Source: Microbacterium invictum (GTDB lineage Bacteria; Actinomycetota; Actinomycetes; Actinomycetales; Microbacteriaceae). Taken from it: a stretch of DNA of 64,000 nt. Made by a program: the position numbers and the translations under genes. Shown here piece by piece: positions 1 through 64,000 of the stretch. The notes beneath the pieces were generated by a model. It saw only the letters and a program-made list of their open reading frames with translations, was not told the origin of the DNA and made no database searches. The stretch is taken from contig NZ_CP139779.1 of the NCBI RefSeq assembly GCF_034421375.1, positions 2,790,001-2,854,000 on the forward strand. The letters are read 5' to 3'. The stretch's first letter is position 1, and every line of letters starts with the position of its first letter.

Positions 1-511
1 CCCGCGGGCGGCGACCGTATCGATGCCCATCGCCATCGCCCTGCGCGCCGTGCCCATCGTCACCACGGCACCCCTGGTCATCCTGCTTCTGGGGCGCGGG
101 CCCGTCGGTGCGATCTCGCTCGTGGCTCTCATGGTCTTCTTCCCCACGCTCATCGCGTGCCTGGAGGGCCTCCGTCAGGCGCCCGGCCAGGCCCTCGATG
201 TGCTGCGCAGCTACGGCGCACCCGCGCGCGTGCAGCTCGTGCGCGTGCGGATCCCCGCGATGCTGCCGGCGTTCTTCGCCGCCGCCCGCATGAGCGTGCC
301 CGCCGCGGTGCTCGCCGTCACCGTCGTGGAGTGGCTCGCGATCGGCGCCGGCGTCGGCGCCGCGATGGCTCTTGCCGCCTCGCAGTCGGGCTACGACCTG
401 CTCGCCGTCGCGGTCGTCGCCGTCACCGCGCTCTCCGCGCTCGGGTACGCCCTGGTCGGGGTGGTCGAGTCGCGGGTGCTCCGCGTGTACGCCCCGGAGC
501 AGCAGGCGTGA
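1..511 (+). CDS. ABC transporter permease (SsuC/TauC type), 3' part
   Basis: This is the C-terminal part of a membrane permease for a binding-protein-dependent importer. The frame is open to the window edge, and the first residues (PRAATVSMPIAIALRAVPIV) already lie inside the conserved domain, so the start is upstream. About four hydrophobic segments are visible. The cytoplasmic EAA-type loop, which contacts the ATPase, is recognisable around LRSYGAPARVQLVRVRIPAMLPAFF. The family imports sulfonates, nitrate, thiamine precursors and similar solutes, and the substrate cannot be told from this fragment. The stop overlaps the next gene by 4 bp. Confidence 0.8.
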   Translation, partial: PRAATVSMPIAIALRAVPIVTTAPLVILLLGRGPVGAISLVALMVFFPTLIACLEGLRQAPGQALDVLRSYGAPARVQLVRVRIPAMLPAFFAAARMSVPAAVLAVTVVEWLAIGAGVGAAMALAASQSGYDLLAVAVVAVTALSALGYALVGVVESRVLRVYAPEQQA

Positions 512-1611
512 GCAGCCAGGCGGCCTTCGCCATCCCCGGCGACCTCGACACCGTCACCGGCGGCTACCTGTACGAGAAGCGCCTGCTCCTGGGCCTCCGC
601 GAGATCGGCGTCGACACCGCGCATGTGGAACTGGCGGCCTCCTTCCCCGATCCTTCCGACGAGGAGGTGGATGCCGCGCTGGCGACCCTCCAGCAGGTCG
701 ATCCGCGCCATCCACTCATCCTCGACGGCTTCGTGTTCGGGGCCATGCCCACGGCGGCGCTCGCGCGCGTGCGCGCCCCGATCGTCGGCGTCGTCCACCA
801 CCCGCTCGCCCACGAGGAGGGCCTGACGCCGGAGCGGCGGGAGTACCTGTTCACCAACGAGCGCGACAATCTGCGCCTCGCCGCCGCCGTGCTCGTGCCG
901 AGCCCGCACACCGCGCGCATCCTCATCGACGAGTACGGCGCCCACCCGAGCATGATCACGGTCGCGCGGCCGGGCACCGATCCCGTGCCGGGAGCGCGGC
1001 GCGACACGGAGCCGCCGCTCATCCTGTCGGTGGGGATCCAGCATCCGCGGAAGGGCCACGACGTGCTCCTCCGGGCACTCGCACGGCTGACCGACCTCGA
1101 CTGGCGGGCCGAGATCGTCGGGACGCCGTGGGATGAGGAGTACGCCGCTGCGCTGCCGAGGCTGCGCGACGACCTCGGGCTCGCGGAGCGCGTGCATCTC
1201 GCCGGGGGGATCGGCGACGCCGCGCTCGACAAGCTCTGGGCGCAGGCGTCGGTGTTCGCCCTCGCCACCCGCTACGAGGGGTACGGCCTGGTGTTCGACG
1301 AGGCCCTCGCGTGGGGGCTGCCGATCGTGTCGTGCCGCACCGGCGCGGTGCCCGAGACGGTCCCCGCCGACGCCGGCATGCTCGTCCCGCCCGGCGATCC
1401 CGAGGCCTTCGCGGCGGCCCTCCGTTCCGTGCTCGCCGATCACGACCAGCGCGAACGGATGACGCGTGCGGCGCGCGCCGCGGGCGCCGCACTGCCGTCG
1501 TGGCTCGACACCGCCCGCACCGCACAGCGCGTGCTGGATTCCGTCACCCGTCGTTCACCCACCCCACGCCCGCCGTTCATCGACACGGGGGCGGCGAAAC
1601 CCGAGCATTGA
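508..1611 (+). CDS. GT4-family glycosyltransferase
   Basis: A 367-residue retaining glycosyltransferase with the GT-B fold, probably using a nucleotide sugar and acting on the cytoplasmic side. The GTG start at 508 overlaps the preceding stop (GTGA). The N-terminal half has the acceptor-side Rossmann domain. The C-terminal donor domain starts near PPLILSVGIQHPRKG and contains the E-x7-E element in YEGYGLVFDEALAWG, typical of GT4. No signal peptide or membrane segment is seen. It is translationally coupled to the ABC permease, which is an unusual partner. A second GT4 follows after 42 bp. The acceptor and sugar are unknown. Confidence 0.85.
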   Translation: MSSQAAFAIPGDLDTVTGGYLYEKRLLLGLREIGVDTAHVELAASFPDPSDEEVDAALATLQQVDPRHPLILDGFVFGAMPTAALARVRAPIVGVVHHPLAHEEGLTPERREYLFTNERDNLRLAAAVLVPSPHTARILIDEYGAHPSMITVARPGTDPVPGARRDTEPPLILSVGIQHPRKGHDVLLRALARLTDLDWRAEIVGTPWDEEYAAALPRLRDDLGLAERVHLAGGIGDAALDKLWAQASVFALATRYEGYGLVFDEALAWGLPIVSCRTGAVPETVPADAGMLVPPGDPEAFAAALRSVLADHDQRERMTRAARAAGAALPSWLDTARTAQRVLDSVTRRSPTPRPPFIDTGAAKPEH

Positions 1612-1653
1612 CCAACCGTCGTCTGACGGCTCGGATCGATGAGAGGCGCCACG

Positions 1654-2847
1654 ATGACCGCACCCCTGCGCGTTCTGTCGCTGTACGAAGGGTTCTTCGC
1701 CGGAGGCGCACGGGTGCTCCATACCGATGTCGTCGCGGGGCTTCACGCCGGCGGGCAGAGCCATCGCGTTCTGTCGATCGCATCGCGCGCGCGGCGCGAG
1801 GCGACGGTGCAGCGGATGGGCGACGACCCGCGCTGCCGTCGCCTCGTCGACGCGGGCGTCGAGGTGCGGAGCCTCGGGCGGACCGCCGGCGACCAGCCAC
1901 TCGCACCCGAGACGTTCGGCCCGCGCCACCTGCGGCGGGCGGCGACCATGATCGCCCAGGCCGACGTCGTGGTGTCGCTCAAAGAGCAGCCGCTCGGCCT
2001 GCTGCTCGCCCTCCGCGACCGCGGGATGATGCCCGACGTGCCGGTCGCCGTCTGTCTGCACCGCTCCGACCCGGCGCATGCCGGCGCGGCCCGCGAGTGG
2101 CTCGCCGAGGCGGCGTGGAGCGGGCTCGTATCGACCGCGATCTCCTGCGCGGACTCGACCCGCGACGCCTACCGCGACGTCGTCGGCGAGGGGATCGACG
2201 CACGGGTGGTGCCGAACGGCATCGACACCGAGAGGTTCCGCCCCGGCACCGCGCGGGAACGCGCGGCGATCCGGCGGTCGCTCGGAATCCCCGCCGACGC
2301 ACCCGTCGTGCTCTTCGCCGCACGGTTCGACGCGATGAAGAACCCCGGGCTGTTCCTCCGCGCGGTGGCGGCGCACGCGCGGCACCGGCACCACACCCGC
2401 TATCTACTGTGCGGGGCGGGGATGTCGGCGGACAACCCCGCTCTCCGCGCGGCGATCGCGGAGGCCGGGGTTCCGGCATCCGCCCGGATCCATCTGCTCG
2501 GGATCCGCGACGACATGCCGGCCCTGCACCGGATCGCCGACATCGTGGCGCTCACGAGCGCCTTCGGCGAGGCGTCGCCGCTGTGCCTCATCGAGGGTGC
2601 GGCGTCGGGCGCGACGCCGGTCACGACAGCGGTGGGCGACGCCGCGCGTGTCGTCGAGGGATTCGGAATCGTCACCGCACACGACTCGGTGTCGATCGCG
2701 GGGGCGTGGGACGCGGTGCTCGCCGAGCGGCCGGCGTTCCGGCGCCTGGCTCTCGCGGCACGGCCGCGGCTCTCGCGCGAGCGGATGGTCCAGGAGTACC
2801 GCCTCGCAATCGAGAGCCTTGCGGTGCGGGTGCCGCTGGCGGCCTAA
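1654..2847 (+). CDS. GT4-family glycosyltransferase
   Basis: A 397-residue GT-B fold glycosyltransferase. I chose ATG 1654 because a GAGAGG ribosome-binding site ends 7 nt before it; an in-frame ATG at 1639 overlaps that site. The nucleotide-sugar domain begins at PVVLFAARFDAMKNPGLFL and ends with the acidic element AFGEASPLCLIEGAASG. It probably forms an operon with the GT4 gene upstream. Its TAA stop interlocks with the stop of the convergent oleD gene, and no terminator hairpin lies between them. The acceptor is unknown. Confidence 0.85.
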   Translation: MTAPLRVLSLYEGFFAGGARVLHTDVVAGLHAGGQSHRVLSIASRARREATVQRMGDDPRCRRLVDAGVEVRSLGRTAGDQPLAPETFGPRHLRRAATMIAQADVVVSLKEQPLGLLLALRDRGMMPDVPVAVCLHRSDPAHAGAAREWLAEAAWSGLVSTAISCADSTRDAYRDVVGEGIDARVVPNGIDTERFRPGTARERAAIRRSLGIPADAPVVLFAARFDAMKNPGLFLRAVAAHARHRHHTRYLLCGAGMSADNPALRAAIAEAGVPASARIHLLGIRDDMPALHRIADIVALTSAFGEASPLCLIEGAASGATPVTTAVGDAARVVEGFGIVTAHDSVSIAGAWDAVLAERPAFRRLALAARPRLSRERMVQEYRLAIESLAVRVPLAA

Positions 2848-3809
2848 CGGTAGTGCTCGGCGAGACGCGCGAGGCCCTCGTCGATCGACACCGTCGGCGC
2901 CCACGCGAGCGCTGCGCGGGTCTCGCGCTGGTCGAACCAGTGCGCGGTGGAGAGCTGTTCGGCGAGGAACCGGGTCATCGGCGGCTCGTCCTCGCCCGGC
3001 CTCACTGCCCAGATGCGTTCGATGACCGATCCGGCCGTGCGCGCGAGCGACGCCGGAACGCTCCACCGTGGCGGAGCGGCGCCGGCGGCCAGGCAGATGC
3101 CAGCGAGAAGCTCGCCGACGGCGCGGGGCTCGCCGTTGGTGAGCACGAACGCGCGTCCGTGCGCGTGCTCGGCGCGGGCGAGGGCTGCGGTGATGCCCGT
3201 CGCGGCGTTGTCGATGTAGGTGGAGTCGATGAGGGCGGTGCCGCCGTTCAGCAGTGGCAGTCGCCCCGCGCGCGCCCGCGCGACGATGCGCTCGACGAGC
3301 TGCGGGTCACCCGGCCCCCACACCAGGTGCGGGCGGATCGCGACGACGGATATTCCGGCGCCGTCGCGCGAGAGGGCGAGGAGCTCGCCGGCGGCCTTGG
3401 TGCGGGCGTAGTCGCCGCGCGCCTGCTCGGGTGAGGCGGGCTCGGCTCCGACCCCGGCGAGCGCCGCTCCCGCGTGGGCGACCGACGGCGACGAGACGAA
3501 GACGAACCGCGAGACCCCGGCGCGCTCGGCGGCATCCAGGATCGTGCGGGTGCCCCCGACGTTCACCGCCTCGAACTCGCGCGGGTCGCCCGCGAGCGAC
3601 ACCTTCGCGGCGAGGTGGATGATCCCGTCCACTCCGTCGAGCGCGCGCGCCGCGGCATCCGGATCCGTCACCGACCCCAGGATGTCGTCGGCTCCCGCGA
3701 CACCGGAGGGGCGGCGCTGGAGGGTGCGCACCTCGTGTCCGGCGGCGACGAGGTCGGCCGCGACGGCGCCGCCGAGGAAGCCGGATGCTCCGGTGACGGC
3801 GACCCTCAC
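2844..3809 (-). CDS. oleD: OleD: NAD(P)-dependent 2-alkyl-3-ketoacid reductase
   Basis: A 321-residue extended short-chain dehydrogenase that reduces the 2-alkyl-3-keto acid made by OleA to the 3-hydroxy acid, the second step of long-chain olefin synthesis. The nucleotide-binding motif TGASGFLG is at residues 6-13, and the catalytic Tyr134 and Lys138 are in GDYARTKAAG. The assignment rests on its place directly behind oleA and oleBC; alone it would be called an NAD-dependent epimerase. The GTG start at 3809 overlaps the oleBC stop (GTGA), so the two are translationally coupled. The longer open frame upstream is only a shadow of oleBC. Confidence 0.85.
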   Translation of the reverse strand: MRVAVTGASGFLGGAVAADLVAAGHEVRTLQRRPSGVAGADDILGSVTDPDAAARALDGVDGIIHLAAKVSLAGDPREFEAVNVGGTRTILDAAERAGVSRFVFVSSPSVAHAGAALAGVGAEPASPEQARGDYARTKAAGELLALSRDGAGISVVAIRPHLVWGPGDPQLVERIVARARAGRLPLLNGGTALIDSTYIDNAATGITAALARAEHAHGRAFVLTNGEPRAVGELLAGICLAAGAAPPRWSVPASLARTAGSVIERIWAVRPGEDEPPMTRFLAEQLSTAHWFDQRETRAALAWAPTVSIDEGLARLAEHYR

Positions 3810-6499
3810 GGCGCCGTCGGCCTCTCGCCGGCGAGCACGCGCTCGGCCCAGCCCGACAGACGGGTGCGGTCGATCTTGGAGTTGTGACGGATGTCGGTCG
3901 GAAGCGCCGGCACGGCGAGCACCGCGACGAGCGGAGTGTCGGTGGCGGCACGGATGCGGGCCGCGAGCTCGGGAGAGGCGAGGCCCGGGGCTTTCGCGGT
4001 CGGCGACGTCTCGATCACCGCGACCGCCTGCCGGAGTCCGTGCGGACCCACGCCGACCACCGCGGCCCGGCGGACGCCGTCGACCCTCTCGACCTGCTGC
4101 TCGGGGCCCACGGGGGCGAGCGGACCGTCGGCCGTGACGAGCACGTGCGGCACGCGCCCCTCGACCCAGAGGCGCCCCTCGGCGTCGAGGTGCCCGACAT
4201 CGCCGGTGCGGTGCCAGCGTCCGCCGTCGTCGGGGACCCCGCGGGCGGCCTCGCGGTCGGTGAGCCAGAGACGGTCGTAGTGGTCCTTCAGGTGGGGCGC
4301 CGACACGAGGATCTCGCCGAGCACGCCGGGTGCCTCGCTCGGATTTCCGGTGGCGCGGCCATCGGCGTCGAGGGCGCTGATGCGGATGCGGTTCCCGCCG
4401 ATCGGGCTGCCGACGCAGACCCCGGCGTCGGGAGCGTCCGCTGCGGCGCGGATCCCCTCGAGGGTGATGTCGGTGACGAGAAGGCACTCGGTCATGCCGT
4501 ACGGGGTGTGCGCGGTCGCATTCGGCATGACGCGCGCGGCGGCGGCGAGCAGCGCTTCGCTGATCGGCGCCCCCGTGGAGAGGAAGGTCTGTACGCCGGC
4601 GAGCGCGGCGCGGTCGTCGGCGGTGAGGGCATCGGCGGTGGCGACGACGTTGAGGATCGCCGCCGGCGAGAGGAACACGATGCGCGCCTCCGAGGCGCGG
4701 ACCGCGGCGGCGACCGCCGAGGCGGTGAGCGTGCGGGGCGCCGATACGTCCATGTCGGGGGTCACCGAGAGGGTGCCGAGGGCGGGGCCCAGGAGGGCGA
4801 AGGGGGCGAACCCCGTGACGAGGCCGGTGCCCGACGAGACGTCGAAGTGCGCGGCGAGGATGTCGCGGAGCGCCGACAGCTGCCGATGGGTGTACGCGAC
4901 GCCCTTGGCCGGGCCCGTGGACCCGGAGGTGAAGAGGATGGCGGCGGGGTCGTCCGGGCCGGGGATCGGGGGGAGGTCGGCTGCGGCACCGGCGCGCGTG
5001 ACGTCGGCGAGGCTGTAGCGGATGCCGAGGGCCCGGGCGGTCACGGCAGGCAGCGTCGGCACCGAGATGCGCAGTCCCGGCCACCCCAGCACCCGAGCGG
5101 CGGTGAGACCGGGGAGTTCGCCGATGACGACGTCGGGCCAGGCACCGCGCACCGCGCGAGTGAGGCCCTTCAGCCCGAGACCGGCGTCGGCGACGACGAC
5201 GACTGCGCCGACGCGCAGGCACGCGTAGATGATCGCCGTCAGGGTGGGCCCGGGCGGTACGAGGAGTGAGACGCGGTCGCCCGCGCGCACACCGAGGGCG
5301 GTGAGTCCCGCGGCGAGGGTGCGCACGCGGTCATCCAGCTGCCGCCAGCTCACCCGGCGGGTGGCGCCGGTCGCGCCCATCTCGATGACGGCCGTCGCGT
5401 CGTCGTCGCGGCGGGCCTCGAGGCGCTCCCAGAGCGGGGTCCACGCCGCATCCGCCTCTCTGTTGGCCTCGGCCACGACCACCACACTCACAGAATCACG
5501 CGAACTCCCCACTCGTCCTTCGGAGAAGTGTGACTCTGGCGAGAATCTGTGGGGTTCGGCGAGCCAGGTCAGCACCGCGGCGGCGTAGTCGCGGTCTTCG
5601 GCGATGAGGTGCCCGGCGCCTTCGAAGCGGTGGACGTGGGCCTGTGGCATCCGCTCGATGAGGTCGTCGAGATACCGGTCGCCGAAGATCGGGTCGCGGG
5701 GTCCCCAGAGCATCAGGGCGGGCACCGTCAGGCGGGTGACGCCGTCGGCGATCCGCTGCAGCTCCGCGAAGCTCTCGTGGCGGGCATCGACGGGGATGTC
5801 GGCGACGAAACCGCCGATCGCGCGGCGACGGTCGGCGGTGGCGTACGGCGCGCGGAATGCCGCCTTCGCCTCGGGGCTCAGCGCCGGGGCGGCGAGGGCG
5901 AGGGTGGTGTCGAGGAACGCCGTCGTCTGCACGGTCGAGGCGGCGAGCACGCCGCGGGCACCCGCGAGCCGGAGCGGAGCGGGGATCGGCACCCCCGCGG
6001 GGTGGTGCACGGCGGTGTTCAGCAGGGTGACTCCGGCGAGGAGCTCGGGGTGGTCGACCGCCCAGCCCAACGAGATCACGCCGCCCCAGTCGTGGCCGAG
6101 CGTGACGACCGGGCCATCGAGTTCGAGCGCGTCGGTGAGGGCGGCGAGGTCGCGGATGCGCTGGGCCAGCGGGCGCACGACGTCGGTGCGCTCGGAGAAG
6201 CCCATGTCGAGCTGGTCGACGGCGATGACCCGCCAGGCGGGCTCGCCGGCCTCCGCGGCCGCCACCGAGCGGGCGACGATGCTCCGCCACAGGTACGACC
6301 AGGTCGGGTTGCCGTGCACGGCGAGGATCGTCCCCTGCGGGGCGACGCCCCTCCGGTCGAGCTCGGGGCCGGTGTCGAGGACGTGCCAGGTGCGCGTCAT
6401 CCCCGCGTCGACCCCGGTGCCGGGAACGGCCACCAGGCGCGAGAAGCCGGGGTCGAGTCCGGGAAGGCCTTCGGGGGGCAACGCTGCCGGTGAGGTCAC
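3806..6499 (-). CDS. oleBC: OleBC fusion: beta-lactone decarboxylase and beta-lactone synthetase
   Basis: An 897-residue fusion of two enzymes that are separate in most Gram-negatives and fused in actinobacteria such as Micrococcus luteus. Residues 1-315 are an alpha/beta hydrolase of the haloalkane-dehalogenase type (OleB): oxyanion motif HGNPTW 62-67, nucleophile Asp137 in HDWGG, acid near Asp269 and His297. A linker of about 30 residues follows. Residues 345-897 are an acyl-AMP-ligase fold (OleC): ILFTSGSTGPAKG 521-533, YGMTE 667-671, HRTGDVG 763-769 and Lys875. OleC forms a cis-olefin precursor beta-lactone with ATP, and OleB removes CO2 to give the alkene. It starts with GTG 7 bp after oleA. 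Confidence 0.9.
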   Translation of the reverse strand: MTSPAALPPEGLPGLDPGFSRLVAVPGTGVDAGMTRTWHVLDTGPELDRRGVAPQGTILAVHGNPTWSYLWRSIVARSVAAAEAGEPAWRVIAVDQLDMGFSERTDVVRPLAQRIRDLAALTDALELDGPVVTLGHDWGGVISLGWAVDHPELLAGVTLLNTAVHHPAGVPIPAPLRLAGARGVLAASTVQTTAFLDTTLALAAPALSPEAKAAFRAPYATADRRRAIGGFVADIPVDARHESFAELQRIADGVTRLTVPALMLWGPRDPIFGDRYLDDLIERMPQAHVHRFEGAGHLIAEDRDYAAAVLTWLAEPHRFSPESHFSEGRVGSSRDSVSVVVVAEANREADAAWTPLWERLEARRDDDATAVIEMGATGATRRVSWRQLDDRVRTLAAGLTALGVRAGDRVSLLVPPGPTLTAIIYACLRVGAVVVVADAGLGLKGLTRAVRGAWPDVVIGELPGLTAARVLGWPGLRISVPTLPAVTARALGIRYSLADVTRAGAAADLPPIPGPDDPAAILFTSGSTGPAKGVAYTHRQLSALRDILAAHFDVSSGTGLVTGFAPFALLGPALGTLSVTPDMDVSAPRTLTASAVAAAVRASEARIVFLSPAAILNVVATADALTADDRAALAGVQTFLSTGAPISEALLAAAARVMPNATAHTPYGMTECLLVTDITLEGIRAAADAPDAGVCVGSPIGGNRIRISALDADGRATGNPSEAPGVLGEILVSAPHLKDHYDRLWLTDREAARGVPDDGGRWHRTGDVGHLDAEGRLWVEGRVPHVLVTADGPLAPVGPEQQVERVDGVRRAAVVGVGPHGLRQAVAVIETSPTAKAPGLASPELAARIRAATDTPLVAVLAVPALPTDIRHNSKIDRTRLSGWAERVLAGERPTAP
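5489..5551. repeat. Imperfect palindrome in the OleB-OleC linker
   Basis: The arms CACAGAATCACGC (5489-5501) and GCGAGAATCTGTG (5539-5551) pair with two mismatches, and further partial pairing continues inward. The element lies exactly in the DNA coding for the linker between the two enzyme domains. Confidence 0.45.
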
Positions 6500-6506
6500 C
6501 GGTCCG

Positions 6507-7529
6507 TCACCAGGCCAGTTCCATCATCGCGGTGTTCAGCCCCGAGCCGACGCCCATGAGCAGCACGCGGTCGCCACGGTTGAGCGAGGACTGCTGCTCG
6601 ACGAGCGTGATCGGGATCGATGCCGGCCCGACGTTCCCGTAGCGGTCGTAGGTGACCGGCACGCGCTCGGGGTCGAGCTTGGCGGCCTTCACGATCGAGT
6701 TCGTATGCACCGAAGAGACCTGGTGGGTGATGTAGCGGTCCATGCCCGCCCACTTCCACTCGGGGTCCGCCTCTTTCCACGCCGACACGACGAGGTTGAG
6801 GCCCCCCTTCAGCAGCGCCTTGGCGTCGGTGAACATGCCGTCGACGCTCCCGACGCACAGCTCGTGGAACTGCGTGGCGGCCCGGGTCACCCCACCGAGG
6901 AGGCGGTGCCCCTCGGGGTGCTCATCGGTGCGGCCCAGCACCGCCGCCGCCGAGCCCGAACCCAGGGTGAGGGAGGCGAACTCGCTCATGAATCCGTCAC
7001 GGTCGGCGTTGGAGTTCACGAGGCGGTTGATGGTATTGACCTGGATCTCGTCGGCGTCTTCGCCGTTGACGACGATGGCGTAGCGGATCTGGCCCGACTC
7101 GATCATCCCGGCGGCGAGGCTCATGCCGTTGACGAACCCGAGGCAGGCGTTGGCGACGTCGAAGTTGATCGCCGAGGTGGGAAGGCCGAGTCCGTGATGC
7201 AGCCGCACCGCCACCGAGGGCTCGAGGTGCTTGCGGGTCACCGAGGTGTTGATGAGGAGGCCGACCTCGCCGGGCTCGACACCGGCCTCGGCGAGCGCCT
7301 TTGCGCCGGCGGCGATCGTGGCCTCATCGCTGGATTCGCCCGGACCCCAGTTTCGGCGTTCGTTCACCCCGGCGACCCGGCGCAGGAGCCCGGGCTTCAG
7401 ACGCAGGCGGGCGAGCGCATCGGTGAGACGGTCTTCGATGTCGTCGGACGTCGTCACGCGGCTCGGCAGCACGCTCGCCACCGACAGCAACGACACGTTG
7501 CTGAACCGGGTGGTCGCATTTCCGGCCAC
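6507..7529 (-). CDS. oleA: OleA: acyl-CoA head-to-head Claisen condensing enzyme (thiolase fold)
   Basis: A 340-residue member of the ketoacyl-synthase III superfamily that condenses two fatty acyl-CoAs to a 2-alkyl-3-keto acid, the committed step of olefin synthesis. The catalytic Cys129 is in VANACLGF, His269 in YITHQVSSVH and Asn299 in YGNVGP, spaced as in KAS III/OleA. The immediate oleBC-oleD neighbours favour OleA over FabH. I chose GTG 7529 because a GGAGG site lies 4 nt upstream; the same frame stays open further 5' only across the divergent DUF3140 gene. First gene of the oleA-oleBC-oleD operon. Confidence 0.9.
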   Translation of the reverse strand: MAGNATTRFSNVSLLSVASVLPSRVTTSDDIEDRLTDALARLRLKPGLLRRVAGVNERRNWGPGESSDEATIAAGAKALAEAGVEPGEVGLLINTSVTRKHLEPSVAVRLHHGLGLPTSAINFDVANACLGFVNGMSLAAGMIESGQIRYAIVVNGEDADEIQVNTINRLVNSNADRDGFMSEFASLTLGSGSAAAVLGRTDEHPEGHRLLGGVTRAATQFHELCVGSVDGMFTDAKALLKGGLNLVVSAWKEADPEWKWAGMDRYITHQVSSVHTNSIVKAAKLDPERVPVTYDRYGNVGPASIPITLVEQQSSLNRGDRVLLMGVGSGLNTAMMELAW

Positions 7530-7632
7530 GAATCCTCCGTTCGACGGGCTCGAGCACGCCCGCCGCTGAAACCAGAAGTCTACGCGGGCCGTATACGCAC
7601 CCTGGCATGCAGCTCCCAGGAACCGGCGCGGG

Positions 7633-7659
7633 GTTGCATGTTCAACGGCGGGATGCAAC
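7633..7659. promoter_or_regulatory. Inverted repeat between oleA and the DUF3140 gene
   Basis: GTTGCAT-N13-ATGCAAC is a perfect 7-bp inverted repeat in the 168-bp divergent intergenic region. It could be an operator for the ole operon, but no regulator gene is adjacent. A TAGACT hexamer on the minus strand (7577-7582) is a possible oleA -10 box. Confidence 0.35.
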
Positions 7660-7685
7660 GGGTTCATTCCCGGCGCACAGCGACC

Positions 7686-7691
7686 CACAAT
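7686..7691 (+). promoter_or_regulatory. Candidate -10 box for a leaderless transcript
   Basis: CACAAT ends 6 nt before the ATG of the DUF3140 gene. No ribosome-binding site precedes that start, so the mRNA may begin at or next to the start codon. Confidence 0.35.
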
Positions 7692-7697
7692 CTCGCC

Positions 7698-8030
7698 ATG
7701 GATGACGACGAGCAGAAGAAGATCGCGGATGACTTCGCCGAGGCCGTGAACATGACGCCGAAACAGCTCGAGGATTGGCTCGACACCGATGAGTCGAAGG
7801 ACGTCGGGCAGAAGGACGGCGGCGGTGAATCCACGGGTCACGCCTCGGGTCGGCGGATCGTGAAGATCCTCCGGAAGAAGAAGGCCGATCTCACCGAGAG
7901 CGACTACGCCCATATGAAGAAGGTGTCGGGGTACGTCTCGAGGCATTCATCACAGCGTCCGAGCGGCGATGTGACCGACACCCCCTGGCGCTACTCGCTC
8001 ATGAACTGGGGCCACGATCCGAAGAAGTGA
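7698..8030 (+). CDS. DUF3140 family protein
   Basis: A 110-residue, highly charged soluble protein that matches the DUF3140 family through most of its length: AVNMTPKQLEDWL, VGQKDGGGEST, GRRIVKILRKKKADL and the C-terminal RYSLMNWGHDP. The function is unknown; a small basic protein of this kind has been suggested to bind DNA, but no catalytic residues are seen here. It is probably monocistronic. Its last 32 bp overlap the 3' end of the convergent phosphodiesterase gene. Confidence 0.85.
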   Translation: MDDDEQKKIADDFAEAVNMTPKQLEDWLDTDESKDVGQKDGGGESTGHASGRRIVKILRKKKADLTESDYAHMKKVSGYVSRHSSQRPSGDVTDTPWRYSLMNWGHDPKK

Positions 8031-9051
8031 GGCCGTCCCGGAAGAAGTCGACGCCGAGGTCGGCGTGGTCGACGAACACCCCGTCGACGCCCCCCTCGCC
8101 GTTCGCACCGTCTCTGAGCAGCGCCCACTCCGCTTCGTAGTCGCCGAAGGCCGCCTTGCCGCCGGGGCGCCGGAACTCCTTGAGGAGGAACGGGTTCTCG
8201 GGCCGGCAGGTCCAGGTGAAGACCTCGAGGTCGCGCGCATGCGCGTCGGCGATGATGTGCGAGCGGTCGGTGGCTCGCCCGAGGCGATCGGGGGTCAGCA
8301 GCATCCGCTTGTCGACGCTGATGCCGTCGACTCTTCCCACCAGAGCGTCCAGGCCCGACGGTGCGGCGATCGACGCGTAAGTCGGAGCGTCGTCACCGCG
8401 GGCCGCGACGAGGTCGAAGGGTTTCCCCGCCGCCTCGAGCAGGTAGACGTACCGGGCGGGGAGGCCCCGATCCTGCAGCGCGAAGAGGATGCCGGACTCG
8501 AACGATTCCACGATGAGCGGCCACTCCCCCGCGGCCCAGCCGGCCGCACGGAGCTCATCGTGCACGATGGCGGCCAGGTCGAACCCGAGAGAGGCCATGA
8601 AAGTGGCGTGCTTGATCTCGAGCACGACGCCGATCTCGCGTCCCTGCGCGAGGGAGGCGTCGCGGACGAGATCGAGCACGTCGCGCAGGCGCAGGACGGG
8701 CTGTCGATCGTCGAAGGTCGCGCTGGTGGGTCGGACCTCGGCGAGGCGCTCCCGGCACCGGAGGGTGGCGAGCTCGTCCCAGGTGAAGTCCTCGGTGAAC
8801 CATCCGGTGAGCGCGACGCCGTCGACCTCGTTCGTGGTGCGGCGATCGGCGAACTCGGGTCGCGCCGCGACATCCGTCGTTCCCGAGATCTCGTTCTCGT
8901 GACGGACGACCAGCACGCCGTCCTTCGACAGCACGACGTCCGGTTCGACGGCGTCGACGCCCATCTCGAGAGCGAGGTCGTACGAGGAGCGCGAGTGCTC
9001 GGGGCGATACCCGGGGGCGCCCCGGTGGCCGATGACGAGGGGACGGCGCAC
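7999..9051 (-). CDS. Glycerophosphodiester phosphodiesterase
   Basis: A 350-residue GDPD-family TIM barrel that hydrolyses glycerophosphodiesters to glycerol 3-phosphate and an alcohol. The family metal and catalytic motif HRGAPGYRPEHS is at residues 9-20, EPDVVLSKDG follows near 37, and VVRHE carries the second catalytic His. VVLEIKHATF and the C-terminal GVDGVFVDHAD supply the rest of the barrel. There is no signal peptide, so it should be cytoplasmic, acting on lipid turnover products. It starts with GTG, with a TAGCCT box 6 nt upstream and no ribosome-binding site. The 3' end overlaps the DUF3140 gene tail to tail. Confidence 0.9.
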   Translation of the reverse strand: MRRPLVIGHRGAPGYRPEHSRSSYDLALEMGVDAVEPDVVLSKDGVLVVRHENEISGTTDVAARPEFADRRTTNEVDGVALTGWFTEDFTWDELATLRCRERLAEVRPTSATFDDRQPVLRLRDVLDLVRDASLAQGREIGVVLEIKHATFMASLGFDLAAIVHDELRAAGWAAGEWPLIVESFESGILFALQDRGLPARYVYLLEAAGKPFDLVAARGDDAPTYASIAAPSGLDALVGRVDGISVDKRMLLTPDRLGRATDRSHIIADAHARDLEVFTWTCRPENPFLLKEFRRPGGKAAFGDYEAEWALLRDGANGEGGVDGVFVDHADLGVDFFRDGLTSSDRGPSS

Positions 9052-9057
9052 GACTTC

Positions 9058-9063
9058 AGGCTA
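9058..9063 (-). promoter_or_regulatory. Candidate -10 box for a leaderless transcript (GDPD)
   Basis: TAGCCT on the minus strand, 6 nt before the GTG start at 9051. Same arrangement as at several other genes in the window. Confidence 0.45.
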
Positions 9064-9173
9064 GACGCTCATAGTCGCTTCACAGCAGGCCGCCTGCCGG
9101 GAATCGGACAGGGTCCGATATCGTTGATTCACAGCACACCGCTGTGGCCCGAATACTTTGGAGTGTGAGAGCA

Positions 9174-10097
9174 GTGGCCCTCAACAACCCCGCATTCAAC
9201 AACCCGGCGTTTCAGGACCCTCGCGCCGTGCAGTCTTACCCGGGCGGTGCGCGTGCAGCAAGCCTGACTCCGCCGCCCGCCGCCGCCGCAGGCTCCGCCT
9301 CGCGCGGTGGCGTCGACCTCGCCGCACAGGCCCAGATGGAAGGCGCCTTCGCCGGCCCGCCCGCCGGCTCCGTCGACACCGGCCGGATGACGATCGAAGA
9401 CACCGTCGTCAAGACCGTGTCGCTCTTCGCGGTGCTGCTCGTCACCGCCGCCGTCGGCTGGGTCTGGACGCTCGGCGGCCTCGTGCCGACGACCGCGAAC
9501 GTGTCGGCGCTGCCGATGATCGTCGGCGGTCTCGCCGGCTTCGTCCTGGCGCTCGTGATCATCTTCACCTCGCGCAAGAAGGTCCGCCCCGCGCTGATCT
9601 TCGCGTACGCCGCAGCCGAGGGACTCTTCGTCGGTGGAATCTCGGCGTTCTTCGAGGTGATGTACCCCGGCATCGTCTTCCAGGCGACGCTCGCCACCCT
9701 CGTCGTCGTCGGTGTGACCCTGGCGCTCTTCGCAAGCGGCAAGATCCGCGCGTCGGCCCGGGCGACGAAGATCTTCCTGATCGCGATGGTCGGCTACCTG
9801 GTGTTCTCGCTGGTCAACGTCGGCCTCATGCTGTTCAACGTCCCGATCGCCGGTGGTGCCTTCGGTCTCCGGAGCGTCGAGGTCTTCGGCATCCCGCTCG
9901 GCCTCATCATCGGCGTCTTGGTCGTCATCATGGCCGCGTACTCGCTGGTGCTCGACTTCGACCAGGTGCAGCAGGGCGTCCGCAACGGCGCCCCGCGGCA
10001 GTTCGGCTGGCTGAGCGCCTTCGGCATCATGGTCACCGTCGTCTGGCTCTACATCGAGATCCTGCGCATCCTCGCGATCCTTCGCGGCAGCGAGTGA
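9174..10097 (+). CDS. Bax inhibitor-1/YccA family membrane protein
   Basis: A 307-residue protein with a cytoplasmic N-terminal stretch of about 80 residues (NNPAFNNPAF repeats and Pro/Ala-rich sequence), then seven hydrophobic segments of the BI-1 fold. The last helices include the conserved region YSLVLDFDQVQQGVRNGAP. Family members are proposed pH-sensitive cation or calcium leak channels; the bacterial role is not settled. I chose GTG 9174 because it gives the family's usual MALNNPAF beginning; GTG 9144 and GTG 9165 are in-frame alternatives. A strong hairpin follows the stop, so it is likely a single-gene transcript. Confidence 0.85.
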   Translation: MALNNPAFNNPAFQDPRAVQSYPGGARAASLTPPPAAAAGSASRGGVDLAAQAQMEGAFAGPPAGSVDTGRMTIEDTVVKTVSLFAVLLVTAAVGWVWTLGGLVPTTANVSALPMIVGGLAGFVLALVIIFTSRKKVRPALIFAYAAAEGLFVGGISAFFEVMYPGIVFQATLATLVVVGVTLALFASGKIRASARATKIFLIAMVGYLVFSLVNVGLMLFNVPIAGGAFGLRSVEVFGIPLGLIIGVLVVIMAAYSLVLDFDQVQQGVRNGAPRQFGWLSAFGIMVTVVWLYIEILRILAILRGSE

Positions 10098-10110
10098 TCT
10101 CTCGCTCCAC

Positions 10111-10143
10111 GAACGGCCGGCCCGGTTTCCGGGCCGGCCGTTC
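10111..10143 (+). terminator. Rho-independent-type hairpin after the BI-1 gene
   Basis: GAACGGCCGGCCCGG and CCGGGCCGGCCGTTC form a perfect 15-bp stem with a TTT loop, 13 bp after the stop codon. There is no long U-tract, as is usual in high-GC actinobacteria. Confidence 0.75.
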
Positions 10144-10185
10144 TGCTGTGAGCAGAACGCGTGGCGCAGCGCGGCATCCGCTCCG

Positions 10186-10191
10186 TAGCCT
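10186..10191 (+). promoter_or_regulatory. Candidate -10 box for a leaderless transcript (HTH gene)
   Basis: TAGCCT ends 6 nt before ATG 10198, with no ribosome-binding site between. It lies downstream of the terminator hairpin, so the HTH gene probably has its own promoter. Confidence 0.45.
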
Positions 10192-10197
10192 CTGTTC

Positions 10198-10500
10198 ATG
10201 ACGGACTTCCTCCCGCCGGAACCCCTCTGGCGCGACGCCCTCGGCGACCGCTTGCGGCGCCTGCGCCACGAGCGCGGCGAGCGCCTCACCGACACCGCCG
10301 ACCGCGCCGGGGTGTCGCCCCAGTACCTCTCCGAGGTCGAGCGCGGCCGCAAAGAGCCCTCGAGCGAGATGATCGCCGCGATCGCCGGGGCCCTCGACAC
10401 CACCCTGATCGACCTGACGCTCGGCGTCGCCGACGACCTGCGGAGCGTCCAGAGCGTCCGTACCACGAGCACCCGCGGCGCATTCGCCCTCGCCGCCTGA
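10198..10500 (+). CDS. XRE-family HTH regulator, ClgR/PopR-like, with C-terminal ALAA
   Basis: A 100-residue DNA-binding protein. Residues 16-72 form a Cro/C1-type helix-turn-helix whose recognition region, VSPQYLSEVERGRKEPSSEMIAAI, closely resembles ClgR and PopR, the actinobacterial activators of clp protease genes. The chain ends Phe-Ala-Leu-Ala-Ala. This matches the end of the SsrA tag and the two terminal alanines that target Streptomyces PopR to ClpP. A clpP pair lies 2.8 kb downstream. I infer that it regulates clp genes and is itself short-lived. The family assignment is firm; the target genes are not. Confidence 0.8.
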   Translation: MTDFLPPEPLWRDALGDRLRRLRHERGERLTDTADRAGVSPQYLSEVERGRKEPSSEMIAAIAGALDTTLIDLTLGVADDLRSVQSVRTTSTRGAFALAA

Positions 10501-10512
10501 ACCGCGCCCGGG

Positions 10513-10518
10513 TACGGT
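10513..10518 (+). promoter_or_regulatory. Candidate -10 box for a leaderless transcript (LigD-Pol)
   Basis: TACGGT ends 7 nt before ATG 10526. The gap contains no clear ribosome-binding site. Confidence 0.35.
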
Positions 10519-10525
10519 GGGCCGC

Positions 10526-11764
10526 ATGGCCGCGAAGACACCACCCGCGATCCTCGACGTCGACGGCGAGGAGGTGCGGATCTCCAGCCCCGACAAGGTC
10601 GTCTTCCCCGAGCCCGGGATCACGAAGCTCGACCTCGTCGAGTACTACCTCGCCGTCGCCGACGGAGCCCTCCGCGGGGCGGGAGGCCGCCCGATGGTGC
10701 TCAAGCGCTTCCCCCGCGGCATCGACGCCGAACCGTTCTTCCAGAAGCGCGTGCCCGAGAACCACCCGGCCTTCGTCGACACCGCCACGCTGCACTACGC
10801 GTCGGGCACGTCCGCCGAAGAAGCCGTCATCCGAGACGCCGCCGGGCTCGCGTGGATCGTGAACCTCGGATGCCTCGATCTCAACCCGCATCCGGTGCGC
10901 GCCGAAGACCTCGACCACCCCGACGAGCTGCGGATCGACCTCGACCCGATGCCCGGCGTCGAGTGGTCGCAGATCGTCGACGTCGCCCTCGTCGCCCGCG
11001 AGGTGCTCGACGACGTCGGGCTGGTCGGATGGCCGAAGACGAGCGGGTCGCGGGGCCTGCACATCCTCGTCCGCATCGCCCCCGAGTGGGACTATAAGCA
11101 GGTGCGCCTCGCCGCCGAGACCCTCGCCCGCGAGGTCGAGAACCGGGCACCCGGCCTCGCAACGGCGCGGTGGTGGAAGGAGGAGCGCGGCGAGAGCGTC
11201 TTCGTCGACTTCAACCAGAACGCCAAGGACCGCACCGTCGCGTCGGCGTATTCGGTGAGGCCCCGGCCCGACGCCCGCGTGTCGGCACCGCTGTCATGGG
11301 ATGAGGTGCGCACCGCCCTGCCCGAGACGTTCACGGTGCCGACGATGATCTCCCGCTACGCCGAGATCGGCGATCCGCATGCCGGCATCGACGGCGCCGT
11401 CGGGTCGCTCGACGGACTGCTGCGGCTCGCCGACGAGCTCGGCCCCGCCGAGAAGCCGCCGCGGGGCGGGGACGGCTCGGGGCGTCGGCAGTCGACGATG
11501 CCGCTCATCGAGGTCGCGCGCACGAAGACCAGGCCCGAGGCGCTGGAAGCGCTCGAGACCTGGAAGGCGCACCACGCCGGGGTCGCCGCGCAGCTGCATC
11601 CGGCCGATGTCATGATCGACGGCATGCGCGGGTCATCCTCCCTCTGGTACCGGGTGCGGGTGAACCTGCAGCACGTCGCCGAGGGTGAGCGTCCACCGCA
11701 GGAAGACCTCGTCGCCGACTACGACCCGTGGGCGGGGAAGGTCTGGCCCCAGGCCGAGAGGTAG
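10526..11764 (+). CDS. Stand-alone LigD-type DNA polymerase domain protein
   Basis: A 412-residue archaeo-eukaryotic-primase-type polymerase homologous to the polymerase domain of mycobacterial LigD, which fills gaps and adds nucleotides in non-homologous end joining. Visible core: VVFPEPGITKLDLVEYY near the N-terminus, WIVNLGCLDLNPHPVR, the metal-binding Asp pair in LRIDLDPMPGV, TSGSRGLHILVRI and the distal acidic strand VFVDFNQNAKDRTVASAYSVR. About 110 extra residues follow, ending in a Trp/Tyr-rich segment. No ligase, nuclease or Ku gene is in this window. ATG 10526 is preferred over GTG 10517. The stop is 1 bp from the stop of the convergent tetR-type gene. Confidence 0.9.
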   Translation: MAAKTPPAILDVDGEEVRISSPDKVVFPEPGITKLDLVEYYLAVADGALRGAGGRPMVLKRFPRGIDAEPFFQKRVPENHPAFVDTATLHYASGTSAEEAVIRDAAGLAWIVNLGCLDLNPHPVRAEDLDHPDELRIDLDPMPGVEWSQIVDVALVAREVLDDVGLVGWPKTSGSRGLHILVRIAPEWDYKQVRLAAETLAREVENRAPGLATARWWKEERGESVFVDFNQNAKDRTVASAYSVRPRPDARVSAPLSWDEVRTALPETFTVPTMISRYAEIGDPHAGIDGAVGSLDGLLRLADELGPAEKPPRGGDGSGRRQSTMPLIEVARTKTRPEALEALETWKAHHAGVAAQLHPADVMIDGMRGSSSLWYRVRVNLQHVAEGERPPQEDLVADYDPWAGKVWPQAER

Positions 11765-11765
11765 G

Positions 11766-12275
11766 TCAGCCCGTCCGGTCGAGCCCGGCGACGATCGTGT
11801 CGAGCCCGAACGCATAGGCCTGGTCGAGGTCACCGCCCAGCCGGAACGCGCCGGCGAGCTCCATGGTGAGGAACCCCGTCGCCCACGCCGTGACCACGCG
11901 GGCGGCGTCGAGACTCTCCGTCGCCCGGATGATCGGGTCGGCGACCTCGCGGAACGCCTCTGCCGCCGACTCCGAGTCGAGGAGCAGGCGGAAGCTCGCC
12001 GGAGACGTCAGGGCGAAGGCGCGGTAGGCCGAGGCGAGCTCTCGCACCGTGCCGCGCGTCGCGGCGAAGCGCGCGGAGAGGTCGGCTGCCGCGTCCTCGG
12101 CCACCAAGCGGAGGAGTTCGTCGCGGTCGCGCACCCTCTTGTAGAGCGAGGGCGCGCGCACGCCGACCCGCTCGGCCACGGCATGCATCGTCACACCCGC
12201 CGCGCTCCGCTCCTCGAGCAGTGCGCGGGCCGCCGTGACGATCGCCGGAAGGGTGGTGCGCTCGGGAGTGGGCAT
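11766..12275 (-). CDS. TetR/AcrR family regulator
   Basis: A 169-residue TetR repressor. The N-terminal HTH is GVTMHAVAERVGVRAPSLYKRVRDRDELL (residues 27-55). The ligand-binding half resembles the TetR C-terminal WHG-type domain (RAFALTSPASFRLLL). It is divergent from a metallo-hydrolase gene, and the 94-bp gap holds five regularly spaced TAGC/GCTA half-sites. I infer that it represses itself and the hydrolase. The effector is unknown. Confidence 0.85.
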   Translation of the reverse strand: MPTPERTTLPAIVTAARALLEERSAAGVTMHAVAERVGVRAPSLYKRVRDRDELLRLVAEDAAADLSARFAATRGTVRELASAYRAFALTSPASFRLLLDSESAAEAFREVADPIIRATESLDAARVVTAWATGFLTMELAGAFRLGGDLDQAYAFGLDTIVAGLDRTG

Positions 12276-12292
12276 CGAGGGTCTCCAAGGGG

Positions 12293-12340
12293 AATAGCGA
12301 GGAGCTATTGACGTTAGCCATGAAAGCTATGTACCGTAGC
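12293..12340. promoter_or_regulatory. Phased TAGC/GCTA half-site array (TetR operator candidate)
   Basis: Alternating half-sites TAGC 12295, GCTA 12304, TAGC 12315, GCTA 12326 and TAGC 12337 are spaced 9, 11, 11 and 11 bp. The first pair extends to a perfect AATAGC-N5-GCTATT (12293-12309). The array sits between the divergent tetR-type and metallo-hydrolase genes. Confidence 0.6.
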
Positions 12341-12369
12341 CATCGTACCCACAGAGAGAGAAGACGGCA

Positions 12370-13086
12370 ATGCGACTCGCACCCCAGCTCCACCGCATCG
12401 GCAACGACATCGTCGCGGCGTACCTCGTCGAGACCACCGACGGCATCACGGTGATCGACGCCGGGCTCCCCGGGCATTGGCACGACCTGCTTCGCGAGCT
12501 CCGTGCGATGGGACGCGAGCTCAGCGACATCCGCGGGGTCATCCTCACCCACGGCGACAGCGACCACCTCGGGTTCGCCGAGCGCCTGCGCAGCGAGCAC
12601 GGTGTGCCCGTCTACATCCACGCCGCCGACGCCGAGCGGGCGAAGGGCGGCCCGAAGCCGCCGACGCCGATGGGACGCAAGCGGCTCGGCGCGCTGGTCG
12701 GCTTCTTCGCCTATGCGGCGCGCAAGGGCGGGGCGCGCACCCGGCACCTGACCGAGGTCGTCGAGGTCACGGACGGCCAAGTTCTCCTCCTCCCCGGCGA
12801 ACCGCAGATCGTCGCACTTCCCGGCCACTCGCCCGGGAGCGTCGCGGTCTTCGTCCCCGCCGTACGCGCCGCGTTCGTCGGCGACGCCCTGACGACCCGC
12901 TCGGTGCTCACCGGAGAGGTCGGGCCGCAGCCGGCGCCGTTCACCGACGAGCCCGCCGAGGCGCTGGCCTCGCTCGACCGGCTCGCCCGGCTGGACGTGG
13001 AATGGATCCTCCCCGGCCACGGCGCGCCGTGGCGCGGCCGTCCGGCTGACGCCGTAGCCGCGGTGCGGGCGGCGGCATCGGCATAA
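12370..13086 (+). CDS. MBL-fold metallo-hydrolase
   Basis: A 238-residue metallo-beta-lactamase-fold hydrolase with a complete set of zinc ligands: H61-x-D63-x-D65-H66 in LTHGDSDHLG, His153 in LPGHSPGS, Asp172 in FVGDAL and His217 in LPGHGAPW. The family covers lactonases, thioesterases and glyoxalase-II-like enzymes, and the substrate cannot be read from the motifs. There is no signal peptide. The divergent TetR gene and operator array suggest inducible expression by a small molecule the enzyme may destroy. The stop codon lies inside the left arm of a palindromic repeat. Confidence 0.85.
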   Translation: MRLAPQLHRIGNDIVAAYLVETTDGITVIDAGLPGHWHDLLRELRAMGRELSDIRGVILTHGDSDHLGFAERLRSEHGVPVYIHAADAERAKGGPKPPTPMGRKRLGALVGFFAYAARKGGARTRHLTEVVEVTDGQVLLLPGEPQIVALPGHSPGSVAVFVPAVRAAFVGDALTTRSVLTGEVGPQPAPFTDEPAEALASLDRLARLDVEWILPGHGAPWRGRPADAVAAVRAAASA

Positions 13087-13157
13087 CTCCTCAGGTTCGC
13101 GCGGTGAGGCGCTGGATCAGCCAGAATCCCGGTTTCGCGAGGCGAATCTGAGGAGTT
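13085..13157. repeat. Palindromic element, AACTCCTCAG arms
   Basis: The left arm AACTCCTCAG-G-TTCGC (13085-13100) and right arm GCGAA-T-CTGAGGAGTT (13142-13157) match except for one position. It starts inside the stop codon of the metallo-hydrolase gene and may act as its terminator. It is a variant of the AACTCCTGCA family seen next to it and at 53.6 and 56.4 kb. Confidence 0.7.
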
Positions 13158-13181
13158 TGCGGGTGGTGGGGCCTCAGGCCG

Positions 13182-13267
13182 GTCCCTAACTCCTGCACTT
13201 CGGCGGCGGGGGCGGCTCAGCGAGCGGAATCCGGTGCCCCCTGGCCCGAAATGCAGGAGTTAGGGAC
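13182..13267. repeat. REP-like palindrome, AACTCCTGCA family
   Basis: Perfect 16-bp arms GTCCCTAACTCCTGCA (13182-13197) and TGCAGGAGTTAGGGAC (13252-13267) flank a GC-rich centre. The same arms recur at 53645-53730 and 56437-56522. It lies just 3' of the inactive clpP gene. Confidence 0.75.
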
Positions 13268-13276
13268 ACAGCGGGC

Positions 13277-13864
13277 TCAAGCCCGCGTGAGAACGGTGTC
13301 GGCCAGGCCGTACTCCACGGCCGCGGCCGCGGTGAACACCCGGTCGCGGTCGGTGTCGACGCGCAGCTTCGCCGCATCGACGCCGGTGTGCCGGGCGAGG
13401 ATCTCCTCCACCTCGCCGCGCACCCGCACCAGCTCGTCGGCCTGCAGGATCAGGTCGGGGATCGTTCCACGACCCTGCCCGGCGGGCTGATGCAGCACGA
13501 CCCGAGCGTGGGGCAGGACGGCGCGCTTGCCGGCGGCACCGGTCGCGAGCAGCACCGCCCCGACGCCGATCGCCTGTCCGACCACGGTCGTCGCGACGTC
13601 GGGTCGCACGTGCTGCATCGTGTCGTAGATCGCCAGCATCGCCGCGGGGTCGCCGCCCTCGCAGTTGATGTAGAGCTGGATGTCGCGCTCGGGACTGTCG
13701 GCGTCGAGGTGCAGCAGCTGGGCGATGAGCGCGTTCGCGACGCCCGCGTCGATCGCGGTACCGAGGTAGACCACACGCTCGGCGAGGAGGTGCGAGTAGA
13801 CATCCATGATGCGATCGCCGCGCGGATGCTGCGCCACCACGTTCGGTATCGTGTAGCCGCTCAC
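13277..13864 (-). CDS. ClpP-like protein lacking the catalytic serine
   Basis: A 195-residue ClpP-fold protein. His125 (VVLHQPAG) and Asp174 (DTDRDRVF) of the catalytic triad are present. The nucleophile position in the usual GxAxSxG motif reads G-Q-A-I-G-V-G-A, so Gly100 (codon GGC, 13565-13567) replaces serine. It should therefore fold and form rings but not cleave, like cyanobacterial or plastid ClpR. The GTG start overlaps the stop of the active clpP gene (GTGA), which points to co-translation and a mixed ring. Family assignment is firm; loss of activity is inferred from the missing residue. Confidence 0.9.
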   Translation of the reverse strand: MSGYTIPNVVAQHPRGDRIMDVYSHLLAERVVYLGTAIDAGVANALIAQLLHLDADSPERDIQLYINCEGGDPAAMLAIYDTMQHVRPDVATTVVGQAIGVGAVLLATGAAGKRAVLPHARVVLHQPAGQGRGTIPDLILQADELVRVRGEVEEILARHTGVDAAKLRVDTDRDRVFTAAAAVEYGLADTVLTRA

Positions 13865-14490
13865 GCCGCCACCTCCGTCGTGCCGACGCTGAGGCCGGCC
13901 GGCCGCCGGCGGCGCGGCACCACCTGGTCGAAGCCGTCGACGATCCCGTCGATGAAGCCGTACTCCTTCGCCTCGGTCGCGGTGTACCAGCGGTCGTGGA
14001 GCGAATCGTCGAAGATCCGCGCCACGGGCTGACCGGTGTCGTCGGCGATGAGGGCCAGCACCGTGTCGCGGGTGTGACGGAGGTCGTCGGCCTGCATCTC
14101 CACCTCGACCGCCGACCCGCCGATGCCGGCCGACCCCTGGTGCATGAGCACGCGCGCGTGTGGGAGTGCGCGACGCTTGCCCCTCGTCCCCGCTGACAGC
14201 AGGAACTGGCCGGCACTGGCGGCCATGCCGAGGGCGAGGGTGGCGACGTCGTTCGGGATCAGCCGCATCACGTCGCGGATCGCGAGCATCGCCGGCACCG
14301 AGCCGCCCGGCGAGTGGATCCACAGGGCGATGTCGGCGGCCTCGTCCTCAGCGGCGAGGGTCAGCAGCTGGGTGGTGAGCAGGGTGCCGTTGTCGTCATC
14401 GAGCGCGCCGTCGAGCACGAGCACCCGGTTGTGGAACAGCTCGCGTCGGGTCTCGGGCCCGAACGCCGGAGGGCGGGGAGTGTCTGACAT
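13861..14490 (-). CDS. clpP: ATP-dependent Clp protease proteolytic subunit (active type)
   Basis: A 209-residue ClpP with an intact triad: Ser92 in GMAASAGQFLL, His117 in LMHQGSAG and Asp166 in HDRWY. It forms the peptidase chamber fed by ClpX or ClpC unfoldases in the cytoplasm. The C-terminal tail (about 20 residues, VVPRRRRPAGL...) is longer than in typical ClpP. There is no tig or clpX neighbour, so this is probably not the housekeeping clpP1P2 operon but an accessory pair like Streptomyces clpP3P4. A CACGAT box lies 6 nt before the ATG. Confidence 0.9.
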   Translation of the reverse strand: MSDTPRPPAFGPETRRELFHNRVLVLDGALDDDNGTLLTTQLLTLAAEDEAADIALWIHSPGGSVPAMLAIRDVMRLIPNDVATLALGMAASAGQFLLSAGTRGKRRALPHARVLMHQGSAGIGGSAVEVEMQADDLRHTRDTVLALIADDTGQPVARIFDDSLHDRWYTATEAKEYGFIDGIVDGFDQVVPRRRRPAGLSVGTTEVAA

Positions 14491-14496
14491 GCATTC

Positions 14497-14502
14497 ATCG
14501 TG
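14497..14502 (-). promoter_or_regulatory. Candidate -10 box for the clpP pair
   Basis: CACGAT on the minus strand, 6 nt before ATG 14490. The first base departs from the TANNNT pattern seen elsewhere in the window. Confidence 0.3.
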
Positions 14503-14546
14503 CGACGGATGCCGCGGACGCGGCCGCCCGCGCGGCTCTCGGCGGA

Positions 14547-15944
14547 TCAGCTCTGGGCAGAGCGCCGCGAGGGCTTGGCCAGCACATCGCGCACCGCGCC
14601 GGCGAGTGCCGCCATCACGTGCGCGGGCTCGATGCGCCGCGCCGCCTCCACCGCCTCGACCGAGAGCCGGTGACGCAGGTCGAGGTCGGTGAGCACCCGC
14701 ACGAGTGCCTGCGTCATCGCCTCGATGTCGCCGTTCGGTACGAGCAGTCCCCCACCGCCGGCGAGCGCTTCCGCCGGGCCGAAGGGCGCGTCATAGGCCA
14801 CGACCGGGCACCCGCGCACCAGCGCCTCCGCGAGCGAGAGGCCCTGCCCCTCGTGTCGGGAGGTGGAGAGGAACACGGCGGCCTCGTCGAGCACACGCCC
14901 CGGGTCATCCGTCGGTCCTCGCAGCACGACGTGCGATCCGACACCCAGCTCGTCGATGAGCGCCTGCACCTCGCCGCGCAGCGGTCCGTCGCCGAAGATC
15001 TCCAGCCGCGCCTCGGGAAGCACGCGGATGACTCCCGCGAACGCCCGCACGGCATGGTCGACCCGCTTCTGGAACGCCAGCCGGTTGAGCATGACGACCT
15101 GGTTCGGGTCGCGCCCGGCGAGCGGCGCGACGGCGGAGGCGGCGGGCACCCCGTTCGGCACGACGATGTGGACGTCGGAGGCCCCGAACCGCGCCTGGAT
15201 CGCGTCGCGCTGCGCCGCGGTGGGCCAGAGCACCGCGTCGAACCGCTCGGCGACGCTGAACCAGCGCTCCCACAGCGCGTTGGTCTCGGCGTCCATGGTG
15301 TACGGAGGCTCCATGTGCACGGTGTGGATGGAGTGCAGCAGCCGCACCTCCGGGTCGTCCCACCCCGCGAGCAGCTCGCCGAGCTGCCGCGACTCGCACA
15401 CGACGATCACCGGCCGCGCCGGGTCGTCCGCGCGAAGCCCCGCCACCACGTGCTCGAGCCATGCGCGGTACAGCGCTCCGAACCCCGGCAGGATTCCGCG
15501 CACCCGCCCGTCCGCCCCGTGCACGGCGATCGGGGCGGTCGTGATGTGCCAGTCGGGGTCGTCGGGGATGATCGGCAACGCCACCGCCGGATGGCCGGCC
15601 GGCACCGGACGGTACTCCAGGGCAGGGTCGGGGTCACCGGGACGCGCCGCATCGAGCAGCCACGCGGCGGCACCGCCATCCGCTCCCCTCGCCTCGTCGA
15701 AGAGGTTACGCATGCGATCGACCCCCGTGATGAGGTCGCGTCCGTCGAAGACGGCGCGATGGTGCGCGTGCTCCTCGGACGTTCCCGGGTCGACGGTGAG
15801 AAGGAGCGGCCCCTGGCCGCCGTGCACCCCGGCGGCGGCCATCTGCCGCGCCCGCGCGAGGGTCGCGAGGGTGTATCCGCCGTCCTGGTCGGGGATCAGG
15901 CGACTGGAGAGGATGACGTACTCGGCGTCCGGGAAGACGGTCAT
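14547..15944 (-). CDS. GT4 glycosyltransferase, poly(glycerol-phosphate) glucosyltransferase-like
   Basis: A 465-residue GT-B glycosyltransferase whose architecture resembles TagE/TarM-type teichoic-acid glycosyltransferases. A long N-terminal half (about 280 residues) with SRLIPDQDGGYTLATLARARQM is followed by the donor domain beginning NQVVMLNRLAFQKRVDHAVRAF. The E-x7-E element is in HEGQGLSLAEALVRG. No membrane segment is seen. It follows guaA after 9 bp and probably belongs to its operon, although no functional link to GMP synthesis is evident. The substrate is inferred by resemblance only. Confidence 0.8.
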   Translation of the reverse strand: MTVFPDAEYVILSSRLIPDQDGGYTLATLARARQMAAAGVHGGQGPLLLTVDPGTSEEHAHHRAVFDGRDLITGVDRMRNLFDEARGADGGAAAWLLDAARPGDPDPALEYRPVPAGHPAVALPIIPDDPDWHITTAPIAVHGADGRVRGILPGFGALYRAWLEHVVAGLRADDPARPVIVVCESRQLGELLAGWDDPEVRLLHSIHTVHMEPPYTMDAETNALWERWFSVAERFDAVLWPTAAQRDAIQARFGASDVHIVVPNGVPAASAVAPLAGRDPNQVVMLNRLAFQKRVDHAVRAFAGVIRVLPEARLEIFGDGPLRGEVQALIDELGVGSHVVLRGPTDDPGRVLDEAAVFLSTSRHEGQGLSLAEALVRGCPVVAYDAPFGPAEALAGGGGLLVPNGDIEAMTQALVRVLTDLDLRHRLSVEAVEAARRIEPAHVMAALAGAVRDVLAKPSRRSAQS

Positions 15945-15953
15945 CCGCTCAGC

Positions 15954-17534
15954 TCACTCCCACTCGATGGTGCCCGGGGGCTTGGAGGTCACGTCGAGCA
16001 CGACGCGGTTGACCTCGCGGACCTCGTTGGTGATGCGGTTGGAGATCTTCGACAGCACGTCGTAGGGAAGCCGCGTCCAGTCGGCGGTCATCGCGTCCTC
16101 CGACGACACCGGGCGGAGAACGATCGGATGACCGTAGGTGCGGCCGTCTCCCTGCACGCCGACGGAGCGCACGTCGGCCAGGAGCACGACGGGGCACTGC
16201 CAGATCTCGCCGTCCAGGCCCGCCTTGGTCAGCTCGGCCCGCGCGATGGCGTCGGCCTCACGCAGAATCTCGAGACGGTCAGCGGTGACCTCACCCACGA
16301 TCCGGATGCCGAGGCCGGGGCCCGGAAAGGGCTGACGCGCGACGATCGCCTCCGGCAGGCCGAGCTCGCGGCCGATGGCGCGGACCTCGTCCTTGAAGAG
16401 GGTCCGCAGCGGCTCCACGAGCTCGAACTGCAGGTCTTCGGGAAGGCCCCCGACGTTGTGGTGCGACTTGATGTTCGCCGCCCCCGTCCCGCCACCCGAC
16501 TCGACGACGTCGGGGTAGAGCGTCCCCTGCACGAGGAACCGGATCGGCTCGCCGTCGGCGGCGGCCTCGGCGACGAGATCGCGCTCGGCGGCCTCGAAGG
16601 CCCGGATGAACTCGCGACCGATGATCTTGCGCTTCTGCTCGGGGTCGGAGACGCCCTCGAGCGCGGCGAGGAACTGCTCGCGCGCGTCGACGGTGACGAG
16701 CCGCACCCCGGTGGAGGCGACGTAGTCGTTCTCGACCTGCTCGCGCTCGCCCTTCCGCAGCAGGCCGTGGTCGACGAAGATCGCCGTGAGCTGATCGCCG
16801 ACCGCGCGGTGCACGAGGGCGGTCGAGACGGCGGAGTCGACGCCGCCCGAGAGCGCGGAGATCACGCGGGCGTCACCGACCTGCGCGCGGATCTTCTCGA
16901 CCTGCTCGGCGATGACGTTGCCGCTGTTCCAGTCGGCGGGGAGCCCCGCGGCCCGGTGGAGGAAGTTCTCGAGCACCGCCTGCCCGTGGTCGGTGTGCTT
17001 GACCTCGGGATGCCACTGCACCCCGTACAGGCGACGGGCGTCGTTCGCGAACGCGGCGACCGGGGTCGCGGCGGTGCGGGCGAGCACCTCGAATCCCTCG
17101 GGGGCCGTGGCGACCTGGTCGCCGTGGCTCATCCAGACGTTCTGCTCGGCGGGCTGACCCTCCAGCAGCGTCCCCTCCGACACGATCGTGGCGTCGGTGG
17201 CGCCGTACTCGCGGAGGCCGGTGTGCGCCACCTCGCCGCCGAGTGCCTTCGCCATGGCCTGGAAGCCGTAGCAGATGCCGAGGGTCGGCACGCCGAGCTC
17301 GAGCACCCGCGGATCGAGCGCCGGGGCGCCGTCCTCGTACACCGACGACGGGCCGCCCGAGAGGATGATGCCGACCGGCTCGCGCGCGGCGATCTCTTCG
17401 GGGGTGGCGGTGTGCGGGACGATCTCGCTGTACACCCCGGCCTCGCGCACCCGTCGAGCGATCAGCTGCGCGTACTGCGCGCCGAAGTCGACGACGAGGA
17501 CGGGGCGCTGCGACGTCTCGGTCTGTTCGGTCAC
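15954..17534 (-). CDS. guaA: GMP synthase (glutamine-hydrolysing)
   Basis: A 526-residue two-domain enzyme converting XMP, ATP and glutamine to GMP. The class I glutamine amidotransferase domain (residues 10-200) has Cys88 in GICYGFQ, with His175 and Glu177 in WHPEV. The ATP-pyrophosphatase P-loop is SGGVDS at 229-234, followed by [11 protein letters not shown]. The C-terminal dimerisation domain ends with [10 protein letters not shown], the canonical GuaA end. Length and motifs are complete. The GTG start overlaps the upstream DUF3817 gene (GTGA). Confidence 0.98.
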
Positions 17535-18067
17535 CGGGTGCCTTCCGAAGCGGGGACGGTGGGAGATTCGGATGCCGCGGCCGCGGCCTGCGCCTCGCGC
17601 TCGGCGAGGTAGCGGCGCACCTCACGGGCCACCCGCGCCTCCATGAAGAACGACAGCAGCGGCACGACACCGCCGAGGGCGAGGGTGATGAAGCGCAGGA
17701 ACGGCCAACGCATGAGGCTCCAGATGCGGAAGCACGCGAAGAGGTAGACCACGTAGAACCAGCCGTGGGCGACGAGGATGAACAGCGAGATGTTGAACCC
17801 GTCGCCGGTGGAGATCATGTCGCAGTCGTTCGTCGCAGGGAGGAACAGCGACCACCACTGGCAGTCCGCACCGGCGATGACGGGCGCGAACCAGAGGAAT
17901 CCGCCCGATCCCCCGGCGAACAGCTCGATGTGCAGCGGGGTGTACTTCAGGATCATCTCCGCGACGAGCAGGAGCAGGCCGACACCGGTGATGATCGAGC
18001 AGATCTGGTAGAAGGTCAGCGCTCCGCGGATCGCCGGAAAAGAGGCGAGTTTCGGGGCACGCGGCAT
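17531..18067 (-). CDS. DUF3817 integral membrane protein
   Basis: A 178-residue membrane protein of unknown function with three clear hydrophobic segments (residues about 20-40, 98-115 and 125-145) and the DUF3817 signature of an N-terminal [20 protein letters not shown] segment and [20 protein letters not shown]. The insert between the first helices contains two Cys and Trp/Asp residues and is probably extracellular. The tail is charged and Ala-rich. It is coupled to guaA by a 4-bp overlap. ATG 18067 is preceded by TAGACT at 7 nt. Confidence 0.85.
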
Positions 18068-18074
18068 ACCCCCG

Positions 18075-18080
18075 AGTCTA
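18075..18080 (-). promoter_or_regulatory. Candidate -10 box upstream of the DUF3817-guaA operon
   Basis: TAGACT on the minus strand, 7 nt before ATG 18067, with a C/G-rich gap and no ribosome-binding site. It suggests a leaderless operon mRNA. Confidence 0.45.
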
Positions 18081-18141
18081 CCGGCCGGCGCCCGAGACCC
18101 GATTCCGGATGTCTCGGCGCCGAACCAGGTGCGGCGCCGGG

Positions 18142-18933
18142 TCAGACCCGCGCGGCGACGATGCCGCCGTCGACGTCGATCGTCGCGCCGTGGACGTACG
18201 CCGCCTCGTCCGAGGCGAGGTAGCGCACCGCGAAGGCGATGTCGACCGGTCGCCCGGGCTTCCCGGCCGGGGCTCCGGCAGTCATCGCGTCGAGGATCGC
18301 GACGGCGTCCGCGTTGCCGGGGGTGAGGGTGGCGCCGGGGGCCACCGCATTCACCCGCACGCCGGACGGCCCGTACTCCGCCGCCCACGCGATGGTGAGG
18401 TGGTCGAGGGCCGCTTTGGTCGCGGGGTAGAGGGCCACGCCCGGGGTCCCCACATTCGCCATCCACGAGGTGATGTTCACGATGACCCCGACGCCTCGTT
18501 CCGCCATGGCCGGCGCGAGGGCTCCGACGAGATCGTGCGGGACGCGGATGTTCGTCGCCAGGAGCGCCGTGACATCCTCATCGGGCAGGTCGGCCGTCGG
18601 TCCGGTGGGGAAGATCCCCGCGTTGTTGACCAGGATGTCCACACGGCCGCCGACCACATCGGTGGCCCGCTCGGCGAACGCCCGCGCGGCGGCGGGGCTT
18701 TCGGCGAGATCGCCGATGACGACGCTCGCGCGTCCGCCGCGTTCGGCGATCGCCGCCGCGACGCGGTCGGCACGCTCGGCACTGCGGCCGTGGACGACGA
18801 CATGGGCGCCTGAAGCGGCGAGGACGTGGGCGATCGCCTCGCCGATGCCGCTTGAGGATCCGGTCACGATCGCCGTGCGGCCGGCGAGACGATCGTCATG
18901 AGAAAGGACGGGAAGGGAGGAAGAAGATGTCAT
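18142..18933 (-). CDS. SDR-family NAD(P)-dependent oxidoreductase
   Basis: A 263-residue classical short-chain dehydrogenase. The cofactor motif TGSSSGIG is at residues 24-31, followed by NNAG, a catalytic Ser in the NITSWMAN region and the YPATK catalytic pair. HGRSAERADR after beta-strand 2 favours NADP(H). The substrate is unknown. It is divergent from an AraC-family regulator and is the obvious candidate target of that regulator. Confidence 0.88.
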   Translation of the reverse strand: MTSSSSLPVLSHDDRLAGRTAIVTGSSSGIGEAIAHVLAASGAHVVVHGRSAERADRVAAAIAERGGRASVVIGDLAESPAAARAFAERATDVVGGRVDILVNNAGIFPTGPTADLPDEDVTALLATNIRVPHDLVGALAPAMAERGVGVIVNITSWMANVGTPGVALYPATKAALDHLTIAWAAEYGPSGVRVNAVAPGATLTPGNADAVAILDAMTAGAPAGKPGRPVDIAFAVRYLASDEAAYVHGATIDVDGGIVAARV

Positions 18934-18988
18934 GCCTCCACACTCCCTCTCCGCGACGCGAAGACCTTGACCTGTCGCATCGCGACCT

Positions 18989-19003
18989 TGACGGAAAACG
19001 TCA
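18989..19003. promoter_or_regulatory. Inverted repeat between the SDR and AraC genes
   Basis: TGACG-GAAAA-CGTCA is a perfect 5-5-5 palindrome in the divergent intergenic region. The word GACCTTGAC also occurs twice nearby (18963-18971 and 18984-18992). It is a possible regulator-binding or promoter region. Confidence 0.35.
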
Positions 19004-19034
19004 GGAGGGCGGCGCGCTGAGGTTGGATGGACAC

Positions 19035-19919
19035 ATGGATGCCCGGACGACGGCGGCTCTGGACCGCGCAGCCGAGAAGACCCGCCGTCACATCGGCACC
19101 CCTCGCCGTGCGGAGACGCTCGGGCTCACGCTCGGACGGACGACCGCTCCGACGCCGATGCTGTTCGTGCGCTACCCGCCCTGCCTCGCGATGGTGCTCC
19201 ACGGACGCAAGCACTCCCTCGACGCCGATTCCGGGGGCCTGGACTGGGGACCGGAGAGCTTCCTCATCACTCCGGTCAAGCTGCCCGTCATCGCCCGGGT
19301 TGTCGAGACCGGCGCGGACGGCGACTTCGTCTCGCTGAACTGGCGCCTCGACCCGGCGATCGTCGCCGAGGTCGCCGGCCAGCTTCCGCGACCTCGGCCC
19401 GGGTCAGAGGCGACGCCCCGGCGCCTCGGGACGACGACGGCGGAGATCGCCGACGCCGTCGACCGGCTCGTCGGGCTGCTCGACACCCCGGAGGACGCAC
19501 CGGTGCTGCTCCCCCTGGTGAGCCGGGAACTGATCCTCCGCCTGCTGCAGAGCGATCAGGCACCCCGCGTGCACGCGGCGGCGGAGCACGCCCGCGCCGA
19601 CACGGTCAGCACGGTGATCGATCACTTCACCGCCGATCTCGCCCGCCCGTGGACGATCGACGACGCCGCGGCCCTGTGTCACATCAGCCCCGCCACGCTG
19701 ACGCGGAGGTTCCGCGACATCACGGGTCTGACACCCATGCGCTACCTCAAGCGCCTCCGCCTCGGCGAGGCGCGACGTGCGATGCTCACCGACGGGTGGA
19801 CGGCGACGCAGGCGGCGACCTCCGTCGGGTACCTCAGCGCCGCGCACTTCTCGCGCGATTACCGCGCGGCCTACCGGCTCCCGCCCGCCAGGGACGCGCA
19901 GCGGGCATCAGTCGGATGA
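19035..19919 (+). CDS. AraC-family transcriptional regulator
   Basis: A 294-residue activator. The N-terminal domain (residues 1-180) resembles the AraC_N type found in regulators of dehydrogenases (RRAETLGLTLGRTTAPTPMLFVRYPPCLAMVLHGRK). The C-terminal double HTH contains WTIDDAAALCHISPATLTRRFRDITGLTPMRYLKRLRL and ATQAATSVGYLSAAHFSRDYRAAY. ATG 19035 follows a GGATGG element by 4 nt. Its 3' end overlaps the convergent SURF1 gene by 12 bp. It likely controls the divergent SDR gene. Confidence 0.88.
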   Translation: MDARTTAALDRAAEKTRRHIGTPRRAETLGLTLGRTTAPTPMLFVRYPPCLAMVLHGRKHSLDADSGGLDWGPESFLITPVKLPVIARVVETGADGDFVSLNWRLDPAIVAEVAGQLPRPRPGSEATPRRLGTTTAEIADAVDRLVGLLDTPEDAPVLLPLVSRELILRLLQSDQAPRVHAAAEHARADTVSTVIDHFTADLARPWTIDDAAALCHISPATLTRRFRDITGLTPMRYLKRLRLGEARRAMLTDGWTATQAATSVGYLSAAHFSRDYRAAYRLPPARDAQRASVG

Positions 19920-20753
19920 CGCGGCGCGGGCGTCCTCGAGGTCTTCGACCTCTTTCTCCCACGCGTCCCTGGCCAGGCGATACCAGAGGTAGAACGCGAA
20001 GCCGGCGAAGATGACCCACTCGGCGGCGTAGAAGATGTTCAGCCAGTTCACCGCCGACCCCGCCTCCGGCGGCGCCGACACGATCTCGTCGAGACCCCCC
20101 TGGGGCACCTCGGCGACGATGTACGAGCGGTAGACCTCGAGCCCCGCCGTGTCGCTCCACCGCGACAGAAGAGCCGCCGGCGACATCCGGGTCAGGGTCT
20201 GCGGGTCGGCGCCCGACGGCGGCGGCACCGCCCCCTCGTCGGAGATCAGCCGTCCCTCGATCGCCATCGGGGCGCTCCCCGCCGCGGCGTCGGCGTTCAA
20301 TCGCTCGGCGGCCGCGTCCGCGGCATCCTGTGTCGGCGCCCATCCCACCGCGACGGCGATCGAGGTGGGCGGGGCGGTGTCGGAGATGCGCAGCTGGCCG
20401 GTCACCCAGTACCCCTCGACCCCCTCGTTGAACCGGGAGGCGACGATGATGAAGTCGCCCGGCACCCACGTACCGGTCACGCTCACGCGCTGTCCGACGA
20501 AGGGTTCGGGCAGGTACTCGCCGGGTTCGCTCACGTCGGCCAGGGGCCGCACCTCTTCGGTCGCACCCGGTGGAAGGGGCGCGGTGTCGATCGCGCGGCC
20601 GAGCTGCCACTGGCCGAGCCAGGCGAACAGGCCCGCGACGACGAGCGACAGCGCGAGGAGCGCGATCCACTGCGGCCGGACCATCACCTCGCGGAGGGTC
20701 GGCGGGAACTCCTGCGGCGGAGCCGGCGGCGGCAGTGGGGCGGGCTGGGTCAT
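19908..20753 (-). CDS. SURF1-family cytochrome oxidase assembly protein
   Basis: A 281-residue membrane protein with the SURF1 topology: a Pro-rich cytoplasmic N-terminus, one helix at about 31-50 (PQWIALLALSLVVAGLFAWL), a large extracytoplasmic domain and a second helix near 240-262. The family signature GQWQLGRAI after the first helix is present. SURF1 proteins assist haem insertion into cytochrome c oxidase; the actinobacterial members are usually next to guaB3 or aa3-oxidase genes. The ATG overlaps the guaB3 stop by one base (TGATG). Confidence 0.88.
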   Translation of the reverse strand: MTQPAPLPPPAPPQEFPPTLREVMVRPQWIALLALSLVVAGLFAWLGQWQLGRAIDTAPLPPGATEEVRPLADVSEPGEYLPEPFVGQRVSVTGTWVPGDFIIVASRFNEGVEGYWVTGQLRISDTAPPTSIAVAVGWAPTQDAADAAAERLNADAAAGSAPMAIEGRLISDEGAVPPPSGADPQTLTRMSPAALLSRWSDTAGLEVYRSYIVAEVPQGGLDEIVSAPPEAGSAVNWLNIFYAAEWVIFAGFAFYLWYRLARDAWEKEVEDLEDARAASSD

Positions 20754-21874
20754 CACTGCGGGTAGGGCGCGACGACGACCTCGACGCGCTGGAACTCCTT
20801 GAGGTCGGAGTAGCCGGTGGTCGCCATGGACTTCCTCAGCGCCCCGATGAGGTTCGCGGTGCCGTCGGCCACCGGGGCGGGGCCGTAGAGGATCGACTCG
20901 AGGGTGGTGACCTGGTCGACTTTGACCCGGCGCCCGCGCGGGAGCTTGGCGTGGTGGGCCTCGGGGCCCCAGTGGAAGCCGCCGCCGGGGGCGTCGGTGG
21001 CCCGGGCGAGCGCAACGCCGAGCATGACCGCGTCGGCGCCCATCGCGAGGGCCTTGACGATGTCGCCAGACGTGCCGACCCCGCCGTCGGCGATGACGTG
21101 CACGTACCGGCCGCCCGACTCGTCGAGGTAGTCGCGGCGGGCCCCGGCGACGTCGGCGACCGCCGTCGCCATCGGCGCGTGGATGCCGAGGGTGGCCCGC
21201 GTGGTCGAGGCCGCTCCCCCGCCGAAGCCGACGAGCACGCCCGCGGCGCCGGTGCGCATGAGGTGGAGGGCCGCGGTGTAGGTCGCCGCCCCGCCGACGA
21301 TCACCGGAACGTCGAGGTCGTAGATGAACTTCTTGAGGTTCAGCGGCTCGGCGACGCTCGACACGTGCTCGGCCGAGACGGTCGTACCCCGGATCACGAA
21401 GAGATCGACCCCCGCCGCGACCACGGTCTCGTAGAGGTCCGCCGTGCGCTGCGGGGTGAGGGCGCCGGCGACGGTGACGCCGCCCGCACGGATCTCGGCG
21501 AGCCGGTCGCGGACGAGCTCGGGCTTGATCGGCTCGGAGTACAGCTCCTGCATGCGCCGGGTGGCGGCGGCATCGGGGAGGCTCGCGATCTCGGCGAGGA
21601 GCGGCTCGGGGTCGTCGTACCGGGTCCACAGGCCTTCGAGATCGAGCACGCCGAGGCCGCCGAGCTGGCCGAGCATGATCGCCGTCCGGGGACTCACGAC
21701 GGAATCCATCGGGGCGCCCAGGACCGGGATGTCGAACTGGTAGGCGTCGATCGACCACGCCGTCGAGACGTCCTCGGGGTTCCTCGTGCGCCGGGAGGGC
21801 ACGACGGCGATGTCGTCGAACGTGTAGGCGCGGCGAGCGCGCTTGGCGCGGCCGATCTCCATCTCCATGGTCAC
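20753..21874 (-). CDS. guaB3: GuaB3-family IMP dehydrogenase-like protein
   Basis: A 373-residue IMPDH/GMPR-superfamily TIM barrel without CBS domains. It follows actinobacterial GuaB3 throughout (N-terminal EIGRAKRARRAYTFDDIAVVPSRRT-like block, VIADGGVGTSGDIVKALAMGADAVMLG, C-terminal TTGYSDLKEFQRVEV). The loop that carries the catalytic Cys in IMPDH (SICTTR) reads GGGAASTTR here, so the nucleophilic Cys is absent. The reaction of actinobacterial GuaB3 is not established, so the name does not imply IMPDH activity. The GTG start has TAGGCT 6 nt upstream. It is the first gene of a pair with SURF1. Confidence 0.9.
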   Translation of the reverse strand: MTMEMEIGRAKRARRAYTFDDIAVVPSRRTRNPEDVSTAWSIDAYQFDIPVLGAPMDSVVSPRTAIMLGQLGGLGVLDLEGLWTRYDDPEPLLAEIASLPDAAATRRMQELYSEPIKPELVRDRLAEIRAGGVTVAGALTPQRTADLYETVVAAGVDLFVIRGTTVSAEHVSSVAEPLNLKKFIYDLDVPVIVGGAATYTAALHLMRTGAAGVLVGFGGGAASTTRATLGIHAPMATAVADVAGARRDYLDESGGRYVHVIADGGVGTSGDIVKALAMGADAVMLGVALARATDAPGGGFHWGPEAHHAKLPRGRRVKVDQVTTLESILYGPAPVADGTANLIGALRKSMATTGYSDLKEFQRVEVVVAPYPQ

Positions 21875-21880
21875 CGTCCC

Positions 21881-21886
21881 AGCCTA
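21881..21886 (-). promoter_or_regulatory. Candidate -10 box for a leaderless transcript (guaB3)
   Basis: TAGGCT on the minus strand, 6 nt before GTG 21874. Confidence 0.45.
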
Positions 21887-21923
21887 CCCGCCGGGTCTGA
21901 CGGGGCCGCGGGGGCTGCCCGGC

Positions 21924-22202
21924 TCAGGCGACCTGGTACCGGCCCGAGGCCACCGCGCGGGCGCGGGCCTTGGCCGCCTCCTCGTCGCGGTTCTTCGGCG
22001 GGGCGGTGGTCACGAGGTCATCGAGCAGGTGCTGGGTGACGTGGGCGATCTCGGCGACGGCGCGATCGAAGGCCTCCTGGTTGGCCTTCGACGGTTTCGT
22101 CGTCCCGGCGATCTTCCGCACGTACTGGAGGGCGGCGGCGTGCACCTCGTCCGACGAGGCGGCGGGCTCGAAGTTGTGGAGGGTGTGGATGTTCCGACAC
22201 AT
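21924..22202 (-). CDS. DUF2277 family protein
   Basis: A 92-residue soluble protein that matches DUF2277 end to end: MCRNIHTLHNFEP start, then AALQYVRKIAGTTKPSKANQEAFDRAV, and VTTAPPKNRDEEAAKARAR. The conserved CRN at the N-terminus is intact. The function is unknown. It is preceded by TATCCT at 7 nt and has no ribosome-binding site, which suggests its own leaderless mRNA. Confidence 0.9.
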   Translation of the reverse strand: MCRNIHTLHNFEPAASSDEVHAAALQYVRKIAGTTKPSKANQEAFDRAVAEIAHVTQHLLDDLVTTAPPKNRDEEAAKARARAVASGRYQVA

Positions 22203-22209
22203 GCGAGCG

Positions 22210-22215
22210 AGGATA
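22210..22215 (-). promoter_or_regulatory. Candidate -10 box for a leaderless transcript (DUF2277)
   Basis: TATCCT on the minus strand, 7 nt before ATG 22202. Confidence 0.45.
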
Positions 22216-22232
22216 CGCCCGCCCCGCTCCGG

Positions 22233-22862
22233 TCACCAGGGTTCGTCGGCGCGGGGGGCGACGTCGAGGATCTGCGGGAGCTTGGAGGGGAAGCACGTCT
22301 GCATCAGCTCCGCGATCCGCGCGTCGGTGTCGTAGTCGTCGACCAGTCGCATCCCGATCATGACGTTGATGAGCATCCCCTGCGCGAGGAAGGTGCTCGC
22401 CTCGTCGGCCGAGAACCCGACCTCTTCCCGGAAGAACTGCCACACGTCGGCGAAGATCGTGCGGGCGGCGGGCCCGATGACCGGATGACTGCCGAGCAGC
22501 CACGCGTGCGAGAGGGTCTGGTGCAGCCCCCGCACGCTCACCAGCTGGATGTAGGCGTCGCCGATCCGCTGCGGGAGTTCGCGATCGGATGCCTGGTCGG
22601 CGAGGGCGTCACGGAACGCGGCCATCAGGGCATCGGATGACGCGGCGAGCGCGGCGAGGAACAGGCTCTCCTTCGACCCGAACAGCCGCACCACGTAGGG
22701 CTGGCTGACGCCGGCCGCGCGCGCGACATCGTCGGTCGTCGTTCCCTCGTACCCGCGCGCCCCGAAGATCGCGATGGCCGCGGCGACGATCTGCTCGCGG
22801 CGCTCGTCCGAGCTCATCCGGCGCGCCGGAACGGGTGACGTCTTCGTCGAAGGGGAAACCAT
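22233..22862 (-). CDS. TetR-family regulator of the adjacent efflux gene
   Basis: A 209-residue TetR repressor. The N-terminal HTH is RREQIVAAAIAIFGARGYEGTTTDDVARAAGVSQPYVVRLFGSKESL in form (split here only by length), with the recognition helix at VSQPYVVRLFG. The C-terminal half is a helical ligand-binding domain. It is divergent from a DHA2-type MFS exporter, with two GATTAC palindromes in the 73-bp gap, one of them inside the promoter spacer. It very likely represses the exporter and is released by an exported drug-like compound. Confidence 0.88.
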   Translation of the reverse strand: MVSPSTKTSPVPARRMSSDERREQIVAAAIAIFGARGYEGTTTDDVARAAGVSQPYVVRLFGSKESLFLAALAASSDALMAAFRDALADQASDRELPQRIGDAYIQLVSVRGLHQTLSHAWLLGSHPVIGPAARTIFADVWQFFREEVGFSADEASTFLAQGMLINVMIGMRLVDDYDTDARIAELMQTCFPSKLPQILDVAPRADEPW

Positions 22863-22863
22863 G

Positions 22864-22892
22864 TTGACATGTTATCAGTCGATTACTACATT
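22864..22892 (+). promoter_or_regulatory. Sigma70-type promoter of the MFS gene with operator in its spacer
   Basis: TTGACA (22864-22869), a 17-bp spacer and TACATT (22887-22892) form a near-consensus promoter. The spacer contains GTTATC-AGTC-GATTAC (22871-22886), one mismatch from the perfect operator downstream. A bound TetR dimer would block RNA polymerase. Confidence 0.75.
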
Positions 22893-22904
22893 GTCCTTCA
22901 GTAA

Positions 22905-22920
22905 GTAATCATCCGATTAC
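22905..22920. promoter_or_regulatory. TetR operator candidate, perfect palindrome
   Basis: GTAATC-ATCC-GATTAC, a perfect 6-4-6 inverted repeat 34 bp downstream of the related site in the promoter spacer, between the start point and the ribosome-binding site of the MFS gene. Confidence 0.7.
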
Positions 22921-22935
22921 AACCAAGGAGTCCCG

Positions 22936-24366
22936 ATGTCCCGTCGACCTTTCGCGCTCGTCCTCGCCGCGGCATCCCTGCCGATGTTCATGGCGACCCT
23001 CGACAACCTCGTCATGACCAACGCCCTTCCCGTGCTGAGCCGCGAAATGGGGGCGAGCGTGGAGGAGCTGCAGTGGTTCGTCAACGCCTACACGCTCGTG
23101 TTCGCCAGCGCGATCCTCGTCGCCGCGGCTCTCGGCGACCGCTTCGGCCGCCGGACCGTCTTCGCCATCGGCATCGGCGTGTTCGGGCTCGGCTCGGTCC
23201 TGGCCGCCCTCAGCACCGACCCCGGGCAGCTGATCGTCGCCCGGGCGATCCAGGGGCTCGGCGGGGCCGCGGTGCTGCCGCTCTCGCTCGCGCTCCTCAG
23301 CGGAGCGGTCGCGCCCGCACGCCGACCGCTCGCGATCGGCATCTGGGGCGGGGTCTCGGGGCTCGGGGTCGCGGTCGGTCCGCTCGTGGGCGGGGCGATC
23401 ATGGAGGGCTGGTCGTGGCAGGCGATCTTCTGGATCAACGTTCCGGTCGCCCTCGTCGCTATCCCCCTCGCCCTCCTCGTGCTGCCGAACGACCGCGGCG
23501 CGCGGGAGCGCATCGACCTGTGGGGCGCGCTCCTGGCCGCCGCCGGGGTGCTCGCTCTCGTCCACGCGATCGTGCGGGCGAACGACGACGGGTGGGACAC
23601 GATCGGAGTCATCGGCGAACTCGCCCTCGGCGGCATCCTTCTCCTCGCGTTCGTCCTCTGGCAGGCTCGGTCGGCCGCGCCCCTCATCCCGCTCCGGCTC
23701 TTCCGCGACCGGTCGTTCTCGGTGACGAACCTCGTCGGATTCGCGTTCAGCTTCGGCACGTTCGGCGCGGTGTTCCTGCTGATCCAGTTCCTGCAGGTCG
23801 AACAGGGCTCGACCCCGCTCGAGGCCGCGCTGCAGACGACGCCGTGGACCCTCGCCCCGATGATCGTCGCGCCGATCGCCGGGTTCATCGCGCCCCGTGT
23901 CGGCACGCGCCTGTTGCTCGTCAGCGGCCTCGCGCTGCAGGGCGGTGCGCTGGCGTGGATCGCCGCGGTGATGTCATCCGATGTGGCGTACGCGACGCTC
24001 GTGGCGCCCTTCATCATGGCGGGGGTGGGGATGGGACTCGTCTTCGCCCCGTCGGCGACGGCGCTGCTGGCGACCCTCGGGCTCGTCGACCACGCCAAGG
24101 CGTCGGGGGTCAACTCCACCGTGCGCGAGCTCGGGGTCGCGCTCGGCACGGCGGTCATGACCGCGGTCTTCGTCGGCGCAGGCGGCGCCTTGGTGCCCGG
24201 CGAATACGTCGCGGCCGCGCGGCCGGCGATCCTCCTGGGCGCCGCGGTGCTGGGGGTTGCGACGCTGGCGGCCCTGTTCCTCCCCGCCGGGCGCAGCGAG
24301 ACCGCGTCCAGCGCGGTGAAGATCGACGACGAGACCGAGGTCAGCGTCCCCGCAGCAGTCGGGTGA
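22936..24366 (+). CDS. MFS exporter, DHA2 (EmrB/QacA) family
   Basis: A 476-residue proton-driven exporter with about 14 hydrophobic segments. It shows the family motifs: MFMATLDNLVMTNALPVL in helix 1, ALGDRFGRRTVF (motif A) and the helix-5 region GGVSGLGVAVGPLVGG (motif C), typical of antiporters. It probably exports hydrophobic drugs, dyes or a self-made metabolite. ATG 22936 has AAGGAG 5 nt upstream. It is controlled by the divergent TetR gene. The 3' end overlaps the convergent channel gene by 26 bp. Confidence 0.92.
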   Translation: MSRRPFALVLAAASLPMFMATLDNLVMTNALPVLSREMGASVEELQWFVNAYTLVFASAILVAAALGDRFGRRTVFAIGIGVFGLGSVLAALSTDPGQLIVARAIQGLGGAAVLPLSLALLSGAVAPARRPLAIGIWGGVSGLGVAVGPLVGGAIMEGWSWQAIFWINVPVALVAIPLALLVLPNDRGARERIDLWGALLAAAGVLALVHAIVRANDDGWDTIGVIGELALGGILLLAFVLWQARSAAPLIPLRLFRDRSFSVTNLVGFAFSFGTFGAVFLLIQFLQVEQGSTPLEAALQTTPWTLAPMIVAPIAGFIAPRVGTRLLLVSGLALQGGALAWIAAVMSSDVAYATLVAPFIMAGVGMGLVFAPSATALLATLGLVDHAKASGVNSTVRELGVALGTAVMTAVFVGAGGALVPGEYVAAARPAILLGAAVLGVATLAALFLPAGRSETASSAVKIDDETEVSVPAAVG

Positions 24367-24958
24367 GCGGCCCGTCGAGGATGAACAGCAGGAAGGCCGC
24401 CGAGCCGACCCACGGCGAGACGATCACCACGACGACCGAGATGATCACGGCGCTGAGAGCGCCGCGGCCGTAGGCGCGGGCATCGGCCTCGGGAAGATCG
24501 GGCATGAGGTCGGCGCGCCGGCGCACCGCCCACGACCACTGAAGCCAGCTGGTGAGGATCGCCAGGAAGAACGTGATCGGCATGAGCACGCGCCCCGCTG
24601 TGTATGTCGAGTACTCGGTGGTCAGGCCCGTGGCGAAGGGGACGACGACGATGAAGAGCAGCCGGACGTTGTTCAGCCAGATCATGACGCCGTCGGCCCG
24701 GACGATCCACTCGAACTGCTCGACGTGGGTCATCCACAGCAGGCACAGCAGCAGGAAGCTGAGGGCGAAGTTGAAGAACTGGGGGCCCATGGCCGCGAGG
24801 GCGCCCCACATCTCGTCGTTGCTCTCGATCGTGCCGAACGCGTGGGTGGTGAGATCGAGCACCAGCAGTGTCGCGGCGATGGCGAACACCCCGTCGGTGA
24901 AGGCCGCCAGGCGCGTCGCGCCGACCGTTGCCGCGGGGTGGGACCGGGTCCTGATCAC
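24341..24958 (-). CDS. TMEM175-family potassium channel-like protein (DUF1211)
   Basis: A 205-residue membrane protein with six hydrophobic segments and the TMEM175 helix-1 signature RLAAFTDGVFAIAATLLVLDL (the usual FSDGVFAI with Ser replaced by Thr). Bacterial members are single-repeat subunits that assemble as tetrameric potassium-selective channels. The GTG start at 24958 is preceded by TACCCT at 6 nt with no ribosome-binding site. It stands alone, convergent with the MFS gene. Confidence 0.88.
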   Translation of the reverse strand: MIRTRSHPAATVGATRLAAFTDGVFAIAATLLVLDLTTHAFGTIESNDEMWGALAAMGPQFFNFALSFLLLCLLWMTHVEQFEWIVRADGVMIWLNNVRLLFIVVVPFATGLTTEYSTYTAGRVLMPITFFLAILTSWLQWSWAVRRRADLMPDLPEADARAYGRGALSAVIISVVVVIVSPWVGSAAFLLFILDGPLTRLLRGR

Positions 24959-24964
24959 CCCGCC

Positions 24965-24970
24965 AGGGTA
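24965..24970 (-). promoter_or_regulatory. Candidate -10 box for a leaderless transcript (TMEM175-like)
   Basis: TACCCT on the minus strand, 6 nt before GTG 24958. Confidence 0.45.
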
Positions 24971-25050
24971 GCGGCGGCCACCGGCAGGGGCGAGCGCGCG
25001 GCGGCGAGGCCATCGGGCGATTCTGTGGCGGGGCGTACGCCCGGGCAGGC

Positions 25051-26623
<1,573 letters not shown>

Positions 26624-26757
26624 ACTTATGCTCGACCCGCACGCTTTACACATGCCAAGTCGGTTCGTAGGTGAAACACGCCCGACACATTACGCTCATA
26701 CCGTTCATCAATGCCGATGCACCCCGATGTCGGTATTGGCGCCGGACTGGAGGATCT

Positions 26758-28080
26758 GTGAGTCCCACCATCGCTGCGGCTCAGCGGACGAGACGCAGGG
26801 CGGTCCCCGCGATCATCGCCCTGTTCCTGATGCTCATGGGCATCTTCGTGTCATCCGTGCCCGCTTTCGCCACCGACGCGGAGAATCCCTACCGCATCAG
26901 CGGAAACGTCCAGCTCGACGGCGAACCCCTCGAGGGTGTGCGGCTCGTCATCGACGGGCCCGGCGGTGAGCAGGAGGTCGAGACCGACGCGAACGGCCAG
27001 TGGCGTGTGGGGGTCCCCGAGCGAGGAGAGACCTACACCGTCACCCTCGACGAGGAGACCCTGCCCGAGGGCATCGCCGTGGTCGACCCCGAGGACGACT
27101 CCCCCAACATCAAGGAAGTCGAGATGGGGCAGGGCGGCCGCGCGACGGTCAACTTCTTCATCGGCGAGGGCGAGCGCAACGTCACCGGCTTCTTCGACCA
27201 GTTCGTCCAGCGCATCATCCAGGGGCTGAGTTTCGGACTCATGCTGGCGCTTGCGGCCATCGGCCTCTCGCTGGTTTACGGCACCACCGGCATCTCGAAC
27301 TTCGCGCACGGCGAGATGGTCACGTTCGGTGCGGTGATCGCGGCCGCGCTCGTGGGGCCTGCGAGCCTCGCCCTCCCGTGGTGGCTCGGCTTCCCCGTCG
27401 CCGTGGTGCTCAGCGCCGTCCTCGGCCTCGTGATGGACATGGCGCTCTGGCGACCGCTGCGGCGAAGGCGCGTGGGCATCGTGCAGCTGATGATCGTCTC
27501 GATCGGTCTGTCGCTCGCGATGCGCTACACGTTCCAGTTCTTCATCGGCGGTGGCACGATCCAGCTGCCGGGCTCCAACGCCCCGCGGATCCCGCTCTTC
27601 GGCACCGTGGAGCTCAGCGTCATCGACCTCGCGTCCCTGGCCATCTGCATCGTCGTCATCGTCGCCTTCGCGCTGTGGCTGACCCGGTCGCGGATCGGCA
27701 AGGCGACCCGGGCGATCTCGGACAATCCGTCGCTGGCAGCGGCATCCGGAATCGACGTGGACTTCGTCGTCCGCATCGTCTGGATCCTCGCCGGCGCCCT
27801 CGCCGGCCTCGCCGGCATCCTGTACGCGTATTACCGTCCCGGCATCCGCTGGGACATGGGAGCGCAGATTCTGTTGCTGATGTTCGCCGCGGTGATCCTC
27901 GGCGGCCTCGGCACCGCGTACGGCGCGCTCGTCGGCGCGATCATCGTCGGCATCGTCGTCGAGGTCTCGAGCCTGTGGATCCCGTCCGACCTCAAGTACG
28001 CCAGCGCGCTGTTCATCCTCATCGTGATCCTGCTCTTCCGACCACAGGGAATCCTGGGCCGGCGAGAGAGAATAGGTTAG
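26758..28080 (+). CDS. livH: LivH-type ABC permease with N-terminal exported beta-sandwich domain
   Basis: A 440-residue permease of the branched-chain amino-acid (HAAT) ABC family. GTG 26758 has GGAGG 4 nt upstream. Unlike usual LivH (about 290 residues), it begins with a signal-type segment (RRRAVPAIIALFLMLMGIFV, cleavage near AFATDA) and a domain at residues 44-130 of carboxypeptidase-regulatory-like type (RISGNVQLDGEPLEGVRLVIDG, TDANGQWRVGVPERG). The permease proper starts at FFDQFVQRIIQGLSFGLMLA and has the YGTTGISNFAHGEM signature. The extra domain should face outward and may contact the binding protein. First gene of livHMGF. Confidence 0.9.
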   Translation: MSPTIAAAQRTRRRAVPAIIALFLMLMGIFVSSVPAFATDAENPYRISGNVQLDGEPLEGVRLVIDGPGGEQEVETDANGQWRVGVPERGETYTVTLDEETLPEGIAVVDPEDDSPNIKEVEMGQGGRATVNFFIGEGERNVTGFFDQFVQRIIQGLSFGLMLALAAIGLSLVYGTTGISNFAHGEMVTFGAVIAAALVGPASLALPWWLGFPVAVVLSAVLGLVMDMALWRPLRRRRVGIVQLMIVSIGLSLAMRYTFQFFIGGGTIQLPGSNAPRIPLFGTVELSVIDLASLAICIVVIVAFALWLTRSRIGKATRAISDNPSLAAASGIDVDFVVRIVWILAGALAGLAGILYAYYRPGIRWDMGAQILLLMFAAVILGGLGTAYGALVGAIIVGIVVEVSSLWIPSDLKYASALFILIVILLFRPQGILGRRERIG

Positions 28081-28089
28081 GGCCCGGCA

Positions 28090-29059
28090 ATGGACTGGCT
28101 GCAGATCCTCTCAAACTCCGCCTCCTCGATCCTGAGTCCGGCGACCATCGGCTACGCGCTCGCAGCGCTCGGTCTCGCGGTGCACTTCGGGTACACCGGC
28201 CTCATCAACATGGGTATCGCCGGGTTCATGGCGATCGGGGCATACGGCTACGCGATCGGCGTGCTCACCTTCGGACTCGAGTGGTGGCTCGCCGCGCTCC
28301 TCGGTCTCGTCGCGTCGGCCGTCTTCGCCGTCATCCTGGGTATACCGACCCTGCGCCTGCGCGGTGACTATCTGGCGATCGTCACCATCGCTGCGGCCGA
28401 GGTGGTGCGACTGCTCTTCCTCACCACCGCCTTCGACGAGGTCACCGGCTCGGCCGACGGGCTCAGCGGATATCACACGAGCTTCCGTGGTGCGAACCCC
28501 ATCCCCGACGGCACCTACGGGTTCGGACCCTTCACCTACAACGAGACCCAGTGGTGGGTGCGGATCATGGGCCTGCTGACCCTGGCCTTCGCCGTGCTGG
28601 TGGTGTGGATGCTCACGCGCAGCCCCTGGGGCCGCACGATCAAGGGCATCCGCGAGGACGAGGACGCCGTGCGTGCGCTCGGCAAGAACGTGTTCTCGTA
28701 CAAGATGCAGTCCCTGGTGCTCGGCGGTGTGCTCGCCGCGGCCGGCGGCATCGTGTACGCCCTGCCGTCGGCGGTCAGCCCCGGCGTGTACGTGACCTCG
28801 CTGACGTTCTTCGTGTGGACGGCGCTCCTGCTGGGCGGCGCGGCGACCGTGTTCGGCCCGCTCCTCGGATCGCTGATCTTCTGGGTGCTCCAGACGTTCC
28901 TCTCCAACGTCCTCCCGGCGCTGGTGTCGGCGGGCATCCTTCCCTTCATGACCCAGATCCAGGCGGGGACGCTGCGCTTCATCATCGTGGGCGTCGCGCT
29001 CATGCTCCTCGTGATCTTCATGCCGCAGGGCATCCTCGGCAACAAGAAGGAGCTGACCT

Positions 29060-29070
<11 letters not shown>
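28090..29070 (+). CDS. livM: LivM-type ABC permease
   Basis: A 326-residue permease, the partner of LivH in the membrane channel. It has eight to nine hydrophobic segments and the LivM signatures GYTGLINMGIAGFMAIGAYG, LRLRGDYLAIVTIAAAEVVR and GRTIKGIREDEDAVRALGKN (the EAA-like cytoplasmic loop). It lies 9 bp after livH and overlaps livG by 11 bp. Length is normal. Confidence 0.93.
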
Positions 29071-30057
<987 letters not shown>

Positions 30058-30061
<4 letters not shown>

Positions 30062-30816
30062 GCACCCCGACCGAGACCGGCGCGACCACGTCCACCGGAA
30101 CGCCCGTCGTCTTCGTCGACGATGTCCACGCCGGGTACCTTCCCGGCGTGAACATCCTGAATGGATGCTCGCTGGTCGCCCATCAGGGCGAGCTCATCGG
30201 CATCATCGGGCCGAACGGCGCGGGCAAGTCCACGCTGCTGAAGGCCATCTTCGGGCAGGTGAACGTCCGCCAGGGCACCGTCACGCTCGAGGGCGACGAC
30301 ATCACGGGTCTCAAGGCCAACAAGCTCGTCGCGCGTGGGGTCGGCTTCATCCCGCAGACGAACAACGTCTTCCCCAGCCTCACCATCGAAGAGAACCTGC
30401 AGATGGGGCTCTATCAGCGTCCGAGCGCCTACAAGGAGCGCTTGGAGTTCGTCACCGGCATCTTCTCCGAGCTCGGCAAGCGGCTCAAGCAGCGCGCCGG
30501 GTCGCTCTCGGGCGGTGAGCGCCAGATGGTGGCGATGAGCCGCGCGCTGATGATGAACCCCAAGGTGCTTCTCCTCGACGAGCCGTCGGCGGGCCTGTCG
30601 CCCGTGAGGCAGGACGAGGCGTTCATCCGCGTCTCCGAGATCAACAAGGCCGGCGTGACCTGCATCATGGTGGAGCAGAACGCACGCCGCTGCCTGCAGA
30701 TCTGCGACCGCGGATACGTCCTCGACCAGGGACGCGACGCCTACACGGGCACCGGACGCGAACTGCTGAACGACCCCAAGGTCACCGAGCTCTACCTCGG
30801 CACGCTCGGCGCCTGA
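30058..30816 (+). CDS. livF: LivF-type ABC transporter ATPase
   Basis: A 252-residue second ATPase of the importer. Walker A GPNGAGKS is at residues 51-58, then the Q-loop VGFIPQTNNVFP, signature LSGGERQMVAMSRAL and Walker B VLLLDEPSAGLSP. The GTG start overlaps the livG stop (GTGA). Last gene of livHMGF; no terminator hairpin follows directly, and a tandem-repeat region begins 19 bp after the stop. Confidence 0.93.
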
Positions 30817-30834
30817 CGCGGGTCGCTGCCGCGC

Positions 30835-31037
30835 GCCTGCGCCAGATCTGCCCCACGCGCTGCGCCTGCTGGCGCCACGCAACCACCTGCCTGCCTGCCG
30901 GCGCCACGCGCCTACCCCCGTGCCTGCCGGCGCCACACCCCCACCCCCGCGCCTGCCGGCGCCACGCGCCCACCCCCGCGCCTGCCGGCGCCACACCCCC
31001 ACCCCCGCGCCTGATCGAGGGGGCGCATATGGTCGGG
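30835..31037. repeat. 29-bp tandem repeat array after livF
   Basis: Units beginning GCCTGC recur exactly every 29 bp at 30835, 30864, 30893, 30922, 30951 and 30980, and a degenerate one at 31009. The four central units share GCCTGCCGGCGCCAC followed by a C-rich stretch; the outer ones are decayed. No spacers are present, so it is not a CRISPR array. It contains no gene. Confidence 0.75.
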
Positions 31038-31322
31038 TTGAGGCGGCCCGAGGTCACCATTCGCGCCACCTTCACACCTGCGCTGCACCCGCGTTCGCCG
31101 ACGCCGTCGCCGTCGCCCTGATCGAGGGGGTGCATATGGTCAGGTTGCGGCACCCAAGGTCACCATTCGCGCCACCTTCCTGCGGGCGTTCGCATTGAGG
31201 TGGCGCATATGGTCGGGTAGAAGCGCCCGAGCCGACCAATGGCGCCACCTCCCTGCAGCGGGCGGAGCGAGGTGGCGCAACTGGTCGCGCCGAGGCGACG
31301 AAGTCGACCATCTGCGCCACAC
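31018..31322. repeat. Four copies of a GGTGGCGCA-type hairpin repeat
   Basis: Copies lie at about 31018-31072, 31125-31179, 31198-31251 and 31269-31322. Each is an imperfect palindrome of about 54 bp with left arm like GGTGGCGCATATGGTCGG and right arm like CGACCAATGGCGCCACC. Copies 3 and 4 are the best paired. The interval 30817-31498 holds these repeats and no recognisable gene. Confidence 0.7.
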
Positions 31323-31447
31323 CCAACGCCTCTACCCAGTCCTCCTCGCTGCGCGGACGAGTGCGCCCCCGTCCGCATCGCGTCCACCCCCGCGCGCAGC
31401 GTGTGCACCCCTGCACGCGACGCGTGCACACTCGCGCGCAAACGGAC

Positions 31448-31480
31448 ACGGGCCCCGGAGTCGAAGACTCCGGGGCCCGT
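31448..31480 (-). terminator. Terminator hairpin of the binding-protein gene
   Basis: ACGGGCCCCGGAGTC and GACTCCGGGGCCCGT form a perfect 15-bp stem with a GAA loop, 19 bp after the minus-strand stop at 31499. Confidence 0.85.
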
Positions 31481-31498
31481 TGCGATCCTCAGGCTGGA

Positions 31499-32791
31499 TC
31501 AGCCCTCGTACGCCGAGTAGGTGTTGTCCTCGCCGTACTGGTAGATGCCGATCGACGCCTCGGTCGGGTCGCCGACCTCGTCGAAGGTGATCGGGCCGGA
31601 GATGCCGTCGTAGTCGGCCGTGCCGCCACCGAGGATGATGTCGGCGCACTCCGCGTAGCTGGTGCACTTCTCGCCATCACCGTCGCCACCCGAGACCGTG
31701 ATGAGGTTCTCGGCGATCGCTGCGGAGTCGGTCGAACCCGCCGCGAGCGACGCGAGCGCCAGCAGCACGACCGCGTCGAACGACTCGGCGGCGTAGCTGT
31801 ACTCGGTCAGCTCGGGAAGGCCCTCGGCCGCGACCCACTCGTCGAGCGAGGCGGTGAAGTCACCGATCGAGTCGATCGAGAGACCCGGCAGGGTGCCCTT
31901 CGCGCCGGTCAGCGCACCGGGCTCGAGGCCGTCGTCGCTGAAGTCCGACAGGTTGCCGTCGACGAAGTACAGCTTGTCGGCGGGGAACGAGCCCAGCAGG
32001 CCCGGGAGGATCGTCGTGACCTCTTCGAACGTGATCAGGGCGATCGCGTCGGGGTCGGCGGCGAGCACCTCGGAGATCTGCGCGTCGAAGTTCGTGTCAC
32101 CGGTGTTGTACGTCGGTGCCGCCACGACCTCGCCGCCGGCCGCCTCGAACGCCTCGGTGACGTAGCCGGCGAGGCCGGTGCCGTACGAGTCGTTCAGGAC
32201 GATCATGCCGAGCGTCTGGTTGCCGTCCTCGGCGATGAGGTTGCCGAGCACCTCGCCCTGGAGCACGTCCGACGGAGCGGTGCGGAAGTACAGACCGTTG
32301 TCGTCGTACGACGTGAATGCGTCGGAGGTGTTGGCCGGCGAGAACTGGATGACGCCTGCGCCCACGACCTGGTCGATGAACTGCAGCGAGGTGCCCGACG
32401 AGGCCGCACCGATGATGGCCGCGACGTCTTCACCGAGCAGACGCGGGATCTCGGTCTCATAGGCCTTGTTGTCGGTGTCGCCAGAGTCGCCGTAGACGAC
32501 GTCGATCGAGAGCCCGGTCTCGTCCGAGACCTCGTTGATCTGCGATGCGGCGTAGCCGACACCGGCTTCTTCCGGCGGGCCGAGGAAGGCGAGGTTACCG
32601 GTCTGCGGCAGCGCGGTACCGATCTTCAGGGCGAGTTCCTCGCCGGGTGCCGCGGCCGAGGGCTCGGCGCTGCTGTCGCCGCCGGTGTCTCCGCCGCCGC
32701 CGGAACATCCGGCGAGGACGAGGGCGCTGGCGCCTGCGAGCGCGACGGCACCGAGGATGGTGCGCTTGCGCGAGCGAGTGAAGACGCTCAT
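31499..32791 (-). CDS. ABC transporter substrate-binding lipoprotein (LivJ/LivK type)
   Basis: A 430-residue type I periplasmic-binding-protein-fold lipoprotein. A signal peptide ends in the lipobox LVLAGC, so the mature protein is lipid-anchored outside the membrane. A Gly/Asp/Ser linker follows, then the ligand domain (ALKIGTALPQTGNLAFLGPPEE, AAIIGAASSGTSLQFIDQVVG, FSPANTSDAFT). The ligand is probably a branched-chain amino acid or related compound. ATG 32791 has AAGGAG 4 nt upstream. It faces livHMGF tail to tail and is probably the partner of that transporter, but it is transcribed separately. Confidence 0.9.
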   Translation of the reverse strand: MSVFTRSRKRTILGAVALAGASALVLAGCSGGGGDTGGDSSAEPSAAAPGEELALKIGTALPQTGNLAFLGPPEEAGVGYAASQINEVSDETGLSIDVVYGDSGDTDNKAYETEIPRLLGEDVAAIIGAASSGTSLQFIDQVVGAGVIQFSPANTSDAFTSYDDNGLYFRTAPSDVLQGEVLGNLIAEDGNQTLGMIVLNDSYGTGLAGYVTEAFEAAGGEVVAAPTYNTGDTNFDAQISEVLAADPDAIALITFEEVTTILPGLLGSFPADKLYFVDGNLSDFSDDGLEPGALTGAKGTLPGLSIDSIGDFTASLDEWVAAEGLPELTEYSYAAESFDAVVLLALASLAAGSTDSAAIAENLITVSGGDGDGEKCTSYAECADIILGGGTADYDGISGPITFDEVGDPTEASIGIYQYGEDNTYSAYEG

Positions 32792-32968
32792 GTTGCTCCT
32801 TGCTGTGTAAGGGTGCGAAACGGCTCGGGAAAGCCGCTTCCAGTGGGACAAACCTAATCGCGATCCCGTCTCGACAATGTTGCCGTTCGTTAACGATCTG
32901 TAACGCTTGAGAGCGCTCCTGGCCGCACAGTGCAAGAAGCAAGCGCGGAACGCGTATCAGGGTGCAGG

Positions 32969-33727
32969 ATGACACCCGTGGCACGCATCACGGTCATCGG
33001 CGGCACCGGGCTTATCGGACGCAAGGTCGTCGCGCGGCTGCGCACCGCCGGGCACGACGTCCGCGCCGCATCCCCTTCCACAGGCGTCGACCTCGTCACG
33101 GGAGCGGGGCTGGACGCCGCCCTCGCCGGCTCATCCGTCGTCATCGATGTGTCCAAACCGCGCACCTACGACCCTGACGCGGTCTGGCGGCACTTCGACC
33201 TGGCGACGCGCACTCTCGTCGCCGCGGAGGCGCGGGCGGGCGTCATCCATCATGTCGCTCTGTCGGCGGTCGGCACCGAGCGCGTTCCGCAGCCGATCCC
33301 GTTCTATCGGGCGAAGGCGCACGGCGAGGCCATCCTCCGCGAAGAGAGTGCGCCGTTCTCGGTCGTGCGGGCGACGCAGTTCTTCGAGTTCGGAGCGCAG
33401 ATCGGCGCGCAGGCGCGCGCGGGCGGAACGGATGCCGCGCGCGTCGCCGACGCGGACGTGCAGCCGATCGCGGGTGACGACGTCGCCGCGGTGCTCGCGG
33501 GTCTGGTGGATCAGTCGCCGACCCGCGACGCCGCCGAGATCGCCGGCCCGGAGGTGATGACGCTGGCGGACTTCGTCTCGCGGTGCCTCGCCGCGACAGG
33601 GGACGCGCGACCCGTCCTGGCCGATCCCGAAGCCCAGTACTTCGGCGCGCTGATCGACCGGAGCGAGCTGCTCCCCGCCGAGGGCGCCTGGCTCGCCCCC
33701 ACCCGACTGGCCGACTGGCTCGGCTGA
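32969..33727 (+). CDS. NAD(P)-binding atypical SDR (NmrA-like)
   Basis: A 252-residue protein with the Rossmann motif VIGGTGLIGRKV near the N-terminus and an extended-SDR fold of the NmrA/atypical type. The usual catalytic YxxxK appears as FYRAKAHGE. Such proteins are redox sensors or quinone/isoflavone-type reductases; the role here is unknown. ATG 32969 follows an AGGG element at 6 nt; GTG 32978 is an alternative. It stands alone between the binding-protein gene and rarD. Confidence 0.8.
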   Translation: MTPVARITVIGGTGLIGRKVVARLRTAGHDVRAASPSTGVDLVTGAGLDAALAGSSVVIDVSKPRTYDPDAVWRHFDLATRTLVAAEARAGVIHHVALSAVGTERVPQPIPFYRAKAHGEAILREESAPFSVVRATQFFEFGAQIGAQARAGGTDAARVADADVQPIAGDDVAAVLAGLVDQSPTRDAAEIAGPEVMTLADFVSRCLAATGDARPVLADPEAQYFGALIDRSELLPAEGAWLAPTRLADWLG

Positions 33728-33731
33728 GAGC

Positions 33732-34685
33732 TCAGGTCACGGCGCCGACATCCGACACCCCGCGGCGGGCGTGACGGATCGAATCGACCGTCAGCACGAC
33801 GAGGGCGATCCAGACCAGGCTGAACCCGATCCACCGCTCGAGCGGCATCGGCTCCCCCAGCAGGAACGCACCGGTGAGGAACTGCAGGATCGGCGCCAGG
33901 AACTGCAGCAGTCCGATGAGGCTGAGCGGCACGCGCCGGGCACCGGCGGCGAAGAAGAGGAGCGGTGTGGCGGTCACGACACCCGCCATCAAGAGCAGCA
34001 CCGCGTGCCCCACGCCCGCCGTTCCCCACGTGATGCCCGAGGTGAGGCCGACGCTCACGAGAACGGCGATCGCGACAGGGGTGAGCCACAGGGTCTCGAG
34101 CGTCAGACCGCTCACGGCGTCGACCGCGGGGCCGATCTGCTTCTTCACCAGCCCGTAGAGCCCGAACGAGAACGCCAGCGACAGCGCGATCCAGGGGAAG
34201 GCGCCGTAGCCCACGGCGATCACGATGCACGCGACGGCCGCGATCGCGAGGGCGACCCACTGGGTGATGCGCAGGCGCTCGCGCAGCACGACGACGCCGA
34301 GCAGCACTGTGACGATGGGGTTGATGAAGTAGCCGAGGCTCGTCTCGATCACGTGGCCGGTGAGGGCGGCGATGAGGAAGACCTGCCAGTTGATGTAGAT
34401 GAGGATGCCGGCGACCGCCGTCCACAGCAGCAGCCGCCGGGTGCGGAGGATGACGAGGAACTTGCCCCAGCCCCGCGTGATCGCGAGAAGCAGGACGCAG
34501 AAGACCAGCGACAGCAGGATGCGCCAGGCGACGACCTCGAAGGCGCCCGTCGGCTCGAGCAGCAGGAAGTAGAGAGGCAGAAAGCCCCAGATGAGGTAGG
34601 CGGCGAGGGCGTACACCGCGCCGAGGGTGCGCTCGCGCGTCGGATCCGAGGTGGTGGTGCTTCTCTCGGTCGTCTCGCGCGTCAC
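33732..34685 (-). CDS. rarD: RarD-type EamA-family transporter
   Basis: A 317-residue membrane protein with ten predicted hydrophobic segments in two EamA-like repeats. The RarD signature GAVYALAAYLIWGFLPLYF is at residues 22-40, and the remainder follows RarD (WRILLSLVFC, PLSLIGLLQFLAPILQFL). RarD was named for chloramphenicol sensitivity, but the substrate is not established. The GTG start has TAGGCT 6 nt upstream. Its stop lies 4 bp from that of the convergent NAD-binding gene. Confidence 0.9.
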   Translation of the reverse strand: MTRETTERSTTTSDPTRERTLGAVYALAAYLIWGFLPLYFLLLEPTGAFEVVAWRILLSLVFCVLLLAITRGWGKFLVILRTRRLLLWTAVAGILIYINWQVFLIAALTGHVIETSLGYFINPIVTVLLGVVVLRERLRITQWVALAIAAVACIVIAVGYGAFPWIALSLAFSFGLYGLVKKQIGPAVDAVSGLTLETLWLTPVAIAVLVSVGLTSGITWGTAGVGHAVLLLMAGVVTATPLLFFAAGARRVPLSLIGLLQFLAPILQFLTGAFLLGEPMPLERWIGFSLVWIALVVLTVDSIRHARRGVSDVGAVT

Positions 34686-34691
34686 CGGCTC

Positions 34692-34697
34692 AGCCTA
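34692..34697 (-). promoter_or_regulatory. Candidate -10 box for a leaderless transcript (rarD)
   Basis: TAGGCT on the minus strand, 6 nt before GTG 34685. Confidence 0.45.
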
Positions 34698-34760
34698 CGC
34701 GCGAGGCGGAGGATGTTCGCCGGGCCGATCGGAGATCTGTGGCTTGCCCGGCGCGCGAAA

Positions 34761-34792
34761 CGGGGGCCGGATGCCTGAGCATCCGACCCCCG
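34761..34792 (-). terminator. Terminator hairpin after groES
   Basis: CGGGGG-CC-GGATGC and GCATCC-GA-CCCCCG form a 12-bp stem with a 2-nt internal loop and a CTGA loop, between the groES stop and rarD. It makes groES a single-gene transcript. Confidence 0.7.
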
Positions 34793-34816
34793 TGGAGCGG
34801 TGTCGCTGGAGCGAAC

Positions 34817-35125
34817 TCAGCGGACGACGACCGCCAGCACGTCGCGAGCGGAGAGGACGAGGAACTCGTCCGCGCCGAACTTGACCTCGGTGCCGCCGTA
34901 CTTGGAGTAGATCACGCGGTCGCCGACGGCGACGTCGAGCGGGACGCGGTTGCCGTTGTCGTCGATGCGACCGGGGCCGACGGCCACGACCTCGCCCTCC
35001 TGGGGCTTCTCCTTGGCGGTGTCGGGGATGACCAGACCGCTCGAGGTGGTCTGCTCGGCCTCGACCTGCTTGATGACGATGCGGTCCTCGAGCGGCTTGA
35101 TGGAAACCTGAGTGGAAACCGTCAC
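34817..35125 (-). CDS. groES: GroES co-chaperonin
   Basis: A 102-residue Cpn10 that caps the GroEL folding chamber. Family landmarks: [19 protein letters not shown], the mobile-loop residues [14 protein letters not shown], then [25 protein letters not shown]. The GTG start at 35125 is preceded by AGAAAGAAGAGG. No groEL follows; the next gene is rarD behind a terminator. Two CIRCE operators upstream indicate HrcA control and heat induction. Confidence 0.97.
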
Positions 35126-35158
35126 GGTCTACCTCTTCTTTCTTGAGATGAAGACTGG

Positions 35159-35185
35159 TTAGCACCCACACCTTGAGAGTGCTAA
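35159..35185. promoter_or_regulatory. CIRCE operator, proximal
   Basis: TTAGCACCC-N9-GAGTGCTAA, one base from the consensus TTAGCACTC-N9-GAGTGCTAA. It lies just downstream of a TACACT -10 candidate (minus strand, 35189-35194). Confidence 0.92.
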
Positions 35186-35203
35186 TCCAGTGTAGGCAAA
35201 TCG

Positions 35204-35230
35204 CTGGCACTCATGCAACGTGAGTGCCAG
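35204..35230. promoter_or_regulatory. CIRCE operator, distal
   Basis: CTGGCACTC-N9-GAGTGCCAG, a perfect palindrome that keeps the GGCACTC/GAGTGCC core but has CTG/CAG ends. The 9-bp loop contains the -35 candidate TTGCAT. Two HrcA sites therefore bracket the groES promoter. Confidence 0.85.
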
Positions 35231-35375
35231 ATTCGGACCGCGAACAGTAGCAGTTCCTGACGATCGGGGAAACGGTCGCCCGACTGCCCTACTAATGGTC
35301 CAGCGTGGTGTGTATCATCCGAAGTAGGACGCCGCTCTCGATGTCGAGACCACTCGATGCGGAGTAACGCGGCTG

Positions 35376-37406
35376 ATGAGTCGGATTGGGGCTGGAACCT
35401 GGGGAGGTTCCGGGATCGACTCTGTTGGGGGAGATGAGAACTTGGCTACTGGGGCTACGTATTTTCTGGGGATCGACGTCGGAACGACGCGGATCGCTGC
35501 GGCAACGGCGCGTACCGCGCCGGACGGCAGCATCGTCGCGGCACCGTTCCCGCTCGGTCGCCGCAACGACAGCGCCGCCACGGTGGTGTTCGTCGCCGAT
35601 GACGGCGAACTGCTGATCGGCGACGCCGCCGAGCGGCGCGGCATCACGCAGCCCGACCGGCTCGTGCGCGAGTTCAAACGCAGCATCGGCGACGATGTGC
35701 CGGTGGTCGCCGGCGGACGGTCGATCCCGGCCGAGAAGCTCTGGGCGCACACGGTGTCGGCGGTCGTCGACGCGGTCGTCGAGCGCGAGGGCTCCCGCCC
35801 CGCCGCGGTGATGCTCACCCACCCCACCGCGTGGGGCCCGCACCGCATCGGCCTGATCCTCTCGGCGCTCGACAAGCTCGGCGTCAAGGACGTCCACCTC
35901 ATCACCGAGCCCGAGGCGGCCGCCCGTCACTACGAGTCGGGCCGCACGATGGAGCCCGGTCAGGCGCTCGCCGTCTACGACCTCGGCGGCGGCACCTTCG
36001 ACTCCGTCGTCCTGCGCAAGAGCGCCGACGGCTCGTTCGCCCCGGTCGGAATCCCCGTCGGCATCGACAATCTCGGCGGCGCCGACTTCGACGACGCCGT
36101 GTTCCGTCACGTGCTGCGCTCCTCGGGTGTCGCCGAGACCGACCTCGACGACACCGACCCCGACATCCGTCTCGCGCTGGCGCAGCTGCGCCGGGAGTGC
36201 GTCGAGGCCAAAGAAGCGCTGTCGTTCGACTCCGACGTCACCGTGCCCGTGCTGCTCCCCTCAGGAGCGACGAGCGTGCGGCTGACGCGCCAGGAGTTCG
36301 AGGAGATGATCGACGGCTCGATCGAGCGCACGATCGACACCCTCGAAGACGGACTGGACTCGGCGGGGCTCGAGCCCGACGCGCTCGAGAGCATCCTCCT
36401 CATCGGCGGCTCGTCGCGCATCCCGCTCGTGGCCGAGCGCCTGTCCGAGCGACTCGACCGGCCGATCGCGATCGACGCCGACCCGAAGTCCTCCATCGCC
36501 CTCGGCGCCGCCCGCGCCCTCGTGCCGGTCACCGCGGATGAGTCGGTCGCGACGCTCGCGCTGGTCCCGGTCGGCGCCGCTGCTGCCGGCGCGTTGGCGA
36601 CGACGGATGCCGCGGCTGCCGCCACGACCGATCTCGCCGTGTTCGACCCGGCGGGTCCTGCGGAGCGGAAGGCTGCGCGCCGCTGGTACCAGCGCGTGCC
36701 CGCCGTCGCGGCCGCGGGGGCCGGTGCCCTCGTCATCGCGACCGGGCTGGTCTTCGCCAGCGCCGGGGGCCTCGGCGCCGGCACGTTCGACGCCGCCGCC
36801 AGCACCGAGAACCTGCGCGAGTGGGTGGACGTGGAACTCACGCCGTCGCCGGCCGCCGCGGACGAGTTGCAGACGTCCGACCCGATCGCCGCGGCCCAGG
36901 AGCCGGCGGCTCCGCAGGCGAGGCAGGACCGGAGCTCGACCGAGAACAAGCCGAAGGCGACCAACGCCCGCAAGCAGGCGGCTGAGCGGAACGCCGCCGT
37001 GCGCCCGCCCGAGCAGCCGAAGCCTGCCGCGAGCCAGTCGGCGACCTCGGGGAAGCCGTCGTCGTCGCAGCCGACGCAGCCGAGTGGTGGCGGGACGGGT
37101 TCGAACACCCCCGCGCCGGGAACCAGCACCCCGGCGCCGGGGACCTCCACGCCGGCACCGGACCCGACCACGACCACCCCGGCTCCGGACCCGACCACGA
37201 CCACCCCGGCGCCGGACCCGACCACGACCACCCCGGCTCCGGACCCGACCACGACCACGCCGGCGCCGGACCCGACCACGACCACGCCGGCGCCGGACCC
37301 GACCACGACCACCCCGGCTCCGGACCCGACGACTCCCGCGAGCGAACCGCCGGCGAGCGAACCGCCGGCGAGCGAACCGCCCGCTGACACGACCCCCGCC
37401 CCGTAA
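35376..37406 (+). CDS. Membrane-anchored Hsp70-like ATPase with Pro/Thr-rich tail
   Basis: A 676-residue protein with the Hsp70/actin ATPase fold: phosphate-1 GIDVGTTR (32-39), TEPEAAA (178-183), phosphate-2 DLGGGTFD (202-209) and adenosine motif IGGSSRIPLV (343-352). The Hsp70 substrate-binding beta-domain is missing. An Ala-rich linker and one helix (441-464) follow, then about 200 residues presumably outside, with about seven copies of TPAPDPTT and three of SEPPA. ATG 35376 is shown, but TTG 35442 has a better ribosome-binding site (GGGGGAG, 8 nt) and would remove a Gly-rich 22-residue start. It precedes the LuxR regulator by 3 bp. Role inferred: sensing or remodelling at the membrane together with the locus downstream. 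Confidence 0.85.
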   Translation: MSRIGAGTWGGSGIDSVGGDENLATGATYFLGIDVGTTRIAAATARTAPDGSIVAAPFPLGRRNDSAATVVFVADDGELLIGDAAERRGITQPDRLVREFKRSIGDDVPVVAGGRSIPAEKLWAHTVSAVVDAVVEREGSRPAAVMLTHPTAWGPHRIGLILSALDKLGVKDVHLITEPEAAARHYESGRTMEPGQALAVYDLGGGTFDSVVLRKSADGSFAPVGIPVGIDNLGGADFDDAVFRHVLRSSGVAETDLDDTDPDIRLALAQLRRECVEAKEALSFDSDVTVPVLLPSGATSVRLTRQEFEEMIDGSIERTIDTLEDGLDSAGLEPDALESILLIGGSSRIPLVAERLSERLDRPIAIDADPKSSIALGAARALVPVTADESVATLALVPVGAAAAGALATTDAAAAATTDLAVFDPAGPAERKAARRWYQRVPAVAAAGAGALVIATGLVFASAGGLGAGTFDAAASTENLREWVDVELTPSPAAADELQTSDPIAAAQEPAAPQARQDRSSTENKPKATNARKQAAERNAAVRPPEQPKPAASQSATSGKPSSSQPTQPSGGGTGSNTPAPGTSTPAPGTSTPAPDPTTTTPAPDPTTTTPAPDPTTTTPAPDPTTTTPAPDPTTTTPAPDPTTTTPAPDPTTPASEPPASEPPASEPPADTTPAP

Positions 37407-37409
37407 GCG

Positions 37410-39944
37410 GTGAGCACGCCGATGACGACTCTGCTCTCGAACTCGTCGGACACCCGGACCGCCTCGATCATGCCCCGTGCCCTTCATGCGCTGACCGCGC
37501 TGCACGCGATCGTCGCAACCGACCGGCCCGTCCGCGCCGCCATCGTGGGGGGCTCCGGATCGGGAAAGACCGACGCCCTGCGCTTCCTCCTCGCTCAGCT
37601 CGAAGCCGATGACCGGCCGGTCAGGCTGCTGTCCGCACGCGATCGCATCTCGACGATTCCTGACGATGTCGCGCTCCTGGTCGATGACGCCCACACGCTC
37701 GACCCGGCACGCCTGTCGCAACTGATCGATCGCGCCCACCGCCCCGACGCGTCGGTGGTGATCGCGTACCGCTCCTGGCCGGCCCCTTCGGAACTGCTCG
37801 AGCTCACCCGCGCGGTCGAGCGCAACGCTCCGGCGGTCCTCCTCGGCGAGATCACCCTCGCCGAACTGCGCGAGATCCTCCCCGACGCGTCGGCCGAGTG
37901 CGAGGAACGGATCCTCTCCGGCACCGGCGGCATCGCCTGGCTGGTCTTCGAGTGCGCACAGGCCCACGCCGCCCTGTCGTACGAGGGCCGGGATTGCGGC
38001 GACCCTGAAGCCCACGCGGATGCGACGCGTGTGCTCATGCGGCGCATCACCCACCGACTCGAGACCGTGTCGCCGCGCCTGCGCCGACGGATCGAGGCGC
38101 TGAGCCTCGGCGTCAGTGACGGCGACGACCGCGACGCTCAGGCCGAGCTCTCTGCCGAGGGGCAGGCCGAGGGGCTTCTTCTCCACAACGGCCGACCCGC
38201 TCCGGTCGTGGCGATGGCGGCCCGCGCCAGCGTGCCCGTTGATCGACTGGTCGACCTGGTCCAAGCCGGCACCCTCGATCTCGTTCCCGGATCCGACCTC
38301 GCCGCCAGTCTCGACGGCATCGTGGATCCCGGGGTCGGGGATCGCCTCGCCGCGCGCGCTCGCCGCGAGGTGGGTCGCAACCCGCATCTGGCCGTCACCC
38401 TTTTCGACTACGCGCTCCGGTGCGGCTCCGACCCGCGCGGTCTTGCGGCGGCACACGCGCACGCCCTGTGGGCAGCGGGAGACGTCGATGCGGCGGGGTC
38501 CCTCCTCGACGACCTCGCGGCCGAGGGCGGCTGGGCCGGGCTCTCGCCATCCGATCATGACCTCCTCACCGACGCGGTCGCCGCCACCTGGGCCGACCGC
38601 GGGCTGATGTCGCTCGCGCACCAGAGCTATCTCGCCGTCACTCCGCTCTCCCCCGCGGGCAAGACGAGGGCTCTGGTCACAGCGGCAGGGGCCGGGTCGA
38701 CCGCCCACGACGGGGATCCGGCGCCGGATGCCCCGGGTGCGGCCGGCTCGGCACCATCGGCGAACGGCGTGGCGATGCAGCTGTGGGCGCGAGGACTGCG
38801 CGCCTCGTTGCAGGCGTCGCACTCCCGCAGCGCGCTCGACGACCTTCGGCGGGCATCGGAGCTGGCGAACGCCGGCCACGACGCGTCGCCCACCACGGAG
38901 CTGCCGGCCGTCGTCGCGGCGATCGTCGCCATCGGGCTGGGAGACCTCGGCGCCGCGCATGGGATCCTTGACGACGCTCAGCGCGCGCAACAGGGCGGCG
39001 CCCGGTGGATTCCGCACCTCCAGCTGTGGAATGCGTGGGTCGCGTTGCAGCGCGAGCAGCCCGCCGAGGCGCGTGCGCTTCTCACCGCGGCGACCGACGG
39101 CACGCGCCTGTCGCCGCGCGACGACCTCATCGCCGCAGCGATCGCGGTGGGCCTCGCCCGCCGTTACGACGACGCGCCGACGCTCGAAGCGATGTGGGAG
39201 TCGGTGAAGTCGCGCGCGACAAGGCCGGAGATCGACCTTTACCTCCTGCTCCCCCTCGGCGAGCTGGTGATCGTCGCCGCGCGCCTGGGCGACGCCCACT
39301 GGACCCAGGCGGCCTTCGACCGGGGTCTCGCGCTTCTCGCCGATCTCGGTGAGCCGTCGCTGTGGTCGGCTCCCCTCCACTGGGCCGGTATCCAGCGCGG
39401 CATCATGCTCAGCCGGCCCGATGATCTGGCCCCGCACGCACGGGCTCTGGTCGCATCCTCATCGCGCAATCCGTTGGCAGCGAAGATGTCGCACGCAGGA
39501 AGGGTGTGGACCTCCGTCCTCGCCGGCCAGGTGGACGCCGATGCGGTGGAAGAGGCGGCTCGCGGCCTGGCTTCGGTGGGTCTCGCCTGGGACGGTGCGC
39601 GGCTCGCGGGCCACGGCTCGCGTCGCTCGGACGACCGGAAGGTCAGTTCGCGACTGCTCGCCTGCGCGCGCGAGCTGCATCCCCGCGAGGCGCCCCGATC
39701 CGCGGACGCGGACTCGCAGGCGACGCCTGCGCGGGCGAGCGCACCAAGCCTGCTCAGCGAACGCGAACGCGAGGTCGCCGAGCTCGTTCTGCAGGGCAAG
39801 ACCTACGCCGAGATCGGCAAGGAGATCTTCATCTCGCCACGAACGGCTGAGCACCACATGGCGCAGATCAAGCGGCGCCTGGGCGCGTCCTCGCGCTCGG
39901 ATCTCATCGCGAAGCTGCGGGTCACCCTCGGTGCGACCGGATGA
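37410..39944 (+). CDS. Large ATPase LuxR-family regulator (IniR/LAL-like)
   Basis: An 844-residue transcription factor. Walker A GGSGSGKT is at residues 47-54 and Walker B VALLVDDAHTL at 87-97, in a STAND/AAA-type ATPase. A long helical, TPR-like middle (about 330-760) follows. The C-terminal LuxR HTH (about 781-840) contains LSEREREVAELVLQGKTYAEIG and SPRTAEHHMAQIKRRLGA. It starts with GTG 3 bp after the Hsp70-like gene and directly precedes the IniB-domain gene, so it is the likely switch of the whole locus, as IniR is for mycobacterial iniBAC. The TPR-like part may bind the inducing signal. Confidence 0.88.
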   Translation: MSTPMTTLLSNSSDTRTASIMPRALHALTALHAIVATDRPVRAAIVGGSGSGKTDALRFLLAQLEADDRPVRLLSARDRISTIPDDVALLVDDAHTLDPARLSQLIDRAHRPDASVVIAYRSWPAPSELLELTRAVERNAPAVLLGEITLAELREILPDASAECEERILSGTGGIAWLVFECAQAHAALSYEGRDCGDPEAHADATRVLMRRITHRLETVSPRLRRRIEALSLGVSDGDDRDAQAELSAEGQAEGLLLHNGRPAPVVAMAARASVPVDRLVDLVQAGTLDLVPGSDLAASLDGIVDPGVGDRLAARARREVGRNPHLAVTLFDYALRCGSDPRGLAAAHAHALWAAGDVDAAGSLLDDLAAEGGWAGLSPSDHDLLTDAVAATWADRGLMSLAHQSYLAVTPLSPAGKTRALVTAAGAGSTAHDGDPAPDAPGAAGSAPSANGVAMQLWARGLRASLQASHSRSALDDLRRASELANAGHDASPTTELPAVVAAIVAIGLGDLGAAHGILDDAQRAQQGGARWIPHLQLWNAWVALQREQPAEARALLTAATDGTRLSPRDDLIAAAIAVGLARRYDDAPTLEAMWESVKSRATRPEIDLYLLLPLGELVIVAARLGDAHWTQAAFDRGLALLADLGEPSLWSAPLHWAGIQRGIMLSRPDDLAPHARALVASSSRNPLAAKMSHAGRVWTSVLAGQVDADAVEEAARGLASVGLAWDGARLAGHGSRRSDDRKVSSRLLACARELHPREAPRSADADSQATPARASAPSLLSEREREVAELVLQGKTYAEIGKEIFISPRTAEHHMAQIKRRLGASSRSDLIAKLRVTLGATG

Positions 39945-39954
39945 GCATCCCCGC

Positions 39955-40004
39955 ATCGGGGGAACCCCGTAACACCCCGACGACTTTTCGGGCTAACCCC
40001 CGAT
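39955..40004. promoter_or_regulatory. Candidate regulator sites upstream of the IniB-domain gene
   Basis: ATCGGGGG (39955-39962) and CCCCCGAT (39997-40004) form a perfect inverted repeat. GGGGGAACCCCG (39958-39969) ends 96 nt before the start codon. A very similar GGGGAAACCCG lies at nearly the same distance before the second acidic gene at 46.5 kb. TAGCCT (40026-40031) is a possible -10. Confidence 0.5.
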
Positions 40005-40065
40005 TCCAGACCGACGACCACCGCATAGCCTCTGTAAAGAGTCTCGCAGAGACAGGAGCCGACTT

Positions 40066-40779
40066 ATGACTACCCCGCTGGCGACCATCGCCGACGCCCT
40101 TATCGAGTTCATTCTGAGCTTGCTGAACGATCCGGACGCAGCAGCCGAGTATGACGCCAACCCCGAGGCCGCTCTCGCCAGCGCCGGCCTCGCCGAGTGC
40201 ACGGCGGAGGATGTCCGCGCTGTCGCGCCGATCATCGTCGACCGCCCCGACGTGCACCCGACCCCGCACCCGAACCCTCCCGGCCCCGGCCCTAAGCCGC
40301 CGGTCGAGAAGGAGATCTGGAACATCGCGAACAACTTCCACATCGACAACCGGGCGACGATCGTCGACCAGTCGGTGAACCAGAACATCTGGGCCGAAGG
40401 CGACGTCAACCAGATCTTCGACCAGGAAGCCGTGATCGCCAGTGGCGACCAGGCTACGGCCGCGGGCGAAGACGCGTCCGTCGACAACTCCGAGACCGAC
40501 GTCTCTGTGGGTGATGTCTCCATCGGCAACGAGGAGAACAACGTCGACATCACGGACTCGTTCGACGACGAGTCGACCAACACCGACACGGACGTGGTCG
40601 TCGTCGCCGACGAGTCGTTCAACGACGGGTCCACGAACGTCGATGCCGACGTCTCGGCCGACGACTCGTTCAATGACACCACCGAGGTCGTCGTGGAGGA
40701 GTCGTACGAGTACGACAACAGCGGAAACATCGCCTCCGAGGACGCCATCGTCTACACCGAGGAGACCGACCAGCCGTAA
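40066..40779 (+). CDS. IniB N-terminal domain protein with acidic Asn/Asp/Ser block
   Basis: A 237-residue, strongly acidic protein. Residues 1-55 (TPLATIADALIEFILSLL, then AAAEYDANPEAALASAGL) match the IniB N-terminal domain of isoniazid-inducible mycobacterial IniB. A Pro-rich hinge (about 63-79) leads into residues 92-207, rich in Asp, Ser, Asn and Val (IDNRATIVDQSVNQ, DQEAVIASGDQATAAGED, DSFDDESTN), probably a repetitive beta structure. That block is shared with the protein at 45.6-46.5 kb. There is no signal peptide. It has a TAAAGAG-type upstream context and AGGAG 8 nt before ATG. Confidence 0.85.
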   Translation: MTTPLATIADALIEFILSLLNDPDAAAEYDANPEAALASAGLAECTAEDVRAVAPIIVDRPDVHPTPHPNPPGPGPKPPVEKEIWNIANNFHIDNRATIVDQSVNQNIWAEGDVNQIFDQEAVIASGDQATAAGEDASVDNSETDVSVGDVSIGNEENNVDITDSFDDESTNTDTDVVVVADESFNDGSTNVDADVSADDSFNDTTEVVVEESYEYDNSGNIASEDAIVYTEETDQP

Positions 40780-40803
40780 CGGTCTTCCCCGTAAGGTTCT
40801 TCT

Positions 40804-42054
40804 GTGACCGACGATCAGAAGCCCCCTCAGCCGCGCGCCGATGCCCCAAGCCGGCGCGCGGCTGAGGATTCTTTCGTGGACGATGTCCTCGCGCAGCACG
40901 CGGCGACGGAGAAGAAGCGCCGGGACCGTCAGCGCCCGGCCAACGCCGTACCCACGCCGACGCCGACGCCGACGCCGGAGGCTCAGATGCAGGGACAGGC
41001 GGCAGGTCAGGTGAATTCGTCAGCACCTCAGGGACAGCCGCGCCCGCAAGGACAGCAACGTCCGCAGGGGCAGCAGGCGCCCGGTCAGGGGCAGCAGCAC
41101 CCGCAGGGACAGCAACGCCCGCAGGGACAGCAACGCCCGCAGGGACAGCAACGCCCGCAGGGACAGCAACGCCCGCAGGGACAGCAACGCCCGCAGGGAC
41201 AGCAGGCGCCCGGTCAGAGGCAGCAGCGCCCGCAGGGACAGCAGGCAACCGCGCAAGGGCAGCAGCGCCCTCAGGGGCAACAACCTCCTCAGCGACCGCC
41301 GCAGGGCGCCCTGCCCTACCCCGGACAACCACCGGCGCGCTCTGGCGCGACTCTCGGCCGCATCCAACCGGTGCAGGTTCCCGCGAGCCAGGCGAAGTTC
41401 GCCCCCGGCTCACCGCAGCAGCCGGTCCCTCTCTACACCGATCCCCAGCCGCCTCAGGGTCCCGTCGTTTCGACTCCCCGTCGCGGGTTTCAGCCGAAGC
41501 GCGACGCCCCCGAGCGTCCCGCGCTGGTCAATCCCTCTGCTGCGCCGGTCATGGCGAAAGCGCCGCCGCCCTTCACGGTACGGATGTCGCAGTTCCTCTG
41601 GGTGCTGAGCTTCGCTGTCGGCGCGGTGGCCGTGGTCTTCTACTTCGTCATCCGCGAAGACCAGCTGCCGTTGATCCAAGACGTCATTCGCGGGGTCAGT
41701 GAGGGACGCGACGACGCGACCTACGAGTCGGCAGCCGACATTCTGTTCTGGTCGGTCTTCGGCATCATGGTGACGCTGCTGCTCGTCCAGATCGCGCAGC
41801 TCGTGTCGTTCTCCGGACGCAAACCCAACATCCGCTGGTGGCAGCTGGGGACGACCCTCGTGATGGGAGTCGCCTACCTCATCGCCCTAGAGTTTGTCGG
41901 GACCGGAGAGTACGGTGCCATGCTCGAGCAGCTCTTCATCGCTCAGGCCGGCCTCGCCGTCCTCGCTCTGCTCTTCAGCACCTTCCCCAATGCCCTGCGA
42001 TGGACGGCCCGCCGCGTCGACGTTCGGCCTGCCGGCGGCGCCGAGGACTTCTGA
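40804..42054 (+). CDS. PQ-rich membrane protein of the IniB-like locus
   Basis: A 416-residue protein of unknown function. The N-terminal 250 residues are hydrophilic and disordered, with tandem RPQGQQ repeats (about residues 79-165). The C-terminal part has four hydrophobic segments (about 268-288, 318-338, 350-368 and 374-395). A short charged helix near the start (AEDSFVDDVLAQHAATEKKRRDR) looks like a docking segment. It is 24 bp after the IniB-domain gene, so co-transcribed. Its last 168 bp also encode, on the other strand, the end of the IniC-like GTPase. Confidence 0.8.
   Translation: MTDDQKPPQPRADAPSRRAAEDSFVDDVLAQHAATEKKRRDRQRPANAVPTPTPTPTPEAQMQGQAAGQVNSSAPQGQPRPQGQQRPQGQQAPGQGQQHPQGQQRPQGQQRPQGQQRPQGQQRPQGQQRPQGQQAPGQRQQRPQGQQATAQGQQRPQGQQPPQRPPQGALPYPGQPPARSGATLGRIQPVQVPASQAKFAPGSPQQPVPLYTDPQPPQGPVVSTPRRGFQPKRDAPERPALVNPSAAPVMAKAPPPFTVRMSQFLWVLSFAVGAVAVVFYFVIREDQLPLIQDVIRGVSEGRDDATYESAADILFWSVFGIMVTLLLVQIAQLVSFSGRKPNIRWWQLGTTLVMGVAYLIALEFVGTGEYGAMLEQLFIAQAGLAVLALLFSTFPNALRWTARRVDVRPAGGAEDF
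41101..41204. repeat. 18-bp in-frame tandem repeat (RPQGQQ)
   Basis: CCGCAGGGACAG starts recur every 18 bp at 41101, 41119, 41137, 41155, 41173 and 41191 with nearly identical DNA. Such an array can change copy number by slippage without shifting the frame. Confidence 0.85.
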
Positions 42055-43506
42055 CACGATCTCCTCGAGACTGCGGATCACCACCCGGCACACCTCGACG
42101 GCCGCCCGCTCGGTCAGCGGCGACTGGCTGAGCGACCGCCAGTAAGCCAGCTGGGTGTCGGCCTCCTCACTCACCTTCTCGTCGGTCGCTTCGTCGTCGA
42201 GGCCCAGGCGGGCGGTCGCGGTGACCCCCTGGCCGCCGATGATCCGCTCGGCCGTCGTCGCATCCGCCGCGCGCAGCGGGAGGCCCGAGGCCTTCGCCTG
42301 CGACAGCAGCGACAGCTCGCGCAGCGTGTGCGCAGTGGCGCGGATCCGTTCGATCCCGGCGAGGATCGACTGGGTCCCCTCCCTCGGATCCGCACGGATC
42401 GCCTGCTCCAGCCCGTCGAGGACGCCGCGGACCTTGAGGTCAGCCCCACGCGTGCGGAACTGCTCCCGAACGAACCCCTGGAGCTCCTTCAGCCCGCTGT
42501 GCTGCACGAGCTGGTCTGCAAGCTCGGTGGACGTCACCGCGCCGCCCCGGATCAGAGCGACGGCCAGCCGCACACCGAAGATGCCGAATCGCGCCAGCAG
42601 TTCTCGCCTGACCTTCTCACTGAGAGTGGTGAGCTCCGAGGGCCGGGCGAAGCGGTCGGCCGACACCATCAGCCGTTCCCGGTCATCGCGGGGAAGACCC
42701 GCGAGCTCCTTGAAGGCCGCGTACTCGCTCTCGCGGAGGGTCTTGGCGCTCTCGGCGAGGAGGCCGGCCACGGGGACGACACCGAGCGAGAGCGAGGCGA
42801 GGTCGCCGTCCCTCTCGTAGCGGCGAGCCACCTTCTGCGCCGAGAGCATCGAGTCGATGCGCCCCGAGCCGATCTCATCGGCGCGCGACAGTACCGCCAC
42901 CGCATTCACTGTCTCCGACGAGCCGGCAGCGGTGTCGCGGAAGGACTCCAGGAACTTCAGGTCCGACGCGTGCAGGTGACGCATCAGGTAGATGATGGCG
43001 TCCGCAGAGGACGGTCGCGCCTCGGGGACGAGGAACGCGGTCGAGCGTGCCGAGACGTCCGTCGACAGCGACGCGATACCGGGAGTGTCGATGAGGATGA
43101 CAGAGCGAAGACCCGTCGACGGCCAGCCGACGTCGATCCACGCGACCTCCTCGGCCGCGACGCCATCGAGCTCGAGCACGAGTCGACCCGCCTCGCGCTT
43201 GATGGGCATGCGCCTGGGCTCCCCCTCGTGAGGATGGAGCGTGATGCTGGGGGTCGTGGAGTATCGGTACCAGGTCACGACCCGGGTGCACTCCCCGGCG
43301 TCGGTGGGCGCCAGCTTCTCGCCGAGTATGGCGTTCAGCAGGGTCGATTTCCCCGCCTTGACCATGCCCGCGAGGGCCAGCCGCAGCGGCTCGTGAAGAC
43401 GGCGATGCAGGTCGTTCAGAGCCACCCGGGTGTCGGAGGGTTCGGGGTATATCTCCTGCGCCGCTGCGATCAGCTTCGCTGCGTCATCGCGTACCGTCGC
43501 CGTCAC
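41887..43506 (-). CDS. Dynamin-like GTPase, IniC-like
   Basis: A 539-residue GTPase of the bacterial dynamin superfamily. G1 is GMVKAGKST (47-55), G2 the Thr in ECTRVVTWY, G3 DTPG (140-143), and G4 reads SRAD (207-210) instead of TKxD. The rest is helical and lacks a clear membrane paddle, as in IniC. The C-terminal 55 residues are acidic and Gly-rich. The GTG start overlaps the IniA-like stop (GTGA). The 3' end overlaps the PQ-rich gene by 168 bp tail to tail. It probably acts on the inner membrane with its partner. Confidence 0.87.
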   Translation of the reverse strand: MTATVRDDAAKLIAAAQEIYPEPSDTRVALNDLHRRLHEPLRLALAGMVKAGKSTLLNAILGEKLAPTDAGECTRVVTWYRYSTTPSITLHPHEGEPRRMPIKREAGRLVLELDGVAAEEVAWIDVGWPSTGLRSVILIDTPGIASLSTDVSARSTAFLVPEARPSSADAIIYLMRHLHASDLKFLESFRDTAAGSSETVNAVAVLSRADEIGSGRIDSMLSAQKVARRYERDGDLASLSLGVVPVAGLLAESAKTLRESEYAAFKELAGLPRDDRERLMVSADRFARPSELTTLSEKVRRELLARFGIFGVRLAVALIRGGAVTSTELADQLVQHSGLKELQGFVREQFRTRGADLKVRGVLDGLEQAIRADPREGTQSILAGIERIRATAHTLRELSLLSQAKASGLPLRAADATTAERIIGGQGVTATARLGLDDEATDEKVSEEADTQLAYWRSLSQSPLTERAAVEVCRVVIRSLEEIVSEVLGAAGRPNVDAAGRPSQGIGEGAEEQSEDGEAGLSDEELLEHGTVLSGPDKL

Positions 43507-45410
43507 CGCTGTACGGTCTCCAGCTGCCTCACGGCGGGAACGTCCGGGATCTTCGACCGCACCGCCTCGATCTGCGCGATCTGCATCTGCAGCTGCTTCA
43601 CCCGCTGGTCCTGGTTCGCTGAGAACGACCCGGCAGCCTGCTTGGCAGCGAGAACGGCTTCGGAAAGCGAACGGTGGAGCTCATCGGCGATGCTGCCGAA
43701 GTGATCACGGGCTGCGCGCTGCACCATGCGAAGTCGGTCTTTGAGCTGCTTGGAGACCTGGAAGATCACCTCGTCGATGTGCCTTCGGACGATGTTCTTC
43801 GCCTCGAAACGGCGCCTCGACAGGCGGTTTCCCATGTCTTCGCGATACGCGCGACGTCCCACCAACACACCCGCGAGGAGGGAGAGCGGGTTGATCAAGG
43901 AAAGTCCGATGAGGCTGGTCGCGAGCCCGACCATGAGCACCCCGCCGTAGGATCCGCGGACGCCGATGAAGATCTTCTCACCTGCCCCGAGGGTGCCCGC
44001 ATCCAGATGGGAGATCTGGTCGATCGGATCGAGCACGCCCGAGGTATCGGCCACGTAGACGACGGGAATCTCGGTCTCGCCCTCCTGGAACAGATCCGCG
44101 ACCTCCTCGCAGAGCCAGCGTGAGCGCTCGTCCGTCCAGACGAAGGTCTCGGACACGGCGGCCGAGATGCGCTGGTCGAGCCAGTCCGTCATCTGCTCCC
44201 AGATGGGGCCGGGGTCACCCTCGTCGATGGCGTTCTCGGCCTCGCGCTGCACTCGGCGGAGACGGTCGCGTAAGTCGTGCTCCATGTCGGAGATGAGGTC
44301 GGCGACGCCATCGTTCAGAGCCGTCTGCCATTTCGACGAGCGACCGCGGAACTCCTCGGTGCGGGCTTTGGCGTCTTCGAGTTGCGCGATCATGCGCGGG
44401 GTGTCTTCGGGGTGCAGAATCGCGTTCAACTCGCTCGTGAGCGACATCTGCAGCTGATCGACGACCGACACCAGGTCGTGCACCGCGGAGCGTGCCTGGA
44501 TGTCTTCAGCGCGGCCGAGGACGTCACGACGCAGGTGCGAGACGAGGGCGGGGAATCCGGATTCGTCGTTCAGTTCCCGGTCCTGCAGCTGCGCGGCCAT
44601 GAGGCGCAGATCGCTCGACACGGAGAAGACCGGCACCTCGCCGACGTCCCCGAGGTGGCCGCGGTCGATCTGCTCGATCTCGCGCCAGTGGGGATAGAGG
44701 TCGGTCTTGGCGATGACGGCGGCGACGTTCGGAGATACGCGCATGGCGTGGCGGAGGAACTGCACCTCGGGTTCGGTGTACTCCTGCGACGCATCGGACA
44801 CCAGGAGCACGGCGTGCGCACTCGAGAGAGCTGCGAGCGTGGCAAGGGCGTTCGTAGAATCGAGACCGCCCACACCGGGCGAGTCGACCAGGCGGAGCCC
44901 GCCCTTGAGGAGCTCACGCGGGAGCGCGACCTCGGCGCCGAGGATGTGCTGCTCGTTCTGGGGGTTGCCCTTCTCGGACACATAGTCGGCGAGCTTCTCC
45001 AGGGGAACCTCGAGTCGCTCGACGACCCCCGGCTCACCCTCCTTCTGGGTGACGACCCAGGCCCCCGGGGTTTCGGAGTAGCCGACCGCGGTCGGGACGC
45101 TCGTGGCGACGTCGTCGTCGACCGGGCACACCGGGGCGTTGACGAGGGCATTGATGAGCTTGCTCTTGCCCTTCTTGAACTCGCCGACCACGATGACGCG
45201 GACGTTCGGGTCCTCCAGACGGTCGCGCGTGTGGTGGAGTCGGTCGGCGAGGTCACCGCGGCCCGCCGACTCGGCGAGCGTGCCGATGTTGTCCACCAGG
45301 GTGACCAGCGTCTTGCCGGTCTCACTCTGGCTCAAAGCTGGGAGCGTCACCTCCTGGCTCTGCGGGCCCTGTCCGCTCACAACACCGGTGTTGTTCGTCT
45401 TGTCCCCCAC
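43503..45410 (-). CDS. Dynamin-like GTPase, IniA-like
   Basis: A 635-residue bacterial dynamin-like protein. G1 is GEFKKGKS (76-83), G3 DSPG (176-179) and G4 AKTD (234-237). Long helical stalk regions surround a hydrophobic segment near 489-515 (MVGLATSLIGLSLINPLSLLAG) that could be the membrane paddle, as in mycobacterial IniA, which mediates membrane fusion or fission. I chose GTG 45410 because AGGGGG lies 4 nt upstream; GTG 45437 and ATG 45431 give a slightly longer N-terminus without a ribosome-binding site. Coupled to the IniC-like gene. Confidence 0.88.
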   Translation of the reverse strand: MGDKTNNTGVVSGQGPQSQEVTLPALSQSETGKTLVTLVDNIGTLAESAGRGDLADRLHHTRDRLEDPNVRVIVVGEFKKGKSKLINALVNAPVCPVDDDVATSVPTAVGYSETPGAWVVTQKEGEPGVVERLEVPLEKLADYVSEKGNPQNEQHILGAEVALPRELLKGGLRLVDSPGVGGLDSTNALATLAALSSAHAVLLVSDASQEYTEPEVQFLRHAMRVSPNVAAVIAKTDLYPHWREIEQIDRGHLGDVGEVPVFSVSSDLRLMAAQLQDRELNDESGFPALVSHLRRDVLGRAEDIQARSAVHDLVSVVDQLQMSLTSELNAILHPEDTPRMIAQLEDAKARTEEFRGRSSKWQTALNDGVADLISDMEHDLRDRLRRVQREAENAIDEGDPGPIWEQMTDWLDQRISAAVSETFVWTDERSRWLCEEVADLFQEGETEIPVVYVADTSGVLDPIDQISHLDAGTLGAGEKIFIGVRGSYGGVLMVGLATSLIGLSLINPLSLLAGVLVGRRAYREDMGNRLSRRRFEAKNIVRRHIDEVIFQVSKQLKDRLRMVQRAARDHFGSIADELHRSLSEAVLAAKQAAGSFSANQDQRVKQLQMQIAQIEAVRSKIPDVPAVRQLETVQR

Positions 45411-45496
45411 GCATCCCCCTTGGTCGTGCATCCCCACTCACACGGTACGCCAATCTCTGCCGTGCGAGAACCGTCGCCCCCCGGGCGGTAAACGCG

Positions 45497-45534
45497 CCTT
45501 GCCCGGCCACTCCCCAAGGGGTGGCCGGGCAAGG
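45497..45534 (-). terminator. Terminator hairpin between the acidic protein gene and the IniA-like gene
   Basis: CCTTGCCCGGCCAC and GTGGCCGGGCAAGG form a 14-bp stem, extended by CCC/GGG after a bulged T. It lies 28 bp after the minus-strand stop at 45563, so the acidic gene and the GTPase pair are probably separate transcripts. Confidence 0.75.
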
Positions 45535-45562
45535 TGTGTTAGGTCAGTGAGCTGGTGTCAGA

Positions 45563-46525
45563 TCACAGGTCGATGTCGTCGGCGACGACGCTGTCCTCGG
45601 TGAACAGGTTGCCGCTGTTCGACCAGTCAACGTCGGTGTCGATCTCGGTGTACTCGTACTCGTTGAAGGCGTCCTCGACGTCGACGTCCACGATGGTGTT
45701 GGTGGAGTCGTCGTTGAAGGAGTCGTCGATGTCGAGCTCCCAGTCGTAGTCCTCGTTGACCGAGTTGTCCTGGAAGGAGTCGCTGATCGACACGTCGTTC
45801 CACGTGTTGCCGGTGTAGATGTCGCCGATCGAGATCTCGGTGACCGAGTTGTCGACGGTCGCGTCGTCGCCGGCAGCGGTGGACTGGTCACCCGAGGCCA
45901 CGACGGCCTCCTGGCCGAAGAACTGGTTGACGTCGCCACCGGCGTTGATGGCCTGGTTCGCCGACTGGTCGACGACCGTGGTGCGGTTGTCGATGGCGAA
46001 GGTGCCACCGGCAGCAGCGGCCGCGGCGCCACCGGCACCGGCGCCGTGGAAGGCGTAGTCGTTGCCGACGTTGGTGTTGTACTGGCGCACACCGACCGTG
46101 ATCGACTCGTCCGTCAGGGTGTAGTCGTTGTAAGAGTCGGTGTTGCCCGAGTCTTCCCAGCTGTTGTTGGAGTCGTTGACCGAGTTGTCGGAGTTGTCCG
46201 AGTTGTCCGAGTTGTCCGAGTTGTCGGAGTTGTCGGAGTTGTCCGAGTTGTCGGAAGCGTCGATGTCGACGTCAACGTCGACGTCCGTCTCGTTGAACGA
46301 GTCGCTCGCGGTGTTGCCCGAGTCGTCGATGTCGACGGCGGTGTTGCCCGAGTCGTTCGTGGAGTTGTCGGAGTTGTCGGAGTTGTCCGAGTTGTCCTCG
46401 TTGCCGGAGCCGATGGCGACGTTGTTGTCCGAAAGGACCTCGTTGCCGACGGTGCCGATGTTGTTGTCGTCGTTTCCGAACACGTTGTCGTCATCTGCGA
46501 TGACGTTGTCCTCGATGTTAGGCAT
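45563..46525 (-). CDS. Asn/Asp/Ser-repeat acidic protein sharing a block with the IniB-domain protein
   Basis: A 320-residue, extremely acidic protein. Residues 1-150 are low complexity, with DNS triplets (residues about 43-55 and 92-116) and DSGNT motifs. A Gly/Ala patch (160-175) follows. Residues 177-275 are clearly homologous to residues 92-207 of the protein at 40066-40779 (IDNRTTVVDQSANQ, GQEAVVASGDQSTAAGDD, DSFNDDSTN). The IniB N-terminal domain is absent. I prefer ATG 46525 (AAAGGGATGG just upstream); ATG 46567 is possible. No signal peptide. It may form a repetitive beta structure; the function is unknown. Confidence 0.78.
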   Translation of the reverse strand: MPNIEDNVIADDDNVFGNDDNNIGTVGNEVLSDNNVAIGSGNEDNSDNSDNSDNSTNDSGNTAVDIDDSGNTASDSFNETDVDVDVDIDASDNSDNSDNSDNSDNSDNSDNSDNSVNDSNNSWEDSGNTDSYNDYTLTDESITVGVRQYNTNVGNDYAFHGAGAGGAAAAAAGGTFAIDNRTTVVDQSANQAINAGGDVNQFFGQEAVVASGDQSTAAGDDATVDNSVTEISIGDIYTGNTWNDVSISDSFQDNSVNEDYDWELDIDDSFNDDSTNTIVDVDVEDAFNEYEYTEIDTDVDWSNSGNLFTEDSVVADDIDL

Positions 46526-46620
46526 GTGCCCATCCCTTTCGCTGGAAGCCTTGTGGCGTTGCTCCATCAGTGTCAGCCTCAGGTGCCATCCCCGGCATCC
46601 GGGATGACCCCGGAGCCTTT

Positions 46621-46637
46621 CGGGTTTCCCCTAGGGG
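46621..46637 (-). promoter_or_regulatory. Candidate regulator site upstream of the acidic protein gene
   Basis: On the minus strand GGGGAAACCCG (46621-46631) ends 95 nt before ATG 46525. It overlaps the perfect palindrome CCCCTAGGGG (46628-46637). It resembles GGGGGAACCCCG at 39958-39969 in both sequence and distance to the start codon. Confidence 0.5.
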
Positions 46638-46701
46638 TCCGGTGGGGGGTTTCGGGGTTCGGGGTCGATGAGGGGTCCGGGGTGCCGCGTACCTCCCCGC
46701 C

Positions 46702-46707
46702 TAGGCT
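46702..46707 (+). promoter_or_regulatory. Candidate -10 box for a leaderless transcript (methyltransferase)
   Basis: TAGGCT ends 6 nt before GTG 46714. Confidence 0.45.
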
Positions 46708-46713
46708 TGCCGG

Positions 46714-47925
46714 GTGGATACCGCCGAACTCGCCGCGCTCCTGACCCCCGCGGGACTGCGGCTCCTCGACGAGCTGCCCCCCGTGAAGACCGCGGCCGAT
46801 GTCGCCGCCACCGTGTCGCGGCTCCGAAAAGCCGGCCACTCCCCCGACCTGGTGTCGGCGGTCGTGGGCCAGGCGCGCCTGCGCGACCGCGCGACGGCGA
46901 AGTTCGACGACTTCGCGCGGGGCATGCTCTTCACCCGCGCGGGACTCGAGCAGGCCACACGCCTGTCGGTCGCCGCGCACCACGCGCACCGATTCCGCGT
47001 GGCCGGCATGACCTCTGTCGCCGACCTCGGCTGTGGGATCGGCGGCGATGCGATGGGGTTCGCCGCTCTGGGCCTCCGGGTCACCGCGGTCGACGCCGAC
47101 GAGGTCACCGCCGCCATCGCCGCCTACAACCTCGCCACCTTCGGCGACCTGGTGAGGGTGCGTCATGCGACCGCGGAGGACGCGGCATCCGATCTCCCTG
47201 CCCTGGGAAGCCCGGATGCCTTCTGGCTCGACCCCGCACGCCGCACCGCCGGACACGGAGACACGACGCGCACGTCCGCCGGAGAGTGGTCGCCCCCGCT
47301 CGACTGGGTCTTCGCGCTCGCCTCCCGCCACCCCGCCGGCGTGAAGCTCGGGCCGGGGATGGATCGCGACCTCATCCCCGACGACGTCGAAGCGCAGTGG
47401 GTGAGCGCCGACGGGTCGACGATCGAGCTCGTGCTCTGGTCGGGCGCGCTCGCGCGAGAGGGGGTGCGGCGGGCGGCGCTTGTGCTCCGCGGCACCTCGG
47501 CGGTCGAGCTCACGGCGCCCGCCGATGCCCCCGACGAGCCGGTGCGGCCCCTCGGCGCGTTCATCCACGAGCCCGACGGCGCCGTCATCCGTGCCCGTCT
47601 CATCGGCGAGGTGGCGCGCGCGCTCGGCGCCGGCATGCTCGCCGACCGCGTCGCCTACCTCACGTCCGACGCGGGGCTGACCAGTCCGTTCGCCCAGACG
47701 TTCCGCGTGCGCGAGACGCTCCCCACCGACATCCGCAAGCTCGGCGCCGCCCTGCGCGAGCGCGGGATCGGGCGCCTCGAGATCAAGAAGAGGGGGGTGG
47801 ATGTCGATCCCGCGACGCTCCGCACGAAGCTGAAGCTTCGAGGGGACGGCGAGGCGACCCTCATCCTCACTCGCGCTGCCGGCGCCCGCGTCGCGATCCT
47901 CGCCGATCGGGTGCCTGCGGGCTGA
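46714..47925 (+). CDS. THUMP-like class I SAM-dependent methyltransferase
   Basis: A 403-residue protein. The SAM-binding motif I is VADLGCGIGGDAMGF (around residues 106-120), followed by VTAVDADEV. An N-terminal helical region precedes the catalytic fold, and a C-terminal THUMP-like extension (LGAALRERGIGRLEIKKRGVDVDPATLRTKLKL) suggests RNA binding. The family is uncharacterised; an RNA base may be the substrate. It starts with GTG, with TAGGCT 6 nt upstream. Single gene, convergent with the DUF4190 gene. Confidence 0.85.
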   Translation: MDTAELAALLTPAGLRLLDELPPVKTAADVAATVSRLRKAGHSPDLVSAVVGQARLRDRATAKFDDFARGMLFTRAGLEQATRLSVAAHHAHRFRVAGMTSVADLGCGIGGDAMGFAALGLRVTAVDADEVTAAIAAYNLATFGDLVRVRHATAEDAASDLPALGSPDAFWLDPARRTAGHGDTTRTSAGEWSPPLDWVFALASRHPAGVKLGPGMDRDLIPDDVEAQWVSADGSTIELVLWSGALAREGVRRAALVLRGTSAVELTAPADAPDEPVRPLGAFIHEPDGAVIRARLIGEVARALGAGMLADRVAYLTSDAGLTSPFAQTFRVRETLPTDIRKLGAALRERGIGRLEIKKRGVDVDPATLRTKLKLRGDGEATLILTRAAGARVAILADRVPAG

Positions 47926-47940
47926 CCCCGGGCCGCTGAG

Positions 47941-48386
47941 TCAGGCGAAGATCTCGGCCTGGGTCGCCGCGAACCACAGCCATCCCGCGCTGTAGACGAG
48001 CGAGAGGATGCCGAGCGCGATCGCCCACCCGGCCATGCGGCGGCTCTCGAGAGGGCGGAAGAGGGCCACGATCCCCGTCACCACGCCGACGAGCCCGAGC
48101 AGGAATCCCCACCCGACGAAGAGTGAGACGACGAGTCCGACGATCGAGAAGAACAGCGCCCACGCGGCGAGCGCCGCGCGCGGCGGCGGGTCTTCGCGGG
48201 GCGCCCACATCACGAGCGGCTCGGGATCGGGGCTCGGACCCGTCGCCGTCACCGCGACGTCGACCGGGGCGGTCGGCGGGCGGTGGAATCCGCCCCGGTG
48301 ATGGCCGGGGAGCACCGACTCCTCCCCCACGGGCGCGACATCATCCGTGGGGGGCTCGATGCGCGGCCCGCCGCCCTCGGGTGTCG

Positions 48387-48390
<4 letters not shown>
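47941..48390 (-). CDS. DUF4190-type membrane protein
   Basis: A 149-residue protein with a Pro-rich soluble N-terminus of about 70 residues and three hydrophobic segments in the C-terminal half ([31 protein letters not shown], then [15 protein letters not shown]), as in DUF4190. The function is unknown. Its ATG overlaps the tsaD stop (ATGA), so it is co-translated with the t6A genes. Confidence 0.75.
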
Positions 48391-49447
<1,057 letters not shown>

Positions 49448-49451
<4 letters not shown>

Positions 49452-49915
49452 GCCGTGCCCCCTTCGTGGGCGTCGAGCCGCCGACGCATCACGATGGCGT
49501 CGACCCCCTCGCCCGGGTAGTAGTTGGGCCGGCGGCCGATCGCCTCGAACCCCTCCGAGGCGTACAGGCGCTGCGCGGGGGTGTTGTCGGCGCGTACGTC
49601 GAGAAAGACCTCGCTCACCCCACGGCGGCGGGCCTCGTCGAGAAGGGCCCGGAAGATCTCGCGCCCGAGCCCGCGCCCGCGCACCGTCTCGTCGAGTGCG
49701 ATCGTCTGCACGTCGGCATCCCTCGATCCCGCCGGGGCGCGGAGCCCCGCGTAGCCGACCAGGCGCCCATCCTCCTCGGTGACGACGTACCAGGTGTGGG
49801 GGGAGGCGAGCTCGGCGCGCATGACGTCGTCCGACCAGGCGTCGCCGCCAAAGGCGGCGCGCTCGAGCACCATGATCGCGCCGAGGTCGTCGACGCCTGC
49901 GGGGCGGAGGGTCAT
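49448..49915 (-). CDS. rimI: Ribosomal protein S18 alanine N-acetyltransferase-like GNAT
   Basis: A 155-residue GNAT acetyltransferase with the acetyl-CoA-binding motif [11 protein letters not shown] and the C-terminal [20 protein letters not shown] typical of RimI. It acetylates the N-terminal Ala of ribosomal protein S18. The position between tsaB and tsaD, overlapping both by 4 bp, is the usual one for rimI in actinobacteria and supports the name. Confidence 0.9.
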
Positions 49916-50550
49916 GCGGTCACCCGCTTCGGCGCGCCGGGCAGGGTCACGTCGGGCGAGCGCAGGTAGAGGGGCTCGGATGTCGCCAGGGTGCGCCCCG
50001 CCGCCAGAGCCCGGGATGCCGCGAGCGCGACCATCGCTGCGGGAACGGCGGCCACGTCGCGACGCGTCGCGCCGAGCGCGGTGAGGCGGCCGTCGAGCTC
50101 GTCGCGGGGGGCCAGCGAGGGTCCGGCGGCGCGGATCGGCAGGCCGTCGTCATCCGTCCCCTCGAAGACCGAGTAGGCGAACTCCCGGCGACGGGCGTCG
50201 GTGACCACGGCGAACGGTCCGGTCTCGTCCGGCCCGGCGACCGCATCGGCCAGCATCAGCCCGAGGGCGGCGGCGTCGTGGCTCGGCACCGGGACCAGCG
50301 GGATGCCGCGACCGAGCGCGAACGCGCGGGCGGCGGCGACGCCGACGCGCAGCCCCGTGAAGGGCCCCGGGCCCATGCCGACGGCGACGTGCGTGATCGG
50401 CTCTCCTCCGGCGAGCACCTGCTCGAGCAGGCCGCCGATCGCCTCGGCGTGCCCGAGCGGATTCGGGCTGTCGGCGACGGCGACCACGACGCCATCGGAT
50501 TCGATCACCGCGACCGCGGTTCCGAGGGACGTGTCGATGCCGAGGATCAC
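49912..50550 (-). CDS. tsaB: tRNA threonylcarbamoyladenosine biosynthesis protein TsaB
   Basis: A 212-residue actin-like-fold protein that pairs with TsaD. The N-terminal phosphate-loop [16 protein letters not shown] and the region [24 protein letters not shown] are the TsaB landmarks. The GTG start at 50550 has TACCCT 6 nt upstream. First gene of tsaB-rimI-tsaD-DUF4190. Its usual upstream neighbour tsaE lies about 1 kb away, beyond a repeat block and an opposite-strand gene. Confidence 0.95.
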
Positions 50551-50556
50551 CCTTCC

Positions 50557-50562
50557 AGGGTA
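50557..50562 (-). promoter_or_regulatory. Candidate -10 box for a leaderless transcript (tsaB operon)
   Basis: TACCCT on the minus strand, 6 nt before GTG 50550. Confidence 0.45.
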
Positions 50563-50653
50563 GTCGCGCAGACGATGGCGCCCGCGGGGGCGGCGCGCTA
50601 CGGTGTGGGCAGCACCGGTTCATCGAACTGCGCGATCTGCGAAGGAGGCCGCC

Positions 50654-51034
50654 ATGGCCGCGTCTCGTCCCGTCGGCGTCACGATCGTTGCGGTCCTGGC
50701 ATGGATCTCGGGGTTCTTCAACATCCTCGGCGGCGCGCTGATCCTCATCGGCGGGGCGCTGGGTCAGGGGCCGCTGCTGCACCTCGTGCTGATCGCGATC
50801 CTGACGATCCTGCTGGGGGTCATCGTCATCGCGGTGAGCCTCGGCCTCCTGCGGGGGAGCCCCGGAGCGCGCCTCGTCGTGACGATCGTGTTCGTGCTGA
50901 ACATCGTCAGCGCCGTGCTGCTCATCGTCGGCGGCGCCGAGACGTTCTGGACCGGATTCTTCTCCGCCCTCCCGGCGATCATCGGCCTCATCCTGCTCTA
51001 CACCCGCCGCGCGAACGCGTTCTTCGGCAGCTGA
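50654..51034 (+). CDS. Small four-helix membrane protein
   Basis: A 126-residue membrane protein with four hydrophobic segments filling most of its length (VGVTIVAVLAWISGFFNILGG, LVLIAILTILLGVIVIAVSL, LVVTIVFVLNIVSAVLLIVGG, ALPAIIGLILLYT). I do not recognise a named family. ATG 50654 has GGAGG 5 nt upstream. It lies on the opposite strand between tsaE and tsaB, where these genes are normally adjacent, and is followed by a triplicated repeat. Confidence 0.75.
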   Translation: MAASRPVGVTIVAVLAWISGFFNILGGALILIGGALGQGPLLHLVLIAILTILLGVIVIAVSLGLLRGSPGARLVVTIVFVLNIVSAVLLIVGGAETFWTGFFSALPAIIGLILLYTRRANAFFGS

Positions 51035-51070
51035 GGCGCACGGGCGCGGCGGGGCGGCCCGGCCTTCGCG

Positions 51071-51471
51071 CCAACCTCGGCGATCTCCCCTGACACGGTC
51101 CCGTGCGCGGCATCCCCCCGAGGATGCGAAGATCTCCGCGGCACCGAGGACGGATGCGACCGCGCAGCGTCGGACGCGCGCGGCCGCCGCGGGTCACACC
51201 CGCGCGGCCTCGGCCTCGCTCCAACCTCGGCGATCTCCCCTGACACGGTCCCGTGCGCGGCATCCCCCCGAGGATGCGAAGATCTCCGCGGCACGGTGGA
51301 CGGATGCGACCGCGGCGCCGCCCGAACGCGATCGGCCGCCGCGCAGGGGTCACGCGGCGGGGCCCGGCCTTCCCGCCAACCTCGGCAATCTCCCCCCGCA
51401 CGGTCGCATGCGCGGCATCCCCCCGAGATTGGGAAGATCTCCGCGGCACGGAGGACGGATGCGACCGCGGC
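51071..51471. repeat. Three direct copies of a repeat of about 93 bp
   Basis: Copies start at 51071, 51221 and 51376 (periods 150 and 155 bp). Each begins CCAACCTCGG, contains CGGCATCCCCCCGAG and GAAGATCTCCGCGGCAC, and ends GGACGGATGCGACCGCG. Copies 1 and 2 are nearly identical; copy 3 has diverged. The interval 51035-51575 holds this block and a GC-rich remainder, with no gene that I can support. Confidence 0.8.
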
Positions 51472-51575
51472 GCCGGAACGCAAGCGGCCGCCGCCCCGCG
51501 CACCGCGCCCGCAGGGCCACGCCCGCGCGGCCACGCGCGCGCCAGGCCACCCCCCGCGGGGTCACGCCCGCGCGG

Positions 51576-52079
51576 TCAGGGCCGCCGCGTGATCGTGACG
51601 ACGCGGGGGGCTTCGGCGTCGAGCTCTTCCTGCACCCTCGACGGACCGCCGCACATCGTGTCGGCGCCGCGACCGCCGAGCTCGCGATCGAGCTCGACCT
51701 CCCACCACGCGTCGCGCAGGCCGTCGACCATGTCCCGGCCCCACTCCACGACGATCACCGAGCGCTCGACGTCCAGATCGAGATCGTCCAGCTCCAGCGC
51801 CGAGCCGAGCCGGTAGGCGTCGACGTGCACGAGCGGGGCGCCGCCCACGAGCGAGGGATGCGTCCGCGCCAGGACGAACGTCGGGCTCTGCACCGGCCCG
51901 CGCACGCCGAGACCTCGGCCGATCCCCCGGGTGAGCGTGGTCTTCCCGGCTCCGAGCTCACCGGTGAGCACGACGAGGTCGCCGGGGCGCAGCATCCGCC
52001 CCATCTCTTCGCCGAGCGCCTCCATCTCGGCCGACGAGGCGACCTCACGCCGGCCGACGAGGGGGTCGAGTCCTGTCAT
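51576..52079 (-). CDS. tsaE: tRNA threonylcarbamoyladenosine biosynthesis ATPase TsaE
   Basis: A 167-residue P-loop protein that drives turnover of the TsaBD complex. Walker A GELGAGKT is at residues 40-47, then SPTFVLAR and the VHVDAYRLG motif, and VIVVEWGRDM. The ATG overlaps the alr stop (ATGA). It ends next to the repeat block that separates it from tsaB. Confidence 0.93.
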   Translation of the reverse strand: MTGLDPLVGRREVASSAEMEALGEEMGRMLRPGDLVVLTGELGAGKTTLTRGIGRGLGVRGPVQSPTFVLARTHPSLVGGAPLVHVDAYRLGSALELDDLDLDVERSVIVVEWGRDMVDGLRDAWWEVELDRELGGRGADTMCGGPSRVQEELDAEAPRVVTITRRP

Positions 52080-53200
52080 CCGTCCACCTGCCGGCGCGGT
52101 ACGCGCGCACCGATGCGCGTGACGATCTCGTAGTTGATGGTGCCGGCGGCAGCGGCCCACTCGTCGGCGGCGGGTGCGCCGAGGGTCGGGTCGCCGAAGA
52201 GCACGACCTCGTCCCCGATCGCGACGGGGGCGTCGCCGACGTCGACGACGAACTGGTCCATCGCGATGCGTCCCGCCACCGCGAACCGGCGGCCGCCGAT
52301 CGTCACGGGCCCGACCCCCGACGCCTGTCGCGGCACGCCGTCGGCGTACCCGAGGGGCACGAGGGCGAGGGTCGCCTCGCGGGGAGTGCGGTAGTCGTAG
52401 CCGTACGACACGCCGGTGTCGGCGGGCACGCGGCGGACATTGGCGACCGTGGCCCGGAGGGTCATGGCGGGGCGGAGGCCCAGCTCGGCCGATCCGCGGT
52501 CGGCGAAGGGCGACAGCCCGTAGATGCCGATGCCGATGCGCACGCAGTTCATGCGTGTCTCGGGGAGCGCGATGGCCGCGTGGGTGGCCGCCAGATGACG
52601 AAGCGGCGGGGCAAGACCCACGGATGCCGCGGCACCGAGCGCCTCGTCGAATCGCCCGAGCGCGGCGCGGTCGTCGTCGGACGAGGCATTGGACAGGTGG
52701 CTGAAGATGCCGATGACCCGCAGCTTGCCGATGCGCTCGAGGCGCGCGGCCTCGGCGAAGGCGATGCGGGCGTCACTTGGGGTGAGGCCGTTGCGCGACA
52801 GCCCCGTGTCGACCTTCAGGTGCACCGCGACCGAGCGCTCGCCCGACGCGGCGGCGGCCGCGGCCTGGAGCTGGTCGAGGGTGGAGATGCCGAGCTCGAT
52901 GCCGTGCGCCGCCGCTTCGGCGAACGAGGCGCCGGGCGCGTGGAGCCACGCCAGGATCGGGGCGCGGATGCCTGCGCGGCGGAGGGCGAGGGCCTCGGTC
53001 AAGTCGGCGACGCCGAGCCGGGTCGCACCGCCGTCGAGCGCCGCGGTGGCGGCGCGGACCGCGCCGTGCCCGTACCCGTCCGCCTTGACCACGGCGATGA
53101 CCTCCGAGCCGGTGAGGCGGCGGAAGTGGCGGACGTTGTCGGCGATCGCGCCGACGTCGATGACGGCCTCGCGCATGGCGCCGGCGGGGAGCCTGGTCAT
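52076..53200 (-). CDS. alr: Alanine racemase
   Basis: A 374-residue fold-type III PLP enzyme that makes D-alanine for peptidoglycan. The PLP lysine is Lys39 in VIAVVKADGYGHG. The catalytic Tyr is in the VSYGYDYRTP region of the C-terminal beta-domain, and RIAMDQFVVDVG is a family landmark. ATG 53200 overlaps the acpS stop, and the stop overlaps tsaE (both ATGA). The acpS-alr-tsaE order is common in actinobacteria. Confidence 0.96.
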   Translation of the reverse strand: MTRLPAGAMREAVIDVGAIADNVRHFRRLTGSEVIAVVKADGYGHGAVRAATAALDGGATRLGVADLTEALALRRAGIRAPILAWLHAPGASFAEAAAHGIELGISTLDQLQAAAAAASGERSVAVHLKVDTGLSRNGLTPSDARIAFAEAARLERIGKLRVIGIFSHLSNASSDDDRAALGRFDEALGAAASVGLAPPLRHLAATHAAIALPETRMNCVRIGIGIYGLSPFADRGSAELGLRPAMTLRATVANVRRVPADTGVSYGYDYRTPREATLALVPLGYADGVPRQASGVGPVTIGGRRFAVAGRIAMDQFVVDVGDAPVAIGDEVVLFGDPTLGAPAADEWAAAAGTINYEIVTRIGARVPRRQVDG

Positions 53201-53565
53201 CCCGGATTCCCTTCGTTCTGCTCGAGGATGACGTACGCGACGGCGAAGCCGGCGTCGTGCGACATGGACAGGTGCACGGCGGTGATCCCGCGGGCGACGA
53301 TGACGTCGGCGGTGCTGCCCGACAGGGTGAACTGGGGGCGACCCGAGGACTCGTTCCACACCTCGATGTCGGTCCAGTACACCCCGTCCGACCCGCCGAG
53401 CGCCTTGATCAGCGCCTCCTTGGCGGCGTAGCGGGCGGCGAGCGATCGGGGCTTCAGCGCCCGCTCGGCCGGCGAGAAGAGGCGCTCGAGCAGGCGCGGC
53501 GTGCGGTCGAGGGTGGATTCGAAGCGGGAGATGTCGACCAGGTCGACGCCGATGCCGGCGATCAT
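53197..53565 (-). CDS. acpS: Holo-[acyl-carrier-protein] synthase
   Basis: A 122-residue phosphopantetheinyl transferase that activates acyl carrier protein. The two magnesium-binding motifs GIGVDLVDISRFE (residues 4-16) and RYAAKEALIKALG are present. First gene of acpS-alr-tsaE. The next upstream sequence is a palindromic repeat. Confidence 0.96.
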   Translation of the reverse strand: MIAGIGVDLVDISRFESTLDRTPRLLERLFSPAERALKPRSLAARYAAKEALIKALGGSDGVYWTDIEVWNESSGRPQFTLSGSTADVIVARGITAVHLSMSHDAGFAVAYVILEQNEGNPG

Positions 53566-53644
53566 CCGCTCTCCTCTCCCGCGGCTGTCACCCTATCGCG
53601 GGTGCCACGGGGTGGTCGCGCGGGAGGTTGCGCCCGACGCGCGT

Positions 53645-53730
53645 GTCCCCAACTCCTGCAAATCAGCGCGCTACGGGCGCGGGGGCCCGGAATCGGGCCC
53701 GCCGGTGGCGGTTCTGCAGGAGTTGGGGAC
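53645..53730. repeat. REP-like palindrome, AACTCCTGCA family
   Basis: Perfect 16-bp arms GTCCCCAACTCCTGCA (53645-53660) and TGCAGGAGTTGGGGAC (53715-53730), with a GC-rich centre that itself pairs. It lies between acpS and the divergent lipoprotein gene. Confidence 0.78.
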
Positions 53731-53847
53731 GGACGACAGCCGGCGCAACGGGGTCGAGGGGCCGGCGGTGTTCGAGGCGGCGCCGCATCCGATAGAAAAG
53801 ATGGGCCGTGTCGTCCGAGCGGCGCCCCCTCACCTCGTGGAGTCCTC

Positions 53848-54363
53848 GTGCGCGCACTCACCACCCGCCCCGCCCTCGTCGGCGCCGTCCTTCTCGTCGG
53901 GCTCGGGCTGACCGGGTGCTCGGCCCTCGGCAACATCCTCGGCGGCGAGACCGTCACCCGCGACGAGTCGTCGCAGGAGGTGACCGAGGGCGGTACCGCC
54001 GACGTCTTCTCGCTGCGGGTCGGCGACTGCTTCGACGACGAGGACACCACCAGCGAGGAGGTCTCGCAGGTGCCGGCCGTGCCGTGCTCCGACCCGCACG
54101 ACAACGAGATCTACCACGAGTTCGAGCTGTCGGGGGATGAGTGGCCGGGCCAGGACGCGATCGATGCCGAGGCCGAGGCCGAGTGCCTGCCGGCGTTCGA
54201 CCAGTTCGTCGGGATGGCCTACGCCGACTCGATGTACGAGTGGTTCCCGCTGACCCCCACCGAGGCCGGGTGGGACCAGCTCGGCGACCGGGTCGTGCAG
54301 TGCGTGATCTACGACCCCTCGCTGGCGAAGATCGAGGGAAGCCTCGAGGGCGTCGCGAGCTGA
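53848..54363 (+). CDS. Septum-formation-domain lipoprotein
   Basis: A 171-residue exported protein. A signal peptide ends in the lipobox LGLTGC (Cys24). The mature part resembles the actinobacterial septum-formation domain: LRVGDCFDDED, VPCSDPHDNEIYHEFEL, the ECLPAFDQFVG block and a Trp-rich region before QCVIYDP. Several paired cysteines suggest disulfides. Role proposed for the family: cell-division envelope factor. GTG 53848 is chosen because it starts the signal peptide; no clear ribosome-binding site is seen. Confidence 0.8.
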   Translation: MRALTTRPALVGAVLLVGLGLTGCSALGNILGGETVTRDESSQEVTEGGTADVFSLRVGDCFDDEDTTSEEVSQVPAVPCSDPHDNEIYHEFELSGDEWPGQDAIDAEAEAECLPAFDQFVGMAYADSMYEWFPLTPTEAGWDQLGDRVVQCVIYDPSLAKIEGSLEGVAS

Positions 54364-54379
54364 ACCCTCGCGGATCGCG

Positions 54380-56335
54380 TCACGAGCCGGCGAACCCCTC
54401 ACCCGGGAACCCGCCGGCGTACGCCAGGATCCGCGAGAGGACGAAGGCCCCCGAGTACTGCGCGATCGCCTGGAACTTGTCGGCGACGTCGCCCTCACGG
54501 GCGACCCCCGCCTGTTCGTACGCCCCCGCGATGAGCACCGGCGGCGTCCCCTCAGCGGTGAGGATGCCGGCGCCCCGGGCGGTCTGCGTGCGACCGAGGT
54601 CGAGGGCCGAGGTCAGGATCGTCTCGGACGACACCCCCACCACCTGCAGGTTCTCGTCGAGGATGCCGTTGTTGTAGTACTTCTCGATGAGCACCGCGTT
54701 GCGGGCGTAGTTGACGTAGCCGTAGCCCATCGCGGCGTACGGCGCGTTGCTCCCCTCGCCGAGGTACTGCTCGATCGAGGCGACCGACTGCTGCGCCGTG
54801 TACGACAGTGCGACGTCGGTGTCGACGGCCGCCAGGGCCGTGCGGAAGACGTCGTTCGACTGTCCGCGCGACTCGGCGATGGGTTGGATGACCCCCGATT
54901 CGAAGGCTGCCCAGTCGGCGTCGGCGGCGCGACGGAAGAACGACGCGATCGCCTCGAGGTCGGCGTCCTCGGCGATCGGCGCACCGCCGTTGTCGCGGCC
55001 GATGTCGAACACGGCCTGGGCGAACGCGAGGTTGCCACGGGCGAGGTCGTAGTAGATGAGGGGCGTCAGGACGTCGGTGAGCAGCTGCTCGATGCTCGTA
55101 TAACCCGCTGCGGCGATCGTGTCGGCGATCCGCTGCAGACTCGCCGTGGCGTACTGCAGCAGGGTGTACGAATCGAAGGCGTTGCCGTAGGCGGTGACGA
55201 GCGCCTCGGCGTCGGCGAGCGTCTCGGGCTGGTACGTGCTGAGCTGATCGAGGAAGGCGGTGAACTCGCCCTCGGCGCTGGCCGCGCCGTCGAGCCGCGC
55301 CCCGATCGCGTTGCCGCCCGAGGTGAGGAGGTCCTGCACCGTGCGGAACGTCGAGGCCGTCGCCTGCATGACCGCGGCGGCCTGCGACGCCTCGAAGAAT
55401 GCCCCGCCCTGAAGCGCCTGCACCTGAAGCTGACGGGCACGATCGGCGTACGCCGCCGCTTCGGCGGGGATCGTCCCCGCCGCCTGCTGCACGACCGGGT
55501 CGAGGGCGGAGAACTCGGCCAGGGCCCGGTCGTACGTCGCAAGCATCGCGTCGCCCGCGCTTTGGAACTTCGTGTACGCCGCATCCGAGATGGCCGGCGC
55601 CGCGTCATCCGCGGGCCTCGGCAGCTCCTCGCCGGTCAGCAGCGGATAGGCGTCGTACACGTCGGCGACCTCGACGACCTCCACGCCGCCGCTTCGGCCG
55701 AGCGAGACGACGTCGACGAGGTTCCCGGCCGCGTCGGGGACGTTGCGCTGACCGGCCGGGATGAGCACGGTCGTGATCTCGCCCGCGTCGATGACGCCCT
55801 GGACCTTCTCGGGGATCCCCCCGACGGTGCCGACCGTTCCCATCGGGTTGATGGTGCCGGTCATCGTCACGTCGTTGGCGATGGCGTCGCCGTAGTAGAG
55901 CGAGAGGATGCCGACGGTCGTCAGCGCCCCCGCGCTCGGCCCGTCGATCCGGCCGTCGAACGCGAAGCGGTACGAGACGTCCAGGGGCGCCCCGGTGAGG
56001 AGGGTCGCGACCGACACGGCGTTCCACGACGCCGCCTGGGTCATGTCGCCGACCCCCGACACCTCGTCCTCGGAGATGTCGATGCTGAGCTCGCCGTCAT
56101 CCGACGGCGCGACCGAGATGCGCTGGGTCGCCACCCCGCCGGTGTCGCCGGCTGCGTAGAGCACCTGCAGCTCGGTCTCGGATGACGCGAAGCCACCCGC
56201 TCCCCCACCGCCGCCGGTCGCGCTGTCGACGATGGCGTCGGAGATGAAGGTGCAACCGGATGCCGCGAGCACGGCGGTCAGCACGACGGTGGCCAGGATG
56301 CCGCGCGCCAGGCGCGGCCGGGAGCGGTCGATCAC
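54380..56335 (-). CDS. Lon-type (S16) serine protease lipoprotein without AAA+ domain
   Basis: A 651-residue exported protein. The signal peptide has lipobox LAASGC (Cys28). Residues about 55-250 are a Lon C-terminal-type proteolytic domain. Ser134 in DGPSAGAL and Lys177 in IPEKVQG form the Ser-Lys dyad with the same 43-residue spacing as in E. coli Lon (679 and 722). The remaining 400 residues are helical and rich in Ala, Gln and Asn, with no ATPase motifs. It therefore acts outside the membrane without ATP; substrates are unknown. GTG 56335 is the likely start; TATATA (minus strand, near 56350) may be its -10. Confidence 0.85.
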   Translation of the reverse strand: MIDRSRPRLARGILATVVLTAVLAASGCTFISDAIVDSATGGGGGAGGFASSETELQVLYAAGDTGGVATQRISVAPSDDGELSIDISEDEVSGVGDMTQAASWNAVSVATLLTGAPLDVSYRFAFDGRIDGPSAGALTTVGILSLYYGDAIANDVTMTGTINPMGTVGTVGGIPEKVQGVIDAGEITTVLIPAGQRNVPDAAGNLVDVVSLGRSGGVEVVEVADVYDAYPLLTGEELPRPADDAAPAISDAAYTKFQSAGDAMLATYDRALAEFSALDPVVQQAAGTIPAEAAAYADRARQLQVQALQGGAFFEASQAAAVMQATASTFRTVQDLLTSGGNAIGARLDGAASAEGEFTAFLDQLSTYQPETLADAEALVTAYGNAFDSYTLLQYATASLQRIADTIAAAGYTSIEQLLTDVLTPLIYYDLARGNLAFAQAVFDIGRDNGGAPIAEDADLEAIASFFRRAADADWAAFESGVIQPIAESRGQSNDVFRTALAAVDTDVALSYTAQQSVASIEQYLGEGSNAPYAAMGYGYVNYARNAVLIEKYYNNGILDENLQVVGVSSETILTSALDLGRTQTARGAGILTAEGTPPVLIAGAYEQAGVAREGDVADKFQAIAQYSGAFVLSRILAYAGGFPGEGFAGS

Positions 56336-56436
56336 CCGGTCGAGCGTACCTATATACCGGTTTAGGCCCGAGGGGCTCGAGATTAATGTTCCGTGAAAGT
56401 TCGGCGCGCACGGATGGCCGGGTGTTGTCGCCGGGC

Positions 56437-56522
56437 GTCCCCAACTCCTGCAGGACTGCACCTCGCGCGACGCCGAGCCCCGGAGTCAGACCCGCCCGGC
56501 CGATTCTGCAGGAGTTACGGAC
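56437..56522. repeat. REP-like palindrome, AACTCCTGCA family
   Basis: The arms GTCCCCAACTCCTGCA (56437-56452) and TGCAGGAGTTACGGAC (56507-56522) pair with one mismatch. It lies between glmS and the Lon-type gene, 38 bp past the glmS stop, and may serve as a terminator. Confidence 0.72.
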
Positions 56523-56559
56523 AGCGGCAGGACACGAGCCTCCCGCGCGTGGCGACCCG

Positions 56560-58413
<1,854 letters not shown>

Positions 58414-58768
58414 GGATTCCATCGTAGGCGGGCGAGGCTGGACGCCCGCCCCGCGCCGGGCGCCCGGGATGACGGGCGGGTGAGCGCGGGTGAGCCGAGG
58501 GTGAAAACGAGGGTGAAAAGGGCGGATGCGAGGGCTTTTCCCTTGAGCCTGCGGTCGCGGCCTGCATACGCTTCACCCGACTGCGCGGAACCCGAAACCG
58601 CGTGATCGACGGGCTACGCGCCGAGGCGCGTGGGAATTGGCGACTGGGGAGTCAGCACCCGTACTGCGTGGCGACGACGGAGTGATGCGGAACCCGAATC
58701 CGTGTTGCTCTCGAGCCGACCCTGCTCGCTGCACCGTGTCCGACAGCAGAACGGAAGAGAGCGATCTC
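58414..58768. other. Intergenic region between glmS and the glycosyltransferase operon
   Basis: No gene that I can support. It contains two copies of CGAGGGTGAAAA (near 58500), a direct repeat GCGGAACCCGAA (58585-58596 and 58687-58698), a small hairpin ACGCGC-CGAG-GCGCGT (58616-58631) and presumably the divergent promoters of both transcripts. An in-frame GTG at 58637 could extend the downstream protein, but the peptide is unlike the family. Confidence 0.5.
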
Positions 58769-59545
58769 GTGCAGCCCGAGCGCACCATCACCGTGGTGAT
58801 ACCGACCCTCAACGAAGCCCGCAACATCGAGCACGTCCTGGGACGTCTCCCCGACTCGATCACCGAGGTGATCCTCGTCGACGGCGGCTCCACCGACGCC
58901 ACCGTCGACCTGGCGACCCTCGCCTGGCCGGGCGTCCGCATCCTGACCCAGGCCCGTACGGGGAAGGGCAACGCCCTCGTCACCGGCATCCACGCCGCCA
59001 CCGGCGACGTCATCGTCACGATCGACGCCGACGGGTCGATGGACCCCGCCGAGATCGACCGGTTCGTCGGGCCGCTGTACGCCGGCGCCGACTACGTGCG
59101 CGGCAGCCGCAACGTCTCGGGCGGTGGGAGCGCCGACATCACCTGGTTCCGGGGGCTCGGCAACCGGATGCTGAACGCCCTCGCCAACGGGCTGTTCGGC
59201 ACCGCCCACACCGACCTCTGCTACGGGTACAACGCCATGACGGCCCGCGCCGCCCGCGCTCTCGCCCTTCCCGAGCCGACCGACGCCACGGCCGGCGCGC
59301 AGTGGGGCGACGGGTTCGAGATCGAGACGCTCATGCACGTGCGGGCGGTGAAGGCCGACCTCGTCACCGTCGAGGTGCCGAGCTTCGAGGCCCCGCGCCG
59401 CTTCGGCGAGAGCAACCTCAGCGCGATCCGCGACGGCTTCCGGTGCCTGCGGACGCTGCTGTACGAGCGGTTCTCCCCCGCCGTCCTCCGGGCGACCAGC
59501 CTGCCGCGCACCCGGCGACTCGTCGACGTCGCCGACGCCGAATGA
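58769..59545 (+). CDS. GT2-family glycosyltransferase, DPM-synthase-like
   Basis: A 258-residue GT-A fold enzyme: TVVIPTLNEARNIEHVL at the N-terminus, VDGGSTDATVD, and the DADGSMDP metal-binding motif. It resembles polyprenyl-phosphate mannosyl or glucosyl transferases but has no C-terminal membrane helices, so it is soluble or peripheral. GTG 58769 follows a GAGAG element by 7 nt; GTG 58736 is an alternative. First gene of an operon in which each gene overlaps the next. Confidence 0.85.
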   Translation: MQPERTITVVIPTLNEARNIEHVLGRLPDSITEVILVDGGSTDATVDLATLAWPGVRILTQARTGKGNALVTGIHAATGDVIVTIDADGSMDPAEIDRFVGPLYAGADYVRGSRNVSGGGSADITWFRGLGNRMLNALANGLFGTAHTDLCYGYNAMTARAARALALPEPTDATAGAQWGDGFEIETLMHVRAVKADLVTVEVPSFEAPRRFGESNLSAIRDGFRCLRTLLYERFSPAVLRATSLPRTRRLVDVADAE

Positions 59546-60540
59546 CCGGGGAGGCCCGCCGCGACCTCACGATCACCGTCGTCATCTGCTGCTTCACGCT
59601 CGATCGGTGGGACGACCTGGTGACGGCCCGGATGTCGCTGGCGAGCCAGACGCGCGCCCCCGACCGTGTGGTGGTGGTGGTGGATCACGACGCGGCGCTC
59701 CTCGCCGCGGCGCGCTCGCGCTTCGCCGACACCGTGGTGGTCGCCAACACCGGCACCCGCGGACTGTCGGACGCGCGGAACACCGGCGTCAACGCCGCCG
59801 GCGACGCCGACGTCGTGCTCTTCCTCGATGACGACGCCGCCGCCGAGCCGGAGTGGGTGGAACGGATGACCGCACCGTTCGCCGATCCGGCGGTGGCAGG
59901 CGTGAGCGGATTCGCCGTTCCCCGATGGGATGCCCCGGGGCGACCGTCGTGGTTCCCCGAGGAGTTCCTCTGGGTCATCGGCTGCAGCCACCGCGGGCTC
60001 CCTGCCGACGGCGGACTGCTGCGCAACCCGATCGGCAGTGCGATGGCCTTCCGCCGGACGGCGCTCCGGGATGCCGGCGGATTCGCCGTCTCGCTCGGGC
60101 GCGTGGGGCGGTCGGCGGGAGGATGCGAGGAGACCGAGCTGTCGCTGCGCGTCCTCGAGGCCGACCCGTCGGCCACGATCCGCCTGGCCGCGGGCGCCCG
60201 GGTGCATCACCGCGTCCGCGCCGACCGCCAGACGATCCGCTACTTCGTGCGCCGGTGCGTCGGCGAGGGCATCAGCAAGGCCGGCGTGGAACGCCGCCAC
60301 CGCGGCGGAGACGTCCTGCGGACCGAGCGCGCCTTCGCGCGCACCACGCTTCTCACCGCCTGGTGGCGTGCGCTGCGTCGCGGCGTCGTGCGCCTGGACC
60401 GCGCGTCGCTGGCGCGCGCCGCGGTGATCGCGATGGGGCTCGCCGCCACGGGCGCGGGTTTCGTGCTCGGGCGGTTCCGTGCCGAGGACGACGTCGCGCC
60501 GCCGTCCGTCCCGCTCGCGTCCGCGGGGGTGCCGTCATGA
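59542..60540 (+). CDS. GT2-family glycosyltransferase
   Basis: A 332-residue GT-A glycosyltransferase. Landmarks are VVICCFTLDRWDDLVTARMSLASQ, the donor-binding GLSDARNTGVNAA and FLDDDAAAEPEWV, and CEETELSLRV near residue 200 as catalytic base region. A hydrophobic segment near 290-312 may anchor it to the membrane. It probably adds a sugar to a surface polysaccharide precursor. ATG 59542 overlaps the previous stop, and the stop overlaps the next start (ATGA both). Confidence 0.85.
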   Translation: MTGEARRDLTITVVICCFTLDRWDDLVTARMSLASQTRAPDRVVVVVDHDAALLAAARSRFADTVVVANTGTRGLSDARNTGVNAAGDADVVLFLDDDAAAEPEWVERMTAPFADPAVAGVSGFAVPRWDAPGRPSWFPEEFLWVIGCSHRGLPADGGLLRNPIGSAMAFRRTALRDAGGFAVSLGRVGRSAGGCEETELSLRVLEADPSATIRLAAGARVHHRVRADRQTIRYFVRRCVGEGISKAGVERRHRGGDVLRTERAFARTTLLTAWWRALRRGVVRLDRASLARAAVIAMGLAATGAGFVLGRFRAEDDVAPPSVPLASAGVPS

Positions 60541-61826
60541 CGCTCCTCGACCGTCGCGCGCAGCTGAGCCGGGAGTGGACGGATCCGACGCTCCGGGTGA
60601 ACCACCTGATGGCCCTGAACACCGCCGGCGCGGCGGGTCTCGGTTTCGTCTTCTGGGTCGTCGTCGCCCGGCTCCTCCCCGTCGACGCGGTCGGTGCGGC
60701 GACGGCGACGATCGCCGCGGTGATCACGGTGGCGAACATCGGCCAGCTGAACCTCTACCAGTCGGCGGGGGTGCTCCTCGCGCGCACGCCGCAGCACCGC
60801 CGCCGCCGCGCCCTCGGGCTCTGGGGGCTCGCCGTCCTCGCCACCGGGGTGGTCGCGGCCGCCGCCGCGCTCCTCGGCGCGGCCACCGGATGGGCGAGCT
60901 CTCTCGCCATCCCGCTGTGGTTCGCCCCGCTCTGCGCCGTGGTCTGGTCGGCCTTCGCGGTGAAGGACGCGCTGCTCCTGGCCCTCGGCCGCGACATCGC
61001 GGTGCCGCTGGTCACCCTCGGGTACGGCCTGGCGAAGATCGGCGTGCTGCTGCTCCTCGCCGCGCAGGGTGCGACGAGCGCTCCGACGATGGTGGTCGCG
61101 ACCTTCCTGCCCGCCCTCGCCCTCCTTCCGGTCGCCGCGCTGCTGCTCTTCCTCCGCCCCGCGCGGACCGCTCCCGGCGTGGCCCTCGCGCCGGAGTCGT
61201 CACCGCGGCCCGTCGGCCGCCGCGCGGACGCCCGCTTCGTCGCCGCCGACCACGCCGGCTCGATCGCCCTGCAGGCGTGCACCACGCTCCTCCCCTTCGT
61301 CGTCTTCCTGGCGGGGGGAGCCCAGGCGGCGGCCGTGTTCGCCGCCGCCTGGACGATCGTCGTCACCCTCGACACCCTCGCCCACAACGCCGGGGTACCC
61401 CTGGCCGCCGAGATCGCGCGCTCGCCCGAGCGGGCGGGCGATCTCGCACCCCGACTCGTGCGGCGCACGATGATCCTCGTCGTGGGCGGCGCCGTCGCGA
61501 TCGCTCTCCTGGCGCACCCGCTGCTGACCCTGTTCGGCCCCGTCTACGCCGACGCCGGCACCCCCGTGCTGTGGGTGCTGGCCGCGGCATCCGTCATCCG
61601 GGCCCTGCTGATCCTGCGCCTGGCGCTCCTGCGCGCCGCCCGGCGCGCAGCCCTGGTGCTCGCCGGCGAAGCGCTCCACGCCGCCGTCGTGCTCGGGCTC
61701 GCCGCCCTCCTCGTCCCGATGTGGGGCGCGATGGGGATGGCGCTGGCGTGGCTCGCCGCGCAGATCGTGACGCTCGCGGTGGTCCACCTGCTCACGCGCA
61801 GAAAGGGGGCGTCGCATGGTGCTTGA
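60537..61826 (+). CDS. Polysaccharide flippase-like membrane protein (MOP/Wzx type)
   Basis: A 429-residue protein with about 12 hydrophobic segments and the layout of the MOP/oligosaccharide-flippase group. An N-terminal helix pair follows LMALNTAGAAGLGFVFWVVVARLLP, and the DAVGAATATIAAVITVANIGQLNL segment is typical of Wzx-like proteins. It probably moves lipid-linked oligosaccharides across the membrane. Overlaps the upstream gene by 4 bp and the next by 11 bp. Confidence 0.8.
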   Translation: MTLLDRRAQLSREWTDPTLRVNHLMALNTAGAAGLGFVFWVVVARLLPVDAVGAATATIAAVITVANIGQLNLYQSAGVLLARTPQHRRRRALGLWGLAVLATGVVAAAAALLGAATGWASSLAIPLWFAPLCAVVWSAFAVKDALLLALGRDIAVPLVTLGYGLAKIGVLLLLAAQGATSAPTMVVATFLPALALLPVAALLLFLRPARTAPGVALAPESSPRPVGRRADARFVAADHAGSIALQACTTLLPFVVFLAGGAQAAAVFAAAWTIVVTLDTLAHNAGVPLAAEIARSPERAGDLAPRLVRRTMILVVGGAVAIALLAHPLLTLFGPVYADAGTPVLWVLAAASVIRALLILRLALLRAARRAALVLAGEALHAAVVLGLAALLVPMWGAMGMALAWLAAQIVTLAVVHLLTRRKGASHGA

Positions 61827-63636
61827 ACGCGTCGACCGGCCCCGCACCGCCGGGCGTCCCGCCTTCCACCGCCCGCCCGCCCGGGTGCTCGCCGTCATCG
61901 CGGGCGCCCTCGCCGTGACCGCGGCGCACTTCGCACTCGCCCCCTGGTGGACCGGCCTCACCATCGTCGCGGCGGGCTGCCTCGCGATCGCGTTCGCCCT
62001 CGTGCTGCGGCTGCCGCAGCAGCATCCGATTCTCCTCGGCAGCCTCGTCGCCGTGTTCGCCGTCGTCCTGCACGCCACCGTGATCGTCAACGAGGGCTAC
62101 GCGCGCTTTCCCACCGCGTGGCTGCACTCGGGATACACCGCCCACGTCATGGCGCACCACGACGTGCTGCCGAGCCTCGGCGCACGCTTCAGCTGGCCGG
62201 CGTTCTTCGTCGTCACCGCCGCCGCGCTCTCGCCCATGGGGGTGGGGGTGCCCGAGGAGGTGCTGCGGTGGGCTCCGGTGTTCTTCGTGCTCGCCTGCCT
62301 GCCCCCCGTGCTCGTGATCGCGCGGCGGTGCCTGGGCGGTGTCGATCTCTCCCCCCACCCGCGGCGACGGCGCCGCGTCCCGCGGCCGGGAGCCTGGCGC
62401 ACCCCGTGGCTCGCGGTGTGGCTCTTCCCCGCCGTCAACTGGCTCGGGCAGGACTACTTCGCGCCGCAGTCGCTGGCGTTCCTCCTGGGCCTCAGCATCC
62501 TCGCCCTCGTCCTGGTGCTCGCCGACCGGCCGCCGTCGTACTGGCGCCCGCGCGACGGTGTCGTCGGGCGCGGGAGCCTGCTGTGGCCGCGCCGCCCGCG
62601 CCTTCCCGAGCGAGAGATCGCGACGGGCCGCGCCGGCCAGGCGCTGATGCTCGTCGGGGTCTTCGTCGTGCTCTGCGCAGCCGTCGCGATGGGGCACCAG
62701 CTGACGCCCTTCGTCGTGGCGCTGCAGCTGGGCGTCCTCTGGTACGCCGGGCGCCTGCCGTGGATGCTCCCGGTCTGGATCGTCGGCGTCACCGCCCTCA
62801 TCTGGGTGTCGTGGGGCGCGTCGGATTTCTGGATCCCGTTCCTGAACGACGTGTTCGGCGGGGTCGGGAACCCCGTCGGCAACGTCGCGGCGGGCATCTC
62901 GGCGCGGACGGGCGGCTCGCCCGACCACCAGCTCGTCGTGGCCGTCCGCATGGGCCTCGCCGCGGCGATCGTCGTCGCGGCCGCTGCCGGCATCGTCGTG
63001 GAGTTCGTCCGCGAACGTCGCGTCGAGCTGTCGCTGCCGCTCCTGGCCGCCGCTCCCGGCATCCTCGTGTTCGCCCAGAGCTACGGCGGCGAGGGCGTCC
63101 TCCGGGTGTTCCTCTACGCCTCGCCGTTCCTGGCGATGCTCATCGCGAAGCTGCTCCCGGTCGGCAGGCGGATGCCGCGGCGCGCAGTCTCTCTGATCGT
63201 CATCGCGACGCTCGCGATGGTGCCGCCGTTCCTCGTGGCCCGTTACGGCAATGCGCCCTTCGAACGGGTCACCCCCGACGAGGTGGCGCTGGCGTCCTGC
63301 ATGTACGACACCGCACCCGAGGGCTCGACCCTGCTGTCGGTCAGCCCGCACCTGGCGTGGCAGTTCCGCGATCTCGCCGACCACCGCCACCTGTCGGCGA
63401 ACGAGACCGCCTTCGACGCCGAGACCGTCGCCGACCTCGAGCGCCGGGTCGAAGACACACCCGAGCCGCGCTTCCTCATCGTCACCGAGCCGCAGCTGCA
63501 GTTCGTCGTCCGGTCGCTCGGCGCACCGGCGTCGTGGCCGAGCGACCTGCGCGCCGAGCTCGCGAGCGATCCCGATCTGACGCCGGTGTGCGAGAACCCG
63601 GCCGGTGTCGTCTACCGGATGGCAGGAGACCGATGA
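61816..63636 (+). CDS. Large polytopic membrane protein of the polysaccharide operon
   Basis: A 606-residue protein with about 10-12 hydrophobic segments through residue 470 and a soluble C-terminal domain of about 130 residues (VTPDEVALASCMYDTAPEGSTLLSV onward). The overall layout resembles GT-C or polymerase-type membrane proteins, with a long loop after the third helix (NEGYARFPTAWLHSGYTAHVMAHHDVLPSL). I do not recognise a named family. Context suggests a membrane glycosyltransferase or polymerase acting outside. It starts within the 3' end of the flippase gene (11-bp overlap). Confidence 0.75.
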   Translation: MVLERVDRPRTAGRPAFHRPPARVLAVIAGALAVTAAHFALAPWWTGLTIVAAGCLAIAFALVLRLPQQHPILLGSLVAVFAVVLHATVIVNEGYARFPTAWLHSGYTAHVMAHHDVLPSLGARFSWPAFFVVTAAALSPMGVGVPEEVLRWAPVFFVLACLPPVLVIARRCLGGVDLSPHPRRRRRVPRPGAWRTPWLAVWLFPAVNWLGQDYFAPQSLAFLLGLSILALVLVLADRPPSYWRPRDGVVGRGSLLWPRRPRLPEREIATGRAGQALMLVGVFVVLCAAVAMGHQLTPFVVALQLGVLWYAGRLPWMLPVWIVGVTALIWVSWGASDFWIPFLNDVFGGVGNPVGNVAAGISARTGGSPDHQLVVAVRMGLAAAIVVAAAAGIVVEFVRERRVELSLPLLAAAPGILVFAQSYGGEGVLRVFLYASPFLAMLIAKLLPVGRRMPRRAVSLIVIATLAMVPPFLVARYGNAPFERVTPDEVALASCMYDTAPEGSTLLSVSPHLAWQFRDLADHRHLSANETAFDAETVADLERRVEDTPEPRFLIVTEPQLQFVVRSLGAPASWPSDLRAELASDPDLTPVCENPAGVVYRMAGDR

Positions 63637-63992
63637 CCGATCTGCCCGCACCCGCGACCCGCACCCGTCGTCGCACGCTCGGCCTCGTCGTGTTCGGCTG
63701 GGCCCTCGCCGCCGCGTTCCTGGCCGCAGTGGGCGCGAGCGGTCCGCTCGCCCTCGCCGTGGTCGGCCCGTTCTGCCTCTTCGGCGTCGGCGTCGCCGTC
63801 GCCGCCGACGGCCGACGCTCGTTCCGCGCCGCCGAGACGCTCGCCCTCGTGGTCGCGCTCGGCCTCGGGACGGCGACCGTGGTGTCGCAGACTCTCCTGC
63901 TCGCAGGGCTGTTCGACCCGGCGACCGTCATCGGCGCGCTCGCGCTGATCACCGGAGCGATCGTCGGCATCCGCGAAGCGGTGAGCCGATGA
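63633..63992 (+). CDS. Small membrane protein of the polysaccharide operon
   Basis: A 119-residue protein with three to four hydrophobic segments (LGLVVFGWALAAAFLAAVGAS, ALAVVGPFCLFGVGVAVAAD, TLALVVALGLGTATVVSQTLLL, VIGALALITGAIVGI) and no recognised family. It overlaps the preceding gene by 4 bp and the next by 4 bp, so it is firmly part of the operon. Confidence 0.75.
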   Translation: MTDLPAPATRTRRRTLGLVVFGWALAAAFLAAVGASGPLALAVVGPFCLFGVGVAVAADGRRSFRAAETLALVVALGLGTATVVSQTLLLAGLFDPATVIGALALITGAIVGIREAVSR

Positions 63993-64000
63993 CCGAGCTC
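63989..64000 (+). CDS. Start of the next operon gene (partial)
   Basis: ATG 63989 overlaps the preceding TGA (ATGA), as in the rest of the operon. Only the first four codons (M-T-E-L) are in the window, so the product cannot be named. Confidence 0.5.

Follow-up and report, generated by a model that had tools for sequence, protein, structure and literature searches.

The closest described relatives of the locus analysed here are the mycobacterial iniBAC/IniR genes, which form a drug-stress locus, and the dynamin-like protein pairs of bacteria. According to Boot et al. (2017; PMC5760070), mycobacteria carry two IniB-type genes, iniB* (iniB*/Rv0340) and iniB, a small IniB-domain gene adjoins that of the regulator IniR, iniA-iniC are immediately preceded by an IniB-type gene, M. 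smegmatis has a dnaK-like gene beside iniR, and an IniR ChIP peak is located directly upstream of iniBAC. IniA is reported to have membrane fission activity (Wang 2019), M. tuberculosis IniB is described as glycine-rich (PMC6715688), and dynamin GTPases encoded in pairs are on record elsewhere in bacteria (M. smegmatis IniA, PMC6715688; a pair, PMC6104087).

In the window, the whole 64-kb stretch of DNA analysed here, from a Microbacterium-type genome, seven ORFs form two converging arms between positions 35376 and 46567, each lying exactly where it had been predicted. The view of the locus as IniBAC-like was borne out, IniA, IniC, the IniB domain and an IniR homologue all being matched, and each of the three mycobacterial adjacencies named above (PMC5760070) recurs. 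However, the window locus differs from the mycobacterial one in its two converging arms and in an extra four-helix protein rich in PQ repeats. The IniA-like P0006 (43503–45437, reverse strand; 644 aa) and the IniC-like P0005 directly downstream of it (41887–43506, reverse strand; 539 aa) both match Pfam Dynamin_N, and the IniA-family profile, whose window member shares 33–95% identity with its relatives, matches the solved IniA structure 6j72 over the full length of the family (E 1.3e-189). Unlike the published dynamin pairs, as described in PMC6715688 and PMC6104087, the pair in the window stands among genes for a regulator of its own, for IniB-type proteins and for two membrane proteins.

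The IniR-like ATPase/LuxR regulator P0002 (37410–39944, forward strand; 844 aa) aligned end to end (residues 25–840) with the NCBIfam IniR model NF038181. Because its score was 321 bits against an equivalog cut-off of 750 bits, P0002 is by this measure an IniR homologue and not a curated equivalog; the mycobacterial-type IniR copy in locus L149 scored 1267 bits. P0003 (40066–40779, forward strand; 237 aa) begins with the helical IniB N-terminal domain (NF038175, 73 bits; cut-off 40), followed by an acidic repeat region that is probably disordered and for which the structure prediction is of very low confidence. The acidic, D/N/S-rich P0007 (45563–46567, reverse strand; 334 aa) matched no family model, including no Pfam family at E <= 1, and occupies the position of mycobacterial iniB, directly upstream of the IniA-like gene. 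As read from the sequences, P0003 and P0007 have the core I-D-N-R-x-T-x-V-D-Q-S-x-N-Q in common in their C-terminal halves, and the two are therefore paralogues. In contrast to the mycobacterial arrangement, the gene preceding iniA lacks the IniB N-terminal domain, which is found in P0003 beside the regulator; in type II loci the IniB-domain gene does stand upstream of iniA. The acidic D/N/S repeats also differ from the glycine-rich composition given for M. tuberculosis IniB (PMC6715688). Type I relatives carry one or two copies of the acidic gene, with acidic ORFs of 278–930 aa (some starts being over-extended), and the length of IniB-type proteins varies, one of them reaching 1586 aa. P0003 and P0007, the two acidic proteins of the locus, correspond to the mycobacterial iniB*/iniB pair.

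P0001 (HSP; 35376–37406, forward strand; 676 aa) combines an Hsp70 nucleotide-binding half with a membrane segment and a Pro/Thr-rich tail. Its Pfam HSP70 match covers the nucleotide-binding half only, which has the DnaK motifs; its best PDB match spans DnaK residues 4–349, and the farthest-reaching of the listed PDB matches end at residue 414 of P0001, beyond which a hydrophobic stretch and the tail follow. Unlike in DnaK, no substrate-binding domain was seen in the Pfam and listed PDB matches, and a membrane-type segment and the tail are present. P0001 retained all six of the catalytic ATPase residues checked, on what we take to be the DnaK numbering, and so did the type II copies (12 of 12 at every residue). 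Residue by residue, retention was 32–52 of 54 in type I and 7–42 of 43 in the class set, with the catalytic Thr substituted in 33 of these 43 copies. The description of an Hsp70-class ATPase holds for P0001, but many of its relatives depart from DnaK in having lost catalytic residues. This loss, which affects most class-wide copies though not the window protein and is an observation that appears to be new here, suggests anchoring rather than chaperoning; with so many relatives affected, the family is unlikely to share ATP cycling of the chaperone type as its function.

P0004 (40804–42054, forward strand; 416 aa) ends in four long hydrophobic helices, and its 3′ end overlaps that of P0005 on the opposite strand by 168 bp. 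It matched no Pfam family at E <= 1. Among 21 aligned members, the conserved part was this four-helix C-terminal domain, and only P0004 and its closest relative, L066, had conspicuous PQ repeats. The original prediction had counted three additions to the mycobacterial set, of which only the PQ protein looks lineage-restricted. The second acidic gene has its counterpart in the two IniB-type genes of mycobacteria, and the Hsp70-like gene was present in all 31 IniA loci among 40 stretches fetched class-wide around IniB-domain hits, 28 of the 31 proteins having a membrane-type segment; a dnaK-like gene is, moreover, already in print for M. smegmatis, so that both belong to the known company of IniBAC.

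Across 148 genomes searched, 35 with and 113 without an IniA dynamin, the Hsp70-like gene occurred in 34 of the former versus two of the latter, the PQ protein in 29 versus none, and the IniB domain above its cut-off in 30 versus none, in agreement with the predicted association of these families with IniA. A neighbourhood survey of the kind proposed as a check covered 48 named loci whose context was complete: 47 held the six core genes together, and all 48 held IniC; in the one exception, L114 (corresponding to genome G072), an insertion parts the arms, both of which are kept about 12 kb apart. Among relatives within the genus the block is present or absent at one site, the corresponding site being free of block genes in all 14 IniA-less relatives looked at. 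The families occur together far more often than chance would give. The seven genes are inherited together, and the Hsp70-like part thus belongs to the system and is not a chance neighbour.

A palindrome with the consensus ATCGGG-N6-CCCGAT, selected by eye on 17 loci that also enter the counts given here, was found with at most two mismatches upstream of 49 of 71 IniB genes (3.6 in shuffled sequences) and 17 of 50 acidic genes (1.0 in shuffled sequences). Elsewhere it preceded 1 of 79 IniA, 1 of 81 IniC, 1 of 68 IniR, 3 of 74 PQ and 0 of 61 HSP genes. In the window, the candidate operator TTCGGG-N6-CCCGAT (39987–40004, forward strand; one mismatch) lies upstream of the IniB gene, and the weak palindromic site TCCGGG-N6-CCGGAT (46597–46614, reverse strand) upstream of the acidic gene has three mismatches, a level reached by shuffles in about 11 of 50. 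The second motif consists of CCCCTAAT boxes, and TCCCCTAGGGGT (46627–46638, forward strand), also upstream of the acidic gene, is the sole [TC]CCCCTA[AG] box in the window. Within the type to which the window belongs, CCCCTA boxes are sparse, with 13 of 57 IniB regions, 9 of 50 acidic-gene regions and 3 of 49 HSP regions having one. Loci from outside the order contributed 106 boxes, of which 97 lay near an IniB or HSP start, 41 of the 97 in the region common to divergent HSP and IniB genes and only eight near HSP alone. These motifs suggest a single IniR regulon, whose candidate sites, we infer, IniR would bind. Both the motifs and their reading appear to be new here, though the IniR box could be described elsewhere; a literature search of titles and the first parts of abstracts, covering few subscription papers, returned no link between Hsp70 and IniB.

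We propose, with a probability of about 0.6, that the block is one IniR-controlled module of IniBAC type for envelope stress and membrane remodelling. What the sequences themselves contribute is the seven co-inherited genes, the IniR-type regulator and related promoter motifs upstream of both IniB and the acidic-IniA-IniC arm. The IniR-like ATPase would sense an envelope-stress signal, bind the motif sites and turn on both arms; the heterotypic dynamin pair formed by IniA and IniC would then bind damaged plasma membrane and cut or seal it; and the acidic IniB-type proteins would form a disordered cytoplasmic scaffold. The Hsp70-like protein may be anchored in the membrane so that the nucleotide-binding head lies inside and the Pro/Thr tail faces the wall, linking, together with the four-helix PQ protein, the scaffold to the membrane. 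The head may still hydrolyse ATP in this species and is probably a non-catalytic anchor in most mycobacterial-type copies. The scaffold and anchor roles are drawn from a low-confidence structure prediction and from a topology read off the sequence. Given the published fission activity of IniA (Wang 2019), the membrane-remodelling stress role originally predicted is the natural reading. Mycolic acids are not a known feature of the genus Microbacterium, and the mycobacterial trehalose signal may therefore not carry over to it.

Two membrane proteins and two dynamins in one block, together with IniB-type proteins that are repetitive and variable in length, could also make up a secretion or vesicle module, in which the dynamins and the Hsp70-like and PQ membrane proteins release the IniB-type proteins, as cargo or wall material, together with membrane in extracellular vesicles; mycobacterial vesicle papers mention IniB/IniBAC. 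We consider this unlikely, as no signal peptide is evident at the starts of P0003 and P0007 as read from sequence, and none of the seven proteins matched an export component in the family-model scans. Ordinary chaperoning, with the Hsp70-like protein folding or disaggregating IniB and the dynamins, would fit the complete set of ATPase residues in the window protein and in the type II copies; the membrane-type segment standing in place of a substrate-binding domain and the substituted Thr in the class set make it quite improbable.

The suggested role against phages, that is, an anti-phage or stress-tolerance island around the paired dynamins, found no specific support. Its variable presence at one site is what such an island would show, and P0006 and P0005 matched the PADLOC Leo dynamin models (LeoBC, 65 bits, E 1.6e-18, and LeoA, 31 bits, E 3.9e-8, respectively), matches for which no curated cut-offs are shown and which could come from any dynamin. 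However, the only other PADLOC match among the seven proteins was to the helix–turn–helix of P0002, the regulator is IniR-like, none of ten neighbouring proteins scanned with Pfam, ordinary ones such as groES and TsaD among them, is named for defence, and IniA distances track the distances for TsaD, which flanks the block (Mantel r 0.50, reached by 0 of 2000 permutations), so that we regard this role as very improbable. That the dynamin pair, the Hsp70-like gene and the PQ protein are independent and merely adjoin would agree with the two IniA-less genomes carrying the Hsp70-like family and with locus L200, where an insertion parts the arms; against the co-occurrence counts and the promoter motifs, this is almost certainly wrong.

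Beyond the proposed envelope-stress module of the window, we tentatively consider it possible, at somewhat under even odds, that a membrane-anchored (pseudo)ATPase derived from Hsp70 is, across the Actinomycetes, a standing partner of proteins with the IniB domain, sometimes without dynamins, the two forming an envelope-anchored scaffold for IniA/IniC within one IniR regulon marked by boxes of the CCCCTAAT type. The system would then be a machine for membrane stress in general that predates its isoniazid-linked use in mycobacteria. A fixed partner set that occurs also in bacteria not, to our knowledge, known for mycolic acids suggests such a general function; it provides a likely anchor and scaffold for the dynamins, and the candidate operators are concrete. 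An environmental genus also becomes a place to study the IniBAC system.

Two CIRCE-like palindromes (35159 and 35204), 146–217 bp upstream of the Hsp70-like gene, were considered as heat-shock control of that gene and are read as groES elements, because they stay with groES where the block is on its other side (e.g., L042, L077 and L090). For the second dynamin, IniC, the family profile gave scores of about 520–560 bits with the copies in most mycobacterial-type loci.

The window lies at bases 2790001-2854000 of the 3.53-Mb, single-contig genome of Microbacterium invictum, and the seven ORFs of the original prediction were present at the coordinates claimed (35376..46567). Pfam, NCBIfam and PDB comparisons identified HSP as the Hsp70 nucleotide-binding half and returned no named family for the PQ-rich membrane protein (PQ) or the acidic protein. 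In NCBIfam, the regulator was IniR-like, aligning end to end with 321 bits against an equivalog cut-off of 750, and IniB carried the IniB N-terminal domain (73 bits, cut-off 40), while IniA and IniC were two Dynamin_N GTPases in Pfam. The block is a variant of an already known IniBAC-type system. Elsewhere in the window, an ORF at 24341-25849 encodes a TMEM175 potassium-channel domain (residues 313-404), its true start probably lying further in.

One set of 148 genomes, including the window's own, was searched for IniA, PQ, the Hsp70-like gene (E ≤ 1e-50) and the IniB domain, with up to eight first-look candidates per genome scored for the IniA and Hsp70-like queries. IniA was found in 35 genomes, 28 of them being the window's genome and its genus. 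The Hsp70-like gene occurred in 34 of these 35 genomes versus 2 of the 113 without IniA (G073 and G132), PQ in 29 versus 0, and the IniB domain above cut-off in 30 versus 0, with a weaker match in G098, though the genomes are related and the counts are thus not independent trials. The only IniA genome without the Hsp70-like gene, G104, had a weak IniA match (74 bits). Within the genus, the Hsp70-like gene and the IniB domain accompanied IniA in 28/28 genomes and PQ in 27/28, the exception, G044, being an assembly of approximately 650 contigs. G073 carries a lone Hsp70-like relative (L201:8528-11353), with no IniA or IniB matches in the genome.

Two layouts were seen among the neighbourhoods of the 34 other IniA hits and the best 80 of 446 related named loci. 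Type I, that of the window, reads HSP-IniR-IniB-PQ> <IniC-IniA-acidic, in which the acidic gene is present in one or two copies, and is carried by records titled Microbacterium or Phycicoccus and by others, many of them metagenome bins. Type II reads HSP-IniR-IniB-IniA-IniC> <PQ and is carried by Agromyces, Arthrobacter, Herbiconiux, Naasia, Compostimonas and Pseudarthrobacter; these loci have only one IniB, and a separate acidic gene was not found in them. Of the 80 named loci, 48 extend for 9 kb or more on either side of IniA, and the other 32 were excluded from the count; a scripted call scored 46 of the 48 as complete (34 type I and 12 type II) and two, L072 and L114, as incomplete. The families are co-inherited, and the explanation that the block genes are chance neighbours is contradicted by the co-occurrence. 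In L072, HSP is present after all, its ORF being joined across N's, and L114 corresponds to G072 (L200), in which approximately 12 kb of extra genes split the two arms, both retained; as read from the sequence, this insert includes an ABC-transporter ATPase and a GntR-like regulator. HSP in L079 and IniR in L094 are each split into two ORFs, which probably reflects gene disruption or an assembly error. In the window, the 3' ends of IniC and PQ overlap on opposite strands at 41887-42054, and the best-scoring ORFs of the pair overlapped in 53/58 type I loci (57-261 bp) and 15/18 type II loci, which may reflect mutual antisense control or overprinting.

Both HSP and the acidic gene occurred together with groES, RarD and d1 (a THUMP-like gene) in 33 of the 80 named loci, in the order RarD-groES-block-d1 in 28 and RarD-block-groES-d1 in five. 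Two CIRCE-like palindromes between groES and HSP (35159-35230) move with groES and were rejected as HSP elements. None of the 14 IniA-less genus relatives whose corresponding site was fetched had block genes there, the Hsp70-like gene of G073 being located away from it, and d1, groES and RarD directly adjoined in 11; L188 and L192 had 1-4 kb of other DNA between the flanks, and RarD was not found in L198. Across 36 type I loci, IniA and TsaD distances were correlated (Mantel r 0.50, reached by 0/2000 permutations), IniA diverging faster (mean distance 0.33 versus 0.14). This correlation and the presence or absence of the block at its site suggest largely vertical descent with repeated loss, with transfer possible.

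Of 394 genomes sampled across the class, 40 (12/137 genera) had the IniB domain, 37 of them above cut-off, and 40 stretches were fetched around such hits, with a few hits left out or already covered. All 31 fetched stretches containing IniA, three of them from the same genus, had an Hsp70-like gene (>90 bits), and hydropathy indicated a membrane-type segment in its product in 28, with L159, L166 and L167 below threshold. The Hsp70-like gene lay between IniB and IniR in many stretches, with a second copy in several. Among these stretches, PQ was confined to the three loci from the window's genus, with L164 giving no more than a 24-bit hint. L149 carries an IniR equivalog (1267 bits) together with two IniB-domain genes, of which one belongs to the family of Rv0340 (215 bits against a cut-off of 100), and on this basis the f22 loci are called mycobacterial-type. 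Boot et al. (2017; PMC5760070) note a dnaK-like gene next to iniR in M. smegmatis, and the Hsp70 link had therefore already been published for one species. The present survey adds its generality; beyond that paper, no account of an Hsp70-IniB association was found in the open-access literature searched, subscription papers lying mostly outside the search.

The palindrome ATCGGG-N6-CCCGAT was derived by reading 17 loci and scanned within 250 bp upstream of genes, with at most two mismatches, against shuffled controls. It occurred upstream of IniB in 49/71 regions (3.6 in shuffles) and of the acidic gene in 17/50 (1.0 in shuffles), and was nearly absent upstream of HSP (0/61), IniA (1/79), IniC (1/81), IniR (1/68) and PQ (3/74); these control genes are the fairer test because the sites from which the motif was read are included in the counts. 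In the window, a site with one mismatch lies upstream of IniB (39987) and a weak one, with three, upstream of the acidic gene (46597-46614). When all 8-mers were counted upstream of IniB in the class set (L146-L181), TCCCCTAA, ATCCCCTA and ATTAGGGG ranked highest. The box CCCCTA[AG] occurred there in 30/32 IniB regions (67 boxes versus 2.1 expected), 14/28 HSP, 3/24 IniR, 0/28 IniA and 0/27 IniC regions. It was rarer in the window's own order: in type I loci it occurred in 13/57 IniB (15 boxes versus 1.4 expected), 9/50 acidic-gene (12 versus 2.7) and 3/49 HSP regions (5 versus 1.4), and in type II loci in 7/14 IniB regions (12 versus 1.2). Of 106 [TC]CCCCTA[AG] boxes in the 34 class-set loci with family genes, 97 were near an IniB or HSP start (42 IniB alone, 41 in a shared HSP and IniB region, six IniB and IniR, eight HSP alone) and nine elsewhere, such start regions making up at most 12.4% of the sequence and many loci coming from one genus. 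The window has a single such box, upstream of the acidic gene (46627). Boot et al. (2017; PMC5760070) reported an IniR ChIP peak upstream of iniBAC, the terms 'binding site' and 'consensus' both being absent from the text searched. We infer that IniR binds the palindrome or the CCCCTA box.

Among 109 Hsp70-like proteins, some genomes being in two sets, six residues were checked at what we take to be their DnaK positions (D8, K70 and T199 among them). All six were intact in the window's HSP and in 12/12 type II copies, while type I copies kept K70 in 32/54 and T199 in 37/54, and class-set copies, whose divergent heads make the alignment approximate, mostly lacked D8 (kept in 11/43), K70 (7/43) and T199 (10/43). 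A rival explanation takes HSP as a plain chaperone of the block. A hydrophobic segment followed the Hsp70 head in 48/54 type I, 12/12 type II and 37/43 class-set proteins, the tail beyond it being rich in Pro, Thr and Ser. AlphaFold placed four helices in IniB at residues 5-58 (pLDDT about 80), with residues 144-236 under 50, and the predicted structure of PQ gave long helices at 257-282, 304-337, 343-365 and 371-392 (pLDDT mostly above 85), which their hydrophobic sequence suggests are membrane helices.

Gene content, co-inheritance, motifs and domain layout were shown here, and we propose the following scenario. The regulator would sense a stress signal and bind operators, the dynamins may act on damaged membrane, by analogy with M. 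smegmatis IniA (Wang 2019; PMC6715688), and block proteins may play scaffold and anchor roles. Competing explanations would make the block a vesicle or secretion module, or a defence system.

Divergent Hsp70-like genes paired with giant repetitive IniB-domain genes, apart from dynamins, were observed at L168:1206-8235 and L169:1332-8174, the giant proteins having 1586 and 1554 aa, respectively. Stand-alone IniB-domain genes of over 900 aa were also seen in mycobacterial-type genomes (L150:9824, L152:9972 and L154:10167); paired CCCCTA boxes lie upstream of them, and they are candidates for further IniR targets.
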